Positions 1-64,000 of a stretch of DNA of 64,000 nt are shown piece by piece (position 1 is the first letter of the stretch; every line of letters starts with the position of its first letter). Under the pieces are notes generated by a model. That model searched no databases, was not told the origin of the DNA, and saw only the letters and a program-made list of their open reading frames with translations. The DNA is from Intrasporangium calvum DSM 43043 (lineage in GTDB: Bacteria > Actinomycetota > Actinomycetes > Actinomycetales > Dermatophilaceae). The DNA lies in NCBI RefSeq assembly GCF_000184685.1, contig NC_014830.1:2790001-2854000 (forward strand). Reading direction: 5' to 3'. A program made the translations under genes and the position numbers.

Positions 1-453
1 GATCCGCCAGAAGTCGATCAGCTCGCAGGCCGCGTCGATCTCGGCCTGGTAGGCCGTCTTGGACTGGCCGAGCATCGTCGCAGCGTTCAGGCGGGCCCGC
101 CACGGCCCGGCCAGCAGCTCCGCGGCCTTGAGCAGGATCGCGGCCCGGTCGTCGAAGGCGAGCTCCCGCCACATGGGCGCCGCACCCTTGGCGGCGGCCA
201 CGGCCCTCGACGCGTCAGCGGCGGTGGCACCGCGCAGCGTGCCGAGCACTTTCGCGTGCGCGTGCGGCTGGCGCACCGTGATCTCCTCACCGCCCCCGAG
301 CACCCGCTGACCGTCGATGACGTGGGTCAGCTCGACCGGCGTGGCGGCGAGCTCGGTCAGAGCCGCCTCCAACGCGGAGCGCTCCGGGGAACCGGGCGCG
401 TAGTCGAGCACCGGCTCGTTGACCGGTGCAGGGACGTGGGTCACTGCGTCCAT
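1..453 (-). CDS. pruA: L-glutamate gamma-semialdehyde dehydrogenase (P5C dehydrogenase), N-terminal part
   Basis: The gene runs off the left edge, so only about 150 N-terminal residues are present. These residues (motifs ERSALEAAL and PHAHAKVLG) match the start of the long proline-catabolic aldehyde dehydrogenases, which oxidise 1-pyrroline-5-carboxylate/glutamate semialdehyde to glutamate with NAD in the cytosol. The catalytic Cys and Glu would lie outside the window. The ATG at 453 is preceded by AGGAG at a good distance. No partner proline dehydrogenase is visible; it could lie beyond the edge. The family call is from remembered similarity of the N-terminal region only, so another ALDH subfamily is possible. 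Confidence 0.85.
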   Translation of the reverse strand, partial: MDAVTHVPAPVNEPVLDYAPGSPERSALEAALTELAATPVELTHVIDGQRVLGGGEEITVRQPHAHAKVLGTLRGATAADASRAVAAAKGAAPMWRELAFDDRAAILLKAAELLAGPWRARLNAATMLGQSKTAYQAEIDAACELIDFWRI

Positions 454-573
454 CGAGACTCCTGCTGTGTGTGGGTCGCGCCGTTCAACGGCGTGGGGGA
501 CGGTCGCCTGGTGGGCGACCGTCCCATCGTTCCACGCCGTCGATCCCAGGGCAGGAGCGGTGCGGCGTACCGC

Positions 574-975
574 TCAGCGCAGGACCGTGAGGCCCCACGG
601 GTAGCGGTACTGCTCACCCCGGCTCGCGAGGACGGCGCCCCGCACGTGGCAGTACACGCTCGTCGCGAAGGCCGCGACCCACAGGATGATGGCGACCGGG
701 ATGCCGATCAGCGTGATGAAGAAGATCCAGCCGACGATCGTCGTGGCCCAGATGACGAGATTGAAGTTGAACGCGCCGGCGGCGGACTGCCGGACGAAGG
801 CGCTCCGGTCCTTGTGGACCGCCCAGATCACGAGCGGACCGAGGAAGGAGAGCCAGCCGACCGAGAGCACTGCGGCGACCAGGGTGGAGATGTGACCGAG
901 AACCGCCCAAGTGCGCTCGTCGTCGGTGACGGCGACGGCGTCGCGGGTCGGGTCCGGCCGGTATGGGTAGGTCAT
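574..975 (-). CDS. DUF4870 family membrane protein
   Basis: A 133-residue protein with a short polar N-terminus (TYPYRPDPTRD), then the DUF4870 pattern: DERTWAVLGHIS, a hydrophobic segment, the FLGPLVIW helix with a charged HKDRSAFVR loop, NFNLVIW and a last helix pair near the C-terminus. Three to four membrane segments are expected. The function of the family is unknown. I chose the ATG at 975 because the 19 residues before it in the same frame look unlike the family. It stands alone between pruA and a 9-bp repeat array. Confidence 0.8.
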   Translation of the reverse strand: MTYPYRPDPTRDAVAVTDDERTWAVLGHISTLVAAVLSVGWLSFLGPLVIWAVHKDRSAFVRQSAAGAFNFNLVIWATTIVGWIFFITLIGIPVAIILWVAAFATSVYCHVRGAVLASRGEQYRYPWGLTVLR

Positions 976-1060
976 GCGACCAGTCTGCGCCAAGGCGTGC
1001 CGCCGAACCATGGAGGTCTGCCCTGAACGCACCCTGAGGAGACCCTGAACGTCCGCGCCG

Positions 1061-1150
1061 GCAGACGCGGCAGACGCGGCAGACGCGGCAGACGCGGCTG
1101 GCTCAGCTGGCTCAGCTGGCTCAGCTGGCTCAGCTGGCTCAGCTGGCTCA
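1061..1150. repeat. Two adjoining 9-bp tandem arrays
   Basis: Four exact copies of GCAGACGCG (1061-1096) are followed directly by six exact copies of GCTGGCTCA (1097-1150). Both have a 9-bp period. The last copy contains the stop codon of the upstream SGNH hydrolase gene on the minus strand, so the array begins exactly at that gene's 3' end. Nothing in the array looks like a terminator. On the minus strand it would read Leu-Ser-Gln and Pro-Arg-Leu repeats if translated, but I see no supported gene there. Confidence 0.9.
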
Positions 1151-1861
1151 GCGGGGGGCCGCGACCGCTGGGGTGGCGGCGAGGCTGCACACCGGGCTGC
1201 TCGGGTCGTCGAGGTCGAGGGTCGCGAGCAGGGTGCGGATCATCGCCTGGTGCCCGCGGGCGCCCGGATGGCACGAGTCGTCGAGCCATCCGTCCGGAGC
1301 CACGTCGGACCCGACCTCGCGAGCCGCCCGCTCCCACGCGGCCGCGTGGTCCACGAGGACGACCCCGAGCGTCTCGGCCACCTCCCGGACGGCTGCGGCG
1401 TAGCGACCCATCAGCTCTGGGGTCCGAGCACCGTCGGGCAGCACGGGCGGTGGCGTCTGGAGCACCACCGTCGCCCCGACGTCCCGGCCCTGCTGGACGA
1501 TCTGGTCGAGCCGGTAACGGAACCCGCGGACGCCCTCGTCCGAGTCGAGCATGTCGTTCGTCCCGTACATCACCAACAGCACGTCTGGTGCGAACCGTCC
1601 GGCCCGCCAGTGGAACTCGCCGAGCAGGCTCTGCGCGGTGCTTCCGGAGACGCCGGAGTTGATGACCGCGTCGCCGAGCCTGCCGAGCTCGCCCCGGACC
1701 CGCTCGGCGAAGAGCTCGACGAAGTTGCGCCAGCCATGGGTGTGCACGACGCCCTGGGTGATGCTGTCACCGATGAAGGTCCAGGTCACCGGGGGCCCGG
1801 CGAGGACCTCGCGCAGGCGCTCGGCGTCGCGGCGGGCGTACTCGTCGGCGGTGAAGTCCAT
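1148..1861 (-). CDS. SGNH/GDSL-family esterase or lipase
   Basis: A 237-residue hydrolase. Block I reads FIGDSITQG with the nucleophile serine at residue 33. A GTND block (MYGTND) lies near residue 105, and the C-terminal Asp-His block is DDSCHP near residue 205. These give the Ser, Gly, Asn and His signature of the SGNH fold. There is no signal peptide, so it is probably cytosolic. The substrate cannot be told; homologues act on acyl esters or sugar acetates. The ATG at 1861 (MDFTADEY) puts the GDS block about 30 residues in, which is usual for compact members. The reading frame stays open upstream but with no family resemblance. Confidence 0.82.
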   Translation of the reverse strand: MDFTADEYARRDAERLREVLAGPPVTWTFIGDSITQGVVHTHGWRNFVELFAERVRGELGRLGDAVINSGVSGSTAQSLLGEFHWRAGRFAPDVLLVMYGTNDMLDSDEGVRGFRYRLDQIVQQGRDVGATVVLQTPPPVLPDGARTPELMGRYAAAVREVAETLGVVLVDHAAAWERAAREVGSDVAPDGWLDDSCHPGARGHQAMIRTLLATLDLDDPSSPVCSLAATPAVAAPR

Positions 1862-1940
1862 TGGCGCACGGTAACAAGGGCTCTGGCCCTCTGGCCCACC
1901 ACCGCTCACGGGCTGGACAGCGTGCCAGGTCCGGGCGGTC

Positions 1941-2571
1941 TCAGGCGACGCTGCTCTCCCGCACCCACCCTTCCGGCAGGGGCTGCGGCCGCTCGCCACC
2001 GTGGAGCGACGCCTCAACCGGTAGCCGCGCCGCGAAGCGGGCCACCGCACCACCCACCGCTGCATCCGCGAGGATCCGCCGGTGCCCGAGACCGGCGGTC
2101 GTGTACAGGCGAGCGCCGGGCCAGTGCGCCACGAGGCGAGCCGACCCGCTGTGCGCTGTCTCCCTGTCGTGGAGGTCGTGGACGACCAGCAGGGGCGGCC
2201 GCGGATCCAGCTGCGCACCGAGGCGCGCAACGTCGAGCTCGGCCGCCGGATAGCCCGTGCGTCGCTCTGCCCGCGCGACCAGGTGTCGTTCGGTGCGCCG
2301 ACCGAACCGGAGCATGTCCCGGAACCGGCGCAGGGACGACCGGTCCCTCGCCCCACGCCCATCCGCGGACGGCCCGACCGCGCCGCCGCACCTCGAAGGT
2401 GCCGCCGAGCAGCTCTCGCGTGCCTTTCCCGGGCGAGGGGTCGACCTGAGCCGGCGGCGCCAGCCGGAACCACCACCGCTCCGCCCAGGCCGCAGCCACG
2501 CCGGGGGACGCCAGGTCGGCCGCCCGGAAGGTGAGTCGACTCCCGGCGAAAAGGATAGCACGAACGATCAT
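1941..2571 (-). pseudogene. Alpha/beta hydrolase pseudogene with a central deletion and frameshift
   Basis: Two fragments of one alpha/beta hydrolase lie in different frames. The first (from ATG 2571) gives SRLTFRAADL, AAWAERWWFRL and WAWGEGPVV, which is the start of this family before the oxyanion and nucleophile region. The second (about 2325 down to 1941) gives RFRDMLRFGRRTE, RTGYPAAELDV, PPLLVVHDLHDRE and GLGHRRIL, the region carrying the acidic residue and histidine. The nucleophile-elbow segment expected between them is absent, so an internal deletion near 2320-2350 also shifted the frame. The gene lies directly downstream of a TetR gene on the same strand, and a TetR-type operator overlaps its start. 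Confidence 0.75.
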
Positions 2572-2577
2572 GCTTTT
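2557..2577 (-). promoter_or_regulatory. Putative TetR operator over the start of the hydrolase pseudogene
   Basis: On the minus strand this reads AAAAGCATGATCGTTCGTGC, an imperfect palindrome (GCATGATC / GTTCGTGC). It matches the sequence in front of the adjacent TetR gene at 15 of 17 positions (AAAAGCAyGAwCGTTCG). It overlaps the start codon of the hydrolase remnant, as expected for repression by occlusion. Confidence 0.55.
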
Positions 2578-2658
2578 CTGGGAACGAAAGAGGTGATGAG
2601 GACTCCTGGGAGTGAGGGCCCGTGCGCGCCGAGCCGGAGAGAGGGTGTCGTCCGCCGG

Positions 2659-3255
2659 TCAGGCGGACCGTCGCCGACAGCGCTCGAGCAGCCGCTCGAA
2701 GGCCCGACGCGCGTGCTCGTCGGCCCTCGGGTCGCGCATCAGTCGGCGTGCGTAGTGGTGTGACAGGAGGATCCCCTCCAGCTCGTAGGCGACCAGCGCA
2801 GGGTCGACGTCCGGGTCGAAGTGCCCCTCGGCGACCGCTGTCCGGATGACGAGTGCGATGGACTCCTGCTTGTCGCGCTCGGCGCGGACCAGCTCGTCGC
2901 GCACCGGGCCCTCTTGGTCGTCATACTCGCTCGCCGCATTGACGAAGATGCAGCCACCGCCGAAGCGGCTCGTCTGCCACGCGAGCCAGTGCTCGAAGAC
3001 GGCCCGGAGTCGCGGCTCCCCACGGGGCGCCTTCACCGCCGGGCGCAGGACATTGTCGGTGAACAGGTCACGTGCGTAGCGCAGCACCTCGACCTGCAGG
3101 GACTCCTTCGACATGAAGTGGGCGTAGAGCCCGCTCTTGGAGAGACTGGCCGCCGACGCGAGCGTGCCGATGGTGAGGCCGCCGAGGCCGACCCGGGACG
3201 CCAGCTCACTGGCCTCCCCGAGGATGGCGGTCTTGGTCTGCTCGCCCTTGCTCAC
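2659..3255 (-). CDS. TetR/AcrR-family transcriptional regulator
   Basis: A 198-residue repressor-like protein. The N-terminal helix-turn-helix covers about residues 10-50 (TKTAILGEASELASRVG, TIGTLASAASLSKSGLYAHF, SKESL), followed by an all-helical ligand domain (FEHWLAWQTSRFGGGCIFVNAA) typical of the YcdC/TetR_C type. The GTG at 3255 gives MSKGEQTK, the usual start for the family; upstream in-frame codons are less likely. A palindrome just upstream (3264-3283) recurs at the start of the neighbouring alpha/beta hydrolase remnant. This suggests autoregulation plus control of that gene. The effector is unknown, and its main target now looks broken. Confidence 0.85.
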   Translation of the reverse strand: MSKGEQTKTAILGEASELASRVGLGGLTIGTLASAASLSKSGLYAHFMSKESLQVEVLRYARDLFTDNVLRPAVKAPRGEPRLRAVFEHWLAWQTSRFGGGCIFVNAASEYDDQEGPVRDELVRAERDKQESIALVIRTAVAEGHFDPDVDPALVAYELEGILLSHHYARRLMRDPRADEHARRAFERLLERCRRRSA

Positions 3256-3263
3256 CTCGGAAT

Positions 3264-3283
3264 AAAAGCACGAACGTTCGGCC
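3264..3283 (-). promoter_or_regulatory. Putative TetR autoregulatory operator
   Basis: The plus strand shows AAAAGCACGAACGTTCGGCC with the perfect core palindrome CGAACGTTCG. It begins 9 bases upstream of the TetR gene's GTG, so it would overlap the promoter or ribosome-binding region. A closely similar site lies at 2557-2577. Confidence 0.55.
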
Positions 3284-3295
3284 CTTGGCAAGACG

Positions 3296-3739
3296 TCACC
3301 CGAGCAGCGTGCGAACCTCGGCCAGCTCCGTCACGTCGTACCACAGCAGGTCGTCCGACTGCCCGCCGTCGTCCGGGACGCCGCGGTCCTCGTCGACGTG
3401 GAAGGACGCGATACGGCTCATCGGCACCGGAGCCACGAGGGCGACTGAGCTGACCGCTCCCCCGCCGCCGGTCGACACCCACTCCGGGTCGGCGTCCGTG
3501 GCAGCCACGACCCGGCGGTCGCCCGGCGCCGAGCGAGCCGACGCCGACGCCGCCACGGCATCGGCGAACGCGGCGTACTCGAGCTCCTCGACGTCGGCAT
3601 TCGGGGTGCGGGACCGCAGTTCGTCGGTGACGGCGAAGCCCTGCCGCGGACTCGAGGGTGAGGCGTCGACGGTACCGGTCACCTGGAGGTGCTCGAGCTC
3701 ACGTCGGCCGACGGGCAAGTAGATCCGGACGACGGGCAT
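3296..3739 (-). CDS. DUF6912 family protein
   Basis: A 147-residue soluble protein beginning VVRIYLPVGRRELEHL, followed by GFAVTDELR, DVEELEYAAFADA, RRVVAATDAD and a C-terminal ASFHVDED. This is the pattern of the actinobacterial DUF6912 family, whose function is not known. Its ATG overlaps the stop codon of the upstream acyltransferase gene by one base (TGATG), so the two are probably translationally coupled. No catalytic motif is evident. Confidence 0.7.
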   Translation of the reverse strand: MPVVRIYLPVGRRELEHLQVTGTVDASPSSPRQGFAVTDELRSRTPNADVEELEYAAFADAVAASASARSAPGDRRVVAATDADPEWVSTGGGGAVSSVALVAPVPMSRIASFHVDEDRGVPDDGGQSDDLLWYDVTELAEVRTLLG

Positions 3740-5160
3740 CAGGACTCCCGCCCACTTCGCAGCTCGGCCAGGGAGTCGACGATCGACGCCGCGAGGTCGT
3801 CGGCGTCCGGCATGGCCTCCCGGTCGGCGTTGAGGCCGTAGTACACACCGCCGTTGTAGGACGTGATGCCGATCGCCAATGCCTGGCCCTGGGCCAAGGG
3901 GGTCACCGGGTACGTCGACAGCATCTCCGCGTCGCCGGCGTAGAGCGGTGCCTGGGGCCCGGGGACGTTGGTGATCATCACGTTGTAGAGCCGTCGCGAG
4001 ACCGCGGAGCCGAGCCGCGCCCCCAAGGCGTGGAGGGTCGGCGGCGCGAAGCCGGCCAGGTTGGCGAGGGACGTCGCGCCCACGGCCTGGCCCCCCTCCA
4101 TCTGCTGACGCATCGCGAAGGCGATCTGGTGCAGCCGCATCGAGGCGCCCGGCTCGCCCACGGGAAGATTGACGACGCACGCCATCACCTGGTTGGCGTA
4201 CATCCCGGCGGGATCGTCGCCGTAGACGCTGACCGGCACCATGGCCCGCACGACAGTGCCGCTGTGGACCGGCTCGCCACGGGCGAGGAGCCAGCTGCGG
4301 AACCCACCGGCGATCGTCGCCAGGACGACGTCGTTGATGGTGACGTCCTCGGCGTAGGCCCCCTTCGCCAGCCGCTTGCGCACGTTGCGGTAGTCCTCGA
4401 GATCCGTCGAGACCATGACCCACCGACGGGCCGACCCCACCTGCGCGTTGAGCGGGGAGGGGGGCGCGGGCCGAGCGGCGGTTCGCGCGACGGTCGACAC
4501 CATGGCCCCAGCCGACTCCACCGCGCGGAGACCCACCTGGAGCGCGTCGTTGAGACCCCCCCGGACGAGGTCGATGACCTGGGTCGGTCGACGCACCGCA
4601 TCGACGACGGCACCGGCCACGAGCTCGATCGACGATGGCGGCGCCTTGGGCTCCCACGGCATCTGACCATCGGCCTGACTCTCGCCGCGGGTCGAGTCGA
4701 CGATGACGTGAGCGATGTCGAGCGCGTTGATCCCGTCGATGAGGGCGTGATGGGTCTTGGTGACGATGGCGAACCGCCCGCCCTGCAGGCCCTCGACGTA
4801 GTACACCTCCCAGAGCGGGCGGGTCCGGTCGAGCTTGCGCGGCTGGACCCGCGCCACGAAGTCCTGCAGCTGGGCGTCCGTGCCCGGGCGAGGCAGGCCG
4901 GTCCGACGGACGTGGTAGCTCATGTCGAACGCCTCGTCGTCGACCCAGACCGGGTTGGCGATCCGGCCGGGGACGTCTCGGACCTTCTGGCGGAAGCGGG
5001 GGATGGCCCCGATCCGGCTCTCGATGATGCGGACCAGCTCGTCGTGGTCGAAGCCCTGACCCGGAGGTTCGAAGATCATGACCGAGCCCACGTGCATCGC
5101 CGTCGTCGACTGCTCGAGGTAGAGGAACGACGCGTCGAGAGAGGTCAGCCGGTCCGACAT
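3739..5160 (-). CDS. WS/DGAT-family O-acyltransferase (wax ester synthase / diacylglycerol acyltransferase)
   Basis: A 473-residue acyltransferase. It starts with the family hallmark SDRLTSLDASFLYLE, carries the condensing motif HHALIDG at residues 137-143, and has the second block INDVVLATIAGGFRSWL plus NVMITNVPGPQ and YNGGVYYGLN near the C-terminus. These enzymes transfer an acyl group from acyl-CoA to a fatty alcohol or diacylglycerol at the membrane, forming wax esters or triacylglycerol storage lipid. The length is normal. The ATG at 5160 is supported by the conserved start and an upstream GTGAG. A DUF6912 gene follows with a one-base overlap. Confidence 0.9.
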   Translation of the reverse strand: MSDRLTSLDASFLYLEQSTTAMHVGSVMIFEPPGQGFDHDELVRIIESRIGAIPRFRQKVRDVPGRIANPVWVDDEAFDMSYHVRRTGLPRPGTDAQLQDFVARVQPRKLDRTRPLWEVYYVEGLQGGRFAIVTKTHHALIDGINALDIAHVIVDSTRGESQADGQMPWEPKAPPSSIELVAGAVVDAVRRPTQVIDLVRGGLNDALQVGLRAVESAGAMVSTVARTAARPAPPSPLNAQVGSARRWVMVSTDLEDYRNVRKRLAKGAYAEDVTINDVVLATIAGGFRSWLLARGEPVHSGTVVRAMVPVSVYGDDPAGMYANQVMACVVNLPVGEPGASMRLHQIAFAMRQQMEGGQAVGATSLANLAGFAPPTLHALGARLGSAVSRRLYNVMITNVPGPQAPLYAGDAEMLSTYPVTPLAQGQALAIGITSYNGGVYYGLNADREAMPDADDLAASIVDSLAELRSGRES

Positions 5161-5200
5161 GCTCACACTCTGCCAGACGGCTGCCCGTAGGATCCGCCCC

Positions 5201-5578
5201 ATGCGTGTGAATCGTGCCCTGCCGTACGCCATCGGTCTCCTCGCGCTCTTCGGCGCCGCCTCGTGCGGCTCACCCGACGCGCTGTCGCCCGAGGCCATCG
5301 CGAGCGCCCCGGTCGCCAGCCGGATGGAGATCTCCGTGAGCGGGACGACCATCACTCCTCCCCCCACCCAGGTCGAGCTCGGAGTCGGACAGGCCCTCGA
5401 GCTCACCGTCACCGTCGACCACGACGACGAGCTGCACGCCCACGGGTTCAACGGGGCCGAGGCCGACCTCAAGGCCGGGAAGCCCACGACCGTCAGGCTG
5501 GTCGGGACCGAGTCGGGAGTGTTCGAGGTCGAGACGCACGACCCCGCCCTCACCATCCTCACCGTCGCGGTCCGGTAG
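5201..5578 (+). CDS. Cupredoxin-like lipoprotein
   Basis: A 125-residue exported protein with a lipoprotein signal peptide: a short basic N-terminus, a hydrophobic stretch (LPYAIGLLALFG) and the lipobox AAS-C at about residue 22. The mature part resembles a small cupredoxin (EfeO-type) beta sandwich: TITPPPTQVELGVGQ, DDELHAHGF, GVFEVETHD. The histidines in HAHG and THD could bind copper, but this is inferred. It lies 6 bp ahead of a polytopic membrane protein gene and is probably co-transcribed with it. Confidence 0.75.
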   Translation: MRVNRALPYAIGLLALFGAASCGSPDALSPEAIASAPVASRMEISVSGTTITPPPTQVELGVGQALELTVTVDHDDELHAHGFNGAEADLKAGKPTTVRLVGTESGVFEVETHDPALTILTVAVR

Positions 5579-5584
5579 GGACCT

Positions 5585-6946
5585 GTGGTGGCCAGCCCAG
5601 CGGCATACGGCAGCATCTTCGAGGCCATCGGGGCGCTCCCGGCCCACGGGGTGGGAACGCGAAGCGACCTGCCGCTGCCCTTCGCCGCGCTGATGGCGAG
5701 CGCGCTCGCCGCCCTCGTCATCTCGTTCCTCGCCATCGGCTTCCTGTGGCGGGAACCCCGCCTCGACCGGTCGCAGGGCATCGTCCTGCCCGGCGCGCTC
5801 ACCGCGGTCCTCGAGTCGCGGTGGGTCCGGCGGGTCGCCCAGGCCCTGTCGATCGCGCTCACCCTGTGGACCCTCGTCGCCCTCCTGGCCGGCCCGGACA
5901 GCGCCCGCAACCCGGTGCCGCACATCGTCTACGTCTGGCTCTGGGTGGGGCTCGCATTCGTGTCCATGGTGTTCGGGCCCGTCTGGCGGGTGATCAACCC
6001 GTTGCGACTGCTGCACACCGGGCTGCTGCGACTCGCGCGGGTCTCCCCCGACCTCGCGCTCCTGCCCTACCGCGCCGGGTGGTGGCCCGCGGCGATCGGG
6101 CTGGCGCTCTTCACCTGGGTCGAGCTCGTGGCCGCGGACAACACCAGCATCCCTTTCCTCCGGCTCCTCGTCCTCGGCTTCCTCCTCGTGTCCGTCCTCG
6201 GAGCTGCTCTCTTCGGCAGGGCCTGGTTCGACCGCGCCGACCCCTTCGAGGCGTGGTCCCGCCTGATCGGGGCGCTGTCCCCCCTCGGTCGACGCACGGA
6301 CGGCCGGTGGGTGCTGAGGACCCCGCTCCACGGGATCAACGAGCTGCGGGGCGAACGCGGCCTCGTCGCGACGGTCGCCGTCATGCTCGGCAGCACGGCG
6401 TACGACGGGTTCTCGGCCAACCTGGCCTGGGCGACCTTCGTGCAGACGTCGACCGTCTCCAGCTCACTGCTCAAGACGGCCACCCTGCTCGCCTTCTTCG
6501 CAGCGGTCGCACTGACGCTGTGGCTCGCCGCCGCGGTGTCGATGGCATTGTCGCGCAGGCCGATGCACGAGTCGTTCCACTTCGTGTCGGACATCGCTCC
6601 TTCGCTCGTGCCGATCGCCGGCGGGTACGTCGTGGCCCACTACTGGTCGCTCTTCGTCTACCAGGCCCCGGTGGGGCTGGCCCTCCTCAGCGACCCCCTC
6701 GGCACCGGGGCGGACCTGCTGGGCACGGCGGGCATCCGACCGGACGACACCCTGGTCCAGGCAACCCTCGTCGCGACGATCCAGGCCGTCGGCATCGTCC
6801 TCGGCCACCTGCTCGGCGTCCTGGCCGCCCACGAGCGCGCCGTGTCGGTCCTCGACCGGCGTTCGGCCGTCATCGGCCAGGTGCCGCTCATGCTCATCAT
6901 GCTCTTCTACACGTTCGCCGGACTCACCATCCTCTTCGCACCCTGA
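5585..6946 (+). CDS. Polytopic membrane protein of unknown function
   Basis: A 453-residue protein with about ten hydrophobic segments (for example LMASALAALVISFLAIGF, LWTLVALLAG, VYVWLWVGLAFVSMVFG, LLVLGFLLVSVLGAALFG, FFAAVALTLWLAAAVSMA, VPLMLIMLFYTFAGLTILF). I do not recognise a transporter or enzyme signature. GTG 5585 follows AGGGA; a second GTG at 5588 is equally possible. The first codons contain an exact copy of the dispersed 16-bp repeat, encoding SPAAYG. It follows the cupredoxin-like lipoprotein gene, so a role in membrane metal or redox chemistry is possible but not shown. Its last 40 bp overlap the 3' end of the convergent cpaE-like gene. Confidence 0.75.
   Translation: MVASPAAYGSIFEAIGALPAHGVGTRSDLPLPFAALMASALAALVISFLAIGFLWREPRLDRSQGIVLPGALTAVLESRWVRRVAQALSIALTLWTLVALLAGPDSARNPVPHIVYVWLWVGLAFVSMVFGPVWRVINPLRLLHTGLLRLARVSPDLALLPYRAGWWPAAIGLALFTWVELVAADNTSIPFLRLLVLGFLLVSVLGAALFGRAWFDRADPFEAWSRLIGALSPLGRRTDGRWVLRTPLHGINELRGERGLVATVAVMLGSTAYDGFSANLAWATFVQTSTVSSSLLKTATLLAFFAAVALTLWLAAAVSMALSRRPMHESFHFVSDIAPSLVPIAGGYVVAHYWSLFVYQAPVGLALLSDPLGTGADLLGTAGIRPDDTLVQATLVATIQAVGIVLGHLLGVLAAHERAVSVLDRRSAVIGQVPLMLIMLFYTFAGLTILFAP
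5594..5609 (+). repeat. Dispersed 16-bp repeat, copy 1
   Basis: Exact AGCCCAGCGGCATACG, lying inside the first codons of the membrane protein gene where it encodes part of SPAAYG. Confidence 0.85.
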
Positions 6947-8415
6947 CGCCACCGCCGGCCACGCCGGTCCCTGACCCGGGTCCGGGTCCACGGGGCGACC
7001 GCCGTGGCCAGCTCGGCGAACGACGCCCTCAGCCGGGAGTCCGGGGCGTGCTCGACCACCGAGCGGCCGGCGAGGAGGGCTGCGTCGACGGTCTGCGCGT
7101 CGTCGGGCACGAACGACACCCCCTCGAGGCCGGCGAAGCGCAGGAGTGACTCAGCGATCCGCTCCTCGGGCCGGGAGCCCACCGCGCTGCTCCGGACCCG
7201 GTTGACTATCGGGATCGGGGTGGGCGAGGGCACCGAGCCAAGCTCCTGCAATGCCCTGACGAAGCGTTGGAGTGCCACCGGATCGGCTCCCCCGACCGCC
7301 AAGAGGGAGTCCGCATGCGCCAGGGCCATCAGGGTCGCCTCGTTGCGGCGAGGTGCGGTGGTGTCGTAGCTGAGCTCCTCGTCGTCCTCGAGACAGAATC
7401 CGCAGTCGATGACCACGACCGCCGCGAGCTCGCGCGCGAGATCCAGGACCCGCTCGAGGGCGGCCGCCCGCAGCTCGGGCCATCGCTCCGCCTTGGGCAG
7501 CCCGGTGAGGACCCGGAGGCGCGGCGTCACCACGGGTGCGAGCCGAGCCAGCGCTGGCAGGTCCAGGGTGCCCTGGTCTGCTGCACGACAGGCGGCCGCG
7601 AGGCCCGGCGCCTCGTCCAGCAGGCCGAGCGCCTGGGCAATCGACCCCCCGTAGGTGTCCGCATCCACGAGGAGGACCTCCTGCCCGCGCGCGGCCAGCT
7701 CCACGGCCACGTTCACCGCGACCGTCGTGCGGCCCGGCGCGCCGGTGGGTCCCCAGACCGCGATGACGGTCGACCGACCCCCGGCACTGCCGTCCCCGGG
7801 CTCCGGGAGGGCCGGGCCGCCGACGGACCCGGAGACGGTCTCGGAGCCCCGCGGCTGCCAGCCCACCTCGAGCTCCCCCTCCCGAGCGGCCTCGATCCCG
7901 CGCGAGTGGGACGGCGACTGGGGTGCTGTCCTGTCCCCGACCGGCAGCGACGGCACTTCGGCCCGGGGCCCGAGGAGATCCTCGGGGATGTGGTCCGGAA
8001 TGACCACCTGGTGTTCGGAGCCGTGGCCACCCGACGGGCTTCCACTCGGTGGTGCGCCTGCGCGGTGCGGCCCCGGACAGGCAAGCGCGGTGCCGAAGGA
8101 CTCAGGGCCGGCGTCGACGGACAGGACGATCGGGACGTCCAGCTGGCGCAGCCGGCGCTCCGCCCCCTCGTCACCCGGAGGACAGAGCCCCACGACGCTC
8201 AGCCCGGCCCGGCTCAGGCGCCGTACCGTCGTCAGGTCGAGGCCACGAAGGTCCGCGCTGACCACCGCGCACTCGCCCAGCCCCGCCTCGGCGACCGCCA
8301 GGAGCTCCGAGACGTCCGCGCACCGTCGCGTCACCACGACCCCGGCCGCCGACTCCAACGTCGTTGCGACGACCGACTCCCATTCCGGGCTCAGCCCGGT
8401 GATCACGTCGGTCAC
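6907..8415 (-). CDS. CpaE-like MinD/ParA-family ATPase
   Basis: A 502-residue protein. The N-terminus resembles a receiver-like domain (VVSADLRGLD and GLSVVGLCPPG in the first 80 residues). A proline-rich linker (about 115-215) follows, then a P-loop ATPase of the MinD/ParA class with the deviant Walker A WGPTGAPGRTT at 222-231, LLVDADTYGGS and VVVIDCGF. This architecture is that of CpaE/TadZ, which positions pilus machinery. The gene begins with GTG 8415, overlapping the stop of the SAF-domain gene (GTGA), so the two are coupled. No CpaF, TadB/C or pilin gene is in the window, so a pilus role is uncertain. Confidence 0.78.
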   Translation of the reverse strand: MTDVITGLSPEWESVVATTLESAAGVVVTRRCADVSELLAVAEAGLGECAVVSADLRGLDLTTVRRLSRAGLSVVGLCPPGDEGAERRLRQLDVPIVLSVDAGPESFGTALACPGPHRAGAPPSGSPSGGHGSEHQVVIPDHIPEDLLGPRAEVPSLPVGDRTAPQSPSHSRGIEAAREGELEVGWQPRGSETVSGSVGGPALPEPGDGSAGGRSTVIAVWGPTGAPGRTTVAVNVAVELAARGQEVLLVDADTYGGSIAQALGLLDEAPGLAAACRAADQGTLDLPALARLAPVVTPRLRVLTGLPKAERWPELRAAALERVLDLARELAAVVVIDCGFCLEDDEELSYDTTAPRRNEATLMALAHADSLLAVGGADPVALQRFVRALQELGSVPSPTPIPIVNRVRSSAVGSRPEERIAESLLRFAGLEGVSFVPDDAQTVDAALLAGRSVVEHAPDSRLRASFAELATAVAPWTRTRVRDRRGRRWRQGAKRMVSPANV

Positions 8416-9086
8416 GCGCCGCCCCCGCTGGTGCCGGCAGGTCCGCCGGAGACCGGCACCACCGTGATCTTCGCGTCGTGGTCGACCGCCTCGACCACCG
8501 CCTTCACCTGGCCAGTTGGCACGTAAAGCTGAACCGACGTCCGCGCCGCCGCACCGAAACCTCCCTCGCTCGCCACGATCTCGACCACTGCGGCCGCCTC
8601 GAGCAGGAGCTCGGTACCCGAATCTTCGTCCTCAGCCCCGGCGCCGTGGGCGTCCGGCGTGACGTACACGTCGACCCGCTGTCCGCGGTCGAGACCGACC
8701 GTGGCAGTCGCGTCCGTGCGCACGGTGACCCGCTGGACGTCCACCTCGCCGGGGTCACTGAGCGCCGAGGACGGGACGAGCTCCCCCGCCCTGAGGTCAC
8801 GAGTGAGAGCCTTGCCGACCGGCACCGGGAAATCGGCTCGGAGGTAGCCCCCCATTCCGTCTGAGAGTGCGACGTCGACCCTGCGAAACGTCGCCCCCGT
8901 CACCCGGTCACCGGCGACGAGGTCATCCACGGCGACGAAGTACGGCGTTCGCTCGTCGGCACTGGCAACGAGCCTGGCACCGAGTGTCGCCGACACCAGC
9001 ACGAGAATGATGCCCACCATCAGTCGACTGTCTCGCCACGAGGGCCTCTCGAGTCGTTTGGCGGTCGGTACGGCATGGACGCTCAT
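8412..9086 (-). CDS. SAF-domain (CpaB/RcpC-like) membrane-anchored protein
   Basis: A 224-residue protein with one N-terminal membrane anchor (SRLMVGIILVLVSATLGARL) followed by a SAF domain: PYFVAVDDLVAGDRVTGATF, GKALTRDLRAGELV, then a C-terminal region LDRGQRVDVYV, VQLYVPTGQVKAVVEAV. This is the layout of CpaB/RcpC pilus-assembly proteins and of related flagellar P-ring chaperones. ATG 9086 follows a purine-rich AGGGGG; an upstream ATG at 9128 is possible but less likely. It is translationally coupled to the CpaE-like gene. The two may form a non-pilus envelope module. Confidence 0.72.
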   Translation of the reverse strand: MSVHAVPTAKRLERPSWRDSRLMVGIILVLVSATLGARLVASADERTPYFVAVDDLVAGDRVTGATFRRVDVALSDGMGGYLRADFPVPVGKALTRDLRAGELVPSSALSDPGEVDVQRVTVRTDATATVGLDRGQRVDVYVTPDAHGAGAEDEDSGTELLLEAAAVVEIVASEGGFGAAARTSVQLYVPTGQVKAVVEAVDHDAKITVVPVSGGPAGTSGGGA

Positions 9087-9421
9087 CGGTCGGACAACCC
9101 CCTGGTGGGCATGGTGGAGCTCGGACATGGCGCGGCCCCTGCACGGGCCACCGCCTCGAACCGCTTCCGGGCACCAGGCGGCAGGGTGTGCAGTCCCTTG
9201 GCAGGCTCGGCAGCAGGACGCGCCACGCACATCCTGCCCCATTCGGTGGGAAACCACCGCCCCAGGGGGTTAACTGTGGAAAACTAAACCAGATTCAACC
9301 ATCAGGGACTATGACCGAGCCGCCCGGCACGGCGAAAGTGCACCTGACGCCGCTTGGGGTATGAGTTGCTCAAAGACGCGCATCACCCGTCGCTCGGCGG
9401 CAACGAAGTGAAGGAGCAATC

Positions 9422-9649
9422 GTGGCCCAAAGGTTCCTCCAGCTGGCCGAGGTGTCCGAGATCCTCAACATCTCGTCTGCCCAGGCCTACGCCCTCGTGC
9501 GCTCCGGCGAGCTCCCCGCGATCAAAGTGGGCGGTCGAGGTCAGTGGCGGGTGGAGGTCACCGAGCTGGAGACCTACATCCAGCGGATGTACGCCGAGAC
9601 TCGATCGTTCGTGCAGGCCCATCCGTTCGGCGGGGCCGGCGAGGAGTGA
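9422..9649 (+). CDS. Small excisionase-like helix-turn-helix DNA-binding protein
   Basis: A 75-residue protein of the MerR/excisionase HTH_17 class: LQLAEVSEILNISSAQAYALVRSG, LPAIKVGGRGQWRVEVTELETYIQ. The GTG at 9422 is preceded by AAGGAG at ideal spacing. Despite the family name it is not next to an integrase or any phage gene. The size and fold resemble the BldC group of actinobacterial developmental regulators, but it is not clearly BldC. It is transcribed divergently from the SAF/CpaE pair and may regulate neighbours; that is inference. Confidence 0.8.
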   Translation: MAQRFLQLAEVSEILNISSAQAYALVRSGELPAIKVGGRGQWRVEVTELETYIQRMYAETRSFVQAHPFGGAGEE

Positions 9650-9670
9650 CCCGCGCGAGAGGTACGCCGC

Positions 9671-10228
9671 TCAGGGGTGGCGGAGGCAGCTGAGCGCCGC
9701 GAAGGGCAGGACGTGCGCCCGGACGACGTGCCTGCTCCGGCGCGGCTGGTCGAGCGGGTGTTCTGCCAGGTCCACGTGGTCGGCGCCGACGGCGTCGATC
9801 GTCCCGGTCACCGTCCACCCGTCCACCGCGGTGACCTCCAGCGGCACGCGCCCCCGGCTCAGCCCGCGGAGTGCGGCGGCGAGGGTGAACCGCCTGGCCA
9901 CCAACGTGGGCTCCTGAGCACCGCCGACGAGACCGACCACGCCCCTGACCGCCGGGAGCGGGACGAGCAGGGAATGTCGTCGGCTCTCGGCGAGGAGCAG
10001 CCAGTCGGGCCCGACGTCAACGAGCACCCCCGCGACCGCGCCGCCTGGCGCGGCGCCTGCCACACGGAGTGAGATCTCCGGTCCACCCACGTTGGCGAGA
10101 AGGCGCGCGTGCAAGCCGACCTGGGCGCGTTCGCGCCGCGTGCGGTCAGCGACCTCGACATCCCGCTCGAGCGCAGCCTCGGCCGAGTGGCGAGCCTCCA
10201 GGTCCGCGAAGAGTCGCTCCCAACGCAC
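9671..10228 (-). CDS. Conserved actinobacterial protein of unknown function
   Basis: A 185-residue soluble protein. The N-terminal third is helical and charged (VRWERLFADLEARHSAEAALERDVEVADRTRRERAQ), and the rest looks beta-rich with alternating hydrophobic residues (VAGVLVDVGPDWLLLAE, SLLVPLPAVRGVVGL, VTGTIDAVGADHVDLAE), reminiscent of an Sm/LSm-like or small barrel fold. I do not know a function. The GTG at 10228 has a strong GGAGG seven bases upstream, which settles the start. Its stop is 22 bp from the stop of the convergent HTH gene. Confidence 0.65.
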   Translation of the reverse strand: MRWERLFADLEARHSAEAALERDVEVADRTRRERAQVGLHARLLANVGGPEISLRVAGAAPGGAVAGVLVDVGPDWLLLAESRRHSLLVPLPAVRGVVGLVGGAQEPTLVARRFTLAAALRGLSRGRVPLEVTAVDGWTVTGTIDAVGADHVDLAEHPLDQPRRSRHVVRAHVLPFAALSCLRHP

Positions 10229-10338
10229 TTTGCCCTCCCCCACACCGTCAACTCCTCCCCTCAGGGTAGTCGCGGGGTATCCACAGCTTGGAGTATCTGT
10301 CGTTGTCAAATGGCATCAAACACTCTTGAATAGCTGTC

Positions 10339-11247
10339 ATGAGACGTTCAGGGGAACATCCACACGCCGCGCTGGCCGGCGCCAGACCGATCAGAGCAGG
10401 TGCGCTGAGCTGTGGCGCTGGGACCGCAGCCTGGGCGCTGACCTGCCTGGCCCTGCAGGACTGGCCGGTGGCCGGCAGCCACGGCCCCCCGACCACGGAC
10501 GAGGTCCTTGGGGCGGGTCTCCTCTGGGGAGCCGTGGCCCTCTGCGGGTGGCTGGGAATCACCTTCGCGATCCTCGCGCTCAGTGCCGCGCCAGGGGCGC
10601 TCGGGCGGACCTTCTGCCGCATCGCCGACTCGCTGACTCCGCATTGTGCGCGGCAAGCCCTCGCACTGGCGCTGGGCGCATCAGTGGGCACGGTGGCACT
10701 GCCTGCGCCGGCGGCCATCGCCGCGACCACCGCCGCGACCACTGCCGGGCCCACCGCCGCAGGCCCCGCAACGAGCCTCTCCACCAGCACTTCCGGGAGC
10801 CCTTCCACGGGCACCTCAGGCAGTGCTGCCGACAGCAGTTCCGGCGCTGCCTCCGCGCTCGCCCCAGCGGCAGCGGGGAGCGGCGTGCCCGGTCCGGGCT
10901 TCGCGCCGAGCCATCCGGCCCACGGCGCCGTGAGCCGCACCACTCCGGCCCCCGCCCCGGGGTGGGTCCCGGACCGTCCGGCGCGGGTGACTTCTCCAGG
11001 ACCCGGATCGCTTCTCGGAGGGACACTTCGACCGGCCGGCTCGACGATCGACACGGTCACCGTTCGCCGCGGCGACACGCTGTGGTCTATCGCAGCGCGG
11101 CACCTCGGCTCCGGGGCCAGTGACAGCGAGGTTGCGGCGGAATGGCCACTGTGGTTCGCGGCGAACCGGGGGGTCATCGGCGACGACCCTGACGTCGTGC
11201 TCCCGGGGCAGCTCCTCCGTGCCCCGACGGCGGAGGTGGCACCGTGA
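10339..11247 (+). CDS. LysM-domain membrane-anchored protein
   Basis: A 302-residue protein. The N-terminus has hydrophobic segments (GAALSCGAG..., GLLWGAVALCGWLGITFAILAL), then a low-complexity Ala/Thr/Ser/Gly/Pro linker (about 115-220), and ends with a LysM-like domain (VTVRRGDTLWSIAARHLG ... VAAEWPLWFAANRGVIGDDPDVVLPGQLLRAP). LysM domains bind peptidoglycan, so the protein probably tethers membrane to wall. It overlaps the next gene by four bases (GTGA). The pairing of a LysM protein with an Rv3235-like protein upstream of secA is common in actinobacteria. Confidence 0.8.
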   Translation: MRRSGEHPHAALAGARPIRAGALSCGAGTAAWALTCLALQDWPVAGSHGPPTTDEVLGAGLLWGAVALCGWLGITFAILALSAAPGALGRTFCRIADSLTPHCARQALALALGASVGTVALPAPAAIAATTAATTAGPTAAGPATSLSTSTSGSPSTGTSGSAADSSSGAASALAPAAAGSGVPGPGFAPSHPAHGAVSRTTPAPAPGWVPDRPARVTSPGPGSLLGGTLRPAGSTIDTVTVRRGDTLWSIAARHLGSGASDSEVAAEWPLWFAANRGVIGDDPDVVLPGQLLRAPTAEVAP

Positions 11248-11786
11248 GGAAGCACCACCCGTCCACGGTGATCCCACCGCAGTCGTCGGGTTTCGCGGGG
11301 TTCAGCGTGCGACACATCCCTGACATGGCACCGCGCCGGATCAGCGCGGACGACGCCTGGGTGTACGAGGCGGCCCCGTACACCCAGGAAGCCCTGGCGC
11401 TCGACTTCTTCCCCGCCATGGAGGATGACTTCGCGCGGCAGCCGACCCGCTCGAGCGACCTCCCCGACCCCGAGCCGTTCGTCGCGAAGATCGCCCAGGC
11501 GGTCGTCGAGGTGATCTCCGGCCAGCGGCCCGCCACCCAGCTCATCCGGCATGCCAGTCCCACCGTGTACGCCCTCCTCGCGCGACGGGCCCTCGTGTCC
11601 ACCCGGCGCCTGACCGGCGGTGCCCGGCGCCCCGCCGTGGTCCGCCGGATCCGCCTCTGCGAGCCGGCCGACGGCGTCGTGGAAGCCTGCGCGGTCATCG
11701 TGTCCCACGGGCGCGTGCGCGCGCTGGCCTTCCGCCTGGAAGGCCTGGACGGACGATGGTTGATGACGCAGGTCGCCGTCGGCTGA
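11244..11786 (+). CDS. Rv3235-family protein
   Basis: A 180-residue soluble protein: a variable N-terminus, then FVAKIAQAVVEVISGQRPATQLIRHASPTVYALLARRALVSTRRL and a C-terminal VVRRIRLCEPADGVVEACAVIVSHGRVRALAFRLEGLDGRWLMTQV. This is the Rv3235 family pattern, whose structure resembles export-chaperone or NTF2-like proteins; the function is unknown. The GTG start at 11244 overlaps the LysM gene's TGA. The position next to secA matches Mycobacterium (Rv3235 near secA1, Rv3240c). A palindromic terminator follows at 11856-11881. Confidence 0.75.
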   Translation: MRKHHPSTVIPPQSSGFAGFSVRHIPDMAPRRISADDAWVYEAAPYTQEALALDFFPAMEDDFARQPTRSSDLPDPEPFVAKIAQAVVEVISGQRPATQLIRHASPTVYALLARRALVSTRRLTGGARRPAVVRRIRLCEPADGVVEACAVIVSHGRVRALAFRLEGLDGRWLMTQVAVG

Positions 11787-11855
11787 CCGGGATCCGCGCG
11801 AAGCATCCGATCGGGCGGGGGTCAACGAAGCATGAGCACGATGGGCAGACACGAA

Positions 11856-11881
11856 GGGCCCGACCACGCGTGGTCGGGCCC
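11856..11881. terminator. Bidirectional hairpin terminator between the Rv3235-like gene and secA
   Basis: A perfect 26-nt palindrome made of GGGCCCGACCACG and its reverse complement, lying between two convergent genes (stops at 11786 and 11919). There is no long T run on either side, which is usual for high-GC actinobacteria. Confidence 0.8.
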
Positions 11882-11918
11882 TCCGGAGGTGGGTTCGCGA
11901 GGCGGTCGCGCCGATCGC

Positions 11919-14750
<2,832 letters not shown>

Positions 14751-14922
14751 GGTGCGTACTCACTCCCGACTCAACGTCATGCCACCCGCCGATGCGGCGG
14801 GCACGATCACCCGTGTGCGTCACGGGACCTGCCTAGGCTAGTCGTAGCCCCTCCTTCCCGACCAACGGACCGCGGGCCGACGGGAGTTCCCGTCACTGCG
14901 CGGGCTCGTCCCAGAGCGCATC

Positions 14923-14938
14923 CGTATGCCGCTGGGCC
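14923..14938 (-). repeat. Dispersed 16-bp repeat, copy 2 (15/16)
   Basis: CGTATGCCGCTGGGCC on the plus strand, one mismatch from the reverse complement of the consensus. It sits between the stop of the YcaQ-like gene and the start of secA. Confidence 0.75.
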
Positions 14939-14942
14939 CGCT

Positions 14943-16151
14943 TCACGAGACCGTGCCCGTCACGACGTGGCGCAGGCCCAGCCACTCCGCCATCTGCTCG
15001 AGGTTGCGTTCCAGAGCGGGACGGGCCTCCGTCGAGGCGCCCGGTTCCCAGGTCACTGAATGGCAGCGGAGCAGGCCGGCGGCCCGGTCGGCCTTGAGGT
15101 CGCACCGGGCGACGAGGGAGTCGCCGTGCAGGAACGGCAGCACGTAGTAGCCGTGGACGCGCTGGTGTGCGGGAGTGTAGATCTCGAGCCGGAAGTGGAA
15201 GTCCCAGAGGTCGTGGACGCGATCCCGCTGCCAGACGAGCGAGTCGAACGGGCTGAGCAGGGCCTCCACGTGGACACGACGGGGGACCCGTGCGTCGGCG
15301 TGGAGCCAGGCCGGACGCCAGCCGGGCACCTCCACGGGGATCAGCTCGCCGTCGACCGTCAGCCGCGCGATCGCCTCCCGGGCGTCGGCCCGGGCGATCC
15401 GGAAGTAGTCGGCGAAGCAGCGCTCAGTGCCGACGCCGTGGGCGCGGGCCGCGATGCGAACGAGCTCGACGAACCGCTCTGGGTCGGCCTCGGGTCCGGG
15501 CCGGTCGAGCCAGGCGTCGCGCTGGGAGGGGGGAGCTGTCGCGGTGAGGGCTGCGTAGCGGCGCTCGAACTGCGATGTGCGCCCGGCGGAGCTGATCCGG
15601 CCCGCCCAGAAGAGGTACTCGAGCGCCTGCTTCACCTCTGACCAGTTCCAACCCCACTGGTCCTTTCCGCGCGGTTGGTCGTGCTCGAGGGCGCGCTCGA
15701 GAGCACGGGCCGTCAACGGCCCGCGTGCCTCGACCTCCGCCTGAACGAGGTCGACGAGCTCGGGTCGCTCGGCGAGGATCCGCCGCATCCCACCCCATGC
15801 GACCTCGGAGGCCCGGCGCATCCGGTGGTCGAGGAGGGGCCAGGTCCCTGGCGGGATGAGGCTCGCCTCGTGGGCCCAGTGCTCGACGAGGCGACGTGGG
15901 GCCCGGTCCCGGGCCCGGTCGACGAGAGCCCGGTCGTACGGCCCCAGCCGGGAGAAGAACGGGAGGTAATGACTCCGCGACAGGACGTTGACGCTGTCGA
16001 TCTGGACGACACCGACCCGGTCGACCACCCGCTGGACGTGGCGCATCGTCGCCCGGAAAGGAGGCGGGCGAGGGTCGAGGAAGCCCTGGGCCGCAATGGC
16101 GACGCGACGGGCCTGGGCACGGGTCAGCCGACGGGCGGAGCCGGGGGACAC
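14943..16151 (-). CDS. Winged-helix protein of the YcaQ (AlkX/AlkZ) DNA-glycosylase family
   Basis: A 402-residue protein of the HTH_42 superfamily. Its N-terminal part carries VGVVQIDSVNVLSRSHYLPFFSRLG, where the catalytic-loop motif is QID, matching the Q-hydrophobic-D form of E. coli YcaQ/AlkX rather than the Q-hydrophobic-Q form of AlkZ. Later blocks are LVEHWAHEASLIPP, WNWSEVKQALEYLFWAGRI, LLSPFDSLVWQRDRV and YTPAHQRVHGYYVLPFL. These enzymes unhook interstrand crosslinks or excise alkylated bases. GTG 16151 follows the response-regulator stop by 9 bp. The activity here is inferred from the motif. Confidence 0.8.
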   Translation of the reverse strand: MSPGSARRLTRAQARRVAIAAQGFLDPRPPPFRATMRHVQRVVDRVGVVQIDSVNVLSRSHYLPFFSRLGPYDRALVDRARDRAPRRLVEHWAHEASLIPPGTWPLLDHRMRRASEVAWGGMRRILAERPELVDLVQAEVEARGPLTARALERALEHDQPRGKDQWGWNWSEVKQALEYLFWAGRISSAGRTSQFERRYAALTATAPPSQRDAWLDRPGPEADPERFVELVRIAARAHGVGTERCFADYFRIARADAREAIARLTVDGELIPVEVPGWRPAWLHADARVPRRVHVEALLSPFDSLVWQRDRVHDLWDFHFRLEIYTPAHQRVHGYYVLPFLHGDSLVARCDLKADRAAGLLRCHSVTWEPGASTEARPALERNLEQMAEWLGLRHVVTGTVS

Positions 16152-16160
16152 GGCAGACCG

Positions 16161-16874
16161 TCACTCCCCCGGCTCGATGAGCCGCTTCCGGACGGCGTAC
16201 ATCGCCGCCTCCATGCGCGAGTGCATCTGCAGCTTGTCGAGGATGTTGCGGATGTGGTTGCGCACGGTGTTCTCCGAGATGAACAGCTCCCTCGCGATCT
16301 CACGGTTGAGCCTGCCTCGGGCGACCAGACGCAGGATCCCGAGCTCCCGCTCGGTGAGCCGGGGCAGCTCCAGCTCGGGAGTCGCTGCCGGCACCGTGCC
16401 CTCGTGGCGGCTCATCTGGGCGAACTCCTGGAGCAGCTTCGAGGCCATCATCGGTGAGATCAGCGACTGGCCGTGGAAGACCCCGCGGATCCCCGCCGCG
16501 ACCTCCTCAGGCGGCACGTCCTTGAGCAGGTAGCCGTTCGCCCCCGCGCGGACCGCCTCGAAGAGGTTCTCCTCGTCGTCCGAGCTGGTCAGCATGATGA
16601 TGCGCGCGGACGGGACCCGCTGCTTGATCACCCGACACGCCTCGATCCCACCGCGCTTCGGCATCCCGACGTCCATGACGATGACGTCCGGGAGGACCTC
16701 CTCGGCGACGTCGACGGCCTCGTTGCCGTCAGCGGCCTCGCCCACGATCTCGATGCCGTCCTCGGTGGCCAGCACCGTCTGAAGCCCTCGCCGGTAGAGG
16801 GCATGGTCGTCGACGATGAGCACTCGGATCACGTCGGGGGGTGTCACATCGGCGCCGGGGGTCACGTAGGTCAT
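16161..16874 (-). CDS. Orphan NarL/FixJ-family response regulator
   Basis: A 237-residue regulator. The receiver domain (about 16-135) has RVLIVDDHALYRRG, the phospho-acceptor Asp in VIVMDVGMPKRGG (residue 68) and the conserved Thr/Ser (LTSSDD) and Lys (YLLKD). The LuxR-type HTH near the C-terminus reads LTERELGILRLVARGRLNREIARELFISENTVRNHIRNILDKL. No histidine kinase is adjacent. The same orphan regulator sits between hpf and secA in Streptomyces. ATG 16874 was chosen; a downstream GTG would also keep the receiver intact. It is separated from hpf by a strong hairpin. Confidence 0.88.
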   Translation of the reverse strand: MTYVTPGADVTPPDVIRVLIVDDHALYRRGLQTVLATEDGIEIVGEAADGNEAVDVAEEVLPDVIVMDVGMPKRGGIEACRVIKQRVPSARIIMLTSSDDEENLFEAVRAGANGYLLKDVPPEEVAAGIRGVFHGQSLISPMMASKLLQEFAQMSRHEGTVPAATPELELPRLTERELGILRLVARGRLNREIARELFISENTVRNHIRNILDKLQMHSRMEAAMYAVRKRLIEPGE

Positions 16875-16916
16875 CTTGGCAGGCCGCACCGACGTTCCGG
16901 CCAGTCGTTCGACGGT

Positions 16917-16956
16917 CCGAGCAGGGCGCCCACCTCGCGGTGGGCGCCCTGCTCGG
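16917..16956 (-). terminator. Hairpin after hpf
   Basis: A perfect 18-bp stem (arms 16917-16934 and 16939-16956) with a TCGC loop, lying between the hpf stop (16968) and the response-regulator start (16874). No T tract follows, so it may attenuate rather than fully end transcription. Confidence 0.75.
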
Positions 16957-16967
16957 CAAGGGTGGAG

Positions 16968-17603
16968 TCAGCCGGTGGCGGCGACAGCCGGTGCGGTGGC
17001 CAGGTGGAGCACGCCGTAGCTCCACCCGCGACGCCGGTAGACCACGCTCGGCTGGTCCGTGTCGATGTCGTGGAAGAGGAAGAAGTCGTGGCCGACCAGC
17101 TCCATCTGGTTGACCGCGTCCTCGAGGGACATCGGAGCCGCGCTGTGGACCTTCTCGCGGACCTCGATCGGCGAGTTGCCGACGGCACCGAAGCGGTCGC
17201 TGTCGTCCGGGCCGGCCTCCTCGGCGCCGACGGCCAGAGCCTCGTCCCCGGTGTCGCTTCGGGCAGTGGCCTGCGCGACGGACTCTGGAACGCGCCGTCC
17301 CCGGCTCACGCGGCGCTTGTCGTTGACCCTGCGAAGTCTCTCCATCAGCTTGTCGACAGCCATGTCGAGCGAGGCGTACTTGTCATCGAGCGCGGCCTCA
17401 GCTCGAATCACGGGCCCCTTTGCGCGGCAGGTGATCTCGACGCGTTCCGAACCGCGACCTCGCGCGACTCGCTCGTGCGTCACCACCACATCCACTCGAT
17501 GCACCTTCGGGGCGAGCGATGGCACCTTGGCCAAACGCTCGTTGAGCAGCTGACGGAATCGGTCAGGGACCTGGACGTGGCGTCCAGTCACGACAATCTC
17601 CAC
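16968..17603 (-). CDS. hpf: Ribosome hibernation promoting factor, long form
   Basis: A 211-residue protein. The N-terminal ribosome-binding domain (EIVVTGRHVQVPDRFRQLLNERLAKV, DVVVTHERVARGRG, ITCRAKGPVIRAEAALDDKYASLDMAVDKLMERLRR) is followed by a linker and the C-terminal dimerisation domain (EKVHSAAPMSLEDAVNQMELVGHDFFLFHDIDTDQPSVVYRRRGWSYGVLHL). The long form makes 100S ribosome dimers in stationary phase or hypoxia. ATG 17603 has an upstream AAGGAGGA. The position between comF and secA matches Mycobacterium and Streptomyces. Confidence 0.95.
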   Translation of the reverse strand: MEIVVTGRHVQVPDRFRQLLNERLAKVPSLAPKVHRVDVVVTHERVARGRGSERVEITCRAKGPVIRAEAALDDKYASLDMAVDKLMERLRRVNDKRRVSRGRRVPESVAQATARSDTGDEALAVGAEEAGPDDSDRFGAVGNSPIEVREKVHSAAPMSLEDAVNQMELVGHDFFLFHDIDTDQPSVVYRRRGWSYGVLHLATAPAVAATG

Positions 17604-17711
17604 GGTTCCTCCTTGGTCGCGCTCAGGGCGCTCGGTGCTGTTGCTCAGGGGCCCGGGACAGGCCCACGTGTCACCTCGGCACCACCCCTTCCCTGGATCA
17701 GGCCCCCGAGG

Positions 17712-18560
17712 TCACGGCCGTCCGGATGACGCCGTCCCCGGGACCGGGGCTCTTTCGATGACAGTACTTCGCCGCGTCGGCTGTGGGAAGGCAGGGGGAA
17801 GGCGGGGGGTTGCCGCGATGACGGCCGCATGCACGTCCGCAGCACCTGCGTCATGCAGAGCGCGTGCGCCCTCGGCCAGCGTGCTGCCGGTGGTCATCAC
17901 GTCGTCCACCAGCAGGCAGCGGCGACCCCGGACGCGGTGGGCGGCACTCCCCCGCACCTCCATGGCCGACTGGAGGTTCACGAGCCGGGCCAGGGCGCCG
18001 AGCCCGGCCTGGTCTGCGACGGTCCGGCTGTGCCGCAGGGCCACCAGCGGCCCCTCGAGCCGGTGTGTGGCGCCGGACGGCCCACCTCCCGCGGTCATGG
18101 TCCCGTCACCGATCCCGGCGACCGCCCGTCCGACGACGCGGACGAGCGGGCGGTCGCCCCGGGACCGGTCGGCGCGGGTCGACGAGGGGATCGGGACGAC
18201 GAGAAGGGCACCACCCACGGGCCATCCGGCGTCGCGGGCCGCGCGGTCGATGGCCACCCCGAGCAGGCGAGCCAGTCCGACGTCGAGATCCCGGCGTCCG
18301 CCGTCCTTCCACGCCCGGATCGCAGCCCGGAGCGGCCCGGAGTAGCTCCCCCAGGCATGGCTCGGGGGCAGGCCCGCAGGGATCGGGTCGGGACGCACCC
18401 GGGCGACCTCGGGCGCCAGGCGACACCTGGCCAACGCTCGGGCACACCTGCGGCACCACGCCGCCCCGGGCCGGCCGCATGCTGCGCACTCGAGCGGCAG
18501 GACGAGATCGAGCAGGCGTGGGAGCAGGCGTGGGAACGGGCGTGCGGGAAGACGCGGCAT
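17712..18560 (-). CDS. ComF-family phosphoribosyltransferase-like protein
   Basis: A 282-residue protein. The N-terminal zinc-finger-like cysteines (CAACGRPGAAWCRRC) are followed by a PRTase fold: WGSYSGPLRAAIRAWKDGGRRDL, LLVVPIPSS and the PRPP-binding loop CLLVDDVMTTGSTLAEGA. In naturally competent bacteria ComF acts in DNA uptake; its role in actinobacteria is unclear. ATG 18560 is chosen because the family motif starts soon after; the frame is open back to 18665, close to the lpqB stop (18675), so a longer form is possible. The first codons contain a short 12-bp direct repeat (PRLL repeats). Confidence 0.82.
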   Translation of the reverse strand: MPRLPARPFPRLLPRLLDLVLPLECAACGRPGAAWCRRCARALARCRLAPEVARVRPDPIPAGLPPSHAWGSYSGPLRAAIRAWKDGGRRDLDVGLARLLGVAIDRAARDAGWPVGGALLVVPIPSSTRADRSRGDRPLVRVVGRAVAGIGDGTMTAGGGPSGATHRLEGPLVALRHSRTVADQAGLGALARLVNLQSAMEVRGSAAHRVRGRRCLLVDDVMTTGSTLAEGARALHDAGAADVHAAVIAATPRLPPAFPQPTRRSTVIERAPVPGTASSGRP

Positions 18561-18674
18561 GGGGCCAGCGCACCACGAGAAGGCGTGCGGGAGGAGGGTG
18601 ACTGCCGCCAGCTGTGGATGCAGGACGCCGGCCGGAGGGGCTGTGGATGCCGCCCGGCCACCCACGAGGGTGAC

Positions 18675-20636
18675 TCAGCGGCCGGGGACGAGCAGGTCGG
18701 AGCCGGTCGCGATGGCCCGCCAGGCGAGACCTGCCTTGGCCAGGACCCTGCCGTCGTCGGTCACGCAGAGGAGACCGCGCAGGCCCCCTGCGGTGGTGAT
18801 CGTTCGTGCGTCGTCGACCGGCTCCAGTCGCTCGCGGGTCGGATCCGTCTGGCCGTAGCGGACCCGCAGGCCGTCAAGACCGGCGCCGACGCGGCCGATC
18901 CACGGTCGCGTCTTGTCCCGGTCGGTGAGCCGGCCGAGAACGGCGAAGGAGTCGGCGTCCAGCCACACGACGTCCTTCATCCCCTGGAGCGGCTGGGCCT
19001 GCGGCATCGGCGGGGCCAGCGCTCTCGGTTGCCCGTCGGCTCGGACGACTCCGGCCACGACCAGCCGTTCCGCCCCGGACGCGGGGCTCTTCGTGATGAC
19101 CAGCGCTCGGGTGCCGTCGGCCGAGATGGTCAGGGCCACCACCTCGTCCTCGCCGAGCCAGGGGACGTCGACGGGCTGCGGCTCGGGTGTCGGGACGAGC
19201 GAGGACGTGCTCAGGACCCAGATGCCGGGGCCGCCCGGCCCCCGACCCGCCACCCAGAGGTACTGGTCACCGTCGTAGGCGGGGCGCACCAGCCCGTTCC
19301 AGTCGTTCAGGAAGCGGAGCGGCGGTTCCTGCGCCTCCCAGATCGAGAGCTCCTTGAGGTCCCCACCGACCGCCGCCACCTGCTTCTCGTCGCGCGACAT
19401 CGTCAACCGCACCCAGCCTGCCGCCATCTCCCTGGGGTCGCTCGCCTTGGGGGACTCGGTCCCGCGCCGCCCCTGGGCCTTGGCATCATCAGGGATGAAG
19501 AAGGGGTTGATCCGCTTGAACGTCTCGTTGGTGCGGAGCAGCGCGGAGTCGGACAGGATCGGCGGCGTGAACCCGTAGCCGACCTCCTGTGGGCTGTTCA
19601 GCGTCGTCCCGAGGCCAGGCAGCTCCAGCTCGGTTCCCTCGACCGAGATCGAGATCGACGTGACGTAGGCCCGCGTGAGGGTGGCCGACAGCTGGGCCCA
19701 CATGGCCCTGCGGTCCTCGGCGCCGGCGGACAACGCTGCGGCGCTGAGGTTGACCTGAGCGTGGCCCCCCTCGACGGGGACGGAGTTGACGGCCAGCCGA
19801 GTGGTGGGCGGAAAGCCCGTGCTGACCGCTCCCGCCAGGTGCCGGGGGACCGGCTCCAACTGGGCGCGCGCCAGGCTCGTCGCGAGGCACGGCCCCTTCG
19901 GGAACCACCGCGTGTCCGGGATGAGCTCACGACCCGAGGGGGTGACGAAGTGGATCGGCGCGGCCACGTAGAGGTTGTCGAAGGCGCTCGCCTCGAGCCA
20001 CAGGCCGAACCCCTCTCGCGGGAGCTCGAGTCGCCACTCTCCCGCGACCCGGGACAGGCCGAAGACCGCTCGCACGACCGTCCCGGGCGCGACGTCCCGG
20101 TAGCGGCCGTCCGTGGAGAGGACCCCGACGGGAGCGACCCGAACCTCGATCGAGCTGTCACCGGTGCGCCGGACCTCCAGGTCGCTCGACCGGTTGTAGA
20201 CGATGGTCTCCTGGGCCGCCCAGCGCCAGAGGTCGACGGACGAGTGCGCAAGGTAGCCCTTCGCGGTGGCGTGGGTCTCGCCCTGGTCCTCCCCTGCCCG
20301 GATGAACCCTCGCGCGATCTGCTCCGGGGAGGCACCGGGCACGGGTGCCTGCGCGGCGACTCGAATCTGCTCGTTGATCGGCTCGTCGAGACGACGCCCG
20401 TCGGCGATGGAACTGGACTCAGGGAGTCCGGCGCACGCGGTCGTCGTCGCGACCAGGAGCAGCGCCACCCCCCACCACCGTGCCAAGCCTGCCAGGCGAC
20501 GCGGCGGGCGACGTTCCCGGCGGCTTTCCAGGCGACGTTCCCGGCGGCTTTCTGGGCGGCGTTCCCGGCGACGTTCCCGGCGACGTTCCCGGCGACGGTC
20601 CTGGCCCAGCCGCGGTGGTAGGAGCGCGTGGCTCAT
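18675..20636 (-). CDS. lpqB: Lipoprotein LpqB (MtrAB accessory factor)
   Basis: A 653-residue lipoprotein. The lipobox TTTAC ends the signal hydrophobic stretch (WWGVALLLVATTTAC, Cys 68). The mature protein has a GerMN region (HAQVNLSAAALSAG) and a C-terminal beta-propeller-like part. LpqB modulates the sensor kinase MtrB. The ATG at 20636 overlaps the mtrB stop (ATGA), which fixes the start. Oddly, the cytosolic segment before the signal helix is about 45 residues long and very Arg-rich (RRER and RRESRRER repeats), produced by a 12-bp tandem repeat; typical LpqB signal peptides are short. Confidence 0.92.
   Translation of the reverse strand: MSHALLPPRLGQDRRRERRRERRRERRPESRRERRLESRRERRPPRRLAGLARWWGVALLLVATTTACAGLPESSSIADGRRLDEPINEQIRVAAQAPVPGASPEQIARGFIRAGEDQGETHATAKGYLAHSSVDLWRWAAQETIVYNRSSDLEVRRTGDSSIEVRVAPVGVLSTDGRYRDVAPGTVVRAVFGLSRVAGEWRLELPREGFGLWLEASAFDNLYVAAPIHFVTPSGRELIPDTRWFPKGPCLATSLARAQLEPVPRHLAGAVSTGFPPTTRLAVNSVPVEGGHAQVNLSAAALSAGAEDRRAMWAQLSATLTRAYVTSISISVEGTELELPGLGTTLNSPQEVGYGFTPPILSDSALLRTNETFKRINPFFIPDDAKAQGRRGTESPKASDPREMAAGWVRLTMSRDEKQVAAVGGDLKELSIWEAQEPPLRFLNDWNGLVRPAYDGDQYLWVAGRGPGGPGIWVLSTSSLVPTPEPQPVDVPWLGEDEVVALTISADGTRALVITKSPASGAERLVVAGVVRADGQPRALAPPMPQAQPLQGMKDVVWLDADSFAVLGRLTDRDKTRPWIGRVGAGLDGLRVRYGQTDPTRERLEPVDDARTITTAGGLRGLLCVTDDGRVLAKAGLAWRAIATGSDLLVPGR
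20508..20606 (-). repeat. 12-bp tandem repeat encoding the Arg-rich LpqB N-terminus
   Basis: About eight imperfect copies of a 12-bp unit (core GGCGACGTTCCC on the plus strand) lie in the first codons of lpqB, giving RRER/RRES repeats ahead of the signal peptide. Confidence 0.85.
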
Positions 20637-22423
20637 CTCGGCCGCTCCGCCCGGTTCTCCGCCTCGGCGCGCGTGATGCGACGGAGCTTCACCGTGTCAT
20701 CGCTCGTCCGTCGGAACCGGCCACCGCCGTCACCGCCGCCGTCCTCACCCCCGTCGGCGTCGAGGTCCCTCGCAGCTTCGACGGCGAGGGGGCTCAGGGG
20801 CAAGGGCGAACCCGTGATCGTCGCCTCGGCATGGCGGGGAAGGGTCAGCCGGAAGCACGACCCCTCCCCCGGGGCGCCCCACGCCTCGAGGCGTCCGGCG
20901 TGGAGCCGGGCGTCCTCCAGAGCGATCGCCAGCCCGAGGCCGGTCCCGCCCGTGGTGCGGGTCCGGGCCGGGTCCGCCCGCCAGAAACGGGTGAACACCA
21001 GGGCGGCCTCGCCGGGACGCAGGCCCACCCCGTGGTCGCGGACCGTCACCGCGACCGCGGTGTCGTTGGCGCCGACCGTGACCTCGACGGGGCGTCCCTC
21101 CCCGTGCTCGATCGCGTTGGCGATGAGATTGCGCAGCACGCGCTCGATCCGACGCGAGTCCATCTCAGCCACCACCGGAGCGCTCGGCTCGTGGACGACG
21201 AGCTGGGTGCCCTTGCGCTCCGCGAGGGCCCGGTGGGCGTCGACGGCACGTTCGACGGAGCCGCGCAGGTCGTTCGCCTCCAGGTCGAGGACGGCCGCGC
21301 CCGCATCGAACCGCGAGATCTCGAGCAGGTCTGTCAGGAGCGACTCGAACCGGTCGAGCTCGCCCATCAGCAGCTCCGCGGACCGGGCGACGGTCGGGTC
21401 GAAGGTCGCCTTCGACCCGTGGATGAGGTCGGCCGCCATCCGGATGGTCGTGAGAGGCGTGCGCAGCTCGTGCGACACGTCGGAGACGAACCGCTGCTGG
21501 ACCCGCGACAGGTTCTCGAGCTGGGCGATCTGCTGCTGGATCGAGGCGGCCATCGCGTTGAACGAGTTGCCCAGCCGGGCGAGGTCGTCCTCTCCGCGAG
21601 CTCGCATCCGCTCGTTGAGCTTTCCCTCGGCGAACCGCTCCGCCACGAGCGCCGCCCGACGCACGGGATCGGCGACGAGCCGGGTCACGACGAAGGCGAC
21701 CGCGCCGACGAGGAGGATGAGCGCGATGCCCCCGAGGAGGAAGGTCCTCCCGACGAGGTTGATGATGTCGCGCTCCCGCTGCATCGGGTAGATGAAGTAG
21801 AGCCCGTACTGCCCGACGACCGGCAGGGCGACCTGCTGGCCGACGACGAGGGCCGAGACCGTCCCGTCGCCCTGCTCGATCGTCGTGATCTGGATCTGCT
21901 GGCGGTCAGGGTTCTTCGCGACGGCGCGGGTCAGCTCCGTGGGGATGAAGCGGGCCCCCACGGCACCGCTCTCGATGGGACCGATGATGTTCGGGTTGTC
22001 GTTGGTCTCCAGCCGGGAGAGCACGACGTAGCGCACCTCGGTGCCGCTGTCGCGCTGCAGGGACCGGATCTGGTCCGTCGCGCCCTGGCTGACTTCGGCG
22101 GTGGACCCCACCTTGTCGGTGTACTGGAAGTAGTTCTGGGTGTCCTTCGCATCGCGCTGGGAGTCGAGCGCGGCGATCCGCTGCCGGCCGTCGACGAGGC
22201 CCTGGGCGATGGACCCGTAGAGGTAGGTGCCGACCGCGGTGAGGACCAGCAGGCCGAGCAGCATCGTCGCGACCACGACGCGAAAGCCGAGGGACGCGCG
22301 CCAGAGCCGCAGCGGCCGGCGCCACAGCTCTCCGACCAGGTGCGCCACTCGGTGCGGCACGGGCTGCTGCACGGGCCGGGGCGGCGGAGTGCCGATCTCG
22401 GCCATCTCGGCCACTTCACTCAC
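20633..22423 (-). CDS. mtrB: Sensor histidine kinase MtrB
   Basis: A 596-residue kinase. There are two membrane segments (FRVVVATMLLGLLVLTAVGTYLYG near 47-70 and TFLLGGIALILLVGAVAFVVT near 230-250) flanking an extracytoplasmic sensor domain. A HAMP region follows, then the H box (VSDVSHELRTPLTTIRM), N box (LRNLIANAIEHGEGRPVEV), and G boxes (VRDHGVGLRPGEAALVFTRFWRAD, TGGTGLGLAIALED). With MtrA it controls cell division and wall genes in actinobacteria. It lies 42 bp downstream of mtrA and overlaps lpqB by four bases, the classic mtrA-mtrB-lpqB operon. The C-terminus has an acidic, Gly-rich tail. Confidence 0.95.
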   Translation of the reverse strand: MSEVAEMAEIGTPPPRPVQQPVPHRVAHLVGELWRRPLRLWRASLGFRVVVATMLLGLLVLTAVGTYLYGSIAQGLVDGRQRIAALDSQRDAKDTQNYFQYTDKVGSTAEVSQGATDQIRSLQRDSGTEVRYVVLSRLETNDNPNIIGPIESGAVGARFIPTELTRAVAKNPDRQQIQITTIEQGDGTVSALVVGQQVALPVVGQYGLYFIYPMQRERDIINLVGRTFLLGGIALILLVGAVAFVVTRLVADPVRRAALVAERFAEGKLNERMRARGEDDLARLGNSFNAMAASIQQQIAQLENLSRVQQRFVSDVSHELRTPLTTIRMAADLIHGSKATFDPTVARSAELLMGELDRFESLLTDLLEISRFDAGAAVLDLEANDLRGSVERAVDAHRALAERKGTQLVVHEPSAPVVAEMDSRRIERVLRNLIANAIEHGEGRPVEVTVGANDTAVAVTVRDHGVGLRPGEAALVFTRFWRADPARTRTTGGTGLGLAIALEDARLHAGRLEAWGAPGEGSCFRLTLPRHAEATITGSPLPLSPLAVEAARDLDADGGEDGGGDGGGRFRRTSDDTVKLRRITRAEAENRAERPR

Positions 22424-22465
22424 TCGTGCCCCCTCGTGCCCGTCGGAGCCACCGGCTTGACGGCG

Positions 22466-23143
22466 TCAGGCCGGACCCGCCTTGTATCCCACGCCGCGCA
22501 CCGTGACGACGATCTCCGGGTGCTCCGGGTCGTGCTCGATCTTCGACCGGAGCCGCTGCACATGGACGTTGACGAGCCGCGTGTCCCCCGCGTGGCGATA
22601 TCCCCAGACCTGTTCGAGCAGCACCTCGCGGGTGAAGACCTGCCACGGCTTGCGGGCAAGGGCGACGAGGAGGTCGAACTCGAGCGGGGTGAGGGACAGC
22701 GGCTGGCCGTCGCGCTTCACCGAGTGACCCGCCACGTCGATGTCCAGGTCGCCGATCGACAGCTTCTCCGGGGCCGGCTCGTCGCCCCGGCGCAGGCGCG
22801 CCCGGACCCGCGCGATCAGCTCCTGCGGCTTGAACGGCTTGACCACGTAGTCGTCGGCGCCGGACTCGAGCCCGACGACGACGTCCACGGTGTCGGTCCG
22901 CGCCGTCAGCATGACGATGGGGACCCCGCTCTCGGCCCGGATCCGGCGGCACACCTCCATGCCGTCGAGCCCCGGCAGCATGACGTCGAGAAGGACGAGG
23001 TCAGGGCGGGCCTCGCGAAAGGCTGCGACGGCATCCGTGCCGTCGGCCACGTGCGAGACCTCCAGACCTTCGTTGCGCAGCACGATGCCGAGCATCTCAG
23101 CGAGCGCGAGGTCGTCGTCGACGACCAGAACCCGACCCTTCAC
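22466..23143 (-). CDS. mtrA: DNA-binding response regulator MtrA
   Basis: A 225-residue OmpR-family regulator. The receiver has RVLVVDDDLALAEML, the phospho-Asp 53 in LVLLDVMLPGLDG, LTARTDTVDVVVGLESGADDYVVKPFKPQEL, and the winged-helix domain has LTPLEFDLLVALARKPWQVFTREVLLEQVWGYRHAGDTRLVNVHVQRLRSKIE. The size and sequence are typical of MtrA, an essential regulator of cell-cycle and envelope genes. ATG 23143 follows a purine-rich AGGGAGAAGG. It heads the mtrAB-lpqB run. Confidence 0.96.
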   Translation of the reverse strand: MKGRVLVVDDDLALAEMLGIVLRNEGLEVSHVADGTDAVAAFREARPDLVLLDVMLPGLDGMEVCRRIRAESGVPIVMLTARTDTVDVVVGLESGADDYVVKPFKPQELIARVRARLRRGDEPAPEKLSIGDLDIDVAGHSVKRDGQPLSLTPLEFDLLVALARKPWQVFTREVLLEQVWGYRHAGDTRLVNVHVQRLRSKIEHDPEHPEIVVTVRGVGYKAGPA

Positions 23144-23287
23144 GTCCTTCTCCCTTCGCGGTCCCCGGCGGGTCCGCAGCTCATGGCGACATCATCACAC
23201 AGCGCGGCGGCCGTCCAGGTGGGCCGGGACCGGGTCCGGGGCGCTGGGGCAGGAGGCCTCGGCCCGGCGGCGGAGGCGGCTGGGGCG

Positions 23288-23830
23288 TCAGTCGGTCACG
23301 AACCACTCGTCCTTGATCTTGACCGCCTTGAACCGGTGGATCACCTGGGCGGCCAGGGCGGGTTTCGTGGTCGCGGCCTCGAAGGTCGCGAGGTCATCGA
23401 CCACCGTCGCCCCGACGATCTCCACGTCCCCGAACATGTCGCCCAGCTCGGTGAGGGAGCTGAGCAGCGGAGTCAGGGACTCGCCGCAGTCTGCCGCCGC
23501 CCCCTTGATGCCGCTCACTGCCCGTCCGTCGATCGCCATCAGGCTGCACACGTCCTCGCCCTCGCCGGCGACGAGAGCGGTGAGCCATGACTCCATCGCT
23601 GCCTCGGGGGTGCTCTGGTCGACGACCGCCGTCGTGGTCGGCGAGGTCCCGGTCGGTGTGGCCGAGGGCCCGCCGGTGGGCGTGCCCGTCGGCTCGCCGG
23701 TGGACCGTTGCGCCGTCACCATCGGTCCCGGACTCATCAGGGCCTCCTCCAGGGTGGAGCACCCGGCCAGGGCGACGCTGAGGGCCACGCTGAGCCCGAA
23801 GGCGAAGGCACGCGCCACGAGCTTCGTCAT
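23288..23830 (-). CDS. Small secreted lipoprotein of unknown function
   Basis: A 180-residue protein with a lipoprotein signal (AFGLSVALSVALAGC) followed by a Thr/Pro/Gly/Ser linker with TPTG-type repeats (about 40-70), then a compact domain PEAAMESWLTALVAGEGEDVCSLMAIDG ... HRFKAVKIKDEWFVTD. The C-terminal pattern resembles NTF2/DUF4878-like domains (a helix around VCSLMA and a final IKDEWFV strand), but I am not sure. ATG 23830 has AGGAG upstream. It lies between mtrA and ahcY on the same strand. Confidence 0.72.
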   Translation of the reverse strand: MTKLVARAFAFGLSVALSVALAGCSTLEEALMSPGPMVTAQRSTGEPTGTPTGGPSATPTGTSPTTTAVVDQSTPEAAMESWLTALVAGEGEDVCSLMAIDGRAVSGIKGAAADCGESLTPLLSSLTELGDMFGDVEIVGATVVDDLATFEAATTKPALAAQVIHRFKAVKIKDEWFVTD

Positions 23831-23909
23831 CGATCTCCTCGTCTCCTGTCCATGGGGGCTCCCGTCCCGTTCTTCGGTCCCGCTCACCGGGCTGCTGGTG
23901 ACGAAACCA

Positions 23910-23962
23910 CAGCATGACGTATGCCGCTGGGCTCGGCGAGCTCAGCGGCATACGTCATGCTG
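23910..23962. repeat. 20-bp perfect inverted repeat built from the dispersed repeat (copies 3a and 3b)
   Basis: Two 20-nt arms (23910-23929 and 23943-23962) are exact reverse complements with a 13-nt loop. The left arm runs into an exact copy of the 16-bp repeat (minus strand, 23918-23933) and the right arm holds its CAGCGGCATACG core (plus strand). It lies between the ahcY stop (24018) and the next gene, so it may also end ahcY transcription. Confidence 0.85.
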
Positions 23963-24017
23963 GTGGCTGGCCTGCCACCCGCGCGACTGCTCTGCGTGTC
24001 GCGTGGCCGCACGCCCG

Positions 24018-25454
24018 TCAGTAGCGGTAGTGCTCGGGCTTGTAGGGACCGGCCACGTCGATGCCGAGGTACTCCGCCTGGCCCTTGGACAGCTCGGTGA
24101 GCCGGACCCCGAGCGCCTCGAGGTGGAGGCGGGCCACCTTCTCGTCGAGCACCTTGGGGAGCGTGTACACCTGCTTCGCGTAGGCGTCGTTCTTCGTGAA
24201 CAGCTCGATCTGCGCGATGGTCTGGTTCGAGAAGCTGTTGCTCATCACGAAGCTCGGGTGCCCGGTGGCGTTGCCGAGGTTCATCAGACGCCCCTCGGAG
24301 AGCACGATGATGCTGCGCCCGTTGTCGAACGACCATTCGTGGACCTGCGGCTTGATCTCGGTCTTCGTGACGCCGGGGACCCGGGCCAGACCGGCCATGT
24401 CGATCTCGTTGTCGAAGTGGCCGATGTTGGCGACGATCGCCTTGTTCTTCATCTGCGTCATGTGGTCAGCCGTGATGACGTCGTAGCAGCCGGTCGTCGT
24501 GATGAAGATGTCGGCCTGCCCGACGACGTCCTCGAGGCGCAGGACCTGGAAGCCCTCCATCGCGGCCTGGAGCGCACAGATCGGGTCCACCTCGGTGACG
24601 ACGACGCGGGCGCCCTGACCAGCCAGGGACTGGGCGCAGCCCTTGCCGACGTCGCCGTAGCCGCAGACCACGGCCATCTTGCCGCCGATGAGCACATCGG
24701 TGGCACGGTTGAGCCCGTCGATGAGCGAGTGCCGGCAGCCGTACTTGTTGTCGAACTTGCTCTTGGTCACTGAGTCGTTGACATTGATGGCCGGGAAGAG
24801 CAGACCACCCGCCTCGGCGAGCTGGTAGAGGCGGTGGACTCCCGTCGTGGTCTCCTCCGTCACGCCCTTGATCCCGGCCGCGATGGTGGTCCACTTCTGG
24901 CCGTCGGCCTCGAGGCTGCGGCGCACCAGCTCCTTGAAGACGCCGAACTCCTCGGAGTCCTCGTCCGTCGTGACGGGGACCTGGCCCGCGGCCTCCCACT
25001 CCACGCCCTTGTGGACGAGCATCGTCGCGTCGCCGCCGTCGTCCAGGATCATGTTGGGGCCGCCGTCACCGGGCCAGGTGAGGGCCTGCTCGGTGCACCA
25101 CCAGTACTCCTCGAGCGTCTCACCCTTCCAGGCGAAGACGGGAACGCCCTGGGGATCCTCGGGGGTGCCGTGCGGGCCGACCACGACGGCCGCGGCGGCC
25201 TCGTCCTGCGTGGAGAAGATGTTGCACGAGGCCCAGCGGACCTCGGCGCCGAGGGCCGTGAGCGTCTCGATGAGCACCGCGGTCTGCACGGTCATGTGCA
25301 GGGACCCGGCGATGCGGGCACCCATGAGGGGCTGGCTGTCGGCGTACTCGGCGCGGAGCGCCATGAGACCGGGCATCTCGTGCTCGGCGAGCCGGAGCTG
25401 GTGCCGCCCGGCGGCGGCAAGGCTGAGGTCGGCCACCTTGTGGTCGAAGGACAT
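24018..25454 (-). CDS. ahcY: Adenosylhomocysteinase (S-adenosyl-L-homocysteine hydrolase)
   Basis: A 478-residue NAD-dependent enzyme that splits S-adenosylhomocysteine into homocysteine and adenosine, removing the inhibitor of methyltransferases. Key features are [26 protein letters not shown] near the N-terminus, [23 protein letters not shown], the Rossmann segment [16 protein letters not shown], and the C-terminal signature with ending [13 protein letters not shown] 25454 has CCGAGGAGATC upstream; the frame extends to 25517 but without family similarity. I looked for a SAH riboswitch in the leader and saw none. Synteny with mtrA follows Mycobacterium. Confidence 0.97.
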
Positions 25455-25543
25455 GGAAGATCTCCTCGGATTGGTGTGCTGACCCGGCGCGCCCTTCTGG
25501 GTCTCGCGGGTCGTCACCCACGCCGGAGGGGACGATTCTACCT

Positions 25544-26479
25544 TCAGTGGGTCGCTGCGCCACGCCGGCGCGGGATCAGGTGCATGATCGCCACGACGAC
25601 GGCCCCGACCACGAGGCCGAGCAGCGCCGAGGCGGCCGTGTTGACCAGCCAGGCGAGCAGCCCACCGACTCCTGCCACGCCGTGGACAGCCCCCTCCATG
25701 GTGTGGACGACGTCGTAGAGGGCGTGCCAGCCGAGCTCGTCGATCCCGACCAGGAGGATGTGGCCGCCCACCCAGAGCATCGCGGCGATGCCGACGGTCG
25801 AGAGGAGGCTGAGCAGGGAGGGCATGCCCTTGACGAGGGCCCGGCCGATGGCCTGCGAGGACGACGAGTCACGCTGCGCCAGTCGGAGGCCCAGGTCGTC
25901 CATCTTCACGATCAGCGCGACGACGCCGTAGACCAGACCGGTGATGAGCAACGCGACGACGATGAGGATGGCGAGGCGCGCGAGGAACGGCTCGTCGGCG
26001 ACCTCGTTGAGGGCGATGACCATGATCTCGGCGGACAGGATGAAGTCGGTGCGGACGGCCCCCGAGACGACGGTGTCCTCCTGGGCTTCGTCCACGACGG
26101 TCGGCAGATCCTCCTCGTGGTGCCCCGTGACCGCCTCCCAGACCTTCTCCGCGCCCTCGTAGGCCAGGTAGGTGCCGCCCAGCATGAGGATCGGCGTCAG
26201 CAGCCAGGGCAGGAACTGGCTGAGCAGCATGATGACCGGGAGGATGATGAGCAGCTTGTTGCGCAGCGAGCCGACCGCGATGCGTTTGATGATCGGCAGC
26301 TCTCGCTCCGGGTGGAGGCCCTGGACGTAGCGCGGCGTCACCGCGGTGTCGTCGACGACCACCCCGGTCGCCTTGACGCTGGCGCGCGCGGCTGCCGCGC
26401 CCACGTCGTCGACCGAGGCGGCCGCGAGCTTCACGAGCGCCGCGATGTCATCGAGAAGGGCGACCAGTCCACCTGCCAT
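25544..26479 (-). CDS. DUF808 (YedI-family) inner-membrane protein
   Basis: A 311-residue membrane protein with the family start [30 protein letters not shown], then [73 protein letters not shown] and further hydrophobic segments ([37 protein letters not shown]). About six membrane spans are expected. The function is unknown. ATG 26479 follows GGGGCGC; an ATG nine bases upstream (26488) is an alternative. In mycobacteria the gene after the SIS gene is manA; here DUF808 occupies that place. Confidence 0.88.
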
Positions 26480-26505
26480 GCGCCCCATCGTAGGGGCGGG
26501 CCGCC

Positions 26506-27645
26506 TCAGTCCTCCGAAACGCCTCTGAGGAGCCGCACGTGCGGCGACGTCGCGGGGTCGAACCCCTGGCCGAGGGCGAGGTAGGTCGCGGCGAAGTCGG
26601 TCAGCGCCACGTGCGAGGCCACCCGCAGGAGCGGGTCGTCCGACTCCGCGTCGATGAGCGAGACCCGGACGCCAGCGTCCTCGGCGGCCGCCACGACCCG
26701 GTCGGCCAGGAGCTGGAGGTCGGTCCCCGCCTCGGACTTGTGGCGGAGCATGACCAACCGGAGGGGCGGCCGTGGGGGTCCGTCGATGTAGGGGTCGGCG
26801 AAGATGTCGTCGGCGCCGTTCGACTCGCCACCCGCGAGGGGTCCGTCGAAGCAGGCGACGACCTGGCTCGCCGAGTCCGGCAGTACCCCGGAGGACACCG
26901 GCACCCGGCCCGTGCGGCCGAGCATGGCCACCGCGCGACGTGCGGCGACCGCGCCCAGGTGCCCTGAGCCGAGGATGATGGCGGTGGACTCGGCGACGTC
27001 GGTCGCGAGGGTCTTGGCCCGGTTCTCGAAGGACTCCGCCGACGGCCCCACCTCCTGAGCGCGTCGGTCGAGCTCGTCGGCCAGCGCGGCGACCGTGGCC
27101 GCCGAGATGGAGGAGAGGCCCAGGGCGTCGGCTGCCATGAGCAGCGGCGTCGCGTGAGCCCACATCGCCGTGCGCGAGGACGAACCGGGCGCGGCGAGCG
27201 GGACGTGGATCCCTCGGGCCTGGCTGCTGATCTCGGCCAACGGCGAGCTCGGAGCCCCGATGGTCAGCAGCATCGCGCCCCGCCGGGCTGCCTCGGCCGC
27301 GAGCGTGAGAGGGCCCGCGGCCCGCCCAGACTGTGACACGGCGACGACGAGGTCGAGCGTCCCGACCCAGCCGGGCAGCGGGGCGCTCGTGCAGCTCTGC
27401 ACCGGGATCGCCCCTCCCGCGCGCGCCACCGCCTCGAAGAGCTCGGCGACGCAGGCTGACCCGCCGGCGGCCGCGACGACGACGCCACGGGGCTGGAGCT
27501 CGGCGAGTCGCTCGAGGCCGGCTTCCCGTGCCACGTCGACGGCACGCCGCACACTCGCGCCGGCGCCAGCCAGCGCTCGCAGCGTGCCGAGGGAGTCCAG
27601 GCGCTCGAGCGCCTCGACATCGTCGAGCCGGGCCTCGTCGAACAT
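26506..27645 (-). CDS. SIS-domain protein, phosphoglucose/phosphomannose-isomerase-like
   Basis: A 379-residue protein. It begins FDEARLDDVEALERLDSLGTLRALAGAGASVRRA, has a SIS core (VVVAAAGGSACVAELFEAV, LDLVVAVSQSGRAAGPL) and a C-terminal PGI/PMI-like part (SAESFENRAKTLA, LGRTGRVPVSSGVLPDSASQVV). This matches the Rv3256c group found beside phosphomannomutase. It probably binds or isomerises a hexose phosphate in the route to GDP-mannose; direct activity is not established. It starts 5 bp after the Trm112 stop, in one operon with manB. Confidence 0.85.
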   Translation of the reverse strand: MFDEARLDDVEALERLDSLGTLRALAGAGASVRRAVDVAREAGLERLAELQPRGVVVAAAGGSACVAELFEAVARAGGAIPVQSCTSAPLPGWVGTLDLVVAVSQSGRAAGPLTLAAEAARRGAMLLTIGAPSSPLAEISSQARGIHVPLAAPGSSSRTAMWAHATPLLMAADALGLSSISAATVAALADELDRRAQEVGPSAESFENRAKTLATDVAESTAIILGSGHLGAVAARRAVAMLGRTGRVPVSSGVLPDSASQVVACFDGPLAGGESNGADDIFADPYIDGPPRPPLRLVMLRHKSEAGTDLQLLADRVVAAAEDAGVRVSLIDAESDDPLLRVASHVALTDFAATYLALGQGFDPATSPHVRLLRGVSED

Positions 27646-27649
27646 GAGG

Positions 27650-27841
27650 TCAGTCGCTGGTGGGACGAGCCAGGTCGACGAGCAGCACGGGCACGCCGTC
27701 CTCGATCGGGTAGCCGAGGTGGCACGACCCGCACTGCAGCTCAGGCCCCGTGGGTCCCGTTGCGTCGGCCAGCACTCCCTTGCAGCGGGGGCAACGCAGG
27801 ATCTCGCGCAGCCATGGCTCGATGGTCTCGTTCGTCGTCAT
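27650..27841 (-). CDS. Trm112-family zinc-ribbon protein
   Basis: A 63-residue protein with two metal-binding cysteine pairs (CPRCKG and CGSC) and the family ending YPIEDGVPVLLVD. Trm112 proteins activate methyltransferases in eukaryotes; the bacterial versions are small stand-alone proteins of unclear partner. ATG 27841 overlaps the phosphomannomutase stop (ATGA), so the two are coupled. Confidence 0.88.
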   Translation of the reverse strand: MTTNETIEPWLREILRCPRCKGVLADATGPTGPELQCGSCHLGYPIEDGVPVLLVDLARPTSD

Positions 27842-29298
27842 TCGGGACGCTCCTGCTGGTCTCCGGCTGAGGTGGCCTTGCCCCTGATGAGCTCGAGGAG
27901 CTCGTCACGGACCCGGGCCATCGTCTCACGGTCTGCCGCCTCGACGTTGAGTCGGAGCAGCGGTTCCGTGTTGGACGCACGGACGTTGAACCACCACATC
28001 GACTCGGTGGGCCCGGCCGAGCTCACGGTGACTCCGTCGAGCTCGTCGACGCTCGCACCTCGGACGACGGCCCAGGCCCGGATCCGCTCGAGGACCCCGT
28101 CCTGGTCGATCACGGTGGAGTTGAGCTCGCCTGAGGCGACGTACCGCTCATAGCCTCGCGCGAGCTCGGCGAGCGGGCGGCCCTGTTCGCCGAGGGCGGC
28201 GAGGACGTGCAGGGCCGCCAACATGCCGGTGTCGGCGAACCAGAAGTCCCGGAAGTAGTAGTGCGCCGAGTGCTCCCCGCCGAAGACGGCGCCCGACCGG
28301 GCCATCTCGGCCTTGATGAAGGAGTGGCCGACCCGGGTCCGGATCGGAGTCGCCCCGTTCTCGCGGACGACCTCAGCGACCGCAGCGCTGGTGATGACGT
28401 TGTGGACCACGGCGACGGCGCGGTCCCCGCCGGCCCGCGCGCGGCGGATCTCGCGGGCGGCGACGAGCCCCGTGATGGCGCTCGGCGAGACGGGTTCACC
28501 GTCGGCGTCGATGACGAAACACCGGTCGGCATCTCCGTCGAAGGCCAGTCCGAGGTCGGCGCGGTGCTCCCGTACGGCGTGCTGGAGGTCGACGAGGTTG
28601 GCCGGGTCCAGCGGGTTCGCCTCGTGGTTGGGGAAGGTGCCGTCGAGCTCGAAGTACAGCGGGATGATCTCCAGTGGCAGTGCCGGGAGGCCGGCGGCGG
28701 TGCCGAGCACGGCTGGGACCGTGAGGCCCCCCATCCCGTTGCCGGCGTCGACGACGACCCTGAGCCGTCTCGACCCACTGAGGTCCACGAGGCCGCGGAG
28801 GAAGGCGCTGTAGTCAGCGAGCAGGTCGCGGGCCTCGACGGTTCCGCGACCCGACGGCGACGCCGGTAGACCTGATCGACCGTCGAGGAGCCACTGCGCC
28901 AGGTCGCGCACCTCGACGAGGCCGGTGTCCTGGCCGACCGGCTTGGCCCCCGCTCGGCACAGCTTGATGCCGTTGTAGCTGGCCGGGTTGTGGCTCGCGG
29001 TGAACATCGCCCCCGGCACGTCGAGCGCTCCGCTCGCGTAGTAGAGACCGTCCGTGGAGCACAGTCCGACCATCGTGACGTCGAGCCCACGCTCAGCCAC
29101 GCCGTCCGCGAAGGCGGCCGACAAGGGGGGCGAGCTCGGACGCATGTCGTGGCCGATGACGACGCCGCCCTTGCCGTCCGGCCGCGCGACCACCTCGGCG
29201 AAGGCGACGCCGAGGGCGTGGGCGACCTCGTTCGAGAGCTGTTCGGGGACGAGTCCGCGAACGTCGTAGGCCTTGACGAAGTCACTGAGTCTGGGCAC
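27838..29298 (-). CDS. manB: Phosphomannomutase / phosphoglucomutase
   Basis: A 486-residue alpha-D-phosphohexomutase. The phosphoserine loop is TASHNPASYNG with the catalytic Ser 102, the metal loop is FDGDADR, and the C-terminal phosphate-binding loop reads VRASNTEPLLRLNVEA. It interconverts mannose-6-phosphate and mannose-1-phosphate, feeding GDP-mannose for glycan and glycolipid assembly. GTG 29298 starts PRLSDFVKAYDVRG. It heads the manB-Trm112-SIS operon, matching Rv3257c-Rv3256c in Mycobacterium. Confidence 0.93.
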   Translation of the reverse strand: MPRLSDFVKAYDVRGLVPEQLSNEVAHALGVAFAEVVARPDGKGGVVIGHDMRPSSPPLSAAFADGVAERGLDVTMVGLCSTDGLYYASGALDVPGAMFTASHNPASYNGIKLCRAGAKPVGQDTGLVEVRDLAQWLLDGRSGLPASPSGRGTVEARDLLADYSAFLRGLVDLSGSRRLRVVVDAGNGMGGLTVPAVLGTAAGLPALPLEIIPLYFELDGTFPNHEANPLDPANLVDLQHAVREHRADLGLAFDGDADRCFVIDADGEPVSPSAITGLVAAREIRRARAGGDRAVAVVHNVITSAAVAEVVRENGATPIRTRVGHSFIKAEMARSGAVFGGEHSAHYYFRDFWFADTGMLAALHVLAALGEQGRPLAELARGYERYVASGELNSTVIDQDGVLERIRAWAVVRGASVDELDGVTVSSAGPTESMWWFNVRASNTEPLLRLNVEAADRETMARVRDELLELIRGKATSAGDQQERPE

Positions 29299-29358
29299 GG
29301 GGAGACCCTAGTGGTTGCCACCGTCGGCGCGTCGGGAGCCACCGGGGGCGGGACGGCC

Positions 29359-29790
29359 TCAGGAGTCCTTCAGGACGCGCAGGTGACCCCGCCGGCGCCC
29401 CTCGACCATCCCGGACCGGGCCTCCGCGCTGGCTTGGCCCCGCGCAGTCGGCAGCTCTGGTGCCGACGGGCCCGCCGTGCCGGTGCGCGCGCCGCGACTC
29501 GAGGGCTGCCGGGAGCTGGGGCGTCCCGCTTCACGCACCGCGTCGGCCAGCGCGAGCAGGTCGTCCGCGGCGAGGACCGGCTCGGCGAACTCGCCGCCGA
29601 CCCGGACGACGTCCCAGCCGCGCGGTGCGGTGAGCCGCTCGGCATGGTCGCGACAGAGGTCGTAGGTGTGCGGCTCCGCGAACGTCGCGAGGGGCCCCAG
29701 GACGATGGCCCGGTCGGCGTAGGCGTAGGTCAGGGTGGCGACCGCGGGGCGAGCGCAACCCGTCTTGGAGCAACCACGTGTGAGACCCAC
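29359..29790 (-). CDS. DUF3499 family protein
   Basis: A 143-residue protein starting GLTRGCSKTGCARPAVATLTYAYADRAIVLGPLATFAEPHTYDLCRDHAERLTAPRGWDV. The two N-terminal cysteines and the CRDH Cys/His pair suggest a metal-binding treble-clef-like motif. The C-terminal half is disordered and charged. DUF3499 is always seen next to phosphomannomutase genes in actinobacteria (Rv3258c); the function is unknown. The GTG at 29790 gives the conserved start, and the upstream frame lacks similarity. Confidence 0.82.
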   Translation of the reverse strand: MGLTRGCSKTGCARPAVATLTYAYADRAIVLGPLATFAEPHTYDLCRDHAERLTAPRGWDVVRVGGEFAEPVLAADDLLALADAVREAGRPSSRQPSSRGARTGTAGPSAPELPTARGQASAEARSGMVEGRRRGHLRVLKDS

Positions 29791-29864
29791 GATTGGGGAC
29801 TCTAGTCGCGGCCGCCCACCGGTGACGACACACCACGCCGACGCTGCCGATCTAGAGTGTGGGT

Positions 29865-30308
29865 GTGAGCACGAGTCATCGGCAGGTCCCGGGCCGGACC
29901 GCCCAGTCCCCCCGTCGGGACCGGCACGGCCGAGGTCCACGCGGCCCCTTGGCCTGGCCACCGGTCCCAGCGATGACGAGTCGACGAGACCAGTTCGACG
30001 ACTTCGTGCTCGACGCCGCCGCCCGTCTCGAGGCGACGTGCGGGCGCGCCTTCCCCGCAGTCGAATTCGCGGTCGAGGACGTTCCCCTCGGGCCCGCACC
30101 GTGGGAGCACCGCGAGGTCCCGCTCGGACGCCTCTTCCCGGCCACGGGCAGTCGCCCGGCGCGGATCGTGGTCTACCGCAGGCCGGTCGAGACGCGGGTG
30201 TCGGACCCGCGCGACGTGGCCGCCCTCGTGTCCGACATCGTCACCGAGCAGGTCGCTGGGCTGCTCGGGGTCAACCCCGAGGAGCTGGACCCCGGCTTCG
30301 GGGAGTGA
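29865..30308 (+). CDS. Zincin-like metallopeptidase-family protein (Rv3259-like), HExxH missing
   Basis: A 147-residue protein: a basic N-terminus (RRDRHGRGPRGPLAWPPVP), then RRDQFDDFVLDAAARLEATCGRAFPAVEFAVEDVP, LGRLFPA, RIVVYRRPVE and VAALVSDIVTEQVAGLLGVNPEELDPGFGE. In zinc-binding members of the family the helix in this last part carries HExxH; here it reads TEQVAG, so a zinc peptidase activity is unlikely. Start: GTG 29865, with GTG 29859 as alternative. A TAGAGT hexamer (29853-29858) lies just upstream, which could mean a leaderless transcript. It diverges from the DUF3499 gene. Confidence 0.7.
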   Translation: MSTSHRQVPGRTAQSPRRDRHGRGPRGPLAWPPVPAMTSRRDQFDDFVLDAAARLEATCGRAFPAVEFAVEDVPLGPAPWEHREVPLGRLFPATGSRPARIVVYRRPVETRVSDPRDVAALVSDIVTEQVAGLLGVNPEELDPGFGE

Positions 30309-30426
30309 CTCCTTCCGGCCCTCCCCACCCCGACCCGTCGCCCGCTCTCAGACGCCGAGCCCACGGCAGGCTGTGCCGGCCGGCGGCGTGCGAGCCTGCT
30401 GTCGAGGGACCTTGCCGGTGCCCAGA

Positions 30427-32007
30427 TCAGCGGGTCAGCTGGCGCACGGGCACCGAGGTCGCCGTGGTCGGCGCACTGTGCACCGGCACGATGGAGTAGT
30501 AGGGCGAGCCCTGCTGGCTGAGGGAGACGCTCACCGCGGCCCGGACGTCCACCGCACCGGTCGTCACCCAGACTCGTTCGGCGTCGCCGAGGGGCACCGT
30601 CACCGCCGTCAGCGGCTTGAGCTGCGCGGTCACCTGTCGCTCCGCCGTTCCCGCGCCCAGGGTGACCGTCACGCTCCCGCCAGCGGGCCCGGCCGCGAGG
30701 TGCAGCGTTCGAGTCGCGCCCTGCGGGACCTGGGCGGGAATCACGACGCCGGCGACGGCTCGGATCGGAGGGAGCGCCGGAGCCCAGCCGAAGTCGCCCT
30801 CCCGATCGGTCGCCGCGGCCTTCCCCGGCCCCTGCCTCCGGTCCACGAAGACCGCGGCCGTCACCGGTCGGTCGGACGTGAGGCGAAGCGCGTTGCCACC
30901 GGCAGGCAGGCTCAGCGGGACGTCAACGGTCGAGTCGGCGCCCACCCGGACCGCGCGCAGCTCGGTCGGCTGCCGGGCTCCCTCCGGCGTCAGCACCATG
31001 GCCCGGACGAGAGCCTCCGCGCCTCCCGGGTTGACGATGCGCAGGACGGCGTCGCCCTGCCCCGCCGCCGCAGCCTCGACCGCTGGTACGACGAGGTCCC
31101 GGGCCGGGGGGGCGGCCGCCGTTGCGTCCTCGACGCCACGGGCGGTCGCCCCGTCGATCCAGGCGTCGTTCAGCACCGCCGACACCACACCGCCCGAGGC
31201 GACGACATGGACGGCCGGTCGCAGCTCGTCGGGGGCCAGGGCGTCCAGTGACAGTGACATCCGCGACTGCGGTGGGATCGAGACCGAGGCCCGGTCAGCG
31301 GCCCCGACCCGTCCCTCGGCCCCGAACACCTCCACCCTGACGCTGACCGGGTTGACGCCCGGGTTGACGACGAGCACGCGTTCGGTGCGCGACGCCCCGG
31401 CGCCTCCGCCGAGGAGCCACACGTCGGCCGCCGGTTCCACGCACGGGGTCACGCTCAGCCCACGGTCATCGTCCCCGGTGTGCCACCAGCTCTGGACCGC
31501 GGCGAGACCAGGAGCCAGGCCGCGTTCACCCCGGGCAACGACGAATGCGGCGCCCGTCGTGGTCGTTGCGACCGGGCGGGACCGCCGGTCGGTCGACGCG
31601 AGGACGGACCCCTTTGCGTCGAGCAGGGAGACCCGGCCAGCAGCGTTGCTGCCGGCCGGAGCGCCGCTGCCCGTGATGTCGGAGATCGCGCGGAGCACTG
31701 CGTCCGGGGACCCCGCGCTCGCAACCTGCACCGTCCCGGGAACGTCTCGCATGCCCTCCGTCCCGACGCGTTGCTGTCCGGGGCAGACGAGGGACGCGGA
31801 CTCGATGAGCACGTCGGAGGTCTGGGACAGACCGGCCCGCTCGCTCGGGCGCGCCACCTCCACGGTGCCCTCGACCGTCCCTGCTGCGATGGTCAACCCA
31901 CCTGCGACGGCTGCGAGCAGCGTGGCCCGCATGACACCGGAGCGGCCCCAGCTGCGCTCAGGAGCACCACCCGCGGAGGGACGCGTCGTGCGGCGGAAGC
32001 GGGTCAT
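30427..32007 (-). CDS. DUF5719 family secreted or membrane-anchored protein
   Basis: A 526-residue protein with one N-terminal hydrophobic anchor (VMRATLLAAVAGGLTIAAG) and a long beta-rich exterior part made of repeated Ig-like strands: VQSWWHTGDDDRGLSVTPCVEPAADVWLLGGG, TERVLVVNPGVNPVSVRVEVFGAEG, DAVLRIVNPGGAEALVRAMVL, ALRLTSDRPVTAAVFVDRRQG. This is DUF5719, usually coded beside a large GT2 glycosyltransferase; a role in envelope polysaccharide assembly is inferred. Its ATG overlaps the glycosyltransferase stop by four bases (ATGA). Confidence 0.82.
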   Translation of the reverse strand: MTRFRRTTRPSAGGAPERSWGRSGVMRATLLAAVAGGLTIAAGTVEGTVEVARPSERAGLSQTSDVLIESASLVCPGQQRVGTEGMRDVPGTVQVASAGSPDAVLRAISDITGSGAPAGSNAAGRVSLLDAKGSVLASTDRRSRPVATTTTGAAFVVARGERGLAPGLAAVQSWWHTGDDDRGLSVTPCVEPAADVWLLGGGAGASRTERVLVVNPGVNPVSVRVEVFGAEGRVGAADRASVSIPPQSRMSLSLDALAPDELRPAVHVVASGGVVSAVLNDAWIDGATARGVEDATAAAPPARDLVVPAVEAAAAGQGDAVLRIVNPGGAEALVRAMVLTPEGARQPTELRAVRVGADSTVDVPLSLPAGGNALRLTSDRPVTAAVFVDRRQGPGKAAATDREGDFGWAPALPPIRAVAGVVIPAQVPQGATRTLHLAAGPAGGSVTVTLGAGTAERQVTAQLKPLTAVTVPLGDAERVWVTTGAVDVRAAVSVSLSQQGSPYYSIVPVHSAPTTATSVPVRQLTR

Positions 32008-35000
32008 GGCTGCCGCCTTCTGGAACGGCGGTTGCCGAAGGGCAAGGCCATGAAGATGACGAACGCCAGCGCGGCCCCCTGCCCCATCCGCAGCCACGGT
32101 TGCGATGCCGCCAGGTCGACTCTCAGGGCGCCACCTCCGGACGGAAGGTCGAACGTCGCCAGCGGCTGGCCGACGAGGGGCAGGAGGACTCGGCCGTCGA
32201 CCGACACCACGGCGTGCTCGGTCCATTCGAGGGGCTCGGCCACGACGAGACGCCGTCGCTCTGCGGCGGGGGCGATCTGCTCGGCAGCGGCCCCATGGGG
32301 CCCGGACGTCGGTATGGCGGCGACGGTCCGCCCGTCGGAATCCACGACGCGCAGCCTCGACGGTGCTGCGGCGGTCGGCGCGCTCGGGGCGGTGGACGCA
32401 GGAAGGACCTTCCACAGGATCCCTTGCTCGCTCGTGCCGAGGCGGGTGAGCCCTCGGGTGGCGTCCAGTCGGCGTGTCAGGGGGTCGCCCGCATCGGCTC
32501 GCGCCTGGACGAACCCGACGCCCCAGCCAGCCAGCTCTGCCGCATCGAGCGAGTCGACGTCGCGACCGCCGACCAGCCGTGCGACCGCGTCCACGAGGGG
32601 GCGGTCGTCGGCACGGGCCGGACGATCCAGGTCGCGGAGCAGCTGCCCCGGCTCCCGACCGACGAGCACGAAGTCCACGACCTCGTCGGAAGGACGCAGG
32701 AGCAGCAGCCGGTTGCTCAACGGGTCCTTGGCCTGCTCCACGGCAACGGCCGGCAGGGTCGCCTGGCCCACCGTCATGGTCCGGCTCACCCCGGTGACGC
32801 CCCACGCGGCCAGCGTGACGACGACCGGGACGACGACGAGTCCTGAGAGAGCGACCGTGCGAGCCAGGTTCCACCGCGCAGTGCGGACGGGCGACGGACC
32901 ACTGCTCGGGTCGCTCACCACCGCGCGGCTGGCGAGCAGGATCCCGACGAGGACGGCTGCGACCCACAGCTCGAGCCCGACGCCCGCCCACAGATGGGCG
33001 GTGCCCGAGAGCCCGACCCCGTCCTCGGCCGACCCGAGCACCACGCGTCCGGAGGCCAGCGCAGCCGCAAGTCCGATGAGGCCCACGATGCCCACGGCGA
33101 GCACCCCGACGCTCTCAGCCCGGCTGCGTCCCCGCCGGGCATATCCGACCAGACCGACCAGGACCAGCGGGACGGTGGCCCAGACCACCACGTCCGAGCT
33201 CGCCAGTGTGCTCACGACGTCCGTCTCGGCGCCGAGCACGGCGGACCTGTCCCCGCCGCCCGAGTGCCCGACGAGGAGCTTCCACGCCTCCGTCGGCACC
33301 GCGGTGGTGAGCAGGCCCGGGCCGGACAGGAGGAGACGCCAGTCGGCGACGGCACTGCCCACCCAGGTGACGAGGAGGGCGGGAGGGACGACGAGCAGGA
33401 CCAGCGCCCGGAGCCTGCGCGTGCCGGGGCCGAGGAGGAGCAGCACAAGAGCCGCCATCGACGAGACCGCCAACATCGGCGGAACGAAGGCGGCCAGCAG
33501 GCCCGCCGCCAACCCGGTGGCGAAGGTGGCGGTGTAGGTGCCGTGCCGCCTCGCCGCCAGCACGGAGCCTGCCATGACGAACGGAAGGAGGACATGGCCC
33601 AGCGCAACCGTGACGCGACCTTCGGAGATGGCGGTCGTGATGACGGACGAGCCGGCCCAGGCGACCGCCAGGACGGCACGGGCGCTGCGGGACGTCGGCA
33701 GGACGCGGGAGGCAAGGTAGGCGGACCAGGCCGACAGGGCGGGGGCCAGGAAGAGCAGCCAGGCGACCGTCACCCCGGCACTCGAGCGACTCTCCGACAC
33801 TCCCGGCAGGAGCTCCGCGACCCACGTCACCCCAGCCAGGACCGCGAGGTGTGGCCCGGACTCGGCGCTCGTGCCCAGCCCGGCCCCGTGCCACGCATCC
33901 CAGAAGGCGTGCCAGAGCCCGGACGAGTCGGTCGCCAGCGGCCGCAGCTCGCCGCCCGCCACGCCGGTGCTGGTCGCGGCGAGCGCCCCGGACCGGATCG
34001 CGTCGCGCCAGGCGAACACGCTGACGACGAGCGTCGTCGCGACGGCGAGCAGGCCGGGATGCGTCGCCAGCCGCTGCCCGAGAGCGGGAGGAAGAATGCC
34101 AAACACCTCGGACTCGTCGGATGACGGACCCGTCTCGGTCGTCGGCGCCGCTTCGCGTGGTGCCTGGGAGCGCTCCGGCGTGATGGCGTCCTGGATGTGG
34201 TCGATGGTCGATCGTGCGGCCGCCAGGGGCGGGACGAAGAGCGTCCCGAGGTCTCCACCGCGCAGGCGCCGCACGCGCCGCCCCCGCCACCGGGCGCCGA
34301 CGCTGGAGACCGGGTGGAGGAGCGCGGCGAGGTCGCCGAGCTCCCGCCAAGCGGCCCGCGGTCGCTTCGCCAGGACGAGGACCAGCGCCGCAGCGAGCGA
34401 AGACACCGCGATCCAGGCAGCGATGAACGGCAGGGAGCCGAGCGAGCACCGGGCGAGCGCCACGCGCCGAGCCGCCCTTCTCCGACGCGGGTCCAGGGCC
34501 GGGGTCGCCCCGGTTGCCCCGGTTGACGCGGCATCCCGCGCCGCGAGGACGGTGGCGGCAGGCACGACGATGACCCGGTGCCCGGCGAGCTGGGCCCGCC
34601 ATCCGAGGTCGAGGTCGGCACCCACGTCGTCGAAGGCGCGGTCGAAGCCGCCGAGGTCCAGGTGGACGTCGCGCCGGATGAGCATCCCGCTCGTGCTCAC
34701 GGCCAGGACGTCCGTGCGTTTGTCGTGTTGACCCTGGTCAGCCTCTCCGAGTGCCGGCGAGGCGATGAGCCGTCCGGTGCGGGTGACCTGCAGGCCGAGG
34801 GAGACGAGGCGCCGTGGGTCGGCCGCGTCCACGACCTTGGGCCCCGCCAGACCCACTGACGGAGACCGGCCAACAGCATCGAGCAGCCGCTCGAGGGCGG
34901 TCGGCGCGGGCGAGGTCAGGTCGGGCAGGACCCAGAGCCATTCGGGCGCCGGTGTGCCTTCGCCGTCGACGGCCCCTGAGACGGCCCCTGAGACGGCCCC

Positions 35001-35381
35001 TGAGACGGCCCCTGATCCGCTGAGGACGTCCACAGCGAGATCGATGGCCCGTCCGGACGGCACCACGTGCTCGAGCCGGTGGACGCGGACGTCACGGACC
35101 ACTTGGCGCACCCTCGAGTGCGCTTGGGCAATGGCCGTCGACGTGTCCGTGCTCGCCACGTCGACGATGAGCAGCCGCTCGGGCGGAACCGTCTGGGAGG
35201 CCAGCCCGTCGAGGCACCTTGCGAGCCAAGGAGCGCCGTTGCGGACCAGGACCACCGCGCTGACGACAGGTCGCGCCGCCACTTTCGCTCCGGCAGCCGC
35301 TCGTCCCGTGGAGGGGGGGACGGACGAGTCAGCTGCCCCGGCGCCCGTGGGCGGAGTGTGACCGTGGCTCAGGTCAGGCAC
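32004..35381 (-). CDS. Large membrane GT2-family glycosyltransferase
   Basis: A 1125-residue protein. The N-terminal 250 or so residues form a GT2 catalytic domain (VSAVVLVRNGAPWLARCLDGLASQTVPPERLLIVDVASTD, and DVHLDLGGFDRAFDDVGADLDLGWRAQLAGHRV with the GGFDxxF and DLGWR acceptor motifs). The remainder holds about a dozen membrane helices with a soluble C-terminal part, as in actinobacterial cell-wall glycosyltransferases. It probably extends an envelope polysaccharide; donor and acceptor are unknown. Start GTG 35381. A four-copy 12-bp DNA repeat inserts SGAV repeats between the two GT motif regions, probably a surface loop. Confidence 0.85.
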   Translation of the reverse strand: MPDLSHGHTPPTGAGAADSSVPPSTGRAAAGAKVAARPVVSAVVLVRNGAPWLARCLDGLASQTVPPERLLIVDVASTDTSTAIAQAHSRVRQVVRDVRVHRLEHVVPSGRAIDLAVDVLSGSGAVSGAVSGAVSGAVDGEGTPAPEWLWVLPDLTSPAPTALERLLDAVGRSPSVGLAGPKVVDAADPRRLVSLGLQVTRTGRLIASPALGEADQGQHDKRTDVLAVSTSGMLIRRDVHLDLGGFDRAFDDVGADLDLGWRAQLAGHRVIVVPAATVLAARDAASTGATGATPALDPRRRRAARRVALARCSLGSLPFIAAWIAVSSLAAALVLVLAKRPRAAWRELGDLAALLHPVSSVGARWRGRRVRRLRGGDLGTLFVPPLAAARSTIDHIQDAITPERSQAPREAAPTTETGPSSDESEVFGILPPALGQRLATHPGLLAVATTLVVSVFAWRDAIRSGALAATSTGVAGGELRPLATDSSGLWHAFWDAWHGAGLGTSAESGPHLAVLAGVTWVAELLPGVSESRSSAGVTVAWLLFLAPALSAWSAYLASRVLPTSRSARAVLAVAWAGSSVITTAISEGRVTVALGHVLLPFVMAGSVLAARRHGTYTATFATGLAAGLLAAFVPPMLAVSSMAALVLLLLGPGTRRLRALVLLVVPPALLVTWVGSAVADWRLLLSGPGLLTTAVPTEAWKLLVGHSGGGDRSAVLGAETDVVSTLASSDVVVWATVPLVLVGLVGYARRGRSRAESVGVLAVGIVGLIGLAAALASGRVVLGSAEDGVGLSGTAHLWAGVGLELWVAAVLVGILLASRAVVSDPSSGPSPVRTARWNLARTVALSGLVVVPVVVTLAAWGVTGVSRTMTVGQATLPAVAVEQAKDPLSNRLLLLRPSDEVVDFVLVGREPGQLLRDLDRPARADDRPLVDAVARLVGGRDVDSLDAAELAGWGVGFVQARADAGDPLTRRLDATRGLTRLGTSEQGILWKVLPASTAPSAPTAAAPSRLRVVDSDGRTVAAIPTSGPHGAAAEQIAPAAERRRLVVAEPLEWTEHAVVSVDGRVLLPLVGQPLATFDLPSGGGALRVDLAASQPWLRMGQGAALAFVIFMALPFGNRRSRRRQP
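34969..35016 (-). repeat. 12-bp tandem repeat inside the glycosyltransferase gene
   Basis: Four copies of ACGGCCCCTGAG (the last with one change), encoding an SGAV repeat on the minus strand. The length is a multiple of three, so the frame is kept. Confidence 0.9.
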
Positions 35382-35433
35382 GGCGCGCTCCTTCGCCCGG
35401 GTCCCGATCTGGCCCCGGGCACGGCCCGCATGC

Positions 35434-35700
35434 TCAGACCGCGCGCTTCTTCAGCTTGCGACGCTCCCGCTCGGAGAGGCCGCCCCAGATCCCGAACCTC
35501 TCGTCGTTCGCGAGCGCGTACTCCAGGCACTCGGCCCGCACATCGCACCCGACGCAGACCTTCTTGGCCTCGCGCGTGGAACCGCCCTTCTCCGGGAAGA
35601 ACGCCTCCGGGTCGGTCTGGGCGCAGAGAGAACGCTCCTGCCAGGAGAGCTCACCACCTTGCTCGCCCACATCCGACATCACCAACATCAATTCGTGCAT
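35434..35700 (-). CDS. whiB: WhiB-family iron-sulfur transcriptional regulator (WhiB2/WhmD type)
   Basis: An 88-residue WhiB protein: SWQERSLCAQTDPEAFFPEKGG (first Cys), CVGCDVRAECLEYAL (CxxCx5C), and the G(V/I)WGG turn FGIWGG followed by a basic tail ERERRKLKKRA. The four cysteines hold a 4Fe-4S cluster and the protein acts with sigma factor on division or developmental promoters. ATG 35700 follows GAGGAGG. The position beside fbiA matches whiB2 in Mycobacterium and whiB in Streptomyces. The upstream 360-bp region (35701-36060) is AT-richer and probably holds its promoter. Confidence 0.93.
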   Translation of the reverse strand: MHELMLVMSDVGEQGGELSWQERSLCAQTDPEAFFPEKGGSTREAKKVCVGCDVRAECLEYALANDERFGIWGGLSERERRKLKKRAV

Positions 35701-36060
35701 GACCCCTCCTCGACCCTGACTTCCTCATGTCAGCACTGCTGTCCTACCTGCCTGCTGCTCCACCCGAGCTGCTGCCCGAACTGGACTGCTCCTTGGGGGA
35801 ACGGCCACTGAGCGGGACAACTGGCAAGTACAACAATGAAATTACAAGCGTGTCATGCACCTCACGTCAAGCCGTATGATGATATTTGCCTGCCGGGTGC
35901 GGGGTCTGCTACGGCTGCGCCTCGACCCCTCCTCCGCACCGTGGCCAGCCCGCGCACGACAGGCTCCATACCCAAAACCACGACGACCGTCGCCCTCCTC
36001 CGAACCGTCGCGCGGGACCGCTCTGACCGTGGCGCCCGCGGCCCTGAGAGGATCCTCGGC
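35701..36060. promoter_or_regulatory. Divergent promoter region between whiB and fbiA
   Basis: A 360-bp gap without a supported gene. The segment 35826-35895 is the most AT-rich stretch here (ACAACAATGAAATTACAAG and TGATGATATTTGCC), containing a spaced direct repeat TACAAC/TACAAG. A frame on the plus strand runs through it from 35836 but has no family features. I see no clear -10/-35 pair or structured RNA; it probably contains the whiB and fbiA promoters. Confidence 0.5.
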
Positions 36061-37062
36061 ATGCGCATCACAGCCCTGGCCGGCGGAGTCGGCGGCGCCC
36101 GTTTCATCCGCGGCCTCCTGCACCACCTCGAGTCAGCCCGACCGGGCGAGCGGGTGGAGGTCACCGTGATCGGCAACACCGGCGACGACATCACCCTCTT
36201 CGGCCTCCGCGTGTGTCCCGACCTCGACACCATCCTCTACACCTTGGGTGGCGGGGTCCACGAAGGGCAAGGCTGGGGACGTGCGGACGAGTCCCACCAC
36301 GTCGCCGACGAGCTCGCGGCCCTCGGGGCGCTTCCCCAGTGGTTCTCTCTGGGCGACAAGGACTTCGCCACGCACATCTACCGCTCCCAGCTCCTGGCGC
36401 AGGGCCTCCCCCTCAGCGCGGTCACCGCCCGGCTCGGCGCACGTTGGGGGCTCCCCGACCAGGGCGTGACGCTGCTGCCCATGACTGACACCCCCGTGGA
36501 GACCCACGTGGTCGTGACGGAGGGCGGCGAGCAACGCGCCATTCACTTCCAGGAGTGGTGGGTCCGCCACCGGGCCTCCCTCCATGCGGACCGCTTCGTC
36601 GTGGCCGGACTCGACGCGGCTGCACCTGCGCCCGGGGTCCTCGAGGCGATCCGCACCGCCGACGTCGTCCTGCTCCCGCCCAGCAACCCCGTGGTCTCCA
36701 TCGGCATCATCCTCGGGGTCCCGGGAGTGAGGGATGCGCTGCGTGGCACCCGCGCTCCCGTCGTCGGCGTGTCACCGCTCATCGGGGGCCGGCCCGTTCG
36801 CGGCCACGCGGACCTGTGCCTCAGGGCGATCGGTGTCGCGTCGACGAGCGCGGCGGTCGCCGGCCTCTACGCAGACTTCCTCGACGGCTGGCTCGTGGAC
36901 CCGGCGGACCCGATGGAGGAGCCGCCGTCCGGCTCGGCCCCCGCGCTGGTCCGGCGCCCGCTGCTCATGAGCTCGGTCGAGGCCGCCGCCGACATCGCCG
37001 GAGCCGCGCTCAGCCTCGCCGAGAGCCGGGCCGACCGACGCGGACTCGGGGGCGGCAGATGA
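36061..37062 (+). CDS. fbiA: 2-phospho-L-lactate (phosphoenolpyruvyl) transferase FbiA (CofD)
   Basis: A 333-residue enzyme of coenzyme F420 biosynthesis. It joins the activated 2-phospholactyl or phosphoenolpyruvyl group to 7,8-didemethyl-8-hydroxy-5-deazariboflavin (FO). Hallmarks are the nucleotide-binding start ITALAGGVGGARFIRGL, TVIGNTGDDITLFGLRVCPDLDTILYTLGG, and VLLPPSNPVVSIGIILGVPG. ATG 36061 gives the conserved start. It overlaps fbiB by four bases (ATGA). The GG and PSNP motifs are intact. Confidence 0.95.
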   Translation: MRITALAGGVGGARFIRGLLHHLESARPGERVEVTVIGNTGDDITLFGLRVCPDLDTILYTLGGGVHEGQGWGRADESHHVADELAALGALPQWFSLGDKDFATHIYRSQLLAQGLPLSAVTARLGARWGLPDQGVTLLPMTDTPVETHVVVTEGGEQRAIHFQEWWVRHRASLHADRFVVAGLDAAAPAPGVLEAIRTADVVLLPPSNPVVSIGIILGVPGVRDALRGTRAPVVGVSPLIGGRPVRGHADLCLRAIGVASTSAAVAGLYADFLDGWLVDPADPMEEPPSGSAPALVRRPLLMSSVEAAADIAGAALSLAESRADRRGLGGGR

Positions 37063-38165
37063 GCCGGCCCGACGGGCGCGACCATGCCACCGCTTCGACG
37101 GTCTCCATCACGCCTCTGACCGGCATCCCGGAAGTCCGCGACGGAGACTCGCTCGCCGAGGTGGTGGATGCGGGACTGAACGCGTCCGGCCTGGCGCTGG
37201 AGGCCGGCGACATCATCGTCGTGTCGAGCAAGGTGGCCAGCAAGTCGCTCGGGCTCGTGACCCACGATCCGAACAAGGACCGGGTCGTCGCCGCCGAGAC
37301 GGAGTACGTCGTGGCCGAGCGGGCGCTGGCGGGCCGGGTCACGCGCATCGTCCGGTCCAAGGCTGGACCCGTCATGGCGGCCGCCGGGGTGGACGGGTCC
37401 AACACCGGAGAGCACGGGGGCTGGCTGCTGCTCCCCCACGACCCGGACGCGGTCTGTGAACGGCTCCGGGACGAGCTCGTGCGGCGCCATGGAGTCCGGC
37501 TCGGAGTCATCCTCAGCGACACCTCGGGGCGGCCCTGGCGGATCGGCCAGGTGGACTTCGCGCTCGGTGTCCACGGCGTGCGGGCCACCGACGACCTGCG
37601 GGGCGGCACGGACGCGGACGGCAGGCGGCTCGAGGTGACGACGCGGGCGGTTGCGGACGAGATCGCCTCCGCGGCAGACCTCGCCAAGGGCAAGGTCCAC
37701 GGGGTGCCTGCGGCAGTGGTCCGGGGGCTGGGACGGTTCGTCCCCGCCTCGGCCGATCCGTCCGCACCACGGGGACGTGATCTCGTCCGCGCCGGGCCCG
37801 ACGACTGGTTCGGCTACGGTCGGGTCGAGGCGGTCCGCGCCGCCCTGGGAGTCGAGCCAGGCACCCCGGACGCGGAAACGGTGGGGATCCCGCCAACTTC
37901 ACGCTCCGACTCGAGCCGGCTCGACGCCGTGGGCCGGGCGGTGCGCGTCGCACTCCATGCGGTGGGCTCGGGCACGGCCGACGTCGGACCGCGGTCCGTG
38001 ACACTCGGAGCAGACACGCCGTACGAGCTCGGACGTCTCGTGGCTCGGCTCGAGGCGGCGCTGTGGAGCGAGTGGCTGCACGGCTCCGCCGGAGAACCGA
38101 GTGCCGATGGGCGCGCCGTCGTCGTCACGGTGGACGCGGCGCCCAGCAGGCACCCGCGGCCCTGA
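37059..38165 (+). CDS. fbiB: F420-0:gamma-glutamyl ligase (CofE domain), lacking the nitroreductase half of FbiB
   Basis: A 368-residue protein. Residues ~15-260 form the CofE ligase domain (ITPLTGIPEVRDGDSL, GDIIVVSSKVASKSLGLV, RIVRSKAGPVMAAAGVDGSNTGEHGGWLLLPHDPDAVCE, LGVILSDTSGRPWRIGQVDFALGVHG), which adds glutamates to F420. Mycobacterial FbiB carries a ~200-residue FMN-binding nitroreductase domain after this; here the remaining ~110 residues (DAVGRAVRVALHAVGSG...) do not look like it. The dehydro-F420 reduction step must then be done by another protein or be absent. It starts within the fbiA stop. Confidence 0.82.
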   Translation: MSRPDGRDHATASTVSITPLTGIPEVRDGDSLAEVVDAGLNASGLALEAGDIIVVSSKVASKSLGLVTHDPNKDRVVAAETEYVVAERALAGRVTRIVRSKAGPVMAAAGVDGSNTGEHGGWLLLPHDPDAVCERLRDELVRRHGVRLGVILSDTSGRPWRIGQVDFALGVHGVRATDDLRGGTDADGRRLEVTTRAVADEIASAADLAKGKVHGVPAAVVRGLGRFVPASADPSAPRGRDLVRAGPDDWFGYGRVEAVRAALGVEPGTPDAETVGIPPTSRSDSSRLDAVGRAVRVALHAVGSGTADVGPRSVTLGADTPYELGRLVARLEAALWSEWLHGSAGEPSADGRAVVVTVDAAPSRHPRP

Positions 38166-38186
38166 CCCGGCCGGCCCCAACGCGGG

Positions 38187-38232
38187 GACGGGAAGCACCG
38201 GCAGGGCGACGGCCCTGCTCCCGAGTCCCGTC
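38187..38232. terminator. Two-tier hairpin between convergent fbiB and oxidoreductase genes
   Basis: An inner 7-bp stem GCAGGGC/GCCCTGC with loop GACG (38201-38218) lies within an outer 7-bp stem GACGGGA/TCCCGTC (38187-38193 with 38226-38232). It overlaps the last base pairs of the convergent gene's stop. Confidence 0.6.
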
Positions 38233-39202
38233 AGGACACGTGGAAGACGACCTTGCCGAACACGTCACCGTCGACCATCCGCGCGAAGCCGTCCCGGGCG
38301 TCCGCCAGCGGCAGGACGGTGTCGATGACCGGCTCGATCCCTTGCTGGACGATGAACCGAGACAGGTGGGCGAGCTCGTCGTGCGTCCCCATCGTCGAGC
38401 CCACGACGCGAAGCTGCTTGAAGAAGATCTTCGTCAGCTCGGCCTTGCTGGGAGCGTCGCCCGAGGTCGCACCGGAGATCACGATGGTGCCCCCGGGGCG
38501 GAGGGAGTTCACCGAGTGTGACCACGTTGCCGCGCCGACGGTCTCCATGACGGCGTCGACCCGCTCGGGCAGCCGGTCTCCTGATCCGAAGGCCTGGTCC
38601 GCTCCGATGCTCAGAGCCTTCTCGGCCTTGCCCGCATCGCGGGAGGTGACCCACATCCGGTACCCGGCGGCCGAACCGAGCTGGATCAGTGCGGTCGCGA
38701 CGCCACCCCCGGCGCCTTGCACGAGGACCGTGCCGCCCGGCTTGACGCCCGAGTTGGTGAAGAGCATCCGGTAGGCCGTGAGCCAGGCCGTGGACAAGCA
38801 GGCCGCCGCCTCCCAGGGCAGGTCGGTCGGCTTGGGAACGAGGTTCCCGCGAGGGACCGAGACGTACTCGGCCAAGGTGCCGTCGTGCAGCTCCGAGAGC
38901 AGCGTCCGCCTCGGGTCGAGCGTCTCGTCCCCCTGCCATCCATCAGACGCGACGACCGCGTGGATGATCACCTCGTTGCCCTCGTCGTCGACTCCCGCGC
39001 CGTCACACCCGAGGACCATCGGCAGCCGGTCGGCCGGCAGGCCGACCCCGCGCAGGGACCACACGTCGTGGTGGTTCAGGCCGGCGGTGCGCAATCGCAC
39101 CCTGACCCAGCCGTCCCGTGGCTCGGGGTCGGGGCGGTCCCCGACGACGAGACCCGAGAGCGGGTCGGTGGACGACTGGCTGGCGGCATAGACAGCGAGC
39201 AT
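38231..39202 (-). CDS. Zinc-type alcohol dehydrogenase / quinone oxidoreductase (MDR superfamily)
   Basis: A 323-residue NAD(P)H-dependent oxidoreductase: GROES-like N-terminal part (VRVRLRTAGLNHHDVWSLRGVGLPADRLPMVLGCDGAG), then the Rossmann domain (GGTVLVQGAGGGVATALIQLGSAAGYRMWVTSRDAGKAEKALSIGAD) and FFKQLRVVGSTMGTHDEL near the end. Catalytic zinc cysteine is not obvious beyond CDGAG, so it may act like quinone oxidoreductases. It may reduce quinones or enones; the substrate is unknown. Start 39202. Confidence 0.85.
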   Translation of the reverse strand: MLAVYAASQSSTDPLSGLVVGDRPDPEPRDGWVRVRLRTAGLNHHDVWSLRGVGLPADRLPMVLGCDGAGVDDEGNEVIIHAVVASDGWQGDETLDPRRTLLSELHDGTLAEYVSVPRGNLVPKPTDLPWEAAACLSTAWLTAYRMLFTNSGVKPGGTVLVQGAGGGVATALIQLGSAAGYRMWVTSRDAGKAEKALSIGADQAFGSGDRLPERVDAVMETVGAATWSHSVNSLRPGGTIVISGATSGDAPSKAELTKIFFKQLRVVGSTMGTHDELAHLSRFIVQQGIEPVIDTVLPLADARDGFARMVDGDVFGKVVFHVS

Positions 39203-39313
39203 GTCAGCACCCTAACCACCCACGGGCGGGACCGGGCAGCGCGTCCGCGTGACGCCCACCGCATCGCCGACCCGCAGGCCGGCCCCCGTCCGGACTGCGG
39301 GAGGGCTGGACGC

Positions 39314-39344
39314 GCCGCTGGGCCCGGAGACCGGGCCCAGCGGC
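39314..39344. terminator. Hairpin after the malic enzyme gene, built partly from repeat copy 4
   Basis: A 14-bp perfect stem (39314-39327 with 39331-39344) with loop AGA. It lies 20 bp past the malic enzyme stop (39365, minus strand). Its right arm is the start of repeat copy 4. Confidence 0.7.
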
Positions 39345-39349
39345 ATACG
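39334..39349 (+). repeat. Dispersed 16-bp repeat, copy 4 (15/16)
   Basis: GGCCCAGCGGCATACG, one mismatch from the consensus AGCCCAGCGGCATACG, in the gap between the malic enzyme and oxidoreductase genes. Confidence 0.75.
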
Positions 39350-39364
39350 ACTCGAAGGAGTGGC

Positions 39365-40534
39365 TCAGCCGTAGCGACGGGCCAGGTGGGACACCGCCTC
39401 GGCCACCCGAGGGGCCACCCGCTCGTCGAAGACGCTCGGCACGACGGACGTCGCGCTCGGCTCGTCGACGAGGTCCGCGATGGCCCGGGCCGCCGCCAGC
39501 TTCATCTCCTCCGTGATGGCCCGCGCTCCTGAGTCGAGGGCACCGCGGAAGATCCCGGGGAAGGCGAGGACGTTGTTGATCTGGTTCGGGAAGTCCGAGC
39601 GTCCCGTCGCCACGACCTCGGCGAACTTGTGAGCCACCTTGGGATGGACCTCAGGATCGGGGTTCGCGAGGGCGAAGATGATGGCCCGGGGCGCCATCCG
39701 CATCAGGTCCCGCTCCGGCACCGTCCCCCCCGAGACGCCGATGTAGACGTCAGAGCCCTCGAGCGCATCGCCGAGCAGCCCGACCCGGCCCGTCCGGTTC
39801 GTCAGCGCACGGAGGGACTCCTTGTGCTCCGGCAGGCCGGTCCGGTCCGGGCCGATGATGCCCCGGGAGTCAGTGACGATGACATCCCCCACACCCGCGG
39901 ACACGAGGATGGACGACACCGCCACACCCGCGGCGCCCGCACCGGACACGACGACGGTGAGGTCCTCGAGGCGCTTCTCGACCACGAGCGCCGCGTTGAA
40001 CAGCGCTGCGAGGGCGACGATGGCCGTCCCGTGCTGGTCGTCGTGGAACACGGGGATGTCGAGACGCTCCTTGAGACGCCGCTCGATCTCGAAGCACCGC
40101 GGGGCGGAGATGTCCTCGAGGTTGATCCCGCCGTACGTCGGGGCGAACCGCGCCACGGCCTCGACGATCTCGTCGACCGTGCCCGTCTCGAGGCAGACGG
40201 GCACGGCATCGACGTCAGCGAAGTGCTTGAAGAGGACGGCCTTGCCCTCCATCACCGGCATGGCAGCGAGGGGACCGATGTCGCCGAGCCCGAGGACCGC
40301 CGTGCCGTCGCTCACCACGGCCACGGTGTTGCGCCGGGTCGTGTAGCGGGACGCGAGCGTCGGGTCCGCGGCGATCGCCCGGGACACCTCGGCCACGCCG
40401 GGCGTGTAGAGCAGCGACAGGTCGTGCGCATCGCGCAGGGGTGACGTCTCGTGTACCCCGAGCTTGCCGCCCTCGTGGGCCCGAAACACCGGGTCGTTCA
40501 CGTCGAAGGGTGGGGTGACGGGTAACGCACTCAT
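39365..40534 (-). CDS. NAD(P)-dependent malic enzyme
   Basis: A 389-residue bacterial-type malic enzyme that decarboxylates malate to pyruvate with NAD(P)H formation. Motifs: the N-terminal [16 protein letters not shown], the conserved [36 protein letters not shown], metal and substrate region [31 protein letters not shown], and the Rossmann stretch [19 protein letters not shown] 40534 starts SALPVTPP; the frame is open further upstream to 40627 without similarity. It is transcribed alone. Confidence 0.93.
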
Positions 40535-40708
40535 GAGAGGAACCTCGTTCGCATCAACAGGGCATCGCGAGCCCTGGCGGAAATGGCTAGGGCCGCGGGT
40601 CTGGCCTCTGGTACGAAAATGCGACACGGGGGTTGCCCGAACGGAGACAGTCTCCCACGAACCGCGTCCGAGCGGCAGAGGGGCGACGAACTTCCGGTGT
40701 GGGTCGGG

Positions 40709-42022
40709 TCACCGCCGCAACTCTTGCGGCGTCACGAGGAGGCCGGAGGCATCGAGGTGCCGCAGCAGGGCGTCAACCACATGGGGGTCGTACTCGTAGC
40801 CGAGTCCGAGGTAGATCCGCTCCACGGCCGTCTCCCGGGCGCGCGGGCTGCGTGACCCGCCCGTCAGGTCCTCGTAGGCGTTGACCACCTTGAGGATCCG
40901 GCTCGTGAGCGGGATCTCCTCGCCGAACTCGCGGGCCTGCCGGAAGGGGGTCGCCTGGTGCTCCAGGATGGTCGCGGCGTCGTCGAGGACGCCGGTCTCG
41001 CGGACGATCGCCAGGGTGTCCGCCCCGATCCGGCGCTGGTCCGCGGGGGCGGCGAGCACGGTGGCTCCCCCAGGGATGGGGTCGACGAGGGCCACCTGGC
41101 CGATGTCGTGGAGCAGGGCGGCGTACTCGAGGTTGGCCAGCTCCCGGTCTGGCAGCCCCAGCCCGCGTCCCACGGCGAGGGCGGTGGCTGCCACCCGCTC
41201 GGAATGACCGGCAGGCGTGTACCCGGCCGCATCGGTGAGCCGGGACAGCGTCCGGATGCTCTGGAGGTAGGTGGCTCGGATGCTGACGTAGCGACGGAAG
41301 GCGAAGAGCGTCAACACCAGTGGTGAGAGGAAGAGCGGCACGGCGGGGGCGCCGAGCGGCGGTACCGCGAGCGCGATGAGGACGCCGGTCACCGCCAGGG
41401 CGGTGGACAGCGGGAAGGTCGACCGGACCTCGTCCTTGAACGTCTGCCACCAGGCCGCTCGCAGCAGGGCCCGGGCCGTCGTCGTCACGAAGGCGTCGGC
41501 CAGGAGCGCGACAACGGCGATGGCGAGCATGAGTACGGCCCGCTGCCACGGGTCGAGCCCGTCGTCCCCCACGGGTCTCCCACGCACCTGGCCGAGGTGC
41601 ACCACGCGGTACAGCAGGGCAGCGACGGCGACGCTGACGAACCGACCGGTCGTCTCGACCGGGCTCACCTGCCGCCCGGTGAGGTGTCGGACCAGGGCCA
41701 CGACGGTGATCGCCGAGGCGGTCACCGCGAGCAGGAAGACGGAGCCGTACGACACGCCCCGCCCGTCCGGGAGCTGAGCCGTGAAGACGAAGCCCAGGGC
41801 TGCCGCGGTGGCGAGCGGCGCCGACTCCCGGAAACGCGGCCCGGCCACCTGGAACCACTCACCCAGCAGGATGGCCGCGGTGAAGGTGGCGACGAGGACC
41901 GCGCTGTCCGCCTCGTCCCAGGCCGGCGAGTCGGCCGAGAGAACGACGAGGATGACGCACGTCGCGATCGCGGCGGCAGCGGCGGACAGCGGCTTGACTC
42001 GCTCGGCAAGCGTCGCGTTCAC
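40709..42022 (-). CDS. Membrane protein with a degenerate HD-GYP-like domain (A)
   Basis: A 437-residue protein. The N-terminal ~220 residues hold about seven membrane helices. The C-terminal domain resembles HD-GYP phosphodiesterases: SRLTDAAGYTPAGHSERVAATALAVGRGLGLPDRELANLEYAALLHDIGQVALVDP, then TILEHQATPFRQA and IPLTSRILKVVNAYEDLTGG. The HD metal pair (LLHDIGQ) is present, but the GYP motif, the HH pair and the middle histidine are not recognisable, so canonical c-di-GMP hydrolysis is unlikely. GTG 42022 overlaps the stop of the related gene B (GTGA). A small hairpin lies over its stop. Confidence 0.75.
   Translation of the reverse strand: MNATLAERVKPLSAAAAAIATCVILVVLSADSPAWDEADSAVLVATFTAAILLGEWFQVAGPRFRESAPLATAAALGFVFTAQLPDGRGVSYGSVFLLAVTASAITVVALVRHLTGRQVSPVETTGRFVSVAVAALLYRVVHLGQVRGRPVGDDGLDPWQRAVLMLAIAVVALLADAFVTTTARALLRAAWWQTFKDEVRSTFPLSTALAVTGVLIALAVPPLGAPAVPLFLSPLVLTLFAFRRYVSIRATYLQSIRTLSRLTDAAGYTPAGHSERVAATALAVGRGLGLPDRELANLEYAALLHDIGQVALVDPIPGGATVLAAPADQRRIGADTLAIVRETGVLDDAATILEHQATPFRQAREFGEEIPLTSRILKVVNAYEDLTGGSRSPRARETAVERIYLGLGYEYDPHVVDALLRHLDASGLLVTPQELRR
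40713..40731 (-). terminator. Hairpin overlapping the 3' end of HD-domain gene A
   Basis: An 8-bp stem CGCCGCAA/TTGCGGCG with loop CTC, lying in the last codons of the gene. No T run follows. It could act as a terminator at the end of this operon. Confidence 0.4.
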
Positions 42023-43353
42023 GTGTCGGCGCCCTCACTCGGGGGCCACTCGTGCTTGGCCAGGACCCGCCGCAAGGCGTCGAGGACCACCGGGTCGAAT
42101 CGGCCCCGGTCGGCGTCGAGGAGGCCGACGGCCGACTCCGGGGTCAGCGGCCGGTCGGGCAGGTCGACCTGGGTGAGGTCGGTGAGCTCCCCTGCGACCG
42201 CGACGATCCGCGCCGAGACCGGGATGTCGGCCCCGGCGAGGGAGCCGGGCCCACCGTGGCCGTCGAACCGCTCGTGCTGGTGGCGGATCCCGGAGCGCGC
42301 CTCGTCGAGGAAGCTGATGCCCTCGACCATGCGTGCGCCCACGACGCCGTGAGTGGTGAGGAGGCGACGTTCCTGCGACGTCATGAGGTCCGGCGACCGT
42401 CGGAGAGTGCGAGCCGGGATGGCCAGGTGCCCGATCTCGTGGAGCGTCCCCGCGTAGCGCACGGCCCCGATCTGGTGCGGCCCGAGGCCGAGCTCCTCGG
42501 CGAGCCACTCCGACAGGCGAGCCGCCCGGCGGCTGCGCTCGATGGCGGCTGGCTCCTTCTTGCCGAGCGCGGTCACGAGGGTGTCAAGGGTTCGCTCGTG
42601 CGAGCGCAGCTCGTCGCCGTACTGGATGAACGCCCACCGGGCTGCCAGGAGGGGTGCGAGGACGAGGACGGCACTGAACGGCCCGAGCTGCGCGGGGAAC
42701 CACAGGACGACGAAGAGGAAGCCGATGATGCCGTAGCCCACGTAGGCCCACCCCGAGCCGCTGAGCACCCGCCGCACCATGATGGTGAACGGCACCCCCT
42801 GGTAGAAGTGGATGACGCCGGCCAGGAGCAGGGCGTTGGTGAGGCACCCGACGACGTCGGCGATGAGGATCGGGACGCCGACGGAATGGGTGATCGTCAA
42901 CACGCCGTGCATCGACTCGAGCTGCCGCTCACCTCCTGCCGCCAGATAGGCGAGCGCGCCGACCGCGCCGATGATCCCCGTCATGGCCACGTTGAACGTC
43001 GTCTGCAGCCGCAGTCTCCCCCGGTCCGTCGCCATCGACACCGTGCCGACGAACCACGCGCCGAACGGGCCGACGATGACGCCGGCCGCGAGCAGGATGA
43101 TGCTGTTGAAGGAGAAGCCGATGCGGGAGCCGACATCCGGCTCGCGCAGCCGGTAGCTGAGGGTGGCCATGGCGGCCAGGATCGCGAGGGGCCAGAGCTC
43201 AGGCATTCCGAACGCGCTGTAGGTGTACGCACCCATGGCCACCGACACGGCCGCCGTCAGGAAGATGAAGCTGTGGAGAGCCACCGAGCGCTTGGAGATG
43301 GCGCGTCCCCGCAGGGAGGAGGGGATGCTGCGGGAACGGGACAGGATGCTCAT
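42019..43353 (-). CDS. Membrane protein with a degenerate HD-GYP-like domain (B)
   Basis: A 444-residue protein with about seven N-terminal membrane helices (FIFLTAAVSVAMGAYTYSAFG, LWPLAILAAMATLSYRLR, IILLAAGVIVGPFGAWFVGTVS...). The C-terminal domain reads AVRYAGTLHEIGHLAIPARTLRRSPDLMTSQERRLLTTHGVVGARMVEGISFLDEARSGIRHQHERFDGHGGPGSLAGADIPVSARIVAVAGEL. It has the HxxxG helix and a HERFDGHGGP match to the HHExxDGxGYP block, but the HD pair is HE and GYP is GGP. It pairs with gene A, which keeps HD but lacks the rest. ATG 43353 lacks a clear ribosome-binding site. Confidence 0.75.
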   Translation of the reverse strand: MSILSRSRSIPSSLRGRAISKRSVALHSFIFLTAAVSVAMGAYTYSAFGMPELWPLAILAAMATLSYRLREPDVGSRIGFSFNSIILLAAGVIVGPFGAWFVGTVSMATDRGRLRLQTTFNVAMTGIIGAVGALAYLAAGGERQLESMHGVLTITHSVGVPILIADVVGCLTNALLLAGVIHFYQGVPFTIMVRRVLSGSGWAYVGYGIIGFLFVVLWFPAQLGPFSAVLVLAPLLAARWAFIQYGDELRSHERTLDTLVTALGKKEPAAIERSRRAARLSEWLAEELGLGPHQIGAVRYAGTLHEIGHLAIPARTLRRSPDLMTSQERRLLTTHGVVGARMVEGISFLDEARSGIRHQHERFDGHGGPGSLAGADIPVSARIVAVAGELTDLTQVDLPDRPLTPESAVGLLDADRGRFDPVVLDALRRVLAKHEWPPSEGADT

Positions 43354-43399
43354 CTACGCCGTGCGGCCGATGAGCCCGATCATCGGACCGGAGTGGGAA

Positions 43400-43495
43400 T
43401 CAGGTTCCCCACGTCCACGTGTCGCTGCCCAGGACGGTCGCCAGGCTCACGACGAACGGGCTCGCCGCGAGGGCGATGAGGAGTTTGCGCAACAT
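43400..43495 (-). CDS. 31-residue hydrophobic peptide
   Basis: A short open frame preceded by a very strong AAAGGAG eight bases before its ATG. The product (MLRKLLIALAASPFVV... ending TWTWGT) has a basic start, a single hydrophobic helix and a short polar end, like a small membrane peptide. It lies 46 bp upstream of HD-domain gene B on the same strand and is likely part of the same transcript. Without homologues I cannot tell whether it is a functional peptide or a leader peptide. The Shine-Dalgarno strength, better than that of the following gene, is the main evidence. Confidence 0.6.
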   Translation of the reverse strand: MLRKLLIALAASPFVVSLATVLGSDTWTWGT

Positions 43496-43760
43496 GGTGG
43501 GGGCTCCTTTATCGGGACACATGAACGCAGGCACCCTGAGCGGGGCCAACAGGTGCGTCGCTTACAGAGTGCCAAACTTGTCGGCTCTTGCGGGGAAACC
43601 GACCCCCAGGAACGTCATTCTTTACCAAGTTCTTAACCTTCTCGGGCCGCCCGACGCCCAGAGACGCACGGATTGGGGCCTCAGGCGCCGATGTGGAAGA
43701 ATCAGGGCTTCGTGCCCTCGGGGCACTGACCACCCAGCACCACCGACGAAAAGAGCCGAG

Positions 43761-43835
43761 ATGAGCAAGCGCGCCCGCAAGCGCCGCTCGCGCAAGGGCA
43801 ACGCAGCCAACCACGGCCGCAAGCCCAACGCCTGA
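43761..43835 (+). CDS. Ribosomal protein bL37 (24 residues)
   Basis: A 24-residue, very basic protein (start MSKRARKRRSRKGN, end NHGRKPNA) matching the actinobacterial large-subunit protein bL37, which in mycobacteria sits in a pocket of 23S rRNA. ATG 43761 has AAAAGAG upstream. A large compound hairpin follows. It is too short for many gene finders. I am fairly sure of the family from the KR-rich start and the NHGKRPNA-like end. Confidence 0.85.
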   Translation: MSKRARKRRSRKGNAANHGRKPNA

Positions 43836-43870
43836 GCCGCGGCGTGCTCAGCACGCCTCGCCCGAAGTCC

Positions 43871-43935
43871 AAAGAGCAGCTTGTCGCACGTCCGCCGGGG
43901 CCAGCCCCGGCGCAGCGTGCCGCAAGCTGCTCTTT
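43871..43935. terminator. Compound bidirectional terminator between bL37 and rsrA
   Basis: An outer 13-bp stem AAAGAGCAGCTTG/CAAGCTGCTCTTT (43871-43883 with 43923-43935), enclosing GCACG/CGTGC and a GC-rich inner stem GCCGGGGC/GCCCCGGC. The plus strand shows CTCTTTT after the stem, giving a short T run. It separates the convergent bL37 and rsrA genes. Confidence 0.85.
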
Positions 43936-43971
43936 TGGTTTCCGTTCAGCCGACCCGTCCGCTGAACGTGG

Positions 43972-44262
43972 TCAGCTGCCGCCCTCGATCCGGAACACCG
44001 TCAGCGAGATGCGGCTCATGATCGACGTGCGCAGCTGGTCCGGCGCGTGCTCCGCACTGCAGGACCGTTTGATGAGGGCCTTGAGCGTCGTGTCGAGGTT
44101 GTACTCGTGGAGGCAGGGACCGCACTCGTCGAGGTGGGCCTGGATCTTGGCGCAGTCCGTTGGCCCGAGCTCACCGTCGAGGAACTCGTAGACGCGGAGG
44201 AGGGCTTCGGAGCAGTCGGTCCGCCCTGCCGGTGCCGCGTCGTCACGCTCGGCCATGCCCAT
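43972..44262 (-). CDS. rsrA: Mycothiol-system anti-sigma-R factor (RsrA-like zinc-binding anti-sigma)
   Basis: A 96-residue ZAS-family anti-sigma factor. The HxxxCxxC motif HLDECGPC, plus an N-terminal cysteine (CSEALLRVYEFLDGEL, TDCAK), would bind zinc and sense disulfide stress. It overlaps the sigR stop by one base (TGATG); a GTG at 44265 is an alternative start. Under thiol oxidation the zinc is released and SigR is freed to transcribe thioredoxin, mycothiol and proteolysis genes. Confidence 0.9.
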   Translation of the reverse strand: MGMAERDDAAPAGRTDCSEALLRVYEFLDGELGPTDCAKIQAHLDECGPCLHEYNLDTTLKALIKRSCSAEHAPDQLRTSIMSRISLTVFRIEGGS

Positions 44263-44957
44263 CACCGCTTCCCTCCAGCCCCGCCTGCGGTGACGAATCC
44301 CCGCTCGGCGGCGTAGTCGGTCAACAGCTCCCGCAGCTGGCGGCGACCTCGGTGCAGCCGGCTCATCACGGTGCCGATGGGCGTGTCCATGATCTCGGCG
44401 ATCTCCTTGTAGGAGTAGCCCTCGACGTCGGCGAAGTAGACCGCGAGGCGGAACTCCTCGGGAATCTCCTGGAGGGCCCGCTTGACGTCGCTGTCCGGCA
44501 GGTGGTCGAGGGCCTCGGCCTCGGCCGAGCGCAAGCCCGACGAGGTGTGCGACTCGGCCCGGGCGAGCTGGTAGTCCTCGATGTCGGACGAGTCGGCCTC
44601 GAGCGGCTGGCGCTGCTTCTTGCGGTAGCTGTTGATGTAGGTGTTCGTGAGGATCCGGTACATCCAGGCTTTGAGGTTCGTGCCCGGCTTGTACTGGTGG
44701 AAGGCCGCGTAGGCCTTGGCGTAGGTCTCCTGCACCAGGTCCTCGGCGTCGGTCGGGTTGCGCGTCGTGCGCAGGGCGGCGCTGTAGAGCTGGTCGAGGA
44801 GGGGCATCGCCTCGAGCTCGAAGCGAGCGCGTCGCTCGGCCTCGGTCTCGGTGGCGACGTCCGCGGTCCCCGCTCCCTCCGGGAGCTCCGCGGCGGCGCG
44901 GGGCGCGTCGGCGACGGAGATCGCCGAGGCGGGGCCGGTCTTCTTGTCCTTGGTCAT
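44262..44957 (-). CDS. sigR: RNA polymerase sigma factor SigR (ECF, disulfide-stress)
   Basis: A 231-residue ECF sigma factor. Region 2 is [73 protein letters not shown] and region 4 is [48 protein letters not shown], matching SigR/SigH of Streptomyces/Mycobacterium. ATG 44957 has GGGAGG upstream. An autoregulatory SigR promoter (GGGAAT-N18-GTTG) lies ~80 bp upstream in a tandem repeat array. The next gene encodes its anti-sigma factor. Confidence 0.93.
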
Positions 44958-45042
44958 CGCCTCCCACCCTAACCCGATGGGGAAGGTCGCCGGAGCGATC
45001 GTGCGGGCCGACGCATCCGGCTGGCAGGTGACCATGCTCCTG

Positions 45043-45070
45043 CAACGCCGCTCCTGCGGGCAGCATTCCC
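45043..45070 (-). promoter_or_regulatory. SigR-type autoregulatory promoter of sigR
   Basis: On the minus strand GGGAAT (45070-45065), then exactly 18 bases, then GTTG (45046-45043), matching the SigR/SigH consensus GGGAAT-N18/19-GTT. The transcript would start about 80 bases before the sigR ATG. Confidence 0.75.
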
Positions 45071-45112
45071 GCTCCTGCGGGCAGCATTCCCGCCCCGCGG
45101 GCAGCATTCCCG
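45051..45112 (-). repeat. Tandem 20/21-bp repeat carrying SigR -35 elements
   Basis: Two exact 21-bp units (45051-45071, 45072-45092) and a 20-bp variant (45093-45112). Each unit has GGGAAT on the minus strand. Only the copy nearest sigR is followed by GTT at the right distance. Confidence 0.85.
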
Positions 45113-45134
45113 CCCCGTCGGGCGTCACTCCCCG

Positions 45135-45782
45135 CTAACCGGGCAGCGTGGCGGCGATGCGTGTCATCGCCGCCACGAGGGCGGGCCCGGCTCCCTTGGG
45201 GAAGCTGTGCGCCCCGTTCACCTCGATGACCTCGGCCCACCGCGGGACGTACGGAGCCAGCTCAGTGGGCGTGCCGAACGGGTCCCGGGTCCCCTGGACC
45301 AGCCACGTCGGGTCCGGGGCGAGTGCCAGCTCCGCGTCGCGCAGACGGTCCGGCCGGCCCGGCAGGTGCAGGGGGAAGCTCAGCAGCAGGCCCGCGTCGG
45401 CCTCGAGCTCGGCAGCGGTCCGGCAGGCCACTCGCGCCCCGGCCGAGCGTCCGCCGACGACGAGGGGGCGCGGCAACCGCGACCGACCCGACATCAGGGC
45501 CGTCACCATCGGCACCCAGGCGGCGTCGAGCGTCGGTGGGCGTCCCGCGACGCGGCGGCCCGCCACGAGCCACGGCTGCTCGACGACGGCCACCGTCCAC
45601 CCGGCCGCCACGAGGACGTCCCTCGCGACCGTGAGGTCGAGGCTGCGCAGCCCTCCCCCGGCCCCGTGGCCGAGGACGACGGTCCCGCGGGAGTGAGCTG
45701 GGCGGCATACGTGCGCTCGCCCCGGCCCCTCGGGAGTCGACAGGTCGCGCACCCGCTCGACCACGCGCCCGACGGCGCTCAC
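45135..45782 (-). CDS. Alpha/beta-hydrolase family protein (KANL3/Tex30 type)
   Basis: A 215-residue hydrolase: GTVVLGHGAGGGLRSLDLTVARDVL (oxyanion region), PLVVGGRSAGARVACRTA (nucleophile elbow GRSAG), LVQGTRDPFGTP (acid region) and NGAHSFPKG (histidine). This is the KANL3/Tex30-like dienelactone-hydrolase group of small esterases; the substrate is unknown. GTG 45782 overlaps the SRAP gene's stop (GTGA), so the two are coupled. Confidence 0.82.
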   Translation of the reverse strand: MSAVGRVVERVRDLSTPEGPGRAHVCRPAHSRGTVVLGHGAGGGLRSLDLTVARDVLVAAGWTVAVVEQPWLVAGRRVAGRPPTLDAAWVPMVTALMSGRSRLPRPLVVGGRSAGARVACRTAAELEADAGLLLSFPLHLPGRPDRLRDAELALAPDPTWLVQGTRDPFGTPTELAPYVPRWAEVIEVNGAHSFPKGAGPALVAAMTRIAATLPG

Positions 45783-46621
45783 CCGCCGATCACCTCCCCG
45801 GTCATCGGGTCGACGACGCCGACGAGCTCTTCGCGAGGCGCGGGCTCAAGGAGAGCGGCCCCGTTGTTCGCCGTCGCGCCGACACCGCGGCCGACCGGGT
45901 AGGCCTCGAACCGGCCCGGGGCCGCGAACTCGAGCAGCCGGCGCACGGCGTCGGGGTCCTGCTCGCTCGGGTCGAGCCACTGCTGCCACTGCTCCGGCTC
46001 GAGGACGAGGGGCTGGCGGTCATGGATCCGGTCCATCCCGGGATCGGCGGCGGTCGTGATGATCGTGAAGGTCGTGAGCCATGCCTCCGGGTGCCCGTCC
46101 GGTAGCTCGCGGTCGCGCCAGAACTCGTAGAGCCCGGCGAACCCCACCTTCGCGCCGTCGGCCCGGTGGATGAAGAACGGCTGCTTCCGTGGTTTGCCCT
46201 TCGCGTCGACGGCGGTCGGGGACTGCTGCCACTCGTACCACCCGTCGGCCGGCACGATGCACCGCCGCGTGAGCGCGGCCTTCGCGAACGCTCCCTTGCC
46301 GAGCACCGACTCAGCGCGTGCGTTGGTCATCCGCTGGCCGACCTTCACGTCCTTCGCCCAGGTCGGGACGAGGCCCCACGTGAGCAGGCGGAGCTGCCGG
46401 GTCGGCTCGGCCGGGGCGGCCTCCTCCGCCGTCCGCGGCTGGCGGGTGAGCACGACCAGGGCCTGCTTGGAGGGCGCCATGTTCCAGTCCGGCTCGCCCG
46501 GCGTGGGTCGCTGGGGGTTCTTGAGGATGCTGCGGCCCGGCTCCGCCGAGTGGTCCTCGTCGATGTCGAACGCCTCGACCAGCTCGTCCGGCCGCGCGCT
46601 CGCGGCGTACCTCCCGCACAT
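45779..46621 (-). CDS. SRAP (HMCES/YedK) abasic-site-protecting peptidase
   Basis: A 280-residue protein starting MCGRYAAS, where Cys2 is the residue that forms a thiazolidine crosslink with abasic DNA. Other family marks are WNMAPSKQALVVL (conserved Asn), RMTNARAESVLGKGAFAKAALTRRCIVPADGWYEWQ (RCxxPADGWYEW) and HDRQPLVLEP (His). HMCES/YedK shields abasic sites in single-stranded DNA during replication. ATG 46621 is fixed by Cys2. A dispersed-repeat copy lies 10 bp upstream of the ATG. It is coupled to a small hydrolase gene. Confidence 0.93.
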   Translation of the reverse strand: MCGRYAASARPDELVEAFDIDEDHSAEPGRSILKNPQRPTPGEPDWNMAPSKQALVVLTRQPRTAEEAAPAEPTRQLRLLTWGLVPTWAKDVKVGQRMTNARAESVLGKGAFAKAALTRRCIVPADGWYEWQQSPTAVDAKGKPRKQPFFIHRADGAKVGFAGLYEFWRDRELPDGHPEAWLTTFTIITTAADPGMDRIHDRQPLVLEPEQWQQWLDPSEQDPDAVRRLLEFAAPGRFEAYPVGRGVGATANNGAALLEPAPREELVGVVDPMTGEVIGG

Positions 46622-46630
46622 GGGCTCCAG

Positions 46631-46646
46631 CGTATGCCGCTGGGCT
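46631..46646 (-). repeat. Dispersed 16-bp repeat, copy 5
   Basis: Exact CGTATGCCGCTGGGCT, reverse complement of the consensus, just upstream of the SRAP gene start. Confidence 0.85.
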
Positions 46647-46693
46647 CGCTCCCCCGGGCCGGGCGCGGTCCCAGCCCTCCCGGCCCCCACCGG

Positions 46694-46769
46694 CCGCAAC
46701 ACACCCGCTCGTCGACCGCCTGCCCCGGGTGTAGCCGACACCAGCACGCTGTAAGCGGGTGTGTTGCGG
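46694..46769. repeat. 16-bp inverted repeat with nested small hairpin between SRAP and DoxX genes
   Basis: Arms CCGCAACACACCCGCT (46694-46709) and AGCGGGTGTGTTGCGG (46754-46769) are exact reverse complements separated by 44 bp, which contain a further small stem GGTGT/ACACC around AGCCG. The element lies in the divergent intergenic region, so it could be an operator, a structured RNA or a small mobile palindrome. Confidence 0.75.
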
Positions 46770-46841
46770 TCAGGTCTGGCGCTCCCGACCGGAGGTCTGG
46801 GTATGTCGATAGCGTAGGTACCCACCCCAGGAGGAATCCTC

Positions 46842-47360
46842 ATGATCGTCCGTCGTATCGCCCGTCCCATGCTCGCCTCGGTCTTCGTCGCAGCCGGTAT
46901 CGATGCACTGCGGAACCCGGCCCCCCGCACCAAGAAGGCGGCGCAGCTGCTCGACACGGTCTCCGCCCCACCGGCGGTGCAGCAGGATCCTGACCTGTTC
47001 GTCCGGGTCAACGGCGCGTCCCTCGTGACGGGCGGCCTCCTGCTGGCAACGGGCCGGATGCCGCGTCTGGCCTCGACGCTCCTCGCCGCCTCGGTCGTCC
47101 CCACCACGGCCATCGAGCACGCCTTCTGGGACGAGACCGATCCGGACAAGCGCGCCCAGAGCCGTAGCCTGTTCCTCAAGAACGTCGGCCTGCTCGGTGG
47201 CCTGCTGCTGGCCAGCGTCGACACCGCCGGCAAGCCCGGGCTCGCCTGGCGGGCCCAGCACGCCACCCGGACCACGCGCCGCGAGGCGCGCCACGCCAAG
47301 CGGGCCGCCGCCCGGGAGGCCCGTCTTCTCGCCCATCGAGCCCAGGACGTCGTGAGCTGA
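46842..47360 (+). CDS. DoxX family membrane protein
   Basis: A 172-residue membrane protein of the DoxX/DoxD fold: [112 protein letters not shown]. Four helices are expected. In mycobacteria DoxX binds SodA and SseA in an oxidative-stress complex. It ends with a basic Ala/Arg-rich cytosolic tail. ATG 46842 has AGGAGG upstream. The 5' region carries GGGTA...TACCC half-sites and a long inverted repeat. aroA starts two bases after its stop. Confidence 0.88.
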
Positions 47361-47361
47361 C

Positions 47362-48789
47362 TTGAGTCCCGCCGACCCTTCCCCTCCCGCACCCCGCACC
47401 CCAGATCTCCCCACGGACCCCAGCGGCCATCGAGGCCGCAGCACGCCGGTCCCGGGGGACTGGTCGGCACCCACCCCGGACCGGCCCGTCCACGCGACCG
47501 TGCTCCTCCCCGGGAGCAAGTCGCTGACGAACCGCTACCTCGTGCTCGCTGCGCTGGCCGGCGACCGCTCCCGTCTGCGCGCCCCGCTGCGCTCCCGCGA
47601 CACCCTCCTGATGGCCGACGCCCTGCGTGCGCTGGGCGTCCGCATCGACGACGTCGATCCCGATGGGGACGTTGCCGGATCCGTGCCGGACTGGCTGGTC
47701 AGCCCGCCGGAGCACCTCCGCGGGGACGTGCGGATCGACTGCGGCCTCGCAGGGACCGTCATGCGGTTCCTCCCTGCCGTGGCGGCCCTCGCGCGGGGCC
47801 CCGTCCACCTCGACGGCGACCCGCAGGCGCGGGTCCGACCGATGGGTCCCGTCCTCGAGTCCCTGCGCGCCCTCGGCGTCGAGCTCGAGGACTCCGACGG
47901 TTACCTGCCCCTGACGGTGCACGGTCGCGGGAGCGTCCGAGGCGGCTCCGTGACGATGGATGCCTCGTCGTCCTCCCAGTTCGTGTCGGCGCTGCTGCTG
48001 GCGGGGGCACGGTACGACGAGGGCATCACGATCCACCACCGCGGCAGGCCGGTCCCGAGCCAGCCGCACATCCTCATGACGGTCGAGACCCTGCGCGACG
48101 CCGGTGCCCTGGTCGACGACTCGGAGCCCGACACGTGGCGCGTCGAGCCATCCGAGATCAACGCGCTCGACGTCTCGATCGAGCCGGACCTGTCCAATGC
48201 CGGCCCCTTCGTCGCCGCCGCGCTCGTCACGGGTGGCACGGTCCGCATCCCCGGCTGGCCGCAGTACACGACCCAGGCCGGGGACCTCATGCGCGAGATC
48301 CTCGACACCATGGGCGCCGACGTCCGGCTGGACCGGCACGGCCTCACGGTCATCGGCAGCGGGGAGCTCGTGGGGATCGACATCGACCTGCACGACGCAG
48401 CGGAGCTCACGCCGACCGTCGCCGCGCTCGCAGCGCTCGCCTCGACGCCGTCCTCGATTCGCGGGGTCGCCCACATCCGCGGACACGAGACCGACCGCCT
48501 CGCGGCTCTGACGGCCGAGCTCGGGTCGCTCGGCGGCGCCGTCACTGAGACCGAGGACGGGCTGCGGATCGCGCCGGCACCCCTGCACGGGGGCCGGTTC
48601 CGGACCTACCACGACCACCGGATGGCCACGGCCGGCGCGATCGTGGGCCTGCGGGTGCACGGGGTGACCGTGGAGGACATCGAGACGACGAGCAAGACCC
48701 TGCCGGACTTCCCCGGCCTGTGGGCCGGCATGCTGTCCGGCCGCGCCTCGGTCGCCGCCCTCTCGCCCTCCGAGGAGCCGGCTCGATGA
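47362..48789 (+). CDS. aroA: 3-phosphoshikimate 1-carboxyvinyltransferase (EPSP synthase)
   Basis: A 475-residue shikimate-pathway enzyme. It has [19 protein letters not shown] near the N-terminus, the [15 protein letters not shown] block (LxGTxxRF), [15 protein letters not shown], and [39 protein letters not shown] near the C-terminus. The N-terminal 40 residues are Pro-rich and uncertain. TTG 47362 starts immediately after doxX; a start further in cannot be excluded. The TGA overlaps the rsgA ATG (ATGA), giving an aroA-rsgA unit, as is common in actinobacteria. Confidence 0.93.
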
Positions 48790-49820
48790 GCTGGCGAAAC
48801 CTCGACGAGGGCGATGTCCGCGTCCGCCCCAACCGCAGGGGGTCGCGGCCCCGCACCAAGGAGCGTCCCGCCCATGCGGACGCAGTCGTGGCCATGGTCA
48901 TCGGCGTGGACCGCGGTCGCTACACCTGTCTCGTCCCAGCGGTGGCTTCCAAGCGGCACCACGAGCCCGAGCGTGTCGTCGTCGCGATGAAGGCTCGCGA
49001 CCTCGGCCGGACCCGGGTCGTCGTCGGCGACGAGGTGGCGCTCGTCGGGGACACGAGCGGCGAGCCGGACGGCCTGGCCCGGATCGTGCGCATCGAGGAA
49101 CGCCGCTCGGTGCTCCGGCGCACCGCAGACGACACCGACCCCGTCGAGCGGGTCATCGTCGCCAACGCCGACCGGCTGGGGATCGTCACCGCGCTCGCGG
49201 ACCCCGAGCCGCGGCCGCGGATGGTCGACCGCTGCCTCGTGGCCGCCTACGACGCAGGCCTCGAGCCGCTGCTCATCCTGACCAAGGCCGACCTCGTCGA
49301 CGCTGCCGACTTCCTCGCCAAGTACACGCCGCTCGAGGTGGACCACGTCGTCACCCGCAGGGACGGCGACGACATCATCGGGCTCGACGAGGTGCGGGAG
49401 CGCCTGGCAGGACGGGTCACCGTGCTCGTCGGCCACTCGGGGGTCGGCAAGAGCACGCTCGTCAACGCCCTCGTCCCGGGCGCCACTCGAGCCATCGGAG
49501 TCGTCAACGACGTGACGGGGCGGGGCCGCCACACCTCGACGAGCGCCGTTGCACTGCGGCTACCGGAGGGGGGCTGGGTCATCGACACCCCGGGCATCCG
49601 CTCCTTCGGCCTGGCCCACATCGACGTCGACCGGATCATCGACCACTTCCCCGACCTCGCGGCCGGCACAGGGGAATGCCCCCGGGGCTGCACCCACGAC
49701 GAGGAGGAGTGCGCCCTCGACGAGTGGGTCAGGGCCGGCCACGCCGGCGAGCCCGGACCCGCGCGGCTGGAGTCACTGCGCCGGCTGCTGCGCACGCGCT
49801 CGGCCGTCGAGGACTACTGA
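48786..49820 (+). CDS. rsgA: Ribosome small-subunit biogenesis GTPase RsgA
   Basis: A 344-residue circularly permuted GTPase. The OB-like N-terminal domain is followed by G4 ([11 protein letters not shown]), G1 ([18 protein letters not shown]), G3-like ([12 protein letters not shown]) and the C-terminal zinc motif [15 protein letters not shown]. RsgA matures the 30S subunit, with GTPase activity stimulated by the ribosome. ATG 48786 overlaps the aroA stop. Tandem repeats follow its 3' end. Confidence 0.94.
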
Positions 49821-49836
49821 GCCCCCGCGGCCGAGC

Positions 49837-49896
49837 GGTCACGCACCAGAGCCGTCACGCGCCAGAACGGTCCCGCGCCAGAACGGTCCCGCCCAG
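49837..49896. repeat. 16-bp imperfect tandem repeats
   Basis: About 3.8 copies of a 16-bp unit (GGTCCCGCGCCAGAAC-like), between the rsgA stop and the IscA-like gene. Confidence 0.8.
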
Positions 49897-49913
49897 CGCT
49901 TCGACCCGGTCCC

Positions 49914-50183
49914 TCAGGCCTGCTGGGCCAGGGTGAAGCCGACGCCGTCAGGGGTCTCGGCGGCATCCAGCGTCTGGCCCTCCAACGCGGGAGCAACCTC
50001 CCCAGCGACGTAGACGTTCGCGTTCCCGGCAACGACGACCACGTCGTCGGGCTGAGGTGCGGCGACGACGGTCACGGCGAACTGCCCGTCGTCGGCAGCA
50101 ATCCGCAGACCAGCGCTCTCCTCCGGAGAGCCCTGGGTGAGTCCTTGGACGACGGACTGCGCGTTCTCGGTCACGGTGAGCAT
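49914..50183 (-). CDS. IscA/HesB-like iron-sulfur biogenesis domain protein without cysteines
   Basis: An 89-residue protein: TVTENAQSVVQGLTQGSPEESAGLRIAADDGQFAVTVVAAPQPDDVVVVAGNANVYVAGEVAPALEGQTLDAAETPDGVGFTLAQ. The fold pattern is the HesB/IscA domain, but it has no cysteine at all, so it cannot carry a cluster like canonical IscA. A similar Cys-less protein is found in many actinobacteria; its role is unknown. ATG 50183 has AGGAGTTC upstream. It converges on rsgA. Confidence 0.75.
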   Translation of the reverse strand: MLTVTENAQSVVQGLTQGSPEESAGLRIAADDGQFAVTVVAAPQPDDVVVVAGNANVYVAGEVAPALEGQTLDAAETPDGVGFTLAQQA

Positions 50184-50371
50184 GGGGGAACTCCTGTCTT
50201 CGTGCGGTCGCCGGCCGGAGCCGACGTCGACGCCTACGACCACCTCACGGGGCAAGTGCGCACACGCCTCGGACCACTCCACCCTCACCGATCACCGGGG
50301 GGCCATGTCAAGTCACGCACTCGCGACCGGACCGCAACCCACCCGAGAACTGCTGCCTCACAAGGAGACTG

Positions 50372-50387
50372 AGCCCAGCGGCATACG
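50372..50387 (+). repeat. Dispersed 16-bp repeat, copy 6
   Basis: Exact AGCCCAGCGGCATACG in the 278-bp gap (50184-50461) upstream of hisN. Nothing else stands out in this gap. Confidence 0.85.
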
Positions 50388-50461
50388 ACGTCCGGGCGTG
50401 TCTCAGGAGAGCAGCGAAGCTTCACGGCCACGGAACCCGACCGGACGCTAGGCTCCGCCAA

Positions 50462-51259
50462 GTGACCTCCTACGACGACGACCTTCGTCTCGCCCACGTC
50501 CTCGCCGATGCCGTCGAGCGTGTGACGATGTCGCGCTTCCGCTCGGCCGACCTGCTCGTCGAGAGCAAGCCGGACCTCACCCCGGTGACCGACGCGGACC
50601 GGGCTGCGGAGGAGCTCATCCGGCTCCAGCTCAAGCGGACCCGACCTCGGGACGCCGTGGAGGGTGAGGAGTTCGACACGACCGGCCACGGCCCGCGGCG
50701 CTGGGTCGTCGACCCCATCGACGGCACGAAGAACTACGTGCGCGGCGTCCCCGTCTGGGCCACCCTCATCGGCCTCGTCGACAACGGCCGGCCCGTCCTC
50801 GGGCTCGTCGCCGCCCCTGCCCTGCAACGGCGCTGGTGGGCAGCGGTCGGCTCCGGAGCCTGGTCCGGTCGCTCGCTCTCGTCGGCGAAGCGGATCTCCG
50901 TCTCCCAGGTCGGGCGCCTCGGCGACGCCTCCCTGTCCCACTCTTCCCTGTCCGGCTGGCGGGTTCGCGGCCGCCGTGACGACTTCCTCGACCTCATGGA
51001 CGACTGCTGGCGCACCCGGGCCTACGGCGACTTCTGGTCGTACATGCTTGTCGCGGAGGGTGCCGTCGACATCGCGGCCGAGCCCGAGCTGGCCGTCCAC
51101 GACATGGCGGCCCTCGTCCCCATCGTCGAGGAGGCGGGCGGCCGGTTCACGGGACTCGACGGCCGCGAGGGGTGCTGGAGCGGGAACGCCCTCGCGACCA
51201 ACGGGCTCCTCCACGACGAGGTGCTCCGCCGGATCGGCACGCCCGCGACGGAGGCCTGA
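50462..51259 (+). CDS. hisN: Histidinol-phosphatase of the inositol-monophosphatase fold (HisN)
   Basis: A 265-residue phosphatase. Metal ligands are in DAVEGEEFDTTG (GEE) and WVVDPIDGTKNYVRGVPVWATLIGLV (DPIDGT) and in the C-terminal block LAVHDMAALVPIVEEAGGRF. The YGDFWSYMLVAEGAVDIAAEPELAVHDMA pattern is that of HisN, the histidinol-phosphate phosphatase of actinobacteria. GTG 50462 was chosen from the start of similarity (TSYDDDLRLAHVLADA). No other his genes are nearby. Confidence 0.85.
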   Translation: MTSYDDDLRLAHVLADAVERVTMSRFRSADLLVESKPDLTPVTDADRAAEELIRLQLKRTRPRDAVEGEEFDTTGHGPRRWVVDPIDGTKNYVRGVPVWATLIGLVDNGRPVLGLVAAPALQRRWWAAVGSGAWSGRSLSSAKRISVSQVGRLGDASLSHSSLSGWRVRGRRDDFLDLMDDCWRTRAYGDFWSYMLVAEGAVDIAAEPELAVHDMAALVPIVEEAGGRFTGLDGREGCWSGNALATNGLLHDEVLRRIGTPATEA

Positions 51260-51264
51260 CCGAG

Positions 51265-52653
51265 TCAGTCGCCGACGACGGTGACTGCGCCGAGGCCGAG
51301 CTCCTCGATCGCGGCCCGGTGCGTGGCGGCGTCCCCGACGAGGACCATGGTCCAACCGGTCCCGGGGGGAGAACCGGGCAGGGCGACCCCTGCTCCCGTC
51401 GCGAAGCGGCGGAAGGCGTCGTCCAGCCGGGCCCGGTCGACGCGCTCGAGGTCGCGCAGGTTGGCGGTGGTGAACTCGGTCGTCCGTCCGTCCAGGGCCA
51501 TGTTGATCGCCTCGTCCGCCACGGCGTCGGCGGTCGCATAGCGTCCCGGAGCGGTCTTGCTGATGAAGTCGACGCCGGAACGGACCTCCTGCTCGGAGAA
51601 GCCGTCCCGGCCGCTCTCGAGGATCTCGACGAGAAGGCGGACCGACTCGGGGGTGCTGTCGGCCCGGACCGAACCCGAGGTGAGGAACAGGCCCCCGGTG
51701 CGCCGCGGCCGGAAGCTCGACCGGATCCCGTAGGTGTAGCCCTTCTCCTCCCGCAGAACGGCGTCGACGCGCGCGTTGGGCGAGCCACCGAGGATGAACC
51801 CGATGACGGGATACGGCGCCCAGCCGCCCTCCACGGAACGGTCAGGACCCGGCGCACCGAGCACGATCTCGGTCTGCACCGACTCGGAGCGGTTGACGAT
51901 GACGATCCGGTCCCGGTCCGCGGCCAGTGCCGCCGCGCGGCTGAGCGACGATGCACGGTCGGGGCCTCGACGCCAGCCGCCGAGGGCGTCCCCGACGAGC
52001 GCGTGGACGTCGAGCCCCGCGAGGTCACCGGCCAGCGCGACCGTGGTCCCGGCAGCGACGACGTGCTCCTCGTGGAACGCCACGACGGCGTCCCGCGTGA
52101 TCCGCGAGACCGTCTCGCGGGACCCGCCGGTCGGCCGCGACCCGCGCTCGTCCTCGGCGAAGAAGGTGGCGACGAACTCCAGCGCGGCGCGGTGGCCGGG
52201 GACCGACCGCTCCTGGTCGATCTCGGCGAGGCGGGCGCGCACCTGGCGGGCCACCTCGCTGTCGGGGAAGACCGGCTCCGTCAGGATCTGCCGCAGGAGG
52301 TCCAGCGCCGGCCCCAAGTTGCCCTTGACGACGTCGAGGTCCAGGGTGAGGCCCGCCTCGCTGATGGCGGCGCCGTAGCTGATCCCCTTGCGCTCGAGGA
52401 GGCGCGCCAGCTCCTCGGCCGAGTGGTGGACCGTGCCCTCGTCCATGGTCCGAGCCATGATCGTGCCGACGCCCTCGAGCTCCCGCGGCTCCGCACTGAT
52501 GGGGACGGGGAGGCCGAGGCGCACGGAGATGACGTACTGGCCGGGGACGTCGTAGGTCACCAGGCGGATGCCGTTGGGCAGGTCGTGGGTCGCCGCCTCG
52601 GGGAAGGACCACTGGGGCGGTGGCGCCACCGTGGGCCGCGGGACGGCGGTCAT
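51265..52653 (-). CDS. M16-family peptidase, inactive (non-zinc) subunit
   Basis: A 462-residue M16 protein. It lacks the HxxEH zinc motif in its N-terminal domain (GTIMARTMDEGTVHHSAEEL in the expected place), but has the substrate-binding loop LREEKGYTYGIRSSFRP typical of the second subunit. It pairs with the active M16 gene immediately upstream (52650-53939, ATGA overlap), a known two-subunit arrangement. It probably degrades peptides, with cytosolic location as there is no signal peptide. Confidence 0.9.
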   Translation of the reverse strand: MTAVPRPTVAPPPQWSFPEAATHDLPNGIRLVTYDVPGQYVISVRLGLPVPISAEPRELEGVGTIMARTMDEGTVHHSAEELARLLERKGISYGAAISEAGLTLDLDVVKGNLGPALDLLRQILTEPVFPDSEVARQVRARLAEIDQERSVPGHRAALEFVATFFAEDERGSRPTGGSRETVSRITRDAVVAFHEEHVVAAGTTVALAGDLAGLDVHALVGDALGGWRRGPDRASSLSRAAALAADRDRIVIVNRSESVQTEIVLGAPGPDRSVEGGWAPYPVIGFILGGSPNARVDAVLREEKGYTYGIRSSFRPRRTGGLFLTSGSVRADSTPESVRLLVEILESGRDGFSEQEVRSGVDFISKTAPGRYATADAVADEAINMALDGRTTEFTTANLRDLERVDRARLDDAFRRFATGAGVALPGSPPGTGWTMVLVGDAATHRAAIEELGLGAVTVVGD

Positions 52654-53939
52654 GCGGCCACCTCCGCCTCGTCCTCGGCCAGGTAGCGGACCACCGCGCG
52701 CGACCCCGGGTCGAGCCAGTCGGCGGTCGCCTGTCGCACCTGCTCAGCCGTGACGGCCTTGACCTGGTCGACGAAGGTGTTGACGTAGGAGGGGTCCCCG
52801 CTGAGGAGGGCATGGTGGCTGATGTGGTCGGCCCGCTCCTCGATGCTCGCCAGCGCGCTCAGCCAGGACCGCTCGGTGTCGGCGACCACCGACTCGAGCT
52901 CACCCTCGTCCGGTCCCTCGCCGATGAACCGGCGCAGCTCCTCGCACACGGCCGCCTCCACCGCCTCCGGGTCGGCGCCGGCGGCGATGTCGACGGTGAT
53001 CGTCCCCAGACCGACGCCGTCGACGAGCCCCATCGTCCACCCGGACACCGACGTCGCCGTCTCGTCGGTGCGCACGAGACGCCGCATGAGCCGTGAGCTG
53101 GACAGGCCGCTCATGACGTCGACGGCGATCGAGCAGGCGTGGTACTCGGGCGTGGTGTCGACCGGCAGCCGGAAGGAGATGTAGATCCGGTCGTTCGGCA
53201 CGGCACCGGGGCGGTCGAGCCGCACCGGCTCGGCGATCGGCGGGAGCTGGGGCAGTCGCTCACGGTGCTGCAGCTCGATCGGCTCCAGCCCCCCGAAGTA
53301 GCGCTCGGCCGCGTCGAACCCCTGCTCGGCCGTGATGTCGCCGACGAGGGTGAGCACGGTGTTGTTGGGCCCGTAGTGCGAACGGTAGAAGGCGTGGACG
53401 TCCTCGAGGGTCGCCGCGTCGAGGTCCTCCATCGACCCGATCGTCGGGTGGTGGTAGGGGTGGTCGTCGGGGAAGGCGGTGGCGTAGATGTCGATGAGGG
53501 CCTGGCCGTACGGGACGTTGTCGTACCGTTGGCGCTTCTCCTCCTTGACGACGTCGCGCTGGTTGTCGAGGTTCTCCTGGGTGACCGCGTCGAGGAGGTA
53601 TCCGTGCCGGTCAGCCTCGAGCCACAGGGCCAGGTCGAGGGCCCCGACGGGGATCGTCTCGAAGTAGTTCGTCCGGTCGAACCAGGTGGTGGCGTTGAGC
53701 CGCCCTCCCTCGTTCATCAGGGCGCTGAAGTGCTCACCGGAAGCCACGCTGCGACTGCCCTGGAACATCAGGTGCTCGAAGAGGTGCGCGAACCCGGTCC
53801 GGCCAGGCACCTCGTGGCGCGAGCCGACCCCCACCCACAGGTTGACCGCGACGCTCGGGACGGCGTGGTCCTCGGAGACGATGACCCTAAGGCCGTTGGG
53901 CAGGGTCCGCTCGGCGAGGGAGTAGGCGATCGACGTCAC
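52650..53939 (-). CDS. M16-family zinc peptidase, active subunit
   Basis: A 429-residue M16 peptidase. The zinc motif HLFEHLMF (HxxEH, residues 52-56) is followed by the third ligand Glu in ENLDNQRDVVKEEKRQRYDNVPYG. It pairs with the downstream inactive subunit that supplies the R/Y substrate loop. The ATG at 53939 gives the conserved start TSIAYSLAERTLPNGLRVIVSEDHAVPSVAVNLWVGVGSRHE. There is no signal peptide, so cytosolic. Confidence 0.93.
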   Translation of the reverse strand: MTSIAYSLAERTLPNGLRVIVSEDHAVPSVAVNLWVGVGSRHEVPGRTGFAHLFEHLMFQGSRSVASGEHFSALMNEGGRLNATTWFDRTNYFETIPVGALDLALWLEADRHGYLLDAVTQENLDNQRDVVKEEKRQRYDNVPYGQALIDIYATAFPDDHPYHHPTIGSMEDLDAATLEDVHAFYRSHYGPNNTVLTLVGDITAEQGFDAAERYFGGLEPIELQHRERLPQLPPIAEPVRLDRPGAVPNDRIYISFRLPVDTTPEYHACSIAVDVMSGLSSSRLMRRLVRTDETATSVSGWTMGLVDGVGLGTITVDIAAGADPEAVEAAVCEELRRFIGEGPDEGELESVVADTERSWLSALASIEERADHISHHALLSGDPSYVNTFVDQVKAVTAEQVRQATADWLDPGSRAVVRYLAEDEAEVAA

Positions 53940-54011
53940 GGCACGACCCTACGTGACCCGCCCCCCGGCGGGCCGCGAGCCCGGAGAGGTGCCCCCATCA
54001 CGTAACCTTGG

Positions 54012-54037
54012 GTTATCGATAACTGCTCAACGATAAC
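54012..54037 (+). promoter_or_regulatory. Putative operator upstream of the class V aminotransferase gene
   Basis: A perfect palindrome GTTATCGATAAC (54012-54023) followed seven bases later by a half-site CGATAAC (54031-54037). It ends 19 bases before the ATG of the aminotransferase gene. A related GTTATCGTTG lies at the UPF0182 gene's upstream region (59098-59107, minus strand). Confidence 0.45.
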
Positions 54038-54056
54038 GCTGGCATATGCTGGAGTC

Positions 54057-55760
54057 ATGAGCAACGACGCCCGCGGCCCCGACCTGCTCACCACGATCCG
54101 CGAGTCGGTGATCGGCGAGGACCAGGTCCTCCCCGGGCCGTACGGTCCGCGCCGCGTGACCTACGCCGACTACACCGCCTCCGGCCGCGCCCTCAGCTTC
54201 ATCGAGGACTTCATCCGCGACGAGGTCCTCCCCCGCTACGCCAACACCCACACCGAGTCCTCGGGCACCGGACTCCAGACGACCCGGTTGCGCGAGGACG
54301 CGCGCCGCACGATCCGCGCGGCAGTCGGGGGTGACGAGGACACGGTGGTCATCTTCGCCGGGTCCGGCTGCACCGGCGCCATCGACAAGCTCATCGGCAT
54401 CCTCGGACTCCGGGTGCCGTCCGCTTTCGAGGACCGCTGGCAGGCGAGCGCCCTCGTGCCTCCCGCCGAGCGACCCGTCGTGTTCATCGGGCCCTACGAG
54501 CACCACTCGAACGAGCTGCCCTGGCGAGAGTGCGTCGCAGACGTCGTCGTCGTCCCCCAGGATGAGCACGGACACGTGAGCCTGGCCGCCCTGCGACAGC
54601 TGCTCCAGACCTACGCCGACCGGCCCCTGAAGATCGGCTCGTTCTCGGCCGCGAGCAACGTCACCGGCATCCTCACCGACACCGACGCCATCTCCACCAT
54701 CCTGCACCAGCACGGCGCCCTCGCGTTCTGGGACTTCGCCGCCGCCGGCCCCTACGTCGACATCGCCATGTACGGGCGTCCCGGGCGCAGGATGCCAGCC
54801 CGCAAGGACGCGATCTTCCTCAGCCCACACAAGTTCATCGGCGGACCAAGCACGCCAGGGGTGCTCGTCGTGCGCAAGGAGCTGCTGACGAACCGCGTGC
54901 CCGACGTCGTCGGCGGAGGCACCGTCACGTACGTCAACCCCGACTCCCACGACTACCTCACCGACCCGGCGCACCGCGAGGAAGGCGGCACCCCGGCGAT
55001 CATCGAGGCGATCCGGGCCGGGCTCGTCTTCCAGCTGAAGGATGCCGTCGGAACCGCGGTGATCCACGCCCGCGAGCAGGACTTCCTGCGCCGGGCCGTC
55101 GACGCCTGGGCCGGCGAGCCCACGATCGAGATCCTCGGCAACGTCGACGCCGACCGCCTTTCGATCCTCTCCTTCGTCGTGCACCGTCGGAGCGGGACGA
55201 CGCGCCACTACCTGCACCACAACTTCATCGTCGCGCTGCTCAACGACCTCTTCGGGATCCAGGCGCGGGGAGGCTGCTCGTGTGCCGGTCCCTACGGCCA
55301 CCACCTGCTGGGTATCGACCCGGAGCGATCGCACGAGCTCGAGCGGCAGATCACCGGGGGCTGCGAGGGGATCAAGCCCGGATGGGTGCGAGTCAACTTC
55401 AACTACTTCATCTCCGACACGGTCTTCGACTACATCGTCGAGGCGGTGCGCCTGGTGGCGCGCGATGGGTGGCGCCTCCTGGGCGACTACGACTTCGACC
55501 CGGTCACCGGGCGTTGGACCCACCGGCGTGGCCCCGTGGAGCCGCCGCTGCGGCTCGGCCAGGTCCAGTTCGAGGGGGGCCGGATGACCTACCCGCGACA
55601 CCCGGACCGGGCCCCCGAGTCCGCCCTGCCCGGCTATCTCGCCGAGGCCGCCCGGATCCTCGACGCGGCGACGCCACCGTGCGACGACGCGGCGAGCGTC
55701 AGCATGGACTTCGACCACCTGCGGTGGTTCGACCTGCCCACGACCGCGATCCACACCTGA
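54057..55760 (+). CDS. Class V aminotransferase / cysteine desulfurase-like PLP enzyme
   Basis: A 567-residue PLP enzyme. The PLP lysine lies in SPHKFIGGPSTPGVLVV, preceded by ALAFWDFAAAGPYVD (Asp contacting the pyridine nitrogen), with SGCTGAIDKLIGILGL and GPYEHHSNELPWREC. The C-terminal loop carries GGCSCAGPYGHHLLG, with a cysteine where SufS/IscS-type enzymes have the catalytic Cys. It is longer than SufS (about 410), so it belongs to a distinct family of aminotransferase V proteins. The substrate is unknown. An AT-rich palindromic operator precedes the ATG at 54057. Confidence 0.85.
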   Translation: MSNDARGPDLLTTIRESVIGEDQVLPGPYGPRRVTYADYTASGRALSFIEDFIRDEVLPRYANTHTESSGTGLQTTRLREDARRTIRAAVGGDEDTVVIFAGSGCTGAIDKLIGILGLRVPSAFEDRWQASALVPPAERPVVFIGPYEHHSNELPWRECVADVVVVPQDEHGHVSLAALRQLLQTYADRPLKIGSFSAASNVTGILTDTDAISTILHQHGALAFWDFAAAGPYVDIAMYGRPGRRMPARKDAIFLSPHKFIGGPSTPGVLVVRKELLTNRVPDVVGGGTVTYVNPDSHDYLTDPAHREEGGTPAIIEAIRAGLVFQLKDAVGTAVIHAREQDFLRRAVDAWAGEPTIEILGNVDADRLSILSFVVHRRSGTTRHYLHHNFIVALLNDLFGIQARGGCSCAGPYGHHLLGIDPERSHELERQITGGCEGIKPGWVRVNFNYFISDTVFDYIVEAVRLVARDGWRLLGDYDFDPVTGRWTHRRGPVEPPLRLGQVQFEGGRMTYPRHPDRAPESALPGYLAEAARILDAATPPCDDAASVSMDFDHLRWFDLPTTAIHT

Positions 55761-55810
55761 GCCGGCCGGGACCACGGGGACACGCGCGAACATGTGCCGG
55801 GGGAACAGCT

Positions 55811-55840
55811 CAGGCCCGGAGATCGAGATCTCCGGGCCTG
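55811..55840. terminator. Hairpin between the aminotransferase gene and tRNA-fMet
   Basis: A 13-bp perfect stem CAGGCCCGGAGAT/ATCTCCGGGCCTG with loop CGAG, between a plus-strand gene and a minus-strand tRNA; probably ends both transcripts. Confidence 0.8.
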
Positions 55841-55847
55841 AGTCGTT

Positions 55848-55924
55848 TGGTAGCGGGGGCAGGATTTGAACCTGCGACCTCCGGGTTATGAGCCCGGCGA
55901 GCTACCGAACTGCTCCACCCCGCG
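55848..55924 (-). tRNA. Initiator tRNA-fMet (anticodon CAT)
   Basis: A 77-nt cloverleaf on the minus strand with encoded CCA. The anticodon loop CTCATAA lies between GGG and CCC, the three G:C pairs typical of initiator tRNAs. Position 1 is C and faces U72, the unpaired end seen in actinobacterial initiators. The T arm reads GCAGGTTCAAATCCTGC. The acceptor stem is CGCGGGG/CCCCGC(T). Confidence 0.97.
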
Positions 55925-55965
55925 TCGGTGAAACCAACCTTACGCGAATCCCCTCAGGGGACCAA

Positions 55966-56009
55966 ATCGGGCACCGCACGCGCCGCAGAGGGTGTGCGCG
56001 GTGCCCGAT
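55966..56009 (-). terminator. Hairpin after the UPF0182 gene
   Basis: A 12-bp perfect stem (ATCGGGCACCGC with GCGGTGCCCGAT, 55966-55977 and 55998-56009), 10 bp past the UPF0182 stop at 56019. Confidence 0.75.
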
Positions 56010-56018
56010 GGTGGTGGC

Positions 56019-59000
56019 TCAGGGGGTGGCTGGAGCGGCTGCCGCCGCCCGGGCCAAGGCCTCCTTCAGACGCTCCTGTGCTTGCCCGTAGGCGGCGAAG
56101 TCGCCGTTGCGCAGCGCCTCCTCACCCGCTCGGAAAGCCGCATCGGCGTCGGCCAGCGCCTTCCGGAGGGCGTTCGCGTCCGGGGTGCCCGTCGGCGCTG
56201 GAGACGACGCCGTCGGGCTGGCGGACGGCGTGCCCGACGCGGATCCGGTCGGCGTGCCGGTCGGCGTCCCGGGCGGGGTCACCGGGGTGTCCGTCCCCTG
56301 GTCACCGGCCGCCGCGCCGGAGGAACCACCGAAGAGGTCGTTGAGGGCGTCGTCCAAGGAGCCGGCCCAGGCGATCTTCTCCCCGAAGGACACCGCCACC
56401 GCGGAGAGCCGCGGATAGGCACCAGCCCCGGAGGCCTGGACGTAGATCGGCTGCACGTAGAGCACGCCGCCGCCGACGGGCAGGGTGAGCTGGTTGCCGA
56501 AGGTGACCTCCGCGCCCTGCAGCGCAGTCGTCGAGATGAACTGCGCGAGCGTGCCGAAGCCGGAGTCCGTGGACGACACCTGGGAGGACCGCATGTCGTT
56601 GTAGACCTGGCCCGGGCCCTTCACCGTCGTGTTCGAGGGCTCGAGCAGGCGTAGCGCGCCGTAGCCGGCTGCCCTCTTCCCGTCCTCGGAGCCGGCGTCA
56701 CCGTCGGCCGCGAGGAAGCCGGTGAGCAGGTTGCGGTCACCGACGGGCATGAACGTCGAGGTGAGCGAGAACGACGGCTTGGGCTGACCCGGCATGGCGA
56801 GGGACAGGTAGTACGGCGGTTGGAGCAGGGACTGCTCGGCGTTGGCGCCGCGCGTCGGGTCGAGCGGGACGCGCCAGAACGTCTGGCCGCCGTAGAACGA
56901 CGCAGGGTCCGTCTCGTGGTACTTCGTCAGGAGCTGACGCTGGATCTTGAAGAGGTCCTCGGGGTAGCGAAGGTGCTCCATGAGGGATCCCTTGACCTCC
57001 GACAGGGGCGTCACGGCGTCGGGGAAGATCTTCATCCAGGCCGCGAGGATCGGGTCCTGGTCATCCCACTGGTAGAGCGTCACCGTGCCGTCGTAGGCGT
57101 CGACCGTCGCCTTGACCGAGTTGCGCACGTAGTTGACCTGGCCGGCGCGGATGGCCTGCACGGAGTCGCGGGTGCGGGTCACTGCGTCCGAGGTGGCCGC
57201 GTCGAGCGTGGCCATCTCGGAGTAGGGGTACATGTCGGTCGTCGTGTAGCCGTCGATCACCCACATGACACGGCCGTCGACGACCACGGGGTAGGCGTTG
57301 CCGTCGAGCGTGAGCCACGGGGCCACCCGCTCGATGCGCTCGCGCGGGATGCGGTGGTCGATCAGTCGCGAGTCGTTGGTCACGGCGTCAGAGAGCAGGA
57401 AGTTGATCTCGCGGTACTTGAAGGCGTAGGCGAGGCGCCGCATCGCGTCGAGATCGACGCCACCGGCTCCGGCGTAGCTGTTCGTCACCTGCTGGTTGCC
57501 CTCGGACAGGTAGTCGAACTCCTTCTTGCCGGCGCCGACGATGGAGTACTCGGGTGAGGACTCGCCGAAGTAGATCCGCGGCTCGTACTCGCCGAGGACG
57601 CCGGTGGTGCCGATCTGTGACTCGAAGAAGCTCGGGCGACCGTCGTCCTCACGGGTGTTGCCCTTCGCGGCGACGACGCCGTAGCCGTGCGTGTACACGG
57701 TGTGGTCGTTGAGCCAGTTCCGTTGGCCGTCGGGCACGCCGGTCAGGTCGAGCTCTCGGACGGCGATCACGGTGTCGGTCAGCTCGCCGTTGAGGTCGTA
57801 GCGGTCGACGTCGAGCACGTCCGCGAACTGGTAGTAGCCCTTCGACGCCTCGAGCTGCTTGAACGTCGGGCTGACGACGTTGGGGTCGATGAGGCGGATG
57901 CCCGGGATGGTGTCTGCGTCGTTGCGCAGCTGTCCCGGGCTGGCCGTCGTGGTGGTGTCGTACTTCTCGACCTTGACGCCGTCGAAACCGTAGGCCTTGC
58001 GCGTCGCGTCGATGTTGCGCTGGATGTAGGGCAGCTCGAGGGACTTCTCGGAGGGGCGGACCTTCAGCGACTGGACCAGCGCGGGGTAGATCCCGCCGAC
58101 GGCCACGACGACGACGGCGAGGACCGCGACACCGACGAGGGGCAGGCGCCAGGAGCGGGTCCAGATGGTGCTGACGAACATGCCGGCGCACATCAGCGCC
58201 GCGATGGCGAGGATGGCCTTCGTGGGGATGACCGCGTGCGCCTCGGTGTACTGGATCCCGGTCATGCGGGTCGACTGGGCGTTGGCGAGGTTGTACCGGT
58301 CGATCCAGAACGCCACGGCCCGGACGAGCACGAGCGTGGCCGCGATGATGGACAGGTGCACCCGGGCGGCCTGGGTCGACCGCATCCGCTGCGCCGCGAC
58401 GACGCCGCCGTAGAGGTAGTGGGTGAAGGCGGCGGCGATGAAACCGAGGACGAGGACCATCGTCAGGAACGACACGATGAAGTTGATCCACGGCAGTTCG
58501 AAGACGTAGAAGCCGATGTCGAGGCCGAACTCCGGGTCGGTCGTGCCGAACTGGGTCCCGTTGCGCCACAGCAGGAAGGTGTCCCACTGGGTGGCGGCCG
58601 AGAGTCCCGCGAAGAGGCCGATGGCAAGGGGGGCTGCGACCGTGGCGGTCCGTCGCATCGGCTCCACCAGCTGGCGGTAGTGCTCCATCGCCTGGGTCTC
58701 CGGCGAGGGCGCGTAGATCGGCCGGTTCCGGAAGGCGACGTGGATGCTCGACCACACCACCGCGGCGGTGAACAGGCCGCCGGCGAGACCGAGGACGATC
58801 TTGGTGACGAGCTGCGTGGCGAAGACCGAGGAGAAGTCGACGGACTGGTACCAGAGCACCTCGGTCCAGAAGGTGGCCAGCGTCGCCACCACGAGCAGCA
58901 GCGCGAAGGCGATGACCAGGGCCGTGATGAGGGGGCTGCGGTTGGGGGGAAGGGGCGCCGCTCGGCGAGCAGGTCCCTGCTCGCCGCCGTCGCCGAAGGG

Positions 59001-59033
59001 GCCCTGAGTGGGGCCGAAGTCGCTGTCGCTCAC
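56019..59033 (-). CDS. UPF0182 family large membrane protein
   Basis: A 1004-residue protein. Seven or so membrane helices occupy roughly the first 330 residues (ALVIAFALLLVVATLATFWTEVLWYQSVDFSSVFATQLVTKIVLGLAGGLFTAAVVW, FIVSFLTMVLVLGFIAAAFTHYLYGG), and the rest is a long extracellular domain (PYIQRNIDATRKAYGFDGVKVEKYD, DRYDLNGELTDTVIAVRELDLTGVPDGQRNWLNDHTVYTHGYGVVAAKGN). The C-terminus is a Thr/Pro/Ser/Gly linker with a helical tail. The function is unknown. GTG 59033 starts SDSDFGPTQG. A GTTATCGTTG element lies upstream. Confidence 0.92.
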   Translation of the reverse strand: MSDSDFGPTQGPFGDGGEQGPARRAAPLPPNRSPLITALVIAFALLLVVATLATFWTEVLWYQSVDFSSVFATQLVTKIVLGLAGGLFTAAVVWSSIHVAFRNRPIYAPSPETQAMEHYRQLVEPMRRTATVAAPLAIGLFAGLSAATQWDTFLLWRNGTQFGTTDPEFGLDIGFYVFELPWINFIVSFLTMVLVLGFIAAAFTHYLYGGVVAAQRMRSTQAARVHLSIIAATLVLVRAVAFWIDRYNLANAQSTRMTGIQYTEAHAVIPTKAILAIAALMCAGMFVSTIWTRSWRLPLVGVAVLAVVVVAVGGIYPALVQSLKVRPSEKSLELPYIQRNIDATRKAYGFDGVKVEKYDTTTTASPGQLRNDADTIPGIRLIDPNVVSPTFKQLEASKGYYQFADVLDVDRYDLNGELTDTVIAVRELDLTGVPDGQRNWLNDHTVYTHGYGVVAAKGNTREDDGRPSFFESQIGTTGVLGEYEPRIYFGESSPEYSIVGAGKKEFDYLSEGNQQVTNSYAGAGGVDLDAMRRLAYAFKYREINFLLSDAVTNDSRLIDHRIPRERIERVAPWLTLDGNAYPVVVDGRVMWVIDGYTTTDMYPYSEMATLDAATSDAVTRTRDSVQAIRAGQVNYVRNSVKATVDAYDGTVTLYQWDDQDPILAAWMKIFPDAVTPLSEVKGSLMEHLRYPEDLFKIQRQLLTKYHETDPASFYGGQTFWRVPLDPTRGANAEQSLLQPPYYLSLAMPGQPKPSFSLTSTFMPVGDRNLLTGFLAADGDAGSEDGKRAAGYGALRLLEPSNTTVKGPGQVYNDMRSSQVSSTDSGFGTLAQFISTTALQGAEVTFGNQLTLPVGGGVLYVQPIYVQASGAGAYPRLSAVAVSFGEKIAWAGSLDDALNDLFGGSSGAAAGDQGTDTPVTPPGTPTGTPTGSASGTPSASPTASSPAPTGTPDANALRKALADADAAFRAGEEALRNGDFAAYGQAQERLKEALARAAAAAPATP

Positions 59034-59155
59034 GTTGCGTCGCCTCGAGATGCTGGGACCGGCCGGGACTCGCCGTCGCGAAGTACCGTTTGCGGCAACG
59101 ATAACCCGAACGCCCGACGCCCTCCGCCCCCCGTGGGCCCAAGCGCCCTCGATGC

Positions 59156-59171
59156 CGTATGCCGCTGGGCT
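59156..59171 (-). repeat. Dispersed 16-bp repeat, copy 7
   Basis: Exact CGTATGCCGCTGGGCT, in the divergent gap between the UPF0182 and PPA1309 genes. Confidence 0.85.
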
Positions 59172-59211
59172 CGCTCCGCGGGGCCGCCGCCTCGGGTGGT
59201 TGGATGGGTGG

Positions 59212-59754
59212 GTGGAAGAGCAGCCGGTCACCTCCGTCACCGCCGACCCCCTCATCGTGGCGGCCCTGGACACCGAGCGCCATGTGGCCGCCGCCGGCTG
59301 GGACCAGCCGGCCCGCCTCTTCGCCCTGGTGCGCACGGCCGCCCTGCTGGACCGCGAGCCGCACCTGCGCCCGCAGATGGGCCCGAGGGACCTGGCTGCG
59401 GGCGCCCTGACGGCGGTCGAGCAGGAGGGGCTGCCGGCGACCTCGTCGCTGGAGACGCTGCTCGGCCGGATCGCCTGGCCCGACGAGGTCGACGGGTGCG
59501 CGTTCGCGATCGAACGGATCGTCGTGCCGCCGGACGCCGAGCGCGACCTGCCCCAGCGGTCCGAGTCGGCGGTCGAGGCCCTCGCGGCCCACCCCGACCG
59601 CAAGGACGTCCGGCTGCTCGTGGCGGTGCTGAGGGACGGGTCCTCGATCTGCCTGCTCCGCCAGCGCGACCACGACTCGGACGACGCGGTGGCGACCGGC
59701 AGGGACATCGCGCCCGGACTCGTGGCGGCGCTGCGGTCGACGTTCGAGGACTAG
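59212..59754 (+). CDS. PPA1309 family protein
   Basis: A 180-residue soluble protein: DPLIVAALDTERHVAAAGWDQPARLFALVRTAALLDREPHLRPQMG, SSLETLLGRIAWPDEVDGCAFAIERIVVPPDAERDLPQ, HPDRKDVRLLVAVLRDGSSICLLRQRDHDSDDAVATGRDIAPGLVAAL. This is the PPA1309 family, found only in actinobacteria; the function is unknown. GTG 59212 was chosen; a TTG 12 bases upstream is possible. It diverges from UPF0182, as in relatives. Confidence 0.82.
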   Translation: MEEQPVTSVTADPLIVAALDTERHVAAAGWDQPARLFALVRTAALLDREPHLRPQMGPRDLAAGALTAVEQEGLPATSSLETLLGRIAWPDEVDGCAFAIERIVVPPDAERDLPQRSESAVEALAAHPDRKDVRLLVAVLRDGSSICLLRQRDHDSDDAVATGRDIAPGLVAALRSTFED

Positions 59755-59789
59755 CGGGACCGGCTGGCCCGGCCGCTGGCGGCCCTGCT

Positions 59790-60920
59790 TCAGCAGCGCC
59801 TGAGGCCCGAGGTCCGGCCGGAGGCGATGCCCTCGACCGCTTGGCGGGCGTCGTCGAAGGTGTCGACGGCGAACACCTCGAGTCCCGATGGAATGTTGCC
59901 GGTGACCTCGGGGCAGTTCTCGACCGGGGCGAGGAAGTACTCGGAGCCACCGGCCCGGGCACCGGCCATCTTCTGCTTGATCCCGCCGATGGGGCCGACG
60001 TCGCCCGCGTCGTCGATGGTCCCGGTCCCGGCCACGTCCCGCCCGTCGGTGAGTGAGCCGGGGGTCAGCTTGTCGTAGATGCCCAGGGCGAACATCAGCC
60101 CGGCCGAGGGACCACCGACCTCGCCTGCGTTGATCGTGACCTTCGCCGGGAAGTCGTGGTCGAGCTGCAGGAGCACACCGAGGGCCGTCCTGCCCTCGGA
60201 GCCCGACATCGTGGGGACGTCGACGACCTTCGAGGACCCGGCACGGGACACCTCGACCTCGATCTGCTCCCCCGGGCGAACCACCTGCAGGGCGGACCGG
60301 ACGCTGTCGGCGGTGGTGATGGTCACGTCGCCCACGCGCACGATCCGGTCCCCCATGCGCAGCACGTCCTTGGCGAGCGACTCGTCGAGGATCTCGGCGA
60401 TCTTGACGTGGGTCGTCACCGTCTTGCCGAGGGCGCGCAGGGCGACGGCGGTCGCCTCTTCCTGCGAACCTGCCATCTGGACGGCGTTCTCCTCGGCGAT
60501 CCGCTCCTCACTCGCATTGGGGTCGAAGACCTGATCGACCGGCAGGACGTCCTGGGACGGGTCGATCCAGGCCCACAGGACGTCGAAGGCGTCGACGGGG
60601 AACCCGGGACCGCCCAGGACCGACACCGTCGTGAAGCTGAGCTCCCCCTCCGCGTCGTAGGCTGGCAGTCCCTCGATGGAGATGAGGGCCGAGCCGTCCG
60701 ACTTGCCGGGCACGTCACCGAGGGTGTTCATCGTCGGGCCGGGGCTCATGATCGCCACCGGGACGTGGACGAGGTTGCCGACCACCAGGACGGCCAGCGC
60801 GAGGAAGAAACCGACGAGGAAGAGAACGTTGCCTCGGCTGAGCGGGGCCGGCTGACGGACGGGGGCCGGGAACGCGGGCGGCGCTGCCTCGCTCGCCGGG
60901 ACGCGCCGGATCGTCCTCAC
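59790..60920 (-). CDS. PDZ-domain Lon-like serine protease (YlbL family)
   Basis: A 376-residue membrane-anchored protease. One N-terminal helix (NVLFLVGFFLALAVLVVGNLVHV), a PDZ domain (LAKDVLRMGDRIVRVGDVTITTADSVRSALQVVRPGEQIEVEV), and a Lon-type proteolytic domain with the catalytic Ser in GEVGGPSAGLMFALGI and Lys in GGIKQKMAGAR. It probably cleaves a membrane or secreted substrate. GTG 60920 overlaps the moaE stop (GTGA), so I prefer it to the ATG at 60935. Confidence 0.88.
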   Translation of the reverse strand: MRTIRRVPASEAAPPAFPAPVRQPAPLSRGNVLFLVGFFLALAVLVVGNLVHVPVAIMSPGPTMNTLGDVPGKSDGSALISIEGLPAYDAEGELSFTTVSVLGGPGFPVDAFDVLWAWIDPSQDVLPVDQVFDPNASEERIAEENAVQMAGSQEEATAVALRALGKTVTTHVKIAEILDESLAKDVLRMGDRIVRVGDVTITTADSVRSALQVVRPGEQIEVEVSRAGSSKVVDVPTMSGSEGRTALGVLLQLDHDFPAKVTINAGEVGGPSAGLMFALGIYDKLTPGSLTDGRDVAGTGTIDDAGDVGPIGGIKQKMAGARAGGSEYFLAPVENCPEVTGNIPSGLEVFAVDTFDDARQAVEGIASGRTSGLRRC

Positions 60921-61381
60921 GGGAGCCCGACCCATTCGTCGGACCCGTCCGAGAAACCTTGGTGTTTCCAGATCGGCACCGTCGCCTTGAGCTCGTCGAT
61001 GAGTCGGCGGCACACCTCGAAGGCCTCACCCCGGTGCTCGGCGCTCACGCCGACGACCACGGCCAGGTCACCGATGTCGAGCCGGCCCACCCGGTGCACG
61101 AGGCCGATCCGGACGACCCGGCCCTCGGCAGCCAGTCGCTCCGCCAGCGCCCGGGCGACGTCGGCCGCCTGCGGGTGCGCGCTGTAGTCCAGGTGCGTCA
61201 CGTCCGCGGGCCCCTGCGGCTCGCCGGCCGCCGGCGCGGCGGCCTTCGTGTCGTGGTTGCGCACCGTGCCGACGAAGACGCAGGTGCCGCCGGCGCGCGG
61301 ATCCGCGACGCTCGAGAGGACCTCGTCGACGGACAGCGGCGTCTCTCGGATCTCGGCAAGGGTGACCGTCACGCCGGACAT
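60917..61381 (-). CDS. moaE: Molybdopterin synthase catalytic subunit MoaE
   Basis: A 154-residue protein: CVFVGTVRNHDTKAA, LDYSAHPQAADVARALAERL, IGLVHRVGRLDIGDLAVVVGVSAEHRGEAFEVCRRLIDELKATVPIWKHQGFSDGSDEWVG. The lysines in KATVPIWKH and the GxVR(N) motif are those of MoaE, which with MoaD converts precursor Z to molybdopterin. ATG 61381. It is coupled to the Lon-like protease gene by a four-base overlap. Confidence 0.92.
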   Translation of the reverse strand: MSGVTVTLAEIRETPLSVDEVLSSVADPRAGGTCVFVGTVRNHDTKAAAPAAGEPQGPADVTHLDYSAHPQAADVARALAERLAAEGRVVRIGLVHRVGRLDIGDLAVVVGVSAEHRGEAFEVCRRLIDELKATVPIWKHQGFSDGSDEWVGLP

Positions 61382-61528
61382 CGTATGCGGCTCGACCGGG
61401 TGATCGACGACAGCGACCAAGGCCGCCTCGGGTGGGGTGGATCGGAGGGGAACGATCGCCCGGCTTTCATGGTTGTCTTGATGAGGAGCGGCCGACCGCC
61501 GCGTGAGGACAGCAATCCGAGGAGCACC

Positions 61529-63160
61529 ATGTCCGACCGTCACCCCGACGTGCCCGACGAGCCCGACGACCAGAGCCGCCGCGAGGGTGACGACACGCGC
61601 GGCCAAGGCGCCGGGCCCGGTCCCGGTCTGGGCGATCTCGGCTCCATGCTCGAGCAGGTGCTCGGCCAGGCCGCACAGAACCCCGAGCTCGCCGCGGCGA
61701 TGCGCAGCATGGGGGTCGATCCGACGGACCCGGCCACCCAGGCAGCGATGCGCGCCCAGCTCGGGACGTTCATGTCGGCCCAACAGTCCCCGACCGGGGC
61801 CCGGGACCTCGCCACCGACGTCGCCCGCAAGCACGTCATGGCCGCTGAGGGCAACGACGTGCCCGACCCGAGGGCGACCCGTGAGGTGCAGGACGCGGTG
61901 GGCGTGGCGGTGCTCTGGCTCGACGAGGTGACCCCTCTCGGCCTGCCGGTGTGGCACGCGACGGGCCTCACTCGTGCGGAGTGGGTCCAGACGACGATGC
62001 CTCGCTGGTTCGACCTCGTGGGGCCGGTGTCCGAGGGGGTCACCAACGCCACTGCGACGGCGATGCGCAGACAGCTCGGCGAGCTCGGCCCGGAGGCCTT
62101 CGGTGACGCGCTGCCGCCCGAGCTGCAGGGCCTGCTCGGCTCCGGCTTCGACCCCGCCGCCATGCTGGAACAGTGGGCGCCGATGCTGTCCACCCTCAGC
62201 CGGCAGATGTTCGCCGCCCAGCTGGGGCAGGCCGTCGGCACCCTCGCGACCGAGGTCGTCGGGGCGACCGAGGTCGGCCTCCCCCTGACGGAGCCCGGCC
62301 TCATCGCCCTCCTGCCCGGCAACGTCGACGACCTGGCGAGCTCCCTCGGCATCGACCTGCCGCAGGTGCGTCTCTACCTCGCGGTGCGCGAGGCGGCCCG
62401 GGTCCGGCTCTTCGCCGCCGTGCCCTGGCTCGGCCCACAGCTCATGTCGGCCGTCGCGGACTACGCCCGCAACATCACCATCGACACCGACGCCATCGAG
62501 TCCGCCCTCGCGACGATCGACCCGACCGACCCGGAGGCGATCCGCAGCGCGCTCCAGGGCAACCTCTTCCGTCCCCAGCCGACGCCCGACCAGCGCCGGG
62601 CCCTCGACCGGCTCGAGACGCTCCTCGCGCTCGCCGAGGGATGGGTCGACCACGTGACCGACCGGGCGACCGCGCCGCACCTGCCCCAGGCCGCCGCCCT
62701 GGCCGAGACCGTTCGGCGCCGGCGTGTCGGCGGAGCCGCCCAGAAGACCTTCGCCGGCCTCGTGGGCCTCGAGCTGCGCGCCCGGCGGCTGCGCGACGCG
62801 GCGAACCTCTGGGCCGCCCTGGAGAACGCCGGCGGCCAGGACCTGCGCGACGGCCGCTGGTCCCATCCCGACCTCGCCCCGACGTCGGAGGACCTCGACG
62901 ACATCATCGGCTACGTCGAGCGAGCGGCGGGCCGCACCCCCGCCGACGACTCGGGCGCAGACCTGCCCGAGGGGGCTCTGGGAGCGGCCGGCCTCAGTGC
63001 GGACCTCGACTCGGTGCTGCGCGACATCCTCGACGAGGCCGCCGCCGGCGGCCCAGCCGGCGGCCCAGCCGCCGGCGCGCCGGACGGCGAGCCCGACGAC
63101 GAGCCCGACGACGACCCCGACGACGACCCCGGCGACGGACCGCCCCGGTTGGGCACATGA
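61529..63160 (+). CDS. DUF2342 (Zincin_2) family protein, F420-associated group
   Basis: A 543-residue protein: an N-terminal charged and glycine-rich part, LGSMLEQVLGQAAQNPELAAAM, VARKHVMAAEGNDVPDPRATREVQDAVGVAVLWLDEVTPL, LPGNVDDLASSLGIDLPQVRLYLAVREAARVRLFAAVPWLGPQL and a Gly/Pro/Asp-rich tail. The family is called zinc-dependent metalloprotease, but the segment expected to hold HExxH reads REAARVRLF, lacking both histidines, so activity is doubtful. ATG 61529 follows GAGGAG. It overlaps the next gene (ATGA). Confidence 0.85.
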   Translation: MSDRHPDVPDEPDDQSRREGDDTRGQGAGPGPGLGDLGSMLEQVLGQAAQNPELAAAMRSMGVDPTDPATQAAMRAQLGTFMSAQQSPTGARDLATDVARKHVMAAEGNDVPDPRATREVQDAVGVAVLWLDEVTPLGLPVWHATGLTRAEWVQTTMPRWFDLVGPVSEGVTNATATAMRRQLGELGPEAFGDALPPELQGLLGSGFDPAAMLEQWAPMLSTLSRQMFAAQLGQAVGTLATEVVGATEVGLPLTEPGLIALLPGNVDDLASSLGIDLPQVRLYLAVREAARVRLFAAVPWLGPQLMSAVADYARNITIDTDAIESALATIDPTDPEAIRSALQGNLFRPQPTPDQRRALDRLETLLALAEGWVDHVTDRATAPHLPQAAALAETVRRRRVGGAAQKTFAGLVGLELRARRLRDAANLWAALENAGGQDLRDGRWSHPDLAPTSEDLDDIIGYVERAAGRTPADDSGADLPEGALGAAGLSADLDSVLRDILDEAAAGGPAGGPAAGAPDGEPDDEPDDDPDDDPGDGPPRLGT

Positions 63161-63768
63161 CGGCGTCCGGGGCCCCGCTCGACGCAGCGGAGGCTGACCC
63201 GGCAGCCAGCCCAGCGGCATACGGGCTGCTTCGTCAGGACGCGCTCGCAGCCCTGAGCCGGTGGCCTGCACCCGATGCCGAGCAGGAGGGCCTGCGCGTC
63301 GACTACCTGGCTCACCTCGAGCGGCACCGCGACGCCCTCTCGCGGAACGGGCCCCCCGCCCACCTCACCGGGAGCGTCATCGTCCTCGACCCCGCCGGCG
63401 AGCGCGTGCTGCTCACCCTGCACCAGAAGGCCCGCAGGTGGTTCCAGTTCGGGGGCCACTTCGAGGCGGGCGACCCGTCCCTGCTGCTCGGCGCCGCCCG
63501 GGAGGCCCGCGAGGAGTCCGGGATCGACGGGCTCACCGTCCTGCCCGACATCGTCATGCTCGACCGGCACCCGCTCGGCAACGCCTTCGGCCGGTGCCAG
63601 GAGCACCTCGACGTGCGCTACGCCGCAGTGGCTCCGACTGACGCCGTCCACGCCGTCAGCACCGAGTCCCTCGACGTGCGCTGGTGGCCGGCGGACCGGC
63701 TCCCGGCCGACACCCGCGCCGAGCTGCGCCCGCTCGTGACTGCGGCCCAGCGCGCGCTGGGTCGCTGA
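63157..63768 (+). CDS. NUDIX hydrolase
   Basis: A 203-residue NUDIX protein. The Nudix helix reads GGHFEAGDPSLLLGAAREAREESGI, keeping REAREESG, so the metal-binding glutamates are present although the first acidic residue is Asp. The domain follows an extra N-terminal helix region (ALAALSRWPAPDAEQEGLRVDYLAHLERH). The substrate is a nucleoside diphosphate derivative but is not identifiable. The ATG overlaps the DUF2342 stop. The first codons contain a copy of the dispersed repeat, encoding SPAAYG. Confidence 0.88.
   Translation: MTASGAPLDAAEADPAASPAAYGLLRQDALAALSRWPAPDAEQEGLRVDYLAHLERHRDALSRNGPPAHLTGSVIVLDPAGERVLLTLHQKARRWFQFGGHFEAGDPSLLLGAAREAREESGIDGLTVLPDIVMLDRHPLGNAFGRCQEHLDVRYAAVAPTDAVHAVSTESLDVRWWPADRLPADTRAELRPLVTAAQRALGR
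63208..63223 (+). repeat. Dispersed 16-bp repeat, copy 8
   Basis: Exact AGCCCAGCGGCATACG inside the N-terminal codons of the NUDIX gene (SPAAYG), like copy 1. Confidence 0.85.
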
Positions 63769-63770
63769 CG

Positions 63771-64000
63771 TCAGTCGTCGGTCAGCGCCAGACCGGCCGT
63801 CGCGGAGACACCCTGCAGGTAGCCCCGGGCGCGTTCGAGGCGCGGGTACCCGCTGAGCAGCGACCAGAAGGCGGGCCCGTGCCCCGGCTCGATGAGGTGC
63901 GCGAGCTCGTGCAGCAGGACGTAGTCCAGCACCCAGCCGGGCATGACCCGCACCTTGTCGGAGATCCGGATCGAGCCCTCCGCGGGCGTGCAGGAGCCCC
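63771..64000 (-). CDS. YgjP-like (DUF45/M48-type) metallopeptidase, C-terminal part
   Basis: The gene enters from the right edge, so only the C-terminal ~75 residues are visible: GSCTPAEGSIRISDKVRVMPGWVLDYVLLHELAHLIEPGHGPAFWSLLSGYPRLERARGYLQG. The zinc motif HELAH and the following GHGPAFW match the YgjP/WLM metallopeptidase group, whose substrates are unknown. Confidence 0.85.
   Translation of the reverse strand, partial: GSCTPAEGSIRISDKVRVMPGWVLDYVLLHELAHLIEPGHGPAFWSLLSGYPRLERARGYLQGVSATAGLALTDD

Follow-up and report, generated by a model that had tools for sequence, protein, structure and literature searches.

In Intrasporangium calvum DSM 43043, two adjacent genes, A and B, probably correspond to the known hdgA/hdgB pair of Streptomyces, with B HdgA-like and A HdgB-like, and belong to an old, regularly paired actinobacterial set. 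What is new is that the decay of B is limited to the family of the window (the whole stretch of 64,000 nucleotides that was analysed), that the signature of A is kept in a genome where no GGDEF match was found, that both membrane halves are S-component-like in models, and that an ORF with a Trp motif precedes B. It may be that a module of peptide, HdgA and HdgB has outlived c-di-GMP in this lineage, with the membrane domain of B as receptor, A as conserved output and a peptide that is either their ligand or a small subunit, for which the sequences and models would give a little under an even chance. The features are as follows.

40709..42022, minus strand: gene for protein A, HdgB-like, with a membrane domain and a divergent HD-GYP-like domain (GTG start, 437 aa)
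41282..42022, minus strand: A membrane domain, residues about 1-247, ECF S-component-like in the model (pLDDT 91.4)
40712..41281, minus strand: A HD domain, residues about 248-437, with conserved H273, H305, D306, Q309 and N381 and the end GYEYDP
42019..42022, minus strand: four-base overlap of the B stop and the A start
42019..43353, minus strand: gene for protein B, HdgA-like, with a membrane domain and a decayed HD-GYP domain (ATG start, 444 aa)
42619..43353, minus strand: B membrane domain, residues about 1-245, ECF S-component-like in the model (pLDDT 92.0)
42022..42618, minus strand: B HD-GYP-like domain, residues about 246-444, with R273, HE at 305-306, H335, Q359, H360, DGHGGP and G388
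43400..43495, minus strand: short ORF of 31 aa, a hydrophobic stretch and then a C-terminal SDTWTWGT, with 46 nt from its stop to the B start codon
43504..43510, minus strand: Shine-Dalgarno-like AAAGGAG of the short ORF, with AGGA kept in 10/10 aligned sequences, the window's own included
43972..44265, minus strand: rsrA/rshA anti-sigma factor gene (NCBIfam antisig_RsrA, 98.8 bits, above cut-off; start chosen by the analyst)
44262..45128, minus strand: sigR/sigH-type sigma factor gene (NCBIfam SigH_actino, 354 bits, above cut-off)

On the minus strand B is upstream and A downstream, and both proteins have an N-terminal membrane domain, as in HdgA/HdgB. The initial annotation had described two adjacent HD-GYP-like membrane proteins with a four-base overlap, and this stands, with both ORFs present and both matching Pfam HD_5 (A, E=1.6e-12; B, E=1.8e-30). 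An ATGA or GTGA is found at the end of 26 of 29 B genes, the window's included, a count of junctions made from the B gene ends, with the A start not confirmed gene by gene; the overlap looks general among related loci. B adjoins A in each of the 34 sampled genomes where A was clearly matched, the window's own genome included, and homologues with unpaired genes, which the initial annotation had named as a refuting observation, were not found among these 34. The two genes are also adjacent in 79 of the 80 named loci, the remaining locus being ended by the end of its contig. In one genome B and A are a single ORF joined by a linker, and this natural fusion supports the view that A and B would form a complex.

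A sigR/sigH-type sigma factor gene is a neighbour of the pair in 70 of 79 loci. The same arrangement is seen in three presumed Streptomyces loci, where the pair follows sigR-rsrA and B is beside A; in this genus, its name assigned by inference, A has matches at E 1e-68 to 1e-125. The pairing, which had not been recognised as described, is in print as the HdgA/HdgB pair of Streptomyces, and the accessible part of that paper reports one conserved and one degenerate HD-GYP, very likely in one operon (PMC6205966). Deletions of hdgA and hdgB gave no developmental phenotype in that paper, which named the two proteins, and its authors suspect that the activating signals were lacking in their tests (PMC6205966). 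No account of the pair outside Streptomyces was found among the open-licence papers listed, and the accessible part of PMC13118837 mentions an HD-GYP protein and not the pair.

The residues of both proteins were compared with the seven PmGH metal ligands common to the HD-GYP groups, H189, H221, D222, H250, H276, H277 and D305, as numbered in the accessible part of PMC4159591. A retains four of these, H273 (H189), H305 and D306 (H221 and D222) and H355 at the H276 position, the alignment near H276/H277 being less certain than that near HD. It has Q329 for H250, Q356 for H277, N381 for D305 and Q309 for K225, and GYP is absent. B retains three, H305 (H221), H335 (H250) and H360 (H277), with E278 and DGxGGP also present, and has R273 for H189, E306 for D222, Q359 for H276, G388 for D305 and H309 for K225. 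Neither chain has the full set (A 4/7, B 3/7), and the mapping bears out the first description of an HD pair in A, of HE for HD with a DGHGGP-type block in B, and of a site incomplete in each. In PmGH, alanine mutants of some of the ligands missing in A and in B abolish activity, as does K225A, and D305A lowers it, according to the accessible part of the same paper (PMC4159591). The earlier suggestion that both may be sensors without catalysis fits the lack of essential ligands in each and the absence of GGDEF matches in the genome.

The pattern in A is the same across relatives. H273, H305, D306 and Q309 are present in 81/81 aligned rows and N381 in 80/81 (one gap), and random decay of A is rejected because this core is identical across the 81 rows. 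The row of locus L054, where the ORF is a fusion, mixes B residues into A, which is the most likely reason for the single I and the single D in the A residue counts. B carries all seven shared ligands in 61 of the 79 named loci, and in these the H/HD/Q/N core of A is already in place. Ligand loss in B is found in 17 of the 79, all in the window's family (with one more row ended by a contig end), and in none of the 31 class-sample loci.

Against the nearest named relative, locus L062, the dN/dS of A is 0.078 (HD part 0.045) and that of B is 0.32 (HD part 0.21, membrane part 0.41), the membrane part of B evolving faster than its HD part. By this measure B is looser than A yet still constrained. 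When the window is paired with L062 or with locus L063, constraint has moved away from B towards A; the Terrabacter, Humibacillus and Knoellia pairs do not show this, the two proteins evolving there at similar rates or B more slowly than A.

A GGDEF search of the single-contig genome gives nothing at E<=0.001, with 8 of 14 control genomes matched, and EAL has only matches below the cut-off. The only HD_5 matches in the genome are A and B, and a DAC c-di-AMP synthase is encoded. Class-wide, 122 of 126 A-bearing genomes have GGDEF, and independence from c-di-GMP, as read from these matches, is therefore a feature of the window's family and not of the pair across the class. Among 30 B proteins from the sampled genomes, the window's own included, B is complete for the seven ligands and K225 in 5/10 genomes with GGDEF versus 1/20 without (one-sided Fisher 0.009, kinship ignored), and on the seven ligands alone in 6/10 versus 5/20 (0.07, kinship ignored); these counts omit four A-bearing genomes, G009, G011, G012 and G014, the B of which is absent from the B loci. 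That GGDEF loss was the full cause of the decay of B is only partly supported.

In models, both membrane halves resemble the ECF S-component fold. With VIA-align, the B half gives Z 14.1 to 4m5b (186 aligned, rmsd 3.7) and 12.9 to FolT, and the A half 12.2 to RibU (163 aligned, rmsd 3.6) and 11.9 to FolT, Z of 10-14 being in the range that the program flags as doubtful for helical bundles. The membrane proteins within both top-50 lists are S-components, and Foldseek gives a weak S-component match for A (best E 0.97) and a modest one for B (E 0.02). The HD half of B is closest to DvhD (Z 23.1, 202 aligned, rmsd 3.5) and PA4781 (Z 22.7), and that of A to DvhD (Z 17.2, 182 aligned, rmsd 4.3) and V-cGAP3 (Z 17.0).

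The short ORF upstream of B has one sequence match in the genome and is statistically real, on the comparison of loci. A Trp motif near the end of such an ORF is found in 78 of 100 distinct loci, the window included, compared with a mean of 1.5 and a maximum of 4 in 15 shuffles and with 2/100 on the reverse strand; the motif rules were fixed after the hits were seen, and the shuffles were scored by identical rules. Repeated Trp cores (GYTWQG x4, GWSW x3, SVLTWRP x4) occur in 9 of the 100 loci versus 0.2 in shuffles, and the pooled pN/pS is 0.51 (10 pairs, two loci used twice). In the control, the rules are also matched by 44 of 1289 segments that lie upstream of other long ORFs. Among the 40 control matches listed, 17 or 18 repeat the B segment, from an alternative start of the same ORF.

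Some versions of the short ORF carry Sec-like signals with AxA sites, while a signal sequence was not seen by eye in the Actinomadura and MKKIV types, which means that export is not general. None of the three loci presumed to be from Streptomyces has the ORF, and the pair is thus able to occur on its own. Eight versions compared with Pfam and NCBIfam gave only matches below the cut-off, no clear sigma-R promoter motif was seen by eye upstream of the ORF in ten aligned regions, and no description of the ORF or of S-component-type HD-GYP sensors was found among the open-licence papers listed. The Trp-tipped peptide may be a ligand or small subunit of A/B. The ORF might instead be a regulatory leader for hdgA/hdgB, with Trp codons or a ribosome-stalling peptide, given that its stop lies 46 nt from the B start and its ribosome site is good, that its Trp codons are clustered at the end and that the export signal is lacking in some versions. 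This is rather unlikely, as a leader would have no obvious need of the Sec-like signals with AxA sites or of the repeated cores, and the GVSWx versions end in one Trp codon only.

The initial annotation also proposed that A and B complement each other in one composite catalytic site. The two together hold six of the seven shared ligands, nearly all loci seen have the two genes paired, and where B lacks H276 A has a His there in 6/11 named pairs and 6/10 sampled genomes, compared with only 1/68 named and 2/18 sampled where B has H276 (one of these two being a fused ORF, whose A row mixes B residues). This agreement at H276, which speaks for the proposal, is limited to one clade and may be one event, and Arg takes that position in Knoellia and Janibacter, the other clade with decay. 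D305 is gone from both proteins, the core of A is identical in the 61 of 79 named loci where B is complete alone, and in the accessible part of PMC4159591 the eight PmGH ligands are described as side chains of a single HD-GYP domain, which would make a composite site very improbable. Decay of the pair as a relic after c-di-GMP loss is just as improbable: ligand loss in B is confined, in the loci read, to the window's family (17/79 named loci, 0/31 class-sample loci), which favours a relic, but the dN/dS values of 0.32 for B and 0.078 for A against L062 and the retained reading frames and overlap speak against one.

Two further readings keep a biochemical role for the HD domains. B, A or both could be dinucleotide receptors like DvhD, for c-di-AMP or for a nucleotide not made by GGDEF proteins. 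DvhD, the closest fold of both HD halves, binds c-di-GMP and does not cleave it, the genome has its DAC synthase, and the structure of PgpH with c-di-AMP aligns with the B and A models at Z 15.1 and 12.9; GGDEF is unmatched in the genome, however, and in the accessible part of PMC13090378 DvhD prefers c-di-GMP, c-di-AMP being less effective, leaving the receptor reading as improbable as the leader. Slightly less likely again is A as an active HD phosphohydrolase acting on another nucleotide at a one-metal site (H, HD, N). The H, HD, Q and N residues vary little or not at all over 81 rows, the HD-part dN/dS against L062 is 0.045, and the A HD half aligns with HD proteins such as YpgQ, PPX and GppA at Z 8.9-11.8. 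Against it, N stands in place of D305 (one gap) and Q in place of K225 throughout those rows, and the corresponding K225A and D305A mutants of PmGH are respectively inactive and reduced (accessible part of PMC4159591).

In the preferred explanation, that of a module outliving c-di-GMP, ancestral B would have been a c-di-GMP phosphodiesterase in the membrane, equipped with a receptor domain of S-component type, and ancestral A its pseudoenzyme partner, with a separate conserved pocket. In the window's lineage, where GGDEF was not found, B would have lost catalysis while the B membrane domain, the A pocket and the short ORF were retained, and the three genes may be one signalling unit. The S-component-like domains of an A-B complex may sense either a small molecule or the Trp-tipped peptide, the latter being exported or anchored in the membrane, and the HD-derived domain of A would relay the signal without breaking c-di-GMP. 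More tentatively, an exported Trp peptide, in some species in tandem copies, could be the signal of an unrecognised actinobacterial peptide-sensing system with paired S-component-fold proteins as receptors and HD-GYP-derived outputs, controlling c-di-GMP breakdown by HdgA in c-di-GMP makers and rewired through pseudoenzyme A, without c-di-GMP, in the window's family.

If the Trp-motif peptide is the input of HdgA/HdgB, this branch would have its signal, and synthetic peptides could be used to test a peptide family that many actinomycetes have next to the pair. The window's family would be a natural experiment, a second-messenger enzyme pair retained where synthases were not found, which could show whether the A pocket, the membrane domains or the peptide holds the lasting function.

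HdgA/HdgB of Streptomyces venezuelae (vnz24090/vnz24095) share with the window pair the layout of 6TM with HD-GYP and 6TM with degenerate HD-GYP in a probable operon; the difference, from the accessible part of PMC6205966, is that the Streptomyces HdgA is complete and its genome makes c-di-GMP, whereas the window has a decayed B, no GGDEF found and a Trp-motif ORF preceding B. DvhD of Desulfovibrio vulgaris (9rbz, 9rc0) has a non-hydrolysing HD-GYP-type domain, as proposed for A/B, and is the best structural match of both HD halves, but is described in the accessible part of PMC13090378 as a single protein with periplasmic and PAS domains and a c-di-GMP receptor. The A profile matches the V-cGAP3 chain (5z7c) at 1.1e-16 in three stretches. 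V-cGAP3 and the HD-[HD-GYP] phosphodiesterases have two HD-type units side by side in a soluble single chain, V-cGAP3 reportedly being a 3'3'-cGAMP phosphodiesterase, whereas the window has two membrane proteins, neither with a complete site. The S-components of ECF transporters (RibU, FolT, ThiT, BioY, CbiM) resemble both membrane halves in modelled fold, the difference being that in the window these domains are fused to a signalling domain.

The initial annotation described two adjacent genes with a four-base overlap and complementary missing motifs, and a reading of the sequence agrees on both points. The genes have a short open reading frame (ORF) upstream:

43400-43495 (minus strand): short ORF of 31 codons, with a hydrophobic stretch and the ending SDTWTWGT
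42019-43353 (minus strand): B, HdgA-like, the upstream gene, encoding a membrane part at the N-terminus together with an HD_5 domain
40709-42022 (minus strand): A, HdgB-like, the downstream gene, encoding a membrane part at the N-terminus together with an HD_5 domain

The B gene ends in ATGA or GTGA in 26 of 29 B genes. Numbered on the seven shared metal ligands of the HD-GYP protein PmGH (PMC4159591), A retains H189, H221, and D222 and has a His in the place of H276, with Q for H250, Q for H277, N for D305, and Q for K225. B retains H221, H250, and H277, with R for H189, E for D222, Q for H276, G for D305, and H for K225. This is four ligands in A and three in B, and six of the seven jointly.

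A clear match to A (over 90 bits) is present in 34 of 58 sampled genomes, the window's own included, and a B match adjoins it in all 34 (positions paired by hand), the one in G009 being weak at 22.4 bits; the unpaired homologues that the initial annotation would have counted against its reading were not encountered in this sample. An A-profile scan of named genomes gave at least 325 relatives, and in the best 80 of these, taken as loci, B is upstream of A in 79, the exception being L117, where A begins near a contig end; this set was selected by A, and B without A is outside what it can show. In genome G007 (L019/L054, contig C224), a single ORF of 1017 aa encodes both B and A, joined by a low-complexity Ser/Gly/Ala-rich linker; this natural fusion suggests that the two work together. 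Of the 394 genomes in the class-wide sample, 126 have A, as do 52 of its 138 genera. In L076 and L149 (MAG) an in-frame TAG divides the A gene into two ORFs, which may be a sequencing error, a pseudogene, or recoding; in G137 the A gene has a single TAG.

All seven ligands are present in B in 61 of the 79 named loci from the best 80 of at least 325 relatives, 58 of the 79 having K225 as well, and in all 31 B proteins read in the class sample (33 loci inspected). Decayed B is found in 17 named loci, plus one row interrupted by a contig end, all in genera assigned to the window's family; L068 (Micrococcales) matches contig C232 of G033, from that family. The decay follows an R/E/Q pattern in Intrasporangium, Terrabacter, and Humibacillus, affects the HHE-GYP half in Phycicoccus, Knoellia, Janibacter, and Ornithinibacter, and removes H189 in Flexivirga. 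The core of A is fixed in the named loci: all 81 rows have H273, H305, D306, and Q309, and 80 have N381, the remaining row having a gap.

The initial annotation suggested that A and B might form one composite site. In its favour are the six ligands held jointly and the His at the H276 position of A in 6 of 11 named pairs in which B has lost H276, against 1 of 68 in which B keeps it (6/10 against 2/18 in the sampled genomes); in the window, residue 355 of A is this His where residue 359 of B is Gln. However, all six named cases are within the window's clade, so that the agreement may reflect a single event, the B proteins of Knoellia and Janibacter have also lost H276 yet A carries Arg there, and the core of A is already identical in the loci where B is complete. 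A site built jointly is of low probability, and the agreement of A-His with B-Gln, seen in this one clade, could be coincidental or could be a remnant of coupling.

Purifying selection acts on B in every pair measured. Between the window and Intrasporangium calvum PheN6 (L062, the nearest named relative), dN/dS is 0.078 for A (0.045 in the HD part) and 0.32 for B (membrane 0.41, HD 0.21), and against L063 it is 0.31 for A and 0.43 for B. The other pairs with decayed B do not have a slower A (A/B: Terrabacter 0.207/0.186, Humibacillus 0.322/0.318, Knoellia 0.300/0.237), so constraint has shifted toward A in Intrasporangium at most. Where B is complete, it is the slower in three Actinomadura pairs (0.164/0.075, 0.127/0.077, 0.243/0.168) and A is the slower in a Nonomuraea pair (0.096/0.153).

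The window's genome, in one contig, has no GGDEF match, no HD_5 match besides A and B, one c-di-AMP synthase, and one sub-cut-off EAL match (20.2 bits, G000:C1:1517281-1517481, minus strand) within a 265-aa frame. GGDEF matches are absent from 23 of the 34 pair-bearing sampled genomes, two of which, G028 and G033, have a completeness of only 81%. In the class as a whole the pair accompanies GGDEF, which is present in 122 of 126 A-bearing genomes versus 211 of 268 without A (lists matched by hand); the four A-bearing genomes without it are all of the window's family. Any link between completeness of B and presence of GGDEF varies with how completeness is defined.

The structure models are confident (pLDDT 91.4 for A, 92.0 for B). 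In these, both HD halves best match DvhD (Z 17.2 for A, 23.1 for B), which is reported to bind c-di-GMP and not hydrolyse it (PMC13090378), and are also near PA4781 and PmGH, and in the case of A, V-cGAP3. Every membrane protein among the top 50 matches of A and of B is an ECF S-component, the modelled membrane half of B giving 4m5b (transition-metal) at Z 14.1, FolT 12.9, RibU 12.0, ThiT 11.6, and BioY 11.5, and that of A RibU 12.2 and FolT 11.9, values which for helical bundles can be reached by chance, according to the alignment tool's own warning. Foldseek ranks these matches weakly (E 0.02 for B, 0.97 for A). Both membrane halves are predicted to be S-component-like; sharing that fold says nothing on ligand.

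The short ORF, preceded by AAAGGAG in the window, was sought elsewhere as 14-90 codons that stop no more than 260 nt from B's profile start and fit one of three Trp criteria: WxW close to the end, a terminal [GA][VIT][SAT]W, or a Trp 4-mer occurring more than once. By these rules, fixed only after hits had been seen, it is present in 78 of 100 distinct loci, against a mean of 1.5 and maximum of 4 in 15 dinucleotide shuffles and 2 of 100 loci on the reverse strand; with an earlier filter the figures were 73 of 109 loci against 2.5 in 20 shuffles. As the loci are not independent, these counts show that the ORF is real and not how often it occurs. Its pooled pN/pS is 0.51 (ten pairs, two loci used twice, small per-pair counts, one pair above 1). 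Intrasporangium and Nonomuraea have a hydrophobic N-terminus, Actinomadura a polar one, and several MAGs one reading MKKIVxxVE; Knoellia, Janibacter, and Phycicoccus carry what by eye is a Sec-like signal. The Trp core is repeated in nine loci, among them L113 (GYTWQG, four copies), L097 (GWSW, three), and L031 (SVLTWRP, four). In L011 (genome G025) the unit AWSWGPQS is repeated, with three full copies. The window's short ORF has one match in its genome, and eight versions of the ORF gave none above cut-off among the curated families of Pfam and NCBIfam.

The simplest account is a single module, in which S-component-like membrane domains would sense a peptide or small molecule and the HD-GYP-derived domains would be its output. 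In species making c-di-GMP, B would degrade it under this control; in the window's genome only a non-catalytic route seems left, and the conserved pocket of A would be the likely output in this lineage. That the peptide acts on the receptor, and that A acts on a target, is inferred. Rival accounts would make the short ORF a leader peptide, one or both proteins a nucleotide-binding receptor, or A the bearer of an undetected activity; that A and B share one site is a less likely rival. The open-licence papers searched hold no account of the pair persisting without detectable GGDEF proteins, of the fixed signature of A, of S-component-like folds in the pair, or of the Trp-motif ORF.

Genes of sigR type are near the pair in 70 of the 79 named loci from the best 80 of at least 325, with a contig end interrupting eight of the other nine and L130 lacking them; NCBIfam confirms the window's sigma factor and its RsrA. 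A 24-aa basic ORF, MSKRARKRRSRKGNAANHGRKPNA, at 43761-43835 (plus strand), divergent from the short Trp ORF, resembles a small ribosomal-type protein and is near the pair, 96-100% identical, in 17 of these 79 loci. Coenzyme F420 genes are at 35836-38165 (plus strand), cofD passing its NCBIfam cut-off and a cofE-like frame narrowly missing it; both are near the pair in 5 of the 79.

The pairing, which the initial annotation did not recognise as described, is already known in Streptomyces. Al-Bassam and colleagues described in Streptomyces venezuelae the genes that they named hdgA (vnz24090, 6TM-HD-GYP) and hdgB (vnz24095, 6TM-degenerate HD-GYP), which very probably form a single operon, with both proteins in the membrane fraction and no developmental phenotype on deletion (PMC6205966); HdgB self-interaction in a two-hybrid assay is reported in a 2026 paper (PMC13232838). 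In three loci of g80, a genus presumed to be Streptomyces, sigR-rsrA is followed by a complete HD-GYP B and then A, and the short ORF is absent from all three. A is present in 34 of the 39 listed g80 genomes, similar to the 79 of 93 given for HdgB in PMC6205966.
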